NCBI GenBank assembly: GCA_903877395.1
Contig: CAIRDU010000170.1
Coordinates: 1-35,053 of the forward strand
Origin: an uncultured Planctomycetaceae bacterium
GTDB taxonomy: Bacteria; Planctomycetota; Planctomycetia; Pirellulales; UBA1268
Length of the DNA: 35,053 bases
Direction: 5' to 3'
Shown here piece after piece: positions 1 through 35,053 of the stretch. A program made the translations under genes and the position numbers. Below the pieces are notes generated by a model that had not been told where the DNA came from, did no database searches, and was given only the letters and a program-made list of their open reading frames with translations. Numbering within the stretch: the stretch's first letter is position 1; every line of letters begins with the position of its first letter.

Positions 1-2
1 CA

Positions 3-345
3 CCCAAGATCGATCCTTCCACGACAGGCCGAGAAGCCGAAGAGATTTTGGCCGAGATGCTCCCCGCTCGGAGCGACACGTTTGCCGACTGGGTGACGGG
101 CGTGGAATATTTGCACGATTGCGGTGAGCCACGGGCGCTCCCGACGTGCGTGCCGCCGCCGCCGTGTCATCCCAGCATGCCGCCGCAACCGTACGACCTT
201 GTGGGAGTGCGAGGAGTGCCGTCAGGCGGACCGATCTACAGTGGCCCGTGCGCACCACACACTGGGAGCCACGACCACTGCCGTTTTCCACAGGCCCATC
301 GGCTCTGCGATCGCTGGTTTGATTGGTTCTATCAGTCGAAGTAAG
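3..345 (+). pseudogene. possible degraded IS1595-family (zinc-ribbon) transposase N-terminal remnant
   Basis: Short overlapping frames carry 'LWECEECRQ', 'TTTAVFHRPI' and 'WFDWFYQSK/SISRSK', resembling the IS1595 N-terminal pattern 'W.C..C..Q.S.TAGT.FHR...PL..WF.A..LI..SK' but split across frames and truncated. Confidence 0.35.
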
Positions 346-566
346 GAGATGAGTCACACGAAGCCCCTTCATGGCTGATGGCTCGGCATCGCCTCGCTCG
401 TTTGGGGCCTCCTGATGGCGGCCCCGCTGGCGATCCCTGAAAAACACGGTCTCCTTTGGAAAGAGGCTTGAATCGCGCACAATCCTTTGGGCTTATTCCG
501 TCTGGCTCAGGCAGCCCACGCCTGCCTGAGGGCGGGTCTCGAGCCAACAATGAGGAGTGCGTTTGC

Positions 567-1649
567 ATGCGGGCTGCAATCATAGGAATCGGTGCAATTG
601 CAAGGATGCACGCACGGGCTCTAGCTGATATCGAGGGCGTGAACCTCGTTGCTGCGACGTGCCGCACCGAGGAGAAAGGCAGAGCCTTTGCCGCCGAGTT
701 TGGCTGCACGTGGTACGACGACAACGCTCGGATGCTGCGTCGGGAAAAGCCCGACTTTGTCACCGTGGCCACTCCCTCCGGCAGTCATCTTGAAGCAGTC
801 ATGGCCGCGGCCAGACAGCGCGTGCCAGTGATATGCGAGAAGCCGCTGGAAATCTCGCTCAAGCGAATTGACCGAATGCTGGCGGTCACACAGAAGGCTG
901 GCATTACGCTGGGCACGATTTTCCCACAGCGTTTTAACCCAGTGGTGCGCACGGTACGCGATGCGGCGGCGGCGGGTCGCTTTGGCCCGATTGCGATTGC
1001 AGCGAGCTACGTGCCCTGGTGGCGAGACGATGCGTATTACGGACAGGGCCGATGGCAGGGCACGAAATTACTTGACGGCGGTGGTGCACTGATGAACCAG
1101 TCGATCCACGGCGTGGATGCCCTGCAGTGGATCGTTGGGGCTACGATCTCTGGGCTTGCGCCCTGGGAAAATCCTGTGGAGAGCGTTTTCTCGCTCACTG
1201 CCATCCGGTCGCATGCTGCCGAGCGGCTGGAAGTGGAAGATACCTGCGTCGCAGTTCTGCGTTTCAGAAACGGGGCTGTGGGGCAGTTGTTGGCCGCTAC
1301 GAGTCTGTATCCGGGCCAGTTGCGACGATTTCTTTTTGGTGGCCGCGACGGCACAGCCGAGATTCTGGAAGAGCAACTCCTGGGCTGGCAGTTTCGCACA
1401 GCAGCGACTGACGACGAAGCCATCCGCAGCCGGTTTGCCGGTTCCAGCAGCACCTCGGGCGGTGCGGCCGATCCCATGGCGATCAACTACGCCTGCCACA
1501 CTCGTAATTTCATCGATTTTCTGGACGCCATCAAGGCTGGTCAGACTCCTCCGCTGGACGGCCTAGAAGGACGTAAAGCCGTAGCGATTGTGGAGGCCTG
1601 TTATGAGTCCGCCCGCACCGGCAAAGCGGCACGCGTAAAGAATCCATGA
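567..1649 (+). CDS. Gfo/Idh/MocA family oxidoreductase
   Basis: MRAAIIGIGAIARMHARAL Rossmann start; VTVATPSGSHLEAVMAAARQRVPVICEKPLEI motif. ATG at 567 preferred over ORF start at 456 (GAGGAG upstream). Confidence 0.9.
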   Translation: MRAAIIGIGAIARMHARALADIEGVNLVAATCRTEEKGRAFAAEFGCTWYDDNARMLRREKPDFVTVATPSGSHLEAVMAAARQRVPVICEKPLEISLKRIDRMLAVTQKAGITLGTIFPQRFNPVVRTVRDAAAAGRFGPIAIAASYVPWWRDDAYYGQGRWQGTKLLDGGGALMNQSIHGVDALQWIVGATISGLAPWENPVESVFSLTAIRSHAAERLEVEDTCVAVLRFRNGAVGQLLAATSLYPGQLRRFLFGGRDGTAEILEEQLLGWQFRTAATDDEAIRSRFAGSSSTSGGAADPMAINYACHTRNFIDFLDAIKAGQTPPLDGLEGRKAVAIVEACYESARTGKAARVKNP

Positions 1650-1711
1650 TACTCTACTGGCCTATTCCATCCGATCTATATCTCTTTGGCTGACAGTGTT
1701 CGGTACCGACT

Positions 1712-2530
1712 ATGAATTATTCCATCTGCAATGAAACGTTTGTGGATTGGCCGCTGGCCAAGGCCTGTGACTTCGCCGCTGCATGCGGCTACACGGGGAT
1801 TGAGATTGCTCCGTTCACGTTGGCCTCACGTGCCACTGATGTACCGACGGCAATGCGCAGCGAGATCCGCCGCACCATCGCCCGCGCAGGTCTTGACTGC
1901 GTCGGCCTGCACTGGCTTTTGGCAAAGACAGACTTTCACGTCGCCCATCCCGACCCAGCGGTACGGCAGCACACGGTCGATTATCTAGGTGAGTTAGCGC
2001 GACTCTGCGCTGATCTCGGGGGCCGTGTCCTTGTGTTTGGTTCGCCAAGTCAGCGCAGCCTCATGCCAGGGGTTTCGCTCGAAGCAGCCACGCAGCACCT
2101 GCACGAAGTGTTTTCAAAATTGATTCCCGTCCTAGAAGCCACCGACACCGTCGTGGCGTTGGAGCCGCTGACTCCGGCTGAAACAGACGTCCTCACGACC
2201 GCCGCCGAAACTCGCAGGTTGATCGACTCCATTGGCTCGCCTCACGTGAGGCTGCTGCTGGATGTCAAGGCGATGTCCAGCGAGCAGGAGCCGATCCCAA
2301 AAGTTATTTTGGCCAGTGCCAGCCACCTCGAACACTTCCACGCCAACGATGTCAACCTGCAGGGACCAGGATTCGGTGCGATTGATTACACGCCGATTTT
2401 CGGGGCGCTCAACGAAGTTCGCTATGCCGGTTGGGTGAGCGTTGAGGTGTTCGACTATGCCCCTGGGGCCGAACGCCTCGCCCGCGAGAGCATTCAGTAT
2501 ATGCAACGCATCGAGTCTGAACTGGGCTAA
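1712..2530 (+). CDS. sugar phosphate isomerase/epimerase (xylose isomerase-like TIM barrel)
   Basis: Motifs GYTGIEIAPF, LVFGSPSQR, VALEPLTPAETDVL, LLLDVKAM, HFHANDVN, GWVSVEVFDY. Confidence 0.88.
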   Translation: MNYSICNETFVDWPLAKACDFAAACGYTGIEIAPFTLASRATDVPTAMRSEIRRTIARAGLDCVGLHWLLAKTDFHVAHPDPAVRQHTVDYLGELARLCADLGGRVLVFGSPSQRSLMPGVSLEAATQHLHEVFSKLIPVLEATDTVVALEPLTPAETDVLTTAAETRRLIDSIGSPHVRLLLDVKAMSSEQEPIPKVILASASHLEHFHANDVNLQGPGFGAIDYTPIFGALNEVRYAGWVSVEVFDYAPGAERLARESIQYMQRIESELG

Positions 2531-2587
2531 TCCGAACGAGCCGTACACCAACCGGCATTCACTAACGACAACGGAAATCAAGACCCC

Positions 2588-3979
2588 ATGGCCGATTTGC
2601 CCCGCACCCAATCATCCTCGTCATCGGCATCTTCAGGAGTGTGGTACCGAGGCCTCACCACCTACCACTGGTTTGTCTTCACTGTCGCGTCGTTGGCGTG
2701 GCTCTTCGACTGCCTCGACCAGCAGCTGTTCTTACTCGCGCGCAATTCAGCAATGAAATCGCTGCTGCCGCCAGGGATGGACCCGATTATGTACGGCGGC
2801 TATGCCACGAGCATCTTTGTGGCTGGGTGGGCGATGGGTGGTCTCGTTTTCGGATCTCTTGGGGATCGTCTCGGCCGGGCGAAAATGCTTGCACTGACGG
2901 TGCTCATCTATTCGGTCTGCACGGGGCTTTCCGCCTTTTCAAAAGGCTGGATTGATTTCGCGATCTTCCGTTTTCTCACTGGCTTAGGTGTGGGCGGTGT
3001 CTTCGGGTTGGCTGTTGCCCTTGTTGCAGACACGCTGCCGGATCGATCGCGTACCGGCGCGCTGGGTTTATTGCAGGCGCTCTCGGCCGTGGGCAATATC
3101 ACCGCCGGAGTGGTGAGCATGTCTTTGGGCCATCTTGAGGCGATTCGAACAATCGAGCCTGGTACGGCGTGGAAATATATGTTTTTGTTCGGTTCGGTTC
3201 CGGCTTTTCTCTGCGTCTTTATTCAGTTGAGGCTGAAGGAGCCAGAAAAATGGGTGCAGGCGAGGGCCGCGGGCAAGGCTATTGGCGTGAAATTTGGATC
3301 GTACGGCGCGCTCCTCGGGGATGTGCGCTGGCGTGGCCGCGCTCTGGCTGGAATGATGCTGTGTGTGTCTGGCGTGATTGGCCTGTGGGGCATCGGGTTT
3401 TTTAGTCCCGAATTGGTGGGCGACGTCATGGCACGGTCGCTACTGGCCGACGGTGTGCCCGAAGCGGAAATCGCTGGCCATAGAACGTTTTGGATCGGCG
3501 TCAATTCAATCGTTCAAAACATAGGCGCTTTTTTTGGCTGCCTGCTCTTCACGCGAGTGGCGCAGAGCATTGGCCGCAAGCCAGCCTTTGCGATCGGATT
3601 TGTAGCGGCGATGGTGGCTACAGTCGGCTATTTTCAATTGTTTAATGGTCGCGGCGACATCTGGATGAGTGCGATTATGGGAGCCTGTCAGCTCAGCCTA
3701 TTTGCAGGCTTTGCGATTTACCTGCCTGAACTGTTTCCAACCAGCTTGCGGAGTACGGGCACCAGTTTTTGCTACAACGTGGGCCGCTTTCTGGCGGCCA
3801 GCGGCCCCTTTACGCTGGGCAGCCTGCAGGCCATGCTCAAGGCTGGGGCTATTACGCCCGAGGCCAAGCTTATGGCTTTTCGGAATGCCTGTTCGTATAT
3901 GAGCGTGATCTTTCTTGTGGGGCTGGTTGCCTTGGCGTTTTTGCCGGAAACTAGGGGGCAGCCGCTGCCCGAAGACTAG
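2588..3979 (+). CDS. MFS transporter (sugar-porter-like)
   Basis: About 12 hydrophobic segments; GSLGDRLGRAKML and RFLTGLGVGGVFGLAVALVADTLPDRSRTGALG MFS signatures. Confidence 0.9.
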   Translation: MADLPRTQSSSSSASSGVWYRGLTTYHWFVFTVASLAWLFDCLDQQLFLLARNSAMKSLLPPGMDPIMYGGYATSIFVAGWAMGGLVFGSLGDRLGRAKMLALTVLIYSVCTGLSAFSKGWIDFAIFRFLTGLGVGGVFGLAVALVADTLPDRSRTGALGLLQALSAVGNITAGVVSMSLGHLEAIRTIEPGTAWKYMFLFGSVPAFLCVFIQLRLKEPEKWVQARAAGKAIGVKFGSYGALLGDVRWRGRALAGMMLCVSGVIGLWGIGFFSPELVGDVMARSLLADGVPEAEIAGHRTFWIGVNSIVQNIGAFFGCLLFTRVAQSIGRKPAFAIGFVAAMVATVGYFQLFNGRGDIWMSAIMGACQLSLFAGFAIYLPELFPTSLRSTGTSFCYNVGRFLAASGPFTLGSLQAMLKAGAITPEAKLMAFRNACSYMSVIFLVGLVALAFLPETRGQPLPED

Positions 3980-4070
3980 TCATCGGACGCTTATCTAGGC
4001 GAGTTGTTTTGCTACTGTATTGGCTTGTGTCAATCGGTCCACCGTCCCCCATTCTTCGGAGAGCACGTCC

Positions 4071-4931
4071 ATGCGTTGGGAAGGCCGTCGCCAGAGCGAC
4101 AATGTCGAGGACCGTCGTCAGTTTGGGGCAGCGCCGATGCTAGTCGGCGGTGGATTGCTATCGATTCTCTTGATTCTGGCACTGATGTTTCTGGGAGTCG
4201 ATCCACAGCAGATCGCACAGATTGCACCAGAACTAGCCAGGCCACCGGACCAAGCGCAGCAGGCACCAGGACAGCCGGTCAACGATGCACTATCGCAATT
4301 TATTCGCGTGGTTGTCGCCGACAACGAAGACGTGTGGGGCAATCTTTTTCCGAAAGCTTTTGGCAGCCATTACGCCGAACCCACACTCGTCCTTTTCACG
4401 GGGCAGGTGAAAAGCGCCTGCGGTTTTGCCAGTGCTGCAGCCGGACCATTTTATTGCCCGCTCGACAAGAAGGTGTATATCGACTTGGCGTTCTACGAAG
4501 AACTCAAGCGACGGTTCGGTGCTCCAGGCGATTTTGCGCAGGCGTATGTCATCGCGCACGAGATTGGCCACCACGTTCAAAACCAACTTGGAATCAGCAA
4601 CAAGGTGCAATCGATGAGGCAGCGACTCTCTGAGCGAGATTACAACAAACTCTCCGTCCGCATGGAATTACAAGCCGACTTCCTAGCTGGCGTATGGGCC
4701 CATCATGTCGCACGGTACGCTGGCATTGTCGACGAAGACGACATTCGTGAGGCCGTCAACGCCGCCGCCGCGATTGGTGACGATCGGATTCAGAAGCAGT
4801 CTCAAGGGTATATCGTGCCCGATGCCTTCACGCACGGCTCTAGCGAGCAGCGCGTGCGGTGGTTTCTATACGGCTTAAAAACAGGCGACCCGACTCTCAT
4901 GGATCGGGCATTTGAAGTCGATACCCCGTAA
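4071..4931 (+). CDS. neutral zinc metallopeptidase (YpfJ/KPN_02809-like, Zn_peptidase family)
   Basis: MRWEGRRQSDNVEDRR start, single N-terminal TM, HEIGHHVQNQLG (HExxH), MELQADFLAGVWAHH. Confidence 0.92.
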   Translation: MRWEGRRQSDNVEDRRQFGAAPMLVGGGLLSILLILALMFLGVDPQQIAQIAPELARPPDQAQQAPGQPVNDALSQFIRVVVADNEDVWGNLFPKAFGSHYAEPTLVLFTGQVKSACGFASAAAGPFYCPLDKKVYIDLAFYEELKRRFGAPGDFAQAYVIAHEIGHHVQNQLGISNKVQSMRQRLSERDYNKLSVRMELQADFLAGVWAHHVARYAGIVDEDDIREAVNAAAAIGDDRIQKQSQGYIVPDAFTHGSSEQRVRWFLYGLKTGDPTLMDRAFEVDTP

Positions 4932-4988
4932 TCGGCCCGCGTCTTCGTCCTGCCCAGATTCTCACAATGTTCGGAACGTATTCCACGT

Positions 4989-6425
4989 ATGAATATTCTT
5001 CTCACTGGGGCGACTGGCTATGTGGGAGGGAGTCTCCTTCGCGAACTGGAGCGTCGCGGCCATGCCGTGCGATGCCTCGTGAGGCGGCCGCACAAACTGG
5101 TCGGGAAAACAGCGGCCACAACGGAAATCTGTGTGGGAGATGCTGCCGATCCGGCAACGCTCGCCCGTGGCTGCATGGGCATCGACACGGCCTACTGGCT
5201 GGTGCACTCAATGGAGAGTGGCGTCGATTTTGAGCGGGCCGATCGGCTTGCAGCGGAGCGGTTTGCGCAAGCTGCCAAGGCTGCCGGCGTGAAGCGGATC
5301 GTGTATTTGGGCGGCTTAGGCGTTGACGACAGCACGCTCTCAACCCACCTCCGCAGCCGACAGGAAGTGGGAGCAATCCTCCGCGCCAGCGGTCTGGATG
5401 TGATTGAATTTCGCGCTTCTATCATTATTGGTGCGGGCAGTTTTTCCTTCGATCTTGTGCGCACATTGGTGGAGCGACTGCCTGTGATGGTTTGCCCGGC
5501 ATGGGTGAGCACCCCCACGCAGCCTATCGCGATTGCCGATGTGGTGGCCTATTTAGCAGCAGCCATCGATCTGCCACCGGCGGCGGCTCGGATTTTTGAG
5601 ATCGGAGGGCCTGACAAAGTCTCGTATGGCGCTATCATGCATGAGTACTCCCGACAGCGGAGACTGACTCGGTTCATGATTCCTGTGCCGGTGCTCACAC
5701 CCCGCCTCTCCAGTCTGTGGCTCACTTTGGTGGCACCCCGATATTCAAAAGTTGGCAGAAAATTGATCGATGGCTTAAAGAATCCAACCGTGGTCTCAAG
5801 CGATGCGGCGTTGCATGAATTTCCGATACATCCCCGTGGGCTTGTCGAGGCCGTACGAGAAGCCATGACCCAAGAAGACTCTTTTTTCGCTGGTAAACGC
5901 TGGGCCGATCTGGCCGATGCCGAAGAACTCCCGCATCGCTATGGCGGACGGTCGGACGGCACACGCCTCGTGGATCACCGGCAGATCGTTGTCTCGGTGG
6001 AACCGGAGCGTGCGTTTGCAGCAATCGAGCGGATCGGCGGAGTCCACGGTTGGTATGCGTACAACTGGCTCTGGAGGCTTCGCGGTTGGATAGATCTGGC
6101 AATCGGAGGGCCGGGCATGTCTCGCGGACGGCGAGACCCAGATCGTCTCCGTGTGGGCGACTCGCTGGACTGCTGGAGGGTGGAAGCATACGAGCCCCCA
6201 GGGCGTTTGCGATTGGCTGCAGAGATGAAGATGCCTGGTCGCGGTTGGCTGGAGTTTGAAGTGGTGCCTCGCGATGGCGATGTGACCATTCACCAGACGG
6301 CGGTCTTCGATCCCAAGGGGCTCGGCGGCCTGCTCTATTGGTATGCCGTATGGCCTCTGCATGAGGTGATCTTTCATCGCATGCTTGTCGGCATCGCCCG
6401 CGCAGCGGTACGAGGATCGGGCTAG
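4989..6425 (+). CDS. SDR family NAD(P)-binding protein with C-terminal DUF2867-like domain
   Basis: MNILLTGATGYVGGSLLRELERRGHAVRCLVR Rossmann start; C-terminal DSLDCWRVEAYEPPGRLRLAAEMKMPGRGWLEFEV typical of DUF2867. Confidence 0.88.
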   Translation: MNILLTGATGYVGGSLLRELERRGHAVRCLVRRPHKLVGKTAATTEICVGDAADPATLARGCMGIDTAYWLVHSMESGVDFERADRLAAERFAQAAKAAGVKRIVYLGGLGVDDSTLSTHLRSRQEVGAILRASGLDVIEFRASIIIGAGSFSFDLVRTLVERLPVMVCPAWVSTPTQPIAIADVVAYLAAAIDLPPAAARIFEIGGPDKVSYGAIMHEYSRQRRLTRFMIPVPVLTPRLSSLWLTLVAPRYSKVGRKLIDGLKNPTVVSSDAALHEFPIHPRGLVEAVREAMTQEDSFFAGKRWADLADAEELPHRYGGRSDGTRLVDHRQIVVSVEPERAFAAIERIGGVHGWYAYNWLWRLRGWIDLAIGGPGMSRGRRDPDRLRVGDSLDCWRVEAYEPPGRLRLAAEMKMPGRGWLEFEVVPRDGDVTIHQTAVFDPKGLGGLLYWYAVWPLHEVIFHRMLVGIARAAVRGSG

Positions 6426-7339
6426 CACGTGCAGCAAGTGTTGCTGCGTTCGATCTGAATAGTCGTGTGAGCGACGCCACAGTGGCGGCGAAGTTCTTGC
6501 AACGATTGCAGCAGCACGCCTTCGTGCAGTTCGATGTTGGGCACGACGAGGTGAACCGTCAGCGAAATCTCAGATGTGCTGGCGTTCCAAATATGCAGTT
6601 CGTGAACATCTGCCACGCCAGGAATCCCTGCGAGCAGGCTGCGCACGCTCTCAGACTCGATGCCCTTGGGTACGGCATCGAGAGCCAAGTCGATACTCTC
6701 GCGAAACAGTCCCCACGTGCTGGCAACAATCGCCAGTGTGATCGCGATGCTCACAACTGGATCGATCCAAACCAAGCCTGTCGTAGCAATCAGAATTCCC
6801 GCCAGCACGACGCCAGTTGACACGGCCGCATCGGCTGCCATATGCAGATAGGCTCCGCGGAGATTGGCATCCTGCTTACTTCCTTGCATGAAGAGCATCG
6901 CCGTGAGCGTATTGATCGCGACCCCGATTGCGGCCACCACGATTACCACGGTGCCTGCAACCGGTTCGGGAGCCCATAGCCGATGACAGGCTTCCCAGAG
7001 GATCACTCCACAGGCCGTCAATAAAAGAGTGGCGTTGGCAATCGCTGCGTAGATCGTGGAGCGACGCAAGCCCCAAGTGTACCGTGGCGTCGGCGGGCGT
7101 CTGGCCAGCCAACTGGCCCCCCAGGCCAACAGCAAGCCGATCACATCGCCCGCATTGTGGCCAGCATCGGCCACCAGCGACAGCGAACCGGCCAGCATTC
7201 CTCCGGCGATCTCCGCGATCACGAATGCCCCGTTCAAACTCACGCCGAGAGCCATTGCCCGATCAAACGTCTGAAGCGAGTAGCCGTGCGAATGGGAGTG
7301 CGACTTCCCGTGGCTGTGCTCTGGATGGTGGGGAGGCAT
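6422..7339 (-). CDS. cation diffusion facilitator family transporter (CzcD/ZitB-like)
   Basis: His-rich N-terminus HHPEHSHGKSHSHSHG; SLVADAGHNAGDVIGLLLAWGA; HMAADAAVSTGVVLAG; C-terminal DVHELHIWNAST. Internal ATG at 7339 or ORF start at 7381. Confidence 0.93.
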   Translation of the reverse strand: MPPHHPEHSHGKSHSHSHGYSLQTFDRAMALGVSLNGAFVIAEIAGGMLAGSLSLVADAGHNAGDVIGLLLAWGASWLARRPPTPRYTWGLRRSTIYAAIANATLLLTACGVILWEACHRLWAPEPVAGTVVIVVAAIGVAINTLTAMLFMQGSKQDANLRGAYLHMAADAAVSTGVVLAGILIATTGLVWIDPVVSIAITLAIVASTWGLFRESIDLALDAVPKGIESESVRSLLAGIPGVADVHELHIWNASTSEISLTVHLVVPNIELHEGVLLQSLQELRRHCGVAHTTIQIERSNTCCTC

Positions 7340-7449
7340 TGTTCCAATCGTTTTCGTCAATGGCTCGAACAAGTGTAGCACTCCATACGTGCCGCACTCG
7401 GCATCTCGTTGCTATCCGGTTGGAGATCCCGTGGAGTAGAATCATACCC

Positions 7450-8046
7450 ATGACCGCAGCCTCTGCCGCTATTTTGTTGTTCTTTGTGATGGACCCCATC
7501 GGGAACATCCCGCTGTTTCTGGCGGCGCTCAAGTCGGTCGACACCTCGCGGCGGCTTTTGGTGGTGGGGCGAGAGTTGGTCATAGCCTACGCGCTGCTCG
7601 TGGCGTTTCTCTTTCTCGGCAGGCCATTTCTCGAGATGCTGGCGATTTCCGAGCCCGCCCTGACGATTGCCGGAGGGATTGTGCTTTTCTTAATCGCGAT
7701 CAAGATGGTATTTCCAGCCACGCATGGCACGCTCGGCGAACAGATTGATGGTGAGCCGTTTGTGGTGCCGCTGGCGATTCCCTACGTGGCCGGCCCGTCA
7801 GCACTAGCCACTGTTCTGCTCATGACGAGCCAAGATCCCGTTCGGCAGTTAGACTGGCTGCTGGCGATCTCCGTGGCATGGCTCGCATCGGCCGCGATCC
7901 TTCTTGCGGGCAGCAAGATCAGCGATTTTCTTGGCAACAAGGGGCTGATGGCAATCGAGCGGCTGATGGGCATGGTGCTCGTCGCCTCGGCCGTTCAGAT
8001 GTTTTTGGATGGCGTCTCAAAGATTACGATTTGGCAGAAAGGGTGA
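7450..8046 (+). CDS. MarC family (UPF0056) integral membrane protein
   Basis: FFVMDPIGNIPLFLAALK, IAGGIVLFLIAIKMVFP, PLAIPYVAGPSALATVLL. Start at ATG 7450 rather than ORF start 6928. Confidence 0.9.
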   Translation: MTAASAAILLFFVMDPIGNIPLFLAALKSVDTSRRLLVVGRELVIAYALLVAFLFLGRPFLEMLAISEPALTIAGGIVLFLIAIKMVFPATHGTLGEQIDGEPFVVPLAIPYVAGPSALATVLLMTSQDPVRQLDWLLAISVAWLASAAILLAGSKISDFLGNKGLMAIERLMGMVLVASAVQMFLDGVSKITIWQKG

Positions 8047-8052
8047 ATCACG

Positions 8053-9111
8053 ATGAAACTTTTGCGCGTGGCAGCGATTGGACGAACGGGGCGAGGTGAC
8101 TGGGGCCACGCCATCGACGAGCTGTGGGCCGGCGTTGCAGGCACCCAGCTTGTGGCCCTCGCTGACGACTCGGCGGAAGGGCTGGCGAAGGCTGTTGTTC
8201 GCAACAAGCTCGATGCATCGGTGCCCGGAACGGCATTTCGGGACTGGCGCACCATGCTGGCCGAAGTGAAGCCCGATATCGTTGCCATCTGTATGCGAGA
8301 GATTGACTGCCACGCCGAGATGGCGATTGCGGCGGCCGAGGCGGGAGTCAAAGGAATCTTTATGGAGAAGCCATTTGTGCGCACCCTCAAAGAGGCCGAT
8401 GCTGTGATTGCGGCCTGTACAAAATCAAATACAAAGCTGGCGTTGGCATTTGTCAATAGGCATTCGCCTACCTATGCTGCGGCTCGCGATCTCATTGAAG
8501 ACGGTCGGATCGGAAAAGTGCTGGAACTGCGAGGCCGAGGCAAGGAAGACGCACGGGGCGGGAGTGAAGATCTGTGGGTCCTGGGTTGCCACATTCTGGA
8601 CATGATTGTGGATCTTGGGGGTGCGCTGCAGTGGTGCGAGTCAAGCGTCACGCTCGGCGGTCGTCCAGTCGTGCCGGCCGATTTCGTCGAGGGTCCGGAG
8701 GGCATTGGCCGGATTGCTGGCGACAGCGTTCACGCAATGTTTGGGCTGTCCGACGGGCCGATCGGCTTCTTTGCCAGCGTCCGCAATGCTGGTCTCAAGC
8801 AGCCAAATTGCGGTCTCACTGTTGTCGGAACAAAGGGGGCGATTCACATCCGCCCCGATCACGGACCGCACGCCTATTTCCGAAACGCTCCGCTGTGGCG
8901 GATGGACAAGGATTTTCCATGGCAGCCCATTGGGCCAGAAGGGCTGTCCCTCACCCCGGTCAACGACGTGGACCGGGCGGCGGAACGGGCCGGATGGGGC
9001 CGCCGTGCAGCAGCCGATCTAGTGGATGCGATTGCAGAAGACCGCGAACCAGAAACTGGCATGTACGCAGGCCGCACCACGATCGAACTCACAACATCCA
9101 TCCTCAAATAA
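8053..9111 (+). CDS. Gfo/Idh/MocA family oxidoreductase
   Basis: MKLLRVAAIGRTGRGDWGH start, VKGIFMEKPFVRTLKEADAVI, ELRGRGKEDARGGSEDLWVLGCHILDM. Confidence 0.87.
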   Translation: MKLLRVAAIGRTGRGDWGHAIDELWAGVAGTQLVALADDSAEGLAKAVVRNKLDASVPGTAFRDWRTMLAEVKPDIVAICMREIDCHAEMAIAAAEAGVKGIFMEKPFVRTLKEADAVIAACTKSNTKLALAFVNRHSPTYAAARDLIEDGRIGKVLELRGRGKEDARGGSEDLWVLGCHILDMIVDLGGALQWCESSVTLGGRPVVPADFVEGPEGIGRIAGDSVHAMFGLSDGPIGFFASVRNAGLKQPNCGLTVVGTKGAIHIRPDHGPHAYFRNAPLWRMDKDFPWQPIGPEGLSLTPVNDVDRAAERAGWGRRAAADLVDAIAEDREPETGMYAGRTTIELTTSILK

Positions 9112-9146
9112 ACGGTGGTTGCCACAAAAAATGGGTACGACGAGGG

Positions 9147-10592
9147 CTATGGCGTAGATGTGATTTTCAGGAATCGCCATAGAAAAAAGAGGCCGGTCAA
9201 AATCATCCAAGGCAGATACCCGAGCCATACGCCAGCTGCCCCCCAGCCGGCCGTGAAGGCCAAGAGATAGACCGTCGGGATGCTCAGCAGCCAGTAGCAG
9301 ATCGCGTTGGCGATCATTGGCACGCGGTTGTCGACTAGTCCTCGCAGGGCGCCGAGGCTCACCGACTGAATCGCGTCGGAGATCTGGTAGATGCCAACGA
9401 TTGTAACAAGCGTGCCAGCCAGCTGTGCGACGGTATCGTCGTTGGTGAAAAGTCGTGCCAACCACAGGCCGCTGGTCGTGTACACTATTGCGCAGGCCGC
9501 CATGAGTGTTGCACCCAACAGGATTGCCGCGATACCGGTGCGACGTGCGGTGGGCATATCACCTGCACCAACGGCATGGGCCACCCGAATGCTCGTGGCC
9601 ATGGAGAGTGAAATCGGAAACATCCATGCCAGTGACGCAATGCCGAGAGTGACCTGATTGGCCGCCATCGCTGTCGTGCCGACCCATCCCAGCATGAGCG
9701 ATCCAGCTGCAAACGATCCCCCTTCGAGTACGTCCTGCGCAGCCACCGGCAACCCTTGGCCAAATAGGTCTTGCACCATTGGCCAAAGCCCGCCATCAAC
9801 GCTCCAGAATCGATAACGCTGCGTGTGTCGCGATTGACAGAGCCAGGCCAGCAAGACGGCCGCCTGTAGCCATCGTGCTGCAAGTGTCGCCCAGCCGGCA
9901 CCCTGTAAGCCCATGGCCGGACACCCGAAGTTCCCAAAAATGAGGAGCCAGTTGAGGCCCGCATTGAGAATGACAGCCCCTACCATCACTGCGACAACCG
10001 GCCATGGTCTGTTGATGGATTCGGCGGTCTGTCCCAGCACGAGCGTCAGAAGAGCCGCCGGCATCGACCATGCAACCAAAAGCAAATAGCTACCACTGAC
10101 GGCGACGACCTCCGGCGGCTGTCCGAGAGTGCCGAGAAACGGCGTGACGGCAGTGAGTGCGACAGCAATGAGCAGGCCGACCAAGAGGCCGAGCACAACG
10201 CCGGCCCTCGCCGCCACGCCCACGCCACGATCATCCCCAGCACCAAATGCCTGCGAGATTCTAGGTGCTACAGCACCAATCGATCCGTAAGCGAAATAGA
10301 TCGCGAACATGACGAAATTGCCTACCAGTGCGGCTCCAGCCAACGGCACGGCGCCACCGTGTTCGCCGTGGCCAAGCATGAGCGTGTCAGTCAGTTGAAG
10401 CAGCACAAGCCCTGCTTGGCCCAGCAGCATCGGGGCGGCAAGGGCCACCAGCGGGAGAAGGACAGAGCGACGAGTTCCTTGACCGCTATCGCTGCGGCCC
10501 GCGAGGGCAGTGTGCGACGCAGGAGTTGGGGTAGGTATCATGCTCACACTGCGCGCAAACCAAGCGACCGACGGTCTCACATCCACGTTCAA
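9147..10592 (-). CDS. MATE family efflux transporter
   Basis: LVALAAPMLLGQAGLVLLQLTDTLMLG, polytopic, GRSINRP-like 'ESINRPWPVVAVMVGAVILNAGLNWLLIFG'. Start may be ATG near 10541 (MIPTPTPAS). Confidence 0.9.
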   Translation of the reverse strand: MNVDVRPSVAWFARSVSMIPTPTPASHTALAGRSDSGQGTRRSVLLPLVALAAPMLLGQAGLVLLQLTDTLMLGHGEHGGAVPLAGAALVGNFVMFAIYFAYGSIGAVAPRISQAFGAGDDRGVGVAARAGVVLGLLVGLLIAVALTAVTPFLGTLGQPPEVVAVSGSYLLLVAWSMPAALLTLVLGQTAESINRPWPVVAVMVGAVILNAGLNWLLIFGNFGCPAMGLQGAGWATLAARWLQAAVLLAWLCQSRHTQRYRFWSVDGGLWPMVQDLFGQGLPVAAQDVLEGGSFAAGSLMLGWVGTTAMAANQVTLGIASLAWMFPISLSMATSIRVAHAVGAGDMPTARRTGIAAILLGATLMAACAIVYTTSGLWLARLFTNDDTVAQLAGTLVTIVGIYQISDAIQSVSLGALRGLVDNRVPMIANAICYWLLSIPTVYLLAFTAGWGAAGVWLGYLPWMILTGLFFLWRFLKITSTP

Positions 10593-10655
10593 TCCAGCCG
10601 AGGTCTTTTATTCCACGCACAGCACGTCGTCCAATGCGACAGCCATGCGATGCAG

Positions 10656-11099
10656 TCAGATGTAATACATTGACTCAACGGTCGACCGCGAGCGTTCGAC
10701 CAGTTCGGCAAACGTAACGGCCTGGAGCGCCTCGGTTTCTGTCGCTGCAACGTGCCGCCATGCGTCTAGCAGCACGGCCACGCTGCGGGATTGCCCCGCG
10801 CCTGCGAGGTCTGCCGTGATCGCCGTGATGAGTTCATCGGGGCCCTCCATGACGCGGAAGACATCGTCGAGCGTGATCTCAGCAGGGGCCCTTGCCAGTT
10901 GATAGCCTCCCGAGGCACCGCGAGTGCTCGTGACGATACCGGCCCCCTTCAACTGCAGGAGGATCTGCACCAGAAAGCGGGAGGGTACACCGTGTGCTGC
11001 GCAGATCGAGCGGATGCGTACTGGCTCCTCAGAACCCCAGTTGCGAGCCAGTTCCAGCACGGCGATCGAGGCGTATTCTGTTTTTGCGGAAAGTCGCAT
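10656..11099 (-). CDS. Rrf2 family transcriptional regulator
   Basis: MRLSAKTEYASIAVLELARN, ICAAHGVPSRFLVQILLQLKGAGIVTSTRGASGGYQLARAPAEITLDDVFRVMEG: diagnostic Rrf2 winged helix. Only one Cys, so no Fe-S cysteine cluster. Confidence 0.95.
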   Translation of the reverse strand: MRLSAKTEYASIAVLELARNWGSEEPVRIRSICAAHGVPSRFLVQILLQLKGAGIVTSTRGASGGYQLARAPAEITLDDVFRVMEGPDELITAITADLAGAGQSRSVAVLLDAWRHVAATETEALQAVTFAELVERSRSTVESMYYI

Positions 11100-11127
11100 G
11101 CGTAATGACTCACAAGACGAGAGGGTG

Positions 11128-11850
11128 TTAGTGGTCGCTGGAATGCAAACCGCATTCTGTTTTCGCCGTGCCGCTCCAGCGGCCAGCGCGTTCGTCTTCG
11201 TCGACCGTGACAGATCGTGTGCATGGCCAGCAACCGATGCTCACATATCCTTGATCGTGGAGAGGGTTGTAGGGAATATTTTCTCGCACAATGAGTTCCC
11301 ATACCATGGCTTTTGTCCAGGTGGCCAGCGGCGAGATTTTCACAACTCCAAACCTGTGGTCCCAGCCGACAATCGGTGCGGTAGCGCGGTCGGTGCTTTG
11401 GTCACGACGGATGCCGCTCATCCACGCGTCAAATCGCACGAGCACACGGCGGATCACCGCAATCTTTCGATCACCGCAGCAGCGGTTGGAATCGGTGCGA
11501 TAGAGCGGACCTCCGTGGAGTTGCTCGTATTCCTCGACGGTCGTCTCTGGATGTTCCAGTACCACCTCAAGCCCGTATCGCTGCGCAATGCGGTCGCGGA
11601 GTTCAAGCGTTTCTTTAAACTGGTAGCCGGTCTCAAGATTGAAAACGTGCGTCGTGGGCGCAACGCTCGCAAGCCAGTGGAGGATGACGCATCCCTCTGG
11701 GCCAAAGGCGGTAGCCATCGTGAGCCTCTGGCCGTATCGTTCGGCCGCCCAGTGGATGATCTCCTGCGGCGAAGATGCCTCCAGCAAACGGTTGGCCACG
11801 GCCAACTCCTCCAGCACCTCGTGCGAAGCACCCCGCAATTCAATTTCCAT
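11128..11850 (-). CDS. cysH: phosphoadenylyl/adenylyl-sulfate reductase (4Fe-4S APS-reductase type)
   Basis: TMATAFGPEGCVILHW, NLETGYQFKETLELRDRI, RCCGDRKI, PIVGWDHRFGVVKISPLATWT, GCWPCTR, GRWSGTAKTECGLH. CC and CxxC cluster motifs present. ATG at 11850; ORF extends to a TTG at 11904. Confidence 0.95.
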   Translation of the reverse strand: MEIELRGASHEVLEELAVANRLLEASSPQEIIHWAAERYGQRLTMATAFGPEGCVILHWLASVAPTTHVFNLETGYQFKETLELRDRIAQRYGLEVVLEHPETTVEEYEQLHGGPLYRTDSNRCCGDRKIAVIRRVLVRFDAWMSGIRRDQSTDRATAPIVGWDHRFGVVKISPLATWTKAMVWELIVRENIPYNPLHDQGYVSIGCWPCTRSVTVDEDERAGRWSGTAKTECGLHSSDH

Positions 11851-11887
11851 GGCGTTGGAGCCCGTAAGAGAGGTCGTCGGAGTTAAA

Positions 11888-11920
11888 CCTATGAAAGTTG
11901 CCAAAAAAACTTACCATAGG
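11888..11920. promoter_or_regulatory. inverted repeat upstream of cysH, candidate operator (or leader hairpin)
   Basis: CCTATG-a-AAGTT - gccaaaaa - AACTT-ac-CATAGG; 11 paired positions with a 1/2-nt internal bulge. Confidence 0.45.
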
Positions 11921-12050
11921 CTTTTTCTGGTCAATTATCGACCCTGTGATCTTAGTCCAGCGGACGCATTGGTTGAAGCCCGGATATTTCTCCTGGCTTG
12001 CCCCGGTTCTGGGCAGCTGACGAGCCTTTTCATCTGGAGACATTTTTTCG

Positions 12051-13559
12051 ATGGCACGACGCGTGGCATTGGCGGTTGATTTAGGTGCTTCGAGCGGACG
12101 GGTTGTTGCAGGCGCCTTTGACGGCAGGCTCTTAGAGTTGGAGGAGATCCACCGCTTTGAGAACGCTCCTGTAGGGATGGGCGGACAGCTTGTGTGGGAT
12201 GTCGTTCGGCTCTGGCAGGAAGTGGTTGTTGGTCTACGGGCGGCTGCCCTCAAGCATCCCAACGCCATAGCAACCGTTGGCGTCGATGCGTGGGGTGTCG
12301 ATTTCTCATTGCTGGGCACGGACGACGCGCTTTTGGCAAACCCCGTCTGCTATCGCGACGCCCGCACTCGCGGCATGGTGGCAGTGGCGGAAAAAACCAT
12401 GACCCGCGAGGAGATTTTTGCTGCCACCGGTTTACAGTTTATGGAGATCAACTCGCTTTATCAGTTGCTTGCGATGCAACAGAGGCAGTCCAGTGTGCTG
12501 GCAGCTGGCGATCGCCTGCTGATGATCCCAGATATTTTTCACTGGCTGCTATCGGGCCAGCGATCCAACGAGCGCACCAACGCCTCCACTTCGCAGTGCT
12601 ATGATCCGCAGAAGAACACGTGGGCCTTCGACATGCTTGCCCGCTTTGGATTACCTCGCCGAGTGTTTGGCGAAATTGCGGAGCCTGGCACGCGCGTGGG
12701 GCCACTGCGGCCAGAGGTGGCCGCGGAGACGGGGCTTGTGGGAGTGCAGGTGGTGCTGCCGGCCACGCACGATACAGCCAGTGCGATTGCGGCGGTGCCC
12801 GCTCCAGAACCGCCGTGCGCCCGGCCAGACTGGTGCTATGTGAGCCTTGGCACATGGGCCCTTGTGGGTGCCGAGTTGGATCGCCCACTCGTTACGCCTC
12901 AATGCCTGTCGCTTAATTTTACAAACGAAGGGGGGGTGGGTGGCACGACTCGTCTCCTCAAAAACGTCTGCGGTTTGTGGCTCGTGCAGCAGTGCCGCGC
13001 CAGTTGGATGCGTGCAGGCAAGAAGTGGACGTGGGATCAACTCACGGCATTGGCCGCCGAAGCGCCACCGCTGATCACGCTGATTGATCCCAGTCATGCG
13101 AGCCTTATGGCACCTGACGACATGCCCGAGGCAATCCGCAGTCTGGCCCGAGCGAAAGGCGAACCGGTGCCAGAATCGACAGCAGCCGTCGTGCGGACGG
13201 CGCTGGAAAGCGTGGCAGCGGCCGTTCGCCGGACGCTCGAGGAACTGGACGTATTGCTGGGGCGTCGAGTCAGCCGGATCCATCTGGTGGGTGGTGGCGT
13301 TCAAAATCCCATTCTGTGCCAGATGATCGCCGATGCGACCAACCGTCCTGTCTTGGCGGGCCCCGTTGAGGCTACGGCCATCGGCAACCTGCTGGTGCAG
13401 TTGCTGGCGAAGGATGGCGTCGTGGATCTCCGCGAGGTGCGGTCAGTGGTGCGGGACAGCTTTGAGATTGTTCGCTATGAACCGCGGAATCATGTCCAGT
13501 GGGACAAACGGCTGGCCGGCACAGAAGCGGCCGGATTGGCAGCCCGGTTTGATTTATAG
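12051..13559 (+). CDS. rhaB: rhamnulokinase (FGGY family)
   Basis: ALAVDLGASSGRVVAGAFDGRLLELEEIHRFENAPV, GVDAWGVDFSLLG, YRDARTRGM, LVGGGVQNPILCQMIADATNRPVLAGPVEATAIGN. Confidence 0.95.
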   Translation: MARRVALAVDLGASSGRVVAGAFDGRLLELEEIHRFENAPVGMGGQLVWDVVRLWQEVVVGLRAAALKHPNAIATVGVDAWGVDFSLLGTDDALLANPVCYRDARTRGMVAVAEKTMTREEIFAATGLQFMEINSLYQLLAMQQRQSSVLAAGDRLLMIPDIFHWLLSGQRSNERTNASTSQCYDPQKNTWAFDMLARFGLPRRVFGEIAEPGTRVGPLRPEVAAETGLVGVQVVLPATHDTASAIAAVPAPEPPCARPDWCYVSLGTWALVGAELDRPLVTPQCLSLNFTNEGGVGGTTRLLKNVCGLWLVQQCRASWMRAGKKWTWDQLTALAAEAPPLITLIDPSHASLMAPDDMPEAIRSLARAKGEPVPESTAAVVRTALESVAAAVRRTLEELDVLLGRRVSRIHLVGGGVQNPILCQMIADATNRPVLAGPVEATAIGNLLVQLLAKDGVVDLREVRSVVRDSFEIVRYEPRNHVQWDKRLAGTEAAGLAARFDL

Positions 13560-13957
13560 ATGAGGCTGAAAGCGATCATGCCGATGAGGGAGGCTACGAC
13601 AAGTACAGCCGCCCAGATCGCTCGCTTGAGCCATATCTGAGCCTCGCGCCCTTCGCGCTCCTCGTTGAGTCGCTGCTGCCGCTTGCGGTATTCCAAACTG
13701 TCTGTGATGCGCAGGACGAAAAACGCATTGCACGTTGGGCAGACAACCTGCTCCTCCAGCATGGTTTCGATCGCCGTGAGCAGATGGCCTTTGGGGCATG
13801 GAATGTGGTAGGTCTTCGGACGTTGCGAGGCGGCTGATTCCAGAGAACTATCGATGGAGCCGGATGGCTGAGCACCGCAGATCGGACAGGTGGCGCCTCT
13901 TGTACTCAGCACGCTCGGACCGTGATACCCACAAATGCAGGCAATACTTTCTGACAT
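13490..13957 (-). CDS. hypothetical zinc-ribbon protein with one transmembrane helix
   Basis: CxC/CPIC and CPKGH..CPTC motifs, then a charged region and WAAVLVVASLIGMIAFSLIY. Start MSESIACICGYHG at 13957 (ORF extends to 13993). Confidence 0.7.
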   Translation of the reverse strand: MSESIACICGYHGPSVLSTRGATCPICGAQPSGSIDSSLESAASQRPKTYHIPCPKGHLLTAIETMLEEQVVCPTCNAFFVLRITDSLEYRKRQQRLNEEREGREAQIWLKRAIWAAVLVVASLIGMIAFSLIYKSNRAANPAASVPASRLSHWT

Positions 13958-14003
13958 ACAATCGCTCACACCCAATGGCCCCAAGACAAACAATCCAGAA
14001 GAC

Positions 14004-15953
14004 TCAGGCGGCCTGCGACTGATTGGCGGGCCGCTTAGTCACTGCGCCGTGTTCTACCTGCACGATTGAATCAGCCAAAGCCAACGTGCTGGCACGGTGC
14101 GTGATCATGATAACAGTACGGTTCTTGACGTAGCGGGCAAGTGCCTCGTGGATCAATCGTTCGCTCTCCACGTCGATCTGGCTTGTGGCCTCATCCAAGA
14201 CCAGAATCTCGGCATCTCGCAGAAAGGCCCGAGCCAGCGAGATTCGCTGCCGCTGGCCACCCGACAGGCGAAAGCCGTTGGGGCCGACCATGGTCTGGTA
14301 ACCGTCTGGAAATTCCGAGATAAATTCGTGGGCATGGGCCTTTCGGGCGGCCTCCTCGATTTCTTCGGTCGTGGCCTCCCAGCGGCCATATCGGATGTTG
14401 TAGAGAATTGATTCGTTAAAGAGTTCTGTCTGTTGCGTGACCATTGCAATCCGGCGGCGTAGATCGTGGACGGCCAGATCCGTCAGTGGCACCCCATCGA
14501 GGAGCACGCGGCCTTTGGTCGGATCGTAGAATCGGCAGATGAGGTTCACAAGCGTGCTCTTGCCGCCGCCGTTTGGGCCAACGATCGCTACTCGCTCGCC
14601 AAATGTGATCGATAGATCGATATCCCTCAGCACCGTGTCGATTCCGTCGTAGCTAAACGAAACATTTTCCAGACGAATTTCGCGGTGCGGTGAGGGAAGT
14701 CTTTTGGGATTCGCCACTTCGCGGAGCTTGGAAGGCGTGTCGAGGAGCGGATAGAGCGCCCCGGCGCCCACAACGCCAACATTTACGCCAGTAAACACGC
14801 CCGACAGTTTTCGAACAGGATCGCTGGCACCGATGAGCATCCCGAAGAACACCATAATACCAGGCACGGTCATCGGCCGTTCGGTCATCGTGATGCCAAA
14901 GATTTCTGTCTGCTGATTGATAACCAGCCATGCACCCACCGCAATCGATGTGGCCACCATTCCGATCCCCAGAACTTCTGTGATGGGGTTCGCCAGTGCG
15001 AAATAGAATGAATGCCACATGCCTGTTTTCATCATGTCGCGAGTGCAGTTGCGAAATCGCTGCCGTTCGAATTCCTCCATCGTGTAGGCCTGAACCGTGA
15101 GCACATTGTTGAGTGTTTCGAGCAGCACATGATGGAATCCCATCGAACGCGTGAGGATATTCTTCGAGATGTTACGAATGCGCCGATTGAGCCAGACCAT
15201 CAAAAAACCAACAACGGGCGCCATTGTCAGGCAGGCCAGCGTCAGTTGCCACGAAATACAAAAGGCACCGGCGAGGCACGCAAAAATTTTCATGGGCTCC
15301 GTCACCGCGCCGCCGAAAACGCTCGCGATGCCGCTGCTTAGCATGTCGGAAGTGCATGTGACTTGCGCCATGAATCCGGCCGAGCCCCGCGACATGAATT
15401 GGGCACGGTCGAGTTCGAGTGCTTTGTCAAACACCTTGAGCCGGATATTGCGACTGATGTTCATCGCCACCCAACTCACAAGCATCGTGTTGGCCATGAG
15501 AAAACCGTGCTTGATAAACGTGCTCGCAACAACAAAAACGACCACCCAGAGCACGGTGGTAAATGGGTCGTTGGGTAGAAAGTTCTTCAGCCACGGGTCT
15601 AGCTTCTGGGAAGAGTAGAGCATCGCTTCATCGCCGCGGGTGGCGAGTTGGATGGTGTCAGCGCGGTTGCGTGCATCCACGGTGGCATCAGCGGCCAACG
15701 TGCCAGAGGCTAAGGCGTTCTCCAGACTTTTGAGCTCCTTGCCTGCCGCCTCGATCCGTTCTCCGGCGTCCGTGATGCGGCGGTCGTTCCACGTTTGCAG
15801 TGAATCGCCATTGAGCGTGACTTCAATGATCGGGAAAAGGGCCGCGATATTCGCGCCCCACAGGGCTGCCACGCCGGTCGAGCAAAAAAAGGCAGCCACG
15901 AGCAGCGGCCAACTTTTAGCCGCCTCACGCAATGCACGTAGAAAATAATGCAT
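14004..15953 (-). CDS. ABC transporter, fused permease/ATP-binding exporter (MsbA-like)
   Basis: Walker A GPNGGGKST, signature LSGGQRQRISLARAFLRD, Walker B ILVLDEATSQID, H-loop MITHRAST; N-terminal TM domain. Confidence 0.94.
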   Translation of the reverse strand: MHYFLRALREAAKSWPLLVAAFFCSTGVAALWGANIAALFPIIEVTLNGDSLQTWNDRRITDAGERIEAAGKELKSLENALASGTLAADATVDARNRADTIQLATRGDEAMLYSSQKLDPWLKNFLPNDPFTTVLWVVVFVVASTFIKHGFLMANTMLVSWVAMNISRNIRLKVFDKALELDRAQFMSRGSAGFMAQVTCTSDMLSSGIASVFGGAVTEPMKIFACLAGAFCISWQLTLACLTMAPVVGFLMVWLNRRIRNISKNILTRSMGFHHVLLETLNNVLTVQAYTMEEFERQRFRNCTRDMMKTGMWHSFYFALANPITEVLGIGMVATSIAVGAWLVINQQTEIFGITMTERPMTVPGIMVFFGMLIGASDPVRKLSGVFTGVNVGVVGAGALYPLLDTPSKLREVANPKRLPSPHREIRLENVSFSYDGIDTVLRDIDLSITFGERVAIVGPNGGGKSTLVNLICRFYDPTKGRVLLDGVPLTDLAVHDLRRRIAMVTQQTELFNESILYNIRYGRWEATTEEIEEAARKAHAHEFISEFPDGYQTMVGPNGFRLSGGQRQRISLARAFLRDAEILVLDEATSQIDVESERLIHEALARYVKNRTVIMITHRASTLALADSIVQVEHGAVTKRPANQSQAA

Positions 15954-15980
15954 GAACGATTTCTTTCCGGGTCATCGAGA

Positions 15981-16031
15981 TGGAAGGCCTACACATGTCT
16001 TTCGAGGGGCAGACAATACGGTGGCCTTCCA
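15981..16031 (-). other. nested inverted repeat in the 5' leader of the ABC exporter
   Basis: TGGAAGGCC/GGCCTTCCA (9/9) enclosing TGTCT/AGACA (5/5). Confidence 0.45.
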
Positions 16032-16082
16032 AAGCGTTCAAGCCCGGATTTGTGGGCGTTGAATCAGGTCAAAATCGGCCAA

Positions 16083-16970
16083 TCAGGTCTGGCCGAGTCG
16101 CAGTTCGGCTGCCAGCACGGTGTTGGCCAAAAGCATCGCGACAGTGAGCGGGCCCACCCCGCCTGGCACGGGCGATATCCAACTGGCCACCTCGCGGACG
16201 GTTGTAAAATCAACGTCGCCTACCAACCGGCTGGTGCCATCAGTTTCCACTCGATTGATGCCTACGTCTACGACCACCGCGCCGGGCTTTATCATGCTGG
16301 CGGTGATGAGGTTTGGGTGGCCGACCGCGGCAATCAGAATGTCGGCCTGTCGCGTAAGGTGGGGCAGGTCCGCTGAGCGACTGTGGCAGAGCGTGACAGT
16401 GGCGTCACCGCCGATGCCCCTTGCAGAGAGCAGCAATGCCAGCGGCTTGCCAACAATATCGCTGCGACCGATGATCACCACATGCTTGCCAGCCGTTTCA
16501 ATGCCTGCATCGATGAGCATCCGTTGGACGCCCGCCGCAGTGCAGGGAATAAAACGCGGCCGTCCCTGCGAAAGAAGGCCGGCATTTTCTGGGTGAAAGC
16601 CATCGACGTCGCGGTCTGCCGGCACCGCATCGAGTACGGCGAGAGTGTCGATATGAGCCGGAAGCGGCAGTTGTACGAGAATGCCGTCAGCAGGGCCGTG
16701 GGTATCCTGGGCGATCCCCTGCACGAGGGACACAAGCCGGAGCGTGTCGGTAGTGACCGGCACTCGGATCACTTCTGAATCGATGCCCACGCGTGCAGCC
16801 GCGCTCTCTTTGCTTTTAACGTAGGAACCGCTAGCCGCCACGTCGCCAACGAGCACGACGACGAGCCTCGGCCTTCGGCCTCGTACCTTGGCGAAGGTTT
16901 CGACTTCATCGCGAAGCGTCTTCTCGATTGTGCGAGCGAGTGACTTGCCGTCGAGGAGTTGTGCAGTCAT
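16083..16970 (-). CDS. folD: bifunctional methylenetetrahydrofolate dehydrogenase/methenyl-THF cyclohydrolase
   Basis: YVKSKESAAARVGID, GILVQLPLPAHID, DVDGFHPENAG, VVIIGRSDIVGKPLALLL, PGAVVVDVGINRV, PVPGGVGPLTVAMLLANT. Confidence 0.97.
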   Translation of the reverse strand: MTAQLLDGKSLARTIEKTLRDEVETFAKVRGRRPRLVVVLVGDVAASGSYVKSKESAAARVGIDSEVIRVPVTTDTLRLVSLVQGIAQDTHGPADGILVQLPLPAHIDTLAVLDAVPADRDVDGFHPENAGLLSQGRPRFIPCTAAGVQRMLIDAGIETAGKHVVIIGRSDIVGKPLALLLSARGIGGDATVTLCHSRSADLPHLTRQADILIAAVGHPNLITASMIKPGAVVVDVGINRVETDGTSRLVGDVDFTTVREVASWISPVPGGVGPLTVAMLLANTVLAAELRLGQT

Positions 16971-17020
16971 GGGCAAACGAAACGGGTGGAGTGGTGAGGA
17001 TGGGGACGGTCGCCGTCAGG

Positions 17021-18067
17021 CTATGGTTTTTTCTGAGCCCATTTTTGCCAGCGGTTTTCAATGCCAGCAGCAGCGGTGTCGCCCTTATGAAACACCATCA
17101 GATACCGCAGCGATAGTGAGTCTCCGGCGGGAAGCGTAAAGTCACCGGTGCCCTTGAGGGCACCGGTGAAGTCGTGCAGGCCGAAGGGGTTGGCGGCGAG
17201 AAGGCCGTAGTCGCGAGCATGAAAGTGTTGTGGGTGCCGCAGGTTGTCGGGATGGTCGCACATCGCGATGCCCATAATGCTTCCCTCAATGGGTGCAAAA
17301 TAATCAACCCAGCGAGCGGCCTTGCCCCATGCGGCATCGTCTTTTTGTGCCTCGGAATTCAGGATCTGACCGGCCGCGCCTTGCGATTCGTGAAGGTTTC
17401 GCGTTTGGAGTTCGGGGCGCACCCGCAGAGCCATCACGCCTTCCTTGGTGTCGCCAAATACCAGCGGGCCGTGGTCGGCGCGAATCGTGACGGCGTAGTC
17501 GATCGTGCGGGCAGCGCCGTTGTGAGTGGGCAGGCCATCGCTGGCAAACTCAATCCGTCGCGAGTCGGTGCACACGGTCGTGCCGTCGGCAGCCAACCAG
17601 CGGTTGGTCGTCTCCAGCACGCCAAGAGTGCCGCTGGAGCAGACACGGATACCAGTTTGTTCGATGCGAGGATGCGGCCCACCTTTCTGCAACGGAATAT
17701 GCGCCCAAAAATCGATGCCGTTGATGCTGCCGTGCGCAAACCAGACCGATTCCTGGTGGGGGTGATCATGGGGATCGCCCGCCACTCCTTCTACCAGAGG
17801 CCACTGGCGAGTGAGTGTCTGGCCGCCAGGGCCGTGAATTGGAAACAGGATCGGCGTGGCGTGACCGGCAAAAATGTAGTTGGTAAAGGGATCACCATCA
17901 ATCGACACGCTCACGCGGTCGTCTTTGCGTTCCAGAACAACTTCGCCGGTCGCGGCGCCGACAAGTGCTGCAAGGCACAGGAGCGGCCCAAGCAGCCAGA
18001 CGGAGGCGAGGCAAGCGACTCGAGGCATAGCACACGTCATTCGTTGGCGTGAAAAGAGTTGAGTCAT
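17021..18067 (-). CDS. DUF6807 ('PmoA family') protein with signal peptide
   Basis: Hydrophobic leader; FTNYIFAGHATPILFPIHGPGGQTLTRQWP, DHPHQESVWFAHGSINGIDFW, GIAMCDHPDNLRHPQHFHARDYGLLAANPFG. Confidence 0.88.
   Translation of the reverse strand: MTQLFSRQRMTCAMPRVACLASVWLLGPLLCLAALVGAATGEVVLERKDDRVSVSIDGDPFTNYIFAGHATPILFPIHGPGGQTLTRQWPLVEGVAGDPHDHPHQESVWFAHGSINGIDFWAHIPLQKGGPHPRIEQTGIRVCSSGTLGVLETTNRWLAADGTTVCTDSRRIEFASDGLPTHNGAARTIDYAVTIRADHGPLVFGDTKEGVMALRVRPELQTRNLHESQGAAGQILNSEAQKDDAAWGKAARWVDYFAPIEGSIMGIAMCDHPDNLRHPQHFHARDYGLLAANPFGLHDFTGALKGTGDFTLPAGDSLSLRYLMVFHKGDTAAAGIENRWQKWAQKKP
17142..17169. repeat. 12-bp perfect hairpin with 4-nt loop inside the DUF6807 gene
   Basis: TCACCGGTGCCC ttga GGGCACCGGTGA. 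Confidence 0.8.
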
Positions 18068-18399
18068 TCGGGCGTACTCGGAGAGGAGGCGTGACCAGAT
18101 TCAGGCTCGCTCAGGAAGAACAATCGTACTTGATGCTGGATTTCCTCGAGCAGGCGTTTTTCGTCAACGGTCAGATTGCCAGTTGTCTTTTGCTCAAGGA
18201 GTGCCAGCATGTCGATAAAGTGTTGTGCAGCGGCAACATTGCGGGTCGACTGTTTTGTGATCGGATTTGGAATCCGCCCCAACGCCATGAGCGCCTGTGT
18301 GAAGAGCGTGTGCAGGAGAAAGTCGAATGTGGCCGGTGGCGCCTGCATGGAGTCGCCGTTGTGTGCGAGGTGATCGGCATCGCTTTCGGTGGGAGACAT
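18064..18399 (-). CDS. DUF1844 domain-containing protein
   Basis: TFDFLLHTLFTQALMALGRIPNP...NVAAAQHFIDMLALLEQKTTGNLTVDEKRLLEEIQHQVRLFFL matches the DUF1844 pattern. Confidence 0.9.
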   Translation of the reverse strand: MSPTESDADHLAHNGDSMQAPPATFDFLLHTLFTQALMALGRIPNPITKQSTRNVAAAQHFIDMLALLEQKTTGNLTVDEKRLLEEIQHQVRLFFLSEPESGHASSPSTPE

Positions 18400-18458
18400 G
18401 GGAATGGTTCCTGTGAGTGTACGTGCATCGATTCAAACGCGGTCGCGAGCCAGTTTAA

Positions 18459-20114
<1,656 letters not shown>

Positions 20115-20283
20115 CTAAGCGGCGGTTTTCGAGTTGCTGCTCTCGGTTGACAGCCCCGCCGTGGCCGTCTCTCGAAATGGATTGAACCAGCCTTTGGCAA
20201 GACCGTCAAATCCCTTCGGTTCGGCCGCAGTCCGTGTTTAAAAAAAAGATGCACGTTTGGAAAACGTAGTGTAAAGTTGTTGC

Positions 20284-21366
20284 ATGAACCCCGCCTCCAC
20301 GGCTCCGCCAGACGCGTCGCCGCAGTCGACATCTAATCTACGAATCAAGAGTCTCGAGTCGCTCGTGTCTCCCGCGCGGCTGGCCACGATTTTGTCGCTG
20401 GGCGAGGCTGCAACTCGCACGATTGTGGCCGGCAGGCTGGCCGTAGAGCGTGTGCTTGCAGGGGATGATCCCCGTCTGCTGGCGGTTGTGGGCCCCTGTT
20501 CAATCCACGATCCCGATGCAGCTCGCGACTACGCAGGCCGGTTGCTGCAACTGTCGCAGCGAGTGTCCGACCGGTTGCTGGTTGTGATGCGTGTCTATTT
20601 CGAAAAACCACGCACCACGGTTGGCTGGAAAGGGCTCATCAACGACCCGCACCTCGACGATTCTTTTGACGTGGCCACAGGCTTGCGGCTAGCCAGAGAG
20701 CTTTTGATCGAAATCGCCCGAATGGGGCTGCCAACGGCCACGGAGTTTTTAGAGCCGATCACGCCGCAATATATAGCCGACACGATCGTGCTGGGCGCGA
20801 TCGGTGCTCGGACAACAGAATCGCCAACACACCGTCAGATGGCCAGCGGCCTGTCGATGCCTGTCGGCTTTAAAAACTCGACCGATGGATCGCTGCAAGC
20901 GGCAGTGGACGCGATGCAGTCGGCCCGCGCGCCGCATAGTTTTCTGGGCATCGATAATGAGGGAGGCACGTGCGTAGTGTCGACGACGGGCAATCCTTGG
21001 GGCGTGCTTATGCTGCGAGGCGGCCGTAGCGGGTCCAATTATTCCGCCGAGATTCTCCAGGAAGCGCGTCAGCGGTTGGAGGTGGCGGGACTGCCGCCCC
21101 GCATGATCGTGGATTGTAGTCACGCCAACTCCGGCAAGGATCATCGCCGTCAGTCAGTAGTGTGGCGCGATGTAGTCGAACAGCGAGTAGCAGGGGATCG
21201 TTCAATCGTTGGATTGATGCTGGAAGGCAACATCCATCCAGGCAGCCAGCCTGTGAACAGCAACCGTGCGGAGTTGCAATACGGCGTCTCGATTACCGAT
21301 GGCTGCATCGGCTGGGACGAAACAGAAGCATTGCTGCTCGAGGCCCATGGCCGGTTAGGTGCGTAA
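20284..21366 (+). CDS. 3-deoxy-7-phosphoheptulonate synthase (AroF/AroG type)
   Basis: VVGPCSIHDPDAA, MRVYFEKPRTTVGWKGLINDPHLDDSFDV, GARTTESPTHRQMASGLSMPVGFKN, VDCSHANSGKDHRRQ. Confidence 0.96.
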   Translation: MNPASTAPPDASPQSTSNLRIKSLESLVSPARLATILSLGEAATRTIVAGRLAVERVLAGDDPRLLAVVGPCSIHDPDAARDYAGRLLQLSQRVSDRLLVVMRVYFEKPRTTVGWKGLINDPHLDDSFDVATGLRLARELLIEIARMGLPTATEFLEPITPQYIADTIVLGAIGARTTESPTHRQMASGLSMPVGFKNSTDGSLQAAVDAMQSARAPHSFLGIDNEGGTCVVSTTGNPWGVLMLRGGRSGSNYSAEILQEARQRLEVAGLPPRMIVDCSHANSGKDHRRQSVVWRDVVEQRVAGDRSIVGLMLEGNIHPGSQPVNSNRAELQYGVSITDGCIGWDETEALLLEAHGRLGA

Positions 21367-21396
21367 TACCCGGTAGGCTGGCAAAATTGGAATCGA

Positions 21397-21415
21397 CCGG
21401 CAGGCTACCTGCCGG
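21397..21415. repeat. 8-bp perfect hairpin with 3-nt loop between DAHP synthase and SYLF genes
   Basis: CCGGCAGG cta CCTGCCGG, flanked by CGGTAGGCT and CGGATAGGCT. Confidence 0.6.
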
Positions 21416-21439
21416 ATAGGCTGAAGCGAACCCTCTTTT

Positions 21440-22330
21440 GTGAAGAAAGGATTCGCTATGCAATCGATTCGCTTCTGCCGGCGTAGAGCTGGATTGTGCT
21501 GTGCCCTGTGGCTTTGCAGTGCGGTGCCCGCTTCGGCGCAGCTACAAATGTCGTACGGCGAACAGGAAGTGCAAACTGTTGTGGGCGCACGCAACGCGCT
21601 GGATCAGTTTTTTGCGATCCCGCTTGAGTCGATGCCGCCGGCAATGCTGGCAGCTGCCGAGGGCATCGCGATCTTTCCAAATATGATCAAGGGCGGCTTT
21701 ATTTTTGGCATAAACTACGGCAAGGGAGTGCTGCACGTGCGGAAGCCCGACCGTATGTGGAGTGCGCCAGTGATGGTGACGATGGGGGGCGGCAGCGTAG
21801 GCTTTCAAGCGGGCGTGCAGGCGGCCGATATCGTTTTGGTGTTTGCCACGCCCCGCAGCTTGGAGGGAATACTGACCGGCAGAAAGGTCACGCTCGGCGC
21901 GGATGCATCGATTGCCGCTGGTCCTGTGGGCATGCAAACAAACGCGGGCACAGACGCTCGGCTGGGCGCCGAGATTTATTCCTATGCTAGAAGTCGCGGA
22001 CTGTTCTTAGGAGTGTCGCTCGGCGGCAGCGATCTCTCGGTCGACAACAATGCCGATTCGATGCTCTACGGACGTTTTGGTGTGACACCGACGGATGTGT
22101 TTCAAGGACGGGGGTTGGGCATGCGGCCCGAGGTGCAGCAACTCGTGGATGATCTCAATGCCCGATCCCGGCCGAGCATTGTGGCAGCACCAACCGCCGT
22201 GCCGCCTGCCCAGCCGGCGTTGATTCCTTCGGTGCCAGTGCCCGTTCAACCGGTGCCCGTACAGCCAGTGGCCCCGCTCACGCCGCTTCCGCCGAACGTT
22301 GCCAACCCACCGCTGGTTCCGATCCGCTAA
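21440..22330 (+). CDS. secreted lipid-binding SYLF (Ysc84-like) domain protein with Pro-rich tail
   Basis: Signal-like N-terminus; GIAIFPNMIKGGFIFGINYGKGVLHVR, GSVGFQAGVQAADIVLVFATPRSLEGIL, GRFGVTPTDVF; tail VPVPVQPVPVQPVAPLTPLPP. Start may be MQSIRF. Confidence 0.88.
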   Translation: MKKGFAMQSIRFCRRRAGLCCALWLCSAVPASAQLQMSYGEQEVQTVVGARNALDQFFAIPLESMPPAMLAAAEGIAIFPNMIKGGFIFGINYGKGVLHVRKPDRMWSAPVMVTMGGGSVGFQAGVQAADIVLVFATPRSLEGILTGRKVTLGADASIAAGPVGMQTNAGTDARLGAEIYSYARSRGLFLGVSLGGSDLSVDNNADSMLYGRFGVTPTDVFQGRGLGMRPEVQQLVDDLNARSRPSIVAAPTAVPPAQPALIPSVPVPVQPVPVQPVAPLTPLPPNVANPPLVPIR

Positions 22331-22379
22331 TGACCACGGGTGAGTACGAAGCCCTCGTACGCGTCGTGTTCGTGTCTGC

Positions 22380-23930
22380 CTACGCTTTTGTAATGATCCC
22401 AAGGCGAGCCAGTTGAGGCAGGCTGATTTCCAGAAAAGCGGTACACGCCTGGGCCACGAGTTTTTCCCGTTCTTCCGGGGCGTTCACGGCTTGGCCGTTT
22501 TGCTGGAGGGCTCGGCCGCTCTTGGCCAGTCGGGTTGCAACCCGTTCGGAAAGGCCATCCCGGCCACGTTCAACGAGTTCGTGCAGAATCGCAGCGTCGA
22601 AATCGCCGAGCGTGTGGCCCGTGCCTGTGGCCTGGCTAGCCAAGGCCACAGGTCGACCGCTGAGCGAATCGCTGCCGAGCATCGCGTGGTTAAAGGCACT
22701 GGAAAGCTTGACCGCGTCGGCCACGTCGCCCGCAGCCTCGCTTACCGATCCGCTGGTCACATCAAAGAGGCCCATCGCTACGCCGGCGTCAACGGCCCGT
22801 ATCAGATCGGCCGGCGGCGTTCCCTGGACCTCGACCGCCGCTAGGATCTCGGACAGCCGCAGGCTCTTGTGTGCCAGCAAGCTCAAGAGTGATTGATACA
22901 GAGGCCCCTGCACTGTGGACGTCACAACGCCCAGGTTGGCCTGATACGGCAGCGTGATCCCGGACCGCGTCACGCGAAAGAACAGATCGTCTGCATCGCG
23001 CAACCGATCGGCCACCTCGGGCATCATGCGGGGGGCCTTGGCGTAGAGATCCCAGCGAAACGCTGTGTTGGCGCAGAAATCCTTGTGGGCCTCCGTCACG
23101 AGCCGATTAGTCGTCGTGCGAAAGAGTTCCTGAAACTCCGGCCGCACGCAGAGATCCCAGAAGTTGGTGAACACAGGCAAGCTGCCCACAAAAGAGAGCC
23201 CGGCTCCGCCAAACATCCCCGATACTTCGGCAAAGTAGAAGCTCGTCCAATGCTCATTGAGAAACTCGTGGACGAGGTAGTTCACATCCTGCTTGAGCAG
23301 AGTGTCTACGTAGGCCGCTGCACGGGGGTTGTCTTCGAAGTACTTGGCATGTTTGTCGCGAATAAATACCAGATACGCAAGCGCGTCTCGCAGTCGCTGC
23401 ACGCTATCCCCCTGGCGCAGAAGTGCATACTGCCGAAGGATGCCGCGGATCGGCTGTAGATGGGCCCAGCCGGGCATAGCATTATAGCTTGCAAGCAGTA
23501 ACCCACCCGGGGCCAGATGTTCTTTTGCGATCGACAAAATCTCTTCGCGCACATTCGGCGCCACCCAACTCAGCACGCCATGCAGCGCAATAAATTGAAA
23601 TGTGCCGAGGTCTTTTGGCACGTGCCCGAAGTCAGACTTGATCACACGGGCGTTGTTGAGCTTGCCTGCGGCGATATCTCGTTGAATTGCTGCGGCGTGA
23701 TCGGGGTTGGCGTCGACGCCCACAAACTGCCCATTGGGATTGGCCGCGGCCAGCGTCGTGAGCGAACGCCCCAAACCACAGCCCAGTTCGAGGTAGCGGA
23801 AGCCGTCAGTCACATTCGGTGGCACTACGCGGTTGAGTGACGCCACATACCGCATCGCGACAGGAGCCAAGTTGGGATAGAAGCCTGGAGTGTAGGCGAC
23901 GTCAGTAACGTATCCATCAACAGACGACAT
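22380..23930 (-). CDS. class I SAM methyltransferase with methyltransferase regulatory domain
   Basis: RYLELGCGLGRSLTTLAAANPNGQFVGVDANPDHAAAI, IALHGVLSWV, followed by about 300 aa typical of methyltransferase-regulatory-domain proteins. Confidence 0.87.
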   Translation of the reverse strand: MSSVDGYVTDVAYTPGFYPNLAPVAMRYVASLNRVVPPNVTDGFRYLELGCGLGRSLTTLAAANPNGQFVGVDANPDHAAAIQRDIAAGKLNNARVIKSDFGHVPKDLGTFQFIALHGVLSWVAPNVREEILSIAKEHLAPGGLLLASYNAMPGWAHLQPIRGILRQYALLRQGDSVQRLRDALAYLVFIRDKHAKYFEDNPRAAAYVDTLLKQDVNYLVHEFLNEHWTSFYFAEVSGMFGGAGLSFVGSLPVFTNFWDLCVRPEFQELFRTTTNRLVTEAHKDFCANTAFRWDLYAKAPRMMPEVADRLRDADDLFFRVTRSGITLPYQANLGVVTSTVQGPLYQSLLSLLAHKSLRLSEILAAVEVQGTPPADLIRAVDAGVAMGLFDVTSGSVSEAAGDVADAVKLSSAFNHAMLGSDSLSGRPVALASQATGTGHTLGDFDAAILHELVERGRDGLSERVATRLAKSGRALQQNGQAVNAPEEREKLVAQACTAFLEISLPQLARLGIITKA

Positions 23931-23992
23931 GTGATATTCCTGTGGGGTGAGGGAGCAGGGCGAGGGAGTGAAGCGTTTGAAAGCGGAGGCAG

Positions 23993-25012
23993 CTACGCGT
24001 TTCGCGTCAGCTTGCGGTATTTGATTACACAGCGTCGGCGAATGCTAGCCAGTGTTTTGGGAAGGCGATCCAGCCCCACGAGTCGGCCGAGGCTCTTGGT
24101 GCGGGCCACAGGCAGCACGGCCGAGTGAAAAATAGTCGTGAACTGATCCAAGATGGCGGCGGGGTCAACGCCAAGCGGCACCCGATTGTTGCGATACCAC
24201 GGGGCGGCCAGAATCGATTGGTGGAGTTCGGGATTGCTGTCGACTTCGATGACTCGCTGCAGGAGTTCATTGAGCGATGGCGAATCGTGGGCCGAGAGAA
24301 AACTCCTTGTGTCGAAGTCGCGGCCAACCAAGGGATCGCCCCAGTAGATCGGAATCGAATCGGCTCGCATCGGCCCGACGATCTTTTCTGTTGTGTAGCC
24401 GGGATGCGATTCGTTCTCGAAGGCAATTGTAAACTTGTATTCGGCCAGAAAGCTCTCCTTATCGCTCACGCCGTGGCCGAGCGTATTGAGCACTTTTCCA
24501 CCGGAATCAACTGGCTTGTAGCGAGAAAGCTTTCGAAAAAAATCGTTTCGCGTGCGACAGAACGGATTGGAGACCAGAAACGCACAGAACTTTGTTTTTC
24601 GCGCCAGCACGGCGGCGGGGTCGTAGGCCGCTGGCTTCACGAGTTCCTGTGGATCGGCGTAGAGTCCCCAGAGGGGCAGGCGGTAGTGCCGGGGATGCGA
24701 AGTGTCTTCGAACGTAAACGCCCAATCGCAGGTATTCCAGTCTGGCGCAATGTTTTCGCCGGTATAAAAAATCCGTACGCAGTCGTGCCGTAGATGCTTC
24801 TTGTGGCGGCCACCCATCACCGAATAGACGACGAAGTCCGGCTTGTCGCAGTGCTCGAGAGCAAATCGCGTTTCTAGAAGGCGTGTAAAAACGTTGTCGC
24901 ATGGGTCAAAGCTGTCCCAGAAATCGACAAACCGGATGCGAATCGTCGGCCTGACATCCCGGCAACGTGGGTGCTGTGCCGGCTCGGTCTCGGGGCGAAG
25001 ATTTGCATTCAC
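23993..25012 (-). CDS. glycosyltransferase family 10 (alpha-1,3-fucosyltransferase-like)
   Basis: YKFTIAFENESHPGYTTEKIVGPMRADSIPIYWGDPLV is the GT10 core motif; GTG start overlapping the upstream TGA. Confidence 0.9.
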   Translation of the reverse strand: MNANLRPETEPAQHPRCRDVRPTIRIRFVDFWDSFDPCDNVFTRLLETRFALEHCDKPDFVVYSVMGGRHKKHLRHDCVRIFYTGENIAPDWNTCDWAFTFEDTSHPRHYRLPLWGLYADPQELVKPAAYDPAAVLARKTKFCAFLVSNPFCRTRNDFFRKLSRYKPVDSGGKVLNTLGHGVSDKESFLAEYKFTIAFENESHPGYTTEKIVGPMRADSIPIYWGDPLVGRDFDTRSFLSAHDSPSLNELLQRVIEVDSNPELHQSILAAPWYRNNRVPLGVDPAAILDQFTTIFHSAVLPVARTKSLGRLVGLDRLPKTLASIRRRCVIKYRKLTRNA

Positions 25013-26013
25013 GTGGCAGCCGTCCAGCCGTAAGAGATATAGCGACGCTCCACGCTGCCATCGTCGAAAAGATCGACTAATGCGTAGCCGAAGTCAGTGC
25101 CTTTATGTTTTCCCTTCCACCAGCCTGCCGAAACCGCGCCGTTGCAGAGATACCGCACGCCTGCAAAGTCAATCTGCTCGACCAAGTGCATGTGGCCGCT
25201 GACGCAGGCTTTGACATTGGGGTGCTTGGAAAAAAGTGCATGAAAGCGGGCGATGTCGACGTGCACGTAGCTTCCCTCCACGCCATACACAGGTTTGTCA
25301 GTGGCATGCGAAGCAGTCGGTTTTACCGTGGTGAATGGCGTGGAGGAGAGAATCGGGATGTGAGAAAAAAGAATCGTGGGTGTGGCCGGGGGCACCGCAG
25401 CTACATCGCGTTCCAGCCAGTCCCACTGCGCATCGTCGAGCTTGCCGATATAGGTTTCTTCAAACGGAAAGATGCTGTCCAGAATCACAATATGCCAACC
25501 GGCTCGATCGAAGCTCTTGTAGGGCATGTCGCGGCCAAACTCGTCGCACACCCATCGCTTGCCGTAGAACGGTTCGTCGCCGGTGGCCCCGGCTGCTGTT
25601 TTGGTCCAGCCCCAGACATCGTGGTTGCCGACCACGCTTTGTATTTCGATGCCGCAGTGATCGGCCTTTATTTTTCGCCAGAGTTCCCACTGCAGTTTTG
25701 TGCGAGCCACGTCGGCGGCCATGGCGTCCATGATCGTGTCGCCGCCGGTGAGGATGATGTTGGGGCCTTCGCAGCCGAGCCGTTGAGGCAGCGATTGCAC
25801 GTGCTCAAAGCAGGTGATGAGTCCCTTGGCAGCCGCGAGTTCCGGTTGCAAATGGATGTCGGTGAGATGCGCGATCCGCAGGCAGCGAGTAGGAACGGCC
25901 GACGGCCGCTGGGCAGCCTGCACGGCGGGCAGCGAACCAAAAATCGCTGAGGTGCCTGCGAGCAGTCCACCGCTCAGAATATTTCGGCGGGGGATACGGC
26001 TGGAACGCGGCAT
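25009..26013 (-). CDS. Tat-exported metallophosphoesterase (Icc/calcineurin-like)
   Basis: RRNILSGGLLAGTSAIFGSLPAVQA Tat-like leader; HLTDIHL, GGDTIMD, GNHDVWG, SGHMHLVEQ motifs. Confidence 0.92.
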   Translation of the reverse strand: MPRSSRIPRRNILSGGLLAGTSAIFGSLPAVQAAQRPSAVPTRCLRIAHLTDIHLQPELAAAKGLITCFEHVQSLPQRLGCEGPNIILTGGDTIMDAMAADVARTKLQWELWRKIKADHCGIEIQSVVGNHDVWGWTKTAAGATGDEPFYGKRWVCDEFGRDMPYKSFDRAGWHIVILDSIFPFEETYIGKLDDAQWDWLERDVAAVPPATPTILFSHIPILSSTPFTTVKPTASHATDKPVYGVEGSYVHVDIARFHALFSKHPNVKACVSGHMHLVEQIDFAGVRYLCNGAVSAGWWKGKHKGTDFGYALVDLFDDGSVERRYISYGWTAAT

Positions 26014-26098
26014 GTGAGTCTCCTCAAAGAGCGTTGCAAAAGTGAGCACGCATGGAGCATGCCGACGTAAAGAATGATTCTACGCCATTGACTTCATC

Positions 26099-27664
26099 TT
26101 ACGAAAGAGAGAAGGGGAGGCATGAGGAGAGCTTTTCCCACAGCGTCCACAGGCCCACTACGATCAGCCCTGCCGAAGAGATCCAGAGCAGAATATCCCA
26201 CGCTCGCGATGGTATGAGGCGAGCGTCGAGTTGGCAGTAGCGAAAGAACAACACAGCCACGCCGATGGCCGAGAGCATGATGGCTTGCGCCACACCGCTG
26301 GCCAGCACCATGCCCACAGGCTCTCGAATCGCAATGGCCAGCACCATCGCTACCAGCGGCCAGGCCACAGAGATCCGGCGCGTCCATCGTCTGCGGCTGG
26401 CATCATCGCCCGCCACTCGGCCTGCCAGAATGAGTCCATCTGTCACCATGCGGGCATTGCCGGCTGCGGCCACAAACAGCGTGGAGTAAAGCACAGCAAA
26501 TGCTCCAACCAAAAATAAACCGGCCGCCCACTGGCCAAACACAGGGGCATACATTGCACCGAGCGTGCGCACCATCTCGCCGCCGGCCGGCCGCAGTCCC
26601 AGTCGCCCAAGCGTGGCTGCTCCTAGAAGATAGAAGGCGATGGTCACTGCGGTGTAGACGAGCATGCTGGTCCACGCATCGAGTTGCATCACCCGCATCC
26701 ACCCGCGGGCGCGGTGGGCCCATGCTGGCGATGGATCGCGAGGGCCGACTGCTTCGCCGTACCCTTTTTCTAGACACCAATAGGGATAAATCATTAACTC
26801 GCTGGCCCCCACGCCGATAATGCCAAAAGCCGCCAGCGCCGTCATCATCGGCGATCGCCCGCCGATGGCTGGCGGGATCGAGGGCACAAGGCCGCTTGCA
26901 AGCTCTGACGAGGAGATTGCCCACGCGGGATCCAACTGCAGCATGAGGAGGGCTAGGAGCGTGACGAGCGTGAACGTGCCGACCAGCACGATCGACACGC
27001 GTTCGATCAATCGGTAGTGGCCCATCCCCAGAAGGAGCGATGTGACTACTCCCACGGCAACGGCCCAGATCGTTTCATCTGGAGGCACCTTGAGCGAGGC
27101 GATTGTGGCGTTCAGCGTGGCCAGTCGGATGCTCGGCGACGGTGTGTCGGCTGCGAACTGTGGAGAAGCGATTGCGTTGTGTGCAGTGCGGCGGGCAGTG
27201 GCTTCGGCAATCAGCGTGCCAGCAGCCTCGTTGTGTACTTGATTCCACTCCCGGCCGGCGGGCGTGATAGGCATGCCTGCGGCGAGTGTTTGAGCAACGC
27301 CTGCCAGAATGCCACCCTGCTGCACAACGATCAGCAGCGTCATCACCGCCCAACTCCAATAGATCCAGCCTAGGCCTGCAAAGCGTGGGCCTGGCACGCC
27401 GTCGAATGCATCCAGTGGCGTGCGGCCCCAAGTGAGCGTTGTGCGACCGATTTCAATCTGCGCCGCCACCTTGATCGCGCAGCCGACGATGATTAGCCAG
27501 AGGAGCAGAAACCCCGCCTCTGCGCCGACAGTCGTTGTGGCGATGAGTTCTCCGCTGCCCACAATCGAACTGGCGAGAATGATTCCTGGCCCGAGGTGCG
27601 CGAGTGATGCAAGAAGCGTTGCGGGAGGCTCCCGAGTGGCAAGCGGTGCATGGGTGTTGGCCAT
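26099..27664 (-). CDS. divergent Nramp-family metal-ion transporter
   Basis: LGPGIILASSIVGSGELIATTTVGAEAGFLLLWLIIVGCAIKVAAQIEIGR; FGIIGVGASELMIYPYWCLEKGYG; multi-TM. ATG at 27664 chosen over ORF start 27841. Confidence 0.82.
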   Translation of the reverse strand: MANTHAPLATREPPATLLASLAHLGPGIILASSIVGSGELIATTTVGAEAGFLLLWLIIVGCAIKVAAQIEIGRTTLTWGRTPLDAFDGVPGPRFAGLGWIYWSWAVMTLLIVVQQGGILAGVAQTLAAGMPITPAGREWNQVHNEAAGTLIAEATARRTAHNAIASPQFAADTPSPSIRLATLNATIASLKVPPDETIWAVAVGVVTSLLLGMGHYRLIERVSIVLVGTFTLVTLLALLMLQLDPAWAISSSELASGLVPSIPPAIGGRSPMMTALAAFGIIGVGASELMIYPYWCLEKGYGEAVGPRDPSPAWAHRARGWMRVMQLDAWTSMLVYTAVTIAFYLLGAATLGRLGLRPAGGEMVRTLGAMYAPVFGQWAAGLFLVGAFAVLYSTLFVAAAGNARMVTDGLILAGRVAGDDASRRRWTRRISVAWPLVAMVLAIAIREPVGMVLASGVAQAIMLSAIGVAVLFFRYCQLDARLIPSRAWDILLWISSAGLIVVGLWTLWEKLSSCLPFSLS

Positions 27665-27726
27665 CAGCGTTCTTCGGGAAGTGTTGTGAGTCGTTGTCTT
27701 GATGGCCACTTGGGAGTAGCACACAA

Positions 27727-28725
27727 TCAGTTTAAAGAGTTTGGAAAGGCTTCCTGTCCGTGCAGCCACGCCAGCATTTCTTCCAGACCTTCGCGTGTGG
27801 TTTGGGGGTGATGAAAACCGGCAGCCACGAGCTTGTCGCACGGGAAGACGCTCGTTTCATCGATTGTTTTGAGGCGGGCTGTTGTGAGGGGGAAGTCGCG
27901 GCGAGCGATCAGGCTGATCAGATCACCTAGGGGAGCGATCAGTCGGGCGAGTCGTTCGGGAATGCGTTTGGGGTTTGGAGCATGGCCCAGTTCGGCAATC
28001 AACGCTGCCAGTTGGCCCAGCGACAATGTCTCGCGGTCCGACACGTTGAATACTTCGCAGCCAGCCGCCGCGTGGGTGGCCGTCAACGCGATCGCTGAGG
28101 CGAGGTTGCCTCGCGAGACAATCGATTTTTGTGTGAGCCCTTGACCCACAAGGCATGGCTTGCCGGCCAGGATCTGCCGCACAAACGCCGCGAGGTTGGC
28201 TTCGTTGCCGGGGCCATAGACGGGGGCCGGCCGGAGGATCACGGCCATGCGGCGGGAATCCTCGTTGGCCCACGCTCGCACCGATTTTTCAGCCAGGGCC
28301 TTCGAGCGGCCGTAGGGTGTGTCTGGATTCAGCGGAGCGTGTTCGAATTGGCTACCGGTGCCGGGAGCCACAGCTTTGATCGAGCTGACAAACACAAATC
28401 GCTGCACGCCGTGCCGGGCTGCCCAGTCCAGCCACTCCCGCGTGCCGCCGACATTGACGCGATCGAATTCATCGATATCGTCTGGCGTGGGCCGTGGAGT
28501 GTGTTGCTTGACCTCGAGATGCACGATCGCGTCGGTGTCGGCGGCATCGTAGAGCCCCATGAGCACATCCGCACGCGTTGCGCCGTGCCAGCCCACGGGG
28601 GGCGGTGGCTGCGGTGCCGCCCACGTTGCGCGGCTGGTGCCCACGCCGCAGTGGCCCGAGGCGGCAAGCACGTCGAGCAATCCACGGCCTACAAAACCAC
28701 GTGCTCCAGTGACAAGAAAGTTCAT
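27727..28725 (-). CDS. NAD-dependent epimerase/dehydratase family protein
   Basis: MNFLVTGARGFVGRGLLDVLAASGH; RFVFVSSIKAVAPGT; PYGRSKALAEK (YxxxK); VILRPAPVYGPGNEANLAAF. Confidence 0.92.
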   Translation of the reverse strand: MNFLVTGARGFVGRGLLDVLAASGHCGVGTSRATWAAPQPPPPVGWHGATRADVLMGLYDAADTDAIVHLEVKQHTPRPTPDDIDEFDRVNVGGTREWLDWAARHGVQRFVFVSSIKAVAPGTGSQFEHAPLNPDTPYGRSKALAEKSVRAWANEDSRRMAVILRPAPVYGPGNEANLAAFVRQILAGKPCLVGQGLTQKSIVSRGNLASAIALTATHAAAGCEVFNVSDRETLSLGQLAALIAELGHAPNPKRIPERLARLIAPLGDLISLIARRDFPLTTARLKTIDETSVFPCDKLVAAGFHHPQTTREGLEEMLAWLHGQEAFPNSLN

Positions 28726-28740
28726 GGCTCGAGCCTTGGG

Positions 28741-30111
28741 CTACGAAGCAGTGGCTTCGATCCACTGGGCAAACTGAGAGTATGTTTTTTCGCGGTCGAA
28801 TTCGGCTTCGGCCAGCCGGCGGGCCCCTTGCCTGTAGTTCAGAAGAAGAGGGCGGTTGGAGGCTAGTGATGCGATGGCTCGTGCCAGAGAAGCGGCATCG
28901 CCTGCGGTGTACTTGAGTCCGGCGACGGAACTTGTGACGAGTGATTCTAATTCGCCCGGCAGCGAGTTGATGATGGCCAAGCCTGCTGCAGCGTAGTCGC
29001 ATGCTTTATAGGGCACCGTCACAAGCGACTCTGGTTTGACGAGTACAAGCCCAACGTCGCAAGCCGAGAGCAACCGCACATACGCTGTGCGGTCGAGCAG
29101 ACCGTGTATGATGACGCGGCACGAACCGCTGATGCCTGCTGCAGCGGCGCGGATCGATGCTTCAAACTTTCCAGTGCCAGCAATGTGAATCTCGGCGGGA
29201 GTGCCAGCAGCGGAGAGCATTTTGGCCGCAGCAATCGCAGTGAGGACATCCTGCCCGGCTTCAAGTGTGCCGGAATACACGCACGCCAGTGGCTTGTCTG
29301 GCAGCGATTTTTCTGGCAGCGGTGTTATTGCGGCAGGCTTCTCCACCGGCTGAGTGGTGGCATCGGTGGGCGTGGCAGTCGCATCGGCCGCTACGGGCGA
29401 TACTCGCACCGGCGGCGAAAATTCTTGGAGGTAGGCACCCAGATAGCACAGGTGCATCGGCTTCTGGTGAGTCATCTTCTGACCAGCGGCATTCCGCAGC
29501 ATGGTGTCAGCATAGGTTTGCGTTGCAGTGGAGATCGCATCGGCCGCTTCGATCACAGCGGCACGTCGACGGTACATGCCGCCAAGGAGGAGTGGCGAGA
29601 TCATCTGGCGGAACCAGCGTGGGCCTGGCAAGAGCCGCTGGAATGTCTCGGGCCAGACGTCCATGAGGTCAACAACCAGCAAAGCGTCGAGCCGCTTGGC
29701 AAGGCGGGCAGCGGCCTCGGGGCTATCCAGCGGCGGCAGGCTGGCCAGAATCACATCGGGCCGAGCCAGTTGGCCGGAGGCAACCGACTCGTTGGCCAGC
29801 CGCTCGAACGTGCGGCCAAAGTCGCGGTGGCTGGCAAATCGGGCCAGCGAGACATTTTTTGCATACGGCCGCACGGCCACCAGTCGAACCGAAAACCCCT
29901 CGTCTTCCCGCATCTGCATCGGCACGGTGCGCACGGCCTTGCGGCGGTGGCTCCAGGTAGAACTCCACCACGTCACATCGTGACCTCGCCCGGCCAGCAC
30001 GCGGGCAAGCGACCAATATCGCAGCGGTGGCAGGCCCTCCCCAGGAATGTCATCAAACGGATTCACGATCCAGACCGAAAGCGGCTGGGGTAACGGAGAA
30101 AATCGGCTCAT
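28741..30111 (-). CDS. glycosyltransferase family 4 (WbuB-like)
   Basis: PLRYWSLARVLAGRGHDVTWWSSTWSHRRK; VVDLMDVWPE; YSGTLEAGQDVLTAIAAAKML; IHGLLDRTAYVRLLSACDVGLVLVKPES. Confidence 0.9.
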   Translation of the reverse strand: MSRFSPLPQPLSVWIVNPFDDIPGEGLPPLRYWSLARVLAGRGHDVTWWSSTWSHRRKAVRTVPMQMREDEGFSVRLVAVRPYAKNVSLARFASHRDFGRTFERLANESVASGQLARPDVILASLPPLDSPEAAARLAKRLDALLVVDLMDVWPETFQRLLPGPRWFRQMISPLLLGGMYRRRAAVIEAADAISTATQTYADTMLRNAAGQKMTHQKPMHLCYLGAYLQEFSPPVRVSPVAADATATPTDATTQPVEKPAAITPLPEKSLPDKPLACVYSGTLEAGQDVLTAIAAAKMLSAAGTPAEIHIAGTGKFEASIRAAAAGISGSCRVIIHGLLDRTAYVRLLSACDVGLVLVKPESLVTVPYKACDYAAAGLAIINSLPGELESLVTSSVAGLKYTAGDAASLARAIASLASNRPLLLNYRQGARRLAEAEFDREKTYSQFAQWIEATAS

Positions 30112-30315
30112 GGCCGAAGCCTAACAAAACGGGATACCCAAACGGAGTCAGACGCGCCGCGCAGCCGATTCAACGCGTTGTTCCAATTCGACGCCGAGCG
30201 GGCCGTACGATTTTGTTTAGCCAGTCGCACAACGACCTTGCTCCCATTGTCCACCTTACCCAGTTTTGGTGGCTGCCATAGTTTGTGGTATATTTGGCAC
30301 AATAAGGGGCATTTC

Positions 30316-32271
30316 GTGTGTGGCATCTGTGGAGTCATCAGCGCTGATCCGCGACCGGTCGCCCCGGCCGTTCGTTCCATGATGCAAGCGATGGTGCATC
30401 GAGGCCCTGATGACTTGGGCTACGAGCAGTTGCCGCTGGGGAAAGATGGCAACGGGCCCGTGGTCGGATTTGGCTTTCGCCGCCTTTCCATTCTGGATCT
30501 TTCGCCGGCCGGCCATCAGCCGATGTTTCACCCACCCACCGGCAACTGCCTGATCTTCAACGGGGAGATTTACAACTCCCGCACACTGCGAACTGAGTTG
30601 GAGGCAAAAGGTAGCGTGTTTCGCGGCACGAGCGATTCGGAAGTGCTGCTTCACGCTCTCTCCACGTGGGGCGAGGCGGCACTCGAAAAACTTCAAGGTA
30701 TGTTTGCTCTGGCGTTTTACGAGTCTCAGTCGCGTCGGATTCTCTTGGCCCGTGATCCGTTAGGCATCAAGCCTTTGTACGTGGCAAAGCTTCCGGATCG
30801 ATTTGTGTTTGCCAGCGAAGTGCGAGCCGTGCTGGCATCCGGTCTGGTTTCAAGCGATCTGGACATGGCCGGTATCGCCGGGATGTTAGCGTATGGTGCG
30901 GTGCAGTCGCCTCGCACGGTGTTTGAGCAGATCAGGTCGTTTCCAGCGGGTTCTTCGCAGTGGCTCGATGCCTCGATTGCGATAGACGCAACAGTCCTGA
31001 ATCCGCCGCGGCGCTATTGGAGCTTTTCGCAACGCATTCTGGATGTCGATCGCCCTCAAGCTGCTGCCACTGTGCGCAGCATGCTGCACGAATCCGTGCT
31101 TCGGCATCTGGTGGCCGATGTGCCGGTGGGTGTATTTCTGTCGGCCGGGATCGACAGCACGATCATTGCATCGTTCGCCCGTGAATACACGCCGCAGGTC
31201 ACGGCCTTTACCGTGGGCTTTGGGGCGGTGCACGGGGAAGACGAAATGCCGCTGGCATCGGCCACCGCTTCGTCGCTGGGCATCAAGCACCTTTGTGTTG
31301 AGCTCGACGCGAACAATATGTCTTCAAAGTGGCACGAATGGCTCAAAGTCATGGACAGTCCGAGCATCGACGGCTTCAACACCTACGTCGTCAGCCGCAG
31401 GCTGGCTCAGGAAGGCGTCGTCGTGGGGCTCTCCGGATTGGGTGCCGACGAACTCTTTGGCGGATACCCGTGCTTCCGCCGGGCGATTCGGCTATCTCGT
31501 ATTTTAGAATCGCTCTCGTTGATTCCACGCTGCCTCAGGTCGGGGGCGGTGGCTGGCCTCGGATTCCTTGCACGCAAGCCCGAGGCAGCCGGCAAACTCT
31601 GCGATCTTGTGGGTGGCGATCCTAGCGTGGCCGGAATAACTCGGTCGCTGCGTCGCGCGCTCTCCAATCGGCGCATGCAGTCGCTGGATCTCTCGTCTCA
31701 ACGCGTGGGGCTTGCGGCCGACTATCTGGAAAGTGGTCCTGATCGACTCGATCCGATCTTGGATGACGAGCCATTCAATACAGTCTCTCGGCTCGAACTG
31801 GTTCACTACATGGGCGACACGCTCCTGCGCGACACCGATTCCAACAGCATGCAAAATTCGCTGGAGGTGCGGTTGCCCTTTTTGGATCTGCCGCTGGTTG
31901 ATTATGTTTCGGCGCTGCCGACCGCCGTGAAGTACGACAGCCGTAGCCGGCCAAAGGTGTTACTGCGAGACGCTTGCGCAGGCGTGTTTGGTGCGAGAAT
32001 CGCTAACCGGCCAAAAACAGGTTTTTCGCTGCCGATTGGCGACTGGATGCGTGGCCAGATGCGAGAGTCGTGTGAGGCAGCAATCGACTATCTGGGTGAA
32101 TGGTCTATGCTGGATCGCAAAGAGGTGCATCGCACCTGGGAATCATTTCAGCGTGCCAGCATCAGGATGCATTGGTCGCGACCGCTGTCGCTGGTGGTGC
32201 TGGGGAATTATCTAAAGCAGGCGTCTGCCATTCAGTCGCAGGCGTCATCAGCGCCGATCCACGCCCGGTAG
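30316..32271 (+). CDS. asnB: asparagine synthase (glutamine-hydrolysing)
   Basis: GTG start gives (M)CGICGVIS with catalytic Cys2; MVHRGPDDLG; FNGEIYN; FLSAGIDST; LSGLGADELFGGYPCFRR; SLEVRLPFLD; RPKTGFSLPIGDW. Confidence 0.95.
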   Translation: MCGICGVISADPRPVAPAVRSMMQAMVHRGPDDLGYEQLPLGKDGNGPVVGFGFRRLSILDLSPAGHQPMFHPPTGNCLIFNGEIYNSRTLRTELEAKGSVFRGTSDSEVLLHALSTWGEAALEKLQGMFALAFYESQSRRILLARDPLGIKPLYVAKLPDRFVFASEVRAVLASGLVSSDLDMAGIAGMLAYGAVQSPRTVFEQIRSFPAGSSQWLDASIAIDATVLNPPRRYWSFSQRILDVDRPQAAATVRSMLHESVLRHLVADVPVGVFLSAGIDSTIIASFAREYTPQVTAFTVGFGAVHGEDEMPLASATASSLGIKHLCVELDANNMSSKWHEWLKVMDSPSIDGFNTYVVSRRLAQEGVVVGLSGLGADELFGGYPCFRRAIRLSRILESLSLIPRCLRSGAVAGLGFLARKPEAAGKLCDLVGGDPSVAGITRSLRRALSNRRMQSLDLSSQRVGLAADYLESGPDRLDPILDDEPFNTVSRLELVHYMGDTLLRDTDSNSMQNSLEVRLPFLDLPLVDYVSALPTAVKYDSRSRPKVLLRDACAGVFGARIANRPKTGFSLPIGDWMRGQMRESCEAAIDYLGEWSMLDRKEVHRTWESFQRASIRMHWSRPLSLVVLGNYLKQASAIQSQASSAPIHAR

Positions 32272-32320
32272 AGCCGGCTGTTGGTTCCATGATGCGAGGG
32301 CCTGCTGCGGCCATGGCCGG
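32223..32320 (+). pseudogene. relic of a second asparagine-synthetase 5' end (GATase domain start)
   Basis: Frame 32223.. reads VCHSVAGVISADPRPVEPAVGSMMRGPAAAM versus asnB VCGI-CGVISADPRPVAPAVRSMM...HRGPDDL; 46/55 nt identity between 30331-30385 and 32241-32295. Confidence 0.8.
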
Positions 32321-32361
32321 ACATCGAATGAGCTTGCCTGAGGTCAGAACTGAACTCTGGC

Positions 32362-33072
32362 TTATAAAAGCCCTTCGGCCCGCATGCCCGCTAAGTCGGC
32401 TTCGTTGGCTCGGGCGTTTGTGCCGAGCACATAATCGGCCAGCGGAAAAACAACGTTGAAATTCTTGTTGGGATACCGGTGGTGCAGGTAGTGGTGGCGA
32501 GCCAGGAATTTATAAACAGACCAACGAGTGAAAAAGCGATCTTCCGGCTTGTGCATTTCCATGTGGATCTTATTCCAGATGTAATGATGCACGCAGGCGA
32601 TCACAGGGAAGATGATGGCCCCTGTATATGAAAAAACTGCGATCACAAGAGAAAACGGAAGCGATTCGAGAAACCCTTCCCGCATGCTCAATTGAATGCC
32701 CCGGTCTGTTCCTGCGGGCACAGGCTCATCGTGAAAAGTTTTTAAGTAATGGCCGTGGTGCACAATGGCGTGTTGCTCAAACGCCGTCTTGAGCGCCGCG
32801 ATGCGGCTGCTGAAAAATCCCTTGCGGTGCATCACGCGGCGATGCACCTGATGCTCGATAAAAGACATCAACACCGTCAGTCCAATCACCCATCCGGCCA
32901 CTTGAAGCACCAGAAGCTGAGTTACGGAGAGTTGCCAATCGGGTAGCACAGGGATGGCCTCAAGGCAGGTTGAGTAGGGGCTTCTTTGGAACAACGCGAA
33001 AAACGGGAAAAACGCGGCATAACCGTGCAGTGGATACAGCAACCCGCCGAGGCTCCGCAAGGCCACTCTCAA
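32362..33072 (-). CDS. fatty acid hydroxylase / sterol desaturase family protein
   Basis: Multi-TM with His motifs EHQVHRRVMHR, QHAIVHHGHY, RHHYLHHRYPNKNFNVVFPLADYVLGT. Confidence 0.88.
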   Translation of the reverse strand: MRVALRSLGGLLYPLHGYAAFFPFFALFQRSPYSTCLEAIPVLPDWQLSVTQLLVLQVAGWVIGLTVLMSFIEHQVHRRVMHRKGFFSSRIAALKTAFEQHAIVHHGHYLKTFHDEPVPAGTDRGIQLSMREGFLESLPFSLVIAVFSYTGAIIFPVIACVHHYIWNKIHMEMHKPEDRFFTRWSVYKFLARHHYLHHRYPNKNFNVVFPLADYVLGTNARANEADLAGMRAEGLL

Positions 33073-33117
33073 TAGACTCTTGCGGGTGGTGGACGTGGCT
33101 GTAAAGAAGCCGTTTGC

Positions 33118-34296
33118 TCACCGCGGCCCGGCCTTCTGTGAGGGCTTGGCGTGTGGTGGCTCGTGTTGGAGTCTGAATGTGACCAGCTGGGTGGGTGTGC
33201 CCAGACCTCCGTTGTCGGCGATGGCAACCATAGATTGGGCGCCGTCGTGGAGCGGGGGGCCCAGGGCCAGTCCTTCGAGATTGCACCCCAGCGAGTCCTT
33301 CCAGAGCAGCCGCTTGGCAACGTGGATTTCTGGCCGCAGGGACAGATCCCGCTGAATGGTGGAGACGTCCTGTGCCTTTGCGGTATCGACGAGGTAGATC
33401 CGGTTTTCAAACGGCGGCAGGCCGTGCGTGCCGGAGCGTTCCATCACGAGCAGGCGGCCTTGGCCCAAGGCAACCAGTGCCACCACGCCAGAGAATGGTG
33501 CGCCGTTGATCACCCGAAGGAATGTGTGCGGTGAGTCGACGGGGTAGGCAACCTGTCGCTCAGCGGCGGCTGGTCCATTCCCGTGGGGTTCGCCGTCGGT
33601 GGGAATCGGGATCGAGGCCAGCCTCACAACGGTGCCGGTAGTTTCAGTGGGTGGCGGGCCGTCGTTGGGCAGGGCTTCTTCGTTGGCTGTCCAGATGGCT
33701 AGGCCGTCGGGGTCGACGCTCAACGATTCGAGGCTGCGGTTGGGACGGTGCGATTGGAGGATCGCGGGCAGCGGCACCATTCCAACGAGGCTGCCATCCC
33801 GCAGGGCCACGCCTCGGATGGCCGGCGTGTCTTCCTCGCAGACCAGCAGGCATGGCCCGGGATCTGGGAGGCCTCGCCGCATGAGTCGCCGGGCGATCCG
33901 TTTTTCGAGATCCGGCGGGCAAGGGGCCAGATCCTCGTAGTCGTGCGTGGCAGTCAGCGTGACGGCCCGCAGATTCTTGACGGCCAGTGGGGATCCATCG
34001 GCTGCCAGCGCAAGGGAGAACGTGATGAGCCGGTTGCTGTTGTCCATCACGGCGGCCCACGCATCGTCGCCCAGCCAGGTGATGCCACTCAAGCCGGTGA
34101 GTTGCACCGCTGCGTTTGCTCCATCGGTTGCTTCGTCGGGCAGAGCCAGCATGCCCAGCATCTCGATGCGGGTCTGGGGCGGCGTGATTCTCGAAGCCAG
34201 AGAGAACGCCGCCGGTTCAACCCAGACAACTGTGGCGACAGTGGCAACAGTCGCAAATCCGATCAGGCTCGCTACGACAATTCGGGCAGCACGCAT
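33118..34296 (-). CDS. esterase-like activity of phytase family protein with signal anchor
   Basis: N-terminal hydrophobic MRAARIVVASLIGFATVATVATVVWV; GLSGITWLGDDAWAAVMDNS, SLESLSVDPDGLAIWTANEEALPNDGP, NLEGLALGPPLHDGAQSMVAIADNGG. Confidence 0.85.
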   Translation of the reverse strand: MRAARIVVASLIGFATVATVATVVWVEPAAFSLASRITPPQTRIEMLGMLALPDEATDGANAAVQLTGLSGITWLGDDAWAAVMDNSNRLITFSLALAADGSPLAVKNLRAVTLTATHDYEDLAPCPPDLEKRIARRLMRRGLPDPGPCLLVCEEDTPAIRGVALRDGSLVGMVPLPAILQSHRPNRSLESLSVDPDGLAIWTANEEALPNDGPPPTETTGTVVRLASIPIPTDGEPHGNGPAAAERQVAYPVDSPHTFLRVINGAPFSGVVALVALGQGRLLVMERSGTHGLPPFENRIYLVDTAKAQDVSTIQRDLSLRPEIHVAKRLLWKDSLGCNLEGLALGPPLHDGAQSMVAIADNGGLGTPTQLVTFRLQHEPPHAKPSQKAGPR

Positions 34297-35053
34297 GCAA
34301 GCATCGTACCCGCTGGCCAGCCTGTGCGCGGTTTGATTTGAATGGCGGCACCGACTTTCTTTGTGCGATCCGGTGGCTGTGGGTTTGGCTGCTGCTTGGG
34401 AATAGGTTCGGGAACTCCGCGCAGGATAGCACACCTGCGTTTGGCCCTGCTAAACCAGTCGTTCGCCGACACGATCAGAGCTTCGCGTGCCGCCGGCTTG
34501 TCTGCGTGGCTGGCCAGGTGAAAATGGGCTTGTCCGAGCAGAAGAGCCAGCGGGGCGCTCCCGGAGTTCCACCGGGCCATTGCGGTACCGGTTCGAATGG
34601 CTGAGCCGAGCGCATCTGCGGCAGCCTGCCGGTCTGTTTTTTTCGTTGCCAAGCGATCTGTCACGATCGCTTGACGCAATTGCAACTGTGTGGTGTCTGA
34701 TATCGCGTCTCGCCCGAGAAATAAGAGCGAGAGCACGCAGGCCGCCACGAGACCCATTCGCGGCACATACTCCGGAATCTGAATCCAAGAGAAAGCATTG
34801 TTGCCGTTGTTCCTACTGAGGTTGGTTCGGCTAGGCACGCTCGAAGCCGACAGCCCCACCACCACGCACGCCAAAAACGCGTTTGCCGGTAGGTGGAGGT
34901 TCCAGTCAAAGGCGGAGTGGGTTGCGATCCCGGCCACGGCCGCCCACGGTCCGGCATTAAGTGTGCGATAGGCGCCTTTGGCTTCGCGGTAAAAGCGTAC
35001 GCCCCGCATCCACAGTCGGGTTGCGAGTAAGACGGCGATCGCCGTTCCAACAA
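34272..35053 (-). CDS. O-antigen ligase-like (Wzy/WaaL superfamily) membrane protein, 5' end outside window
   Basis: Frame stays open to the window edge; VAGIATHSAFDWNLHLPANAFLACVVVGL is typical of the C-terminal part of O-antigen ligase family proteins. Confidence 0.75.
   Translation of the reverse strand, partial: VGTAIAVLLATRLWMRGVRFYREAKGAYRTLNAGPWAAVAGIATHSAFDWNLHLPANAFLACVVVGLSASSVPSRTNLSRNNGNNAFSWIQIPEYVPRMGLVAACVLSLLFLGRDAISDTTQLQLRQAIVTDRLATKKTDRQAAADALGSAIRTGTAMARWNSGSAPLALLLGQAHFHLASHADKPAAREALIVSANDWFSRAKRRCAILRGVPEPIPKQQPNPQPPDRTKKVGAAIQIKPRTGWPAGTMLACVLPELS

Follow-up and report, generated by a model that had tools for sequence, protein, structure and literature searches.

How does the beginning of an asnB gene come to lie within, and just past, the end of another one, in a different reading frame? 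The question is raised by the window, a stretch of 35,053 nt on contig C170 of the 3.2-Mb assembly G000 (560 contigs, 80.8% complete). A preliminary description had proposed that the beginning belongs to the stub of a tandem asnB paralogue, which diverged while still coding and was later nearly all deleted. That proposal is upheld by an excess of synonymous differences and by an intact tandem pair in a relative. In our reading, which we consider probable, the stub is what remains of a type-B asnB, formerly the tandem partner of the surviving type-A gene, that decayed after type A had run into it. The relatives compared are Planctomycetes metagenome assemblies, and the genus is sampled by four genomes. 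The features of the locus are as follows.

30316-32271, + strand: intact type-A asnB (651 aa; GTG start; last codon ending at 32268, stop TAG at 32269-32271)
32206-32271, + strand: asnB 3' overrun beyond the usual C-terminus, NYLKQASAIQSQASSAPIHAR (from comparison of type-A C-termini)
32217-32225 and 32238-32246, + strand: 9-bp direct repeat GCAGGCGTC, copies 21 nt apart, bracketing the degraded start of the relic
32235-32305, + strand: relic, codons ~4-24 of a second asnB, VAGVISADPRPVEPAVGSMMR, then GP (from repeat search, blastn and maximum-likelihood placement)
32306-32361, no strand: junction spacer of ~56 nt, the distal breakpoint of a deletion or rearrangement (from local alignments against shuffles)
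32362-33072, - strand: convergent unrelated gene of 236 aa (open reading frame), sterol-desaturase-like by inspection only

The relic and its match to asnB

The window asnB encodes a glutamine-hydrolysing asparagine-synthase-like amidotransferase (TIGR01536, 397 bits against a cut-off of 267). Both the GATase (PF13537) and the Asn_synthase (PF00733) domains are present, and the start VCGIC gives an N-terminal Cys. The beginning of this gene recurs near its end as a direct repeat of 58 nt with 83% identity (30331-30388 and 32241-32298, spacing 1910). The second copy sits inside and just past the asnB 3' end, in a frame other than that of asnB, and the relic frame starts reading at 32235. The identity of 46/55 nt first noticed between 32241-32295 and 30331-30385 was reproduced by a repeat search; shuffled cores (n = 20, first 32 kb) reached at best 31/55, and in blastn against the whole assembly the pair has E = 2.6e-10. 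Chance similarity or convergent codon use at amidotransferase starts, for which we found no point in favor, are dismissed by these figures. No further credible copy of the asnB 5' or relic sequence was found by blastn in the 3.2-Mb assembly.

Over 54 nt, a stepwise count gives seven synonymous and two non-synonymous differences, while random substitution is expected to give a mean of 2.5 synonymous ones (P = 0.0008 for the observed excess). The earlier count of six synonymous changes in nine treats the two-base codon GCC/GAG differently and otherwise agrees. Since the differences are mostly synonymous, both copies probably remained coding sequences for the greater part of the time after their split.

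Tandem asnB pairs in related genomes

In a protein tree, two classes of asnB fall into separate clades, type A being 63-71% and type B ~50% identical to the window gene, which itself groups within the type-A clade. The loci of A/B pairs are as follows.

G002:C58 (L031), same genus as the window: A then B, overlapping
G077:C72 (L116): A then B, gap of ~30 nt
G016:C8 (L034): A, then the contig end
G022:C2 (L032): B then A
G028:C1 (L033): B then A
G087:C321 (L064): B then A, on a broken contig

A relative whose genome holds an intact tandem pair of asnB genes had been named as something to look for, and G002 and G077, and probably G016, provide it. In G002, an intact type-B asnB (6706-8652) follows directly after type A, and the upstream genes are syntenic with those of the window. 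The two genes overlap by 22 nt: the B start codon falls inside the A 3' end, and its phase relative to A is that of the window, the A-to-B offset being 2 modulo 3 in both. The G002 type-A gene ends in ...CAA TGT GTG GAA TCG CAG GCG TAA, which contains the B start ATG TGT GGA ATC GCA GGC GTA. In the window, which reads ...ATT CAG TCG CAG GCG TCA..., the A-frame codons TCG CAG GCG are those of G002 in the same phase, and the codons of the B relic come next.

In G016, the contig ends just after the type-A gene, ten bases into ATGTGCGGCA, so that to judge from sequence this genome probably carries a second asnB after type A. The position of this contig end, at the second-asnB-like start, suggests that assemblers break at tandem paralogues. 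More widely, pairs of the ~50%-identical A/B type recur beside glycosyltransferase genes in several genera of the family, in both orders and with spacings from the 22-nt overlap to ~600 nt; no paper on such pairs came up when the literature was searched for tandem asnB in exopolysaccharide loci of Planctomycetes. In the other two genomes of the genus, G001 (assembly 75% complete) and G003 (81%), strong asnB matches are lacking, and type A may thus have a patchy distribution within the genus.

The overrun of the type-A gene

In most of the other type-A proteins compared, the C-terminus lies no more than a few residues from VVLGxYL. Among those compared, only the window gene and that of G002 overrun this point, by ~15-20 residues. 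In the window, six asnB codons (QASAIQ) form a spacer, and the relic then holds the final ~11 codons together with the stop. The preliminary description had the last ~15 residues of asnB apparently encoded by the relic as a result of the deletion. The first part stands for the last ~11 codons, but the deletion was not the cause: the comparison of C-termini that it had called for shows G002 overrunning like the window with its second asnB intact. With the overrun confined to these two genes, a single origin in the genus ancestor, before the loss of type B, is probable. The tails themselves differ, G002 ending in VCRQSSREPMQCVESQA and the window in QASAIQSQASSAPIHAR; because their sequence is not conserved, the stub-encoded tail is most likely a passenger. 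That the stub was instead kept as a useful asnB tail or RNA, the 5' end of a dead gene now serving its paralogue as a recruited C-terminus, we regard as very unlikely. Had it been retained, the candidate uses would include asnB folding or the ending of transcription between convergent genes.

Which paralogue left the relic

The main alternative derives the relic from the window's own type-A asnB: the gene would have been duplicated in tandem recently, and the relic would be the stub of the second copy. In raw identity the relic is indeed closest to that gene (44/57, compared with 39-40/57 for the nearest type-B genes), and it has the residues ISADPRPV and SMM in common with it. In a maximum-likelihood placement (63-nt row), the relic is sister to the G002 type B; a tree constrained to put it in type A is 3.6 log units worse and is not rejected (AU p 0.29). 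However, the relic has Ala (GCA) at codon 5, as do five of the six type-B genes compared and none of the ten type-A genes. In a genus-wide search with the relic region, the only match outside G000 at E < 0.01 was to the first ~20 codons of the G002 type B (E 0.005), not to the G002 type A. Position, phase and overrun also agree with the A-B pair of G002. A recent type-A duplicate is therefore unlikely, and the relic was most likely left by the ~50%-identical type-B asnB of the family, as far as its short sequence indicates.

Lesions, breakpoint and right-hand flank

Resemblance to asnB had been described as beginning at the start codon, but codons 1-4 of the relic (GTC TGC CAT TCA, followed by GTC) hold no ATG, GTG or TTG and no recognizable MCGI motif, and homology begins at about codon 4-5. 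A Pfam search of the open reading frame containing the relic gave no match. The relic is startless and truncated, and its homology stops at ~32305. The ~15 nt described as missing after ATGATGC are indeed absent as an in-frame deletion: after MMR the relic reads directly GP, without the 15 nt encoding AMVHR, a loss that would have fallen between two CGAG words. GCAGGCGTC occurs only twice on the + strand of the window and is read in the asnB frame as a QAS..QAS repeat within the C-terminal tail. It may be the trace of a small rearrangement that destroyed the relic start.

The stretch after the relic was aligned with the window asnB and several relatives' genes, and no homology consistently above shuffles was found in DNA (both strands) or protein (three frames). 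A second patch noted earlier, VRTEL near 32343 against LRTEL of asnB, was rejected as chance: it resembles asnB no more than shuffled controls do, with at most p values of 0.02-0.04 scattered among 14 DNA tests at positions that differ between genes.

The truncated side of the relic adjoins the 3' end of the convergent 236-aa gene, for which Pfam and NCBIfam searches gave no match and whose homologues lie at other loci in relatives (G002:C126, 76%). No synteny with G002 is conserved to the right of the relic. The genes that follow the G002 type B resemble glycosyltransferases and an epimerase of the SDR type. On this side the window instead carries the 236-aa gene, a phytase-like protein and a gene that other genera, too, have downstream of asnB. 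The last of these is cut by the right end of the window (34275-35051, - strand); in G028, G087 and G006, homologues of it lie downstream of type-A asnB. At the loci of these three genomes, neither the 236-aa gene nor the phytase-like one was matched, so the window may have gained both where B was lost. A continuation of the deletion junction was absent both from the flanks of the G002 relative of the 236-aa gene (L088) and from those of the G002 type B. Because the right neighborhood differs from that of G002, the final step was probably not a simple internal deletion but a larger deletion or a rearrangement.

Could the break instead be an assembly artefact, a contig misjoin within an intact type-B gene? 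The metagenome assembly is fragmented, and the G016 contig breaks at exactly such a junction. However, a misjoin does not explain the lesions upstream of the breakpoint, namely the missing start and MCGI and the 15-nt deletion, and no remaining part of type B was found on any other G000 contig, although with an assembly of this completeness and fragmentation the remainder could be absent from the contigs. We give a misjoin little credence. Marginally less credible is an origin without any full second gene, in which a template switch or small ectopic duplication placed a copy of ~58 nt from the asnB 5' end after the 3' end. The match does span only ~58-70 nt, and the 9-bp repeat lies beside its start; but the 17% divergence, being mainly synonymous, implies coding after the split, and G002 has an intact second gene at exactly the same place.

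Proposed history

The decay of a type-B partner is supported by the match itself, by the intact G002 pair with the same phase and overrun, and by the lack of B elsewhere in the assembly. Against it stand the higher raw identity to the window's own type A, a placement that falls short of significance, the differing synteny to the right of the relic, and the incompleteness of an assembly from which a type-B remainder could be missing. We infer the order of events and the mechanism at the breakpoint as follows. The genus ancestor would have had a tandem pair on the + strand, type A followed immediately by a ~50%-identical type B. Loss of the type-A stop codon would then have made A end within the B start, in the other frame. 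In the window lineage B would have decayed, its start being destroyed and 15 nt lost in frame, and a deletion or rearrangement, now bordering on the 3' end of the convergent gene, would have taken away everything beyond about codon 31. The leftover would be a non-functional stub of ~70 nt, partly coding for the last residues and the stop of the surviving A.

Comparison with known kinds of overlap and loss

The relic shares its N-terminal sequence type with the type-B genes of G002, G022, G028, G087 and G077, and its place after type A with those of G002 and G077. Unlike the relic, these genes are full-length, at about 640-650 aa. As an event, this is ordinary gene loss after duplication, in an unusually clear case, and it leaves views of function or mechanism unchanged. 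It illustrates that stubs as short as this one can be recognized in raw sequence and that a single related genome can confirm them.

Two known kinds of change meet here. As in an ordinary stop-loss overlap, the upstream gene reads through the site of its former stop and enters the following gene in a different frame; unlike in such overlaps, the downstream gene was lost afterwards. Pairs that have lost one overlap partner are called 'widowed'; PMC3843671 describes such losses in Salmonella for overlaps of E. coli. The relic is one more case of this kind, well documented through a relative: the same-strand overlap of 22 nt is intact in G002, and in G000 one gene survives and B is absent (81% of the genome being covered). 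It differs from those pairs in that the partners are paralogues and the stub of the lost one is still readable and encodes the C-terminus of the survivor. The locus thus offers an example, documented by a relative, of an overlap formed by loss of the upstream stop codon and then widowed by loss of the downstream gene, with the outcome that part of a dead gene serves as the C-terminus of its paralogue.
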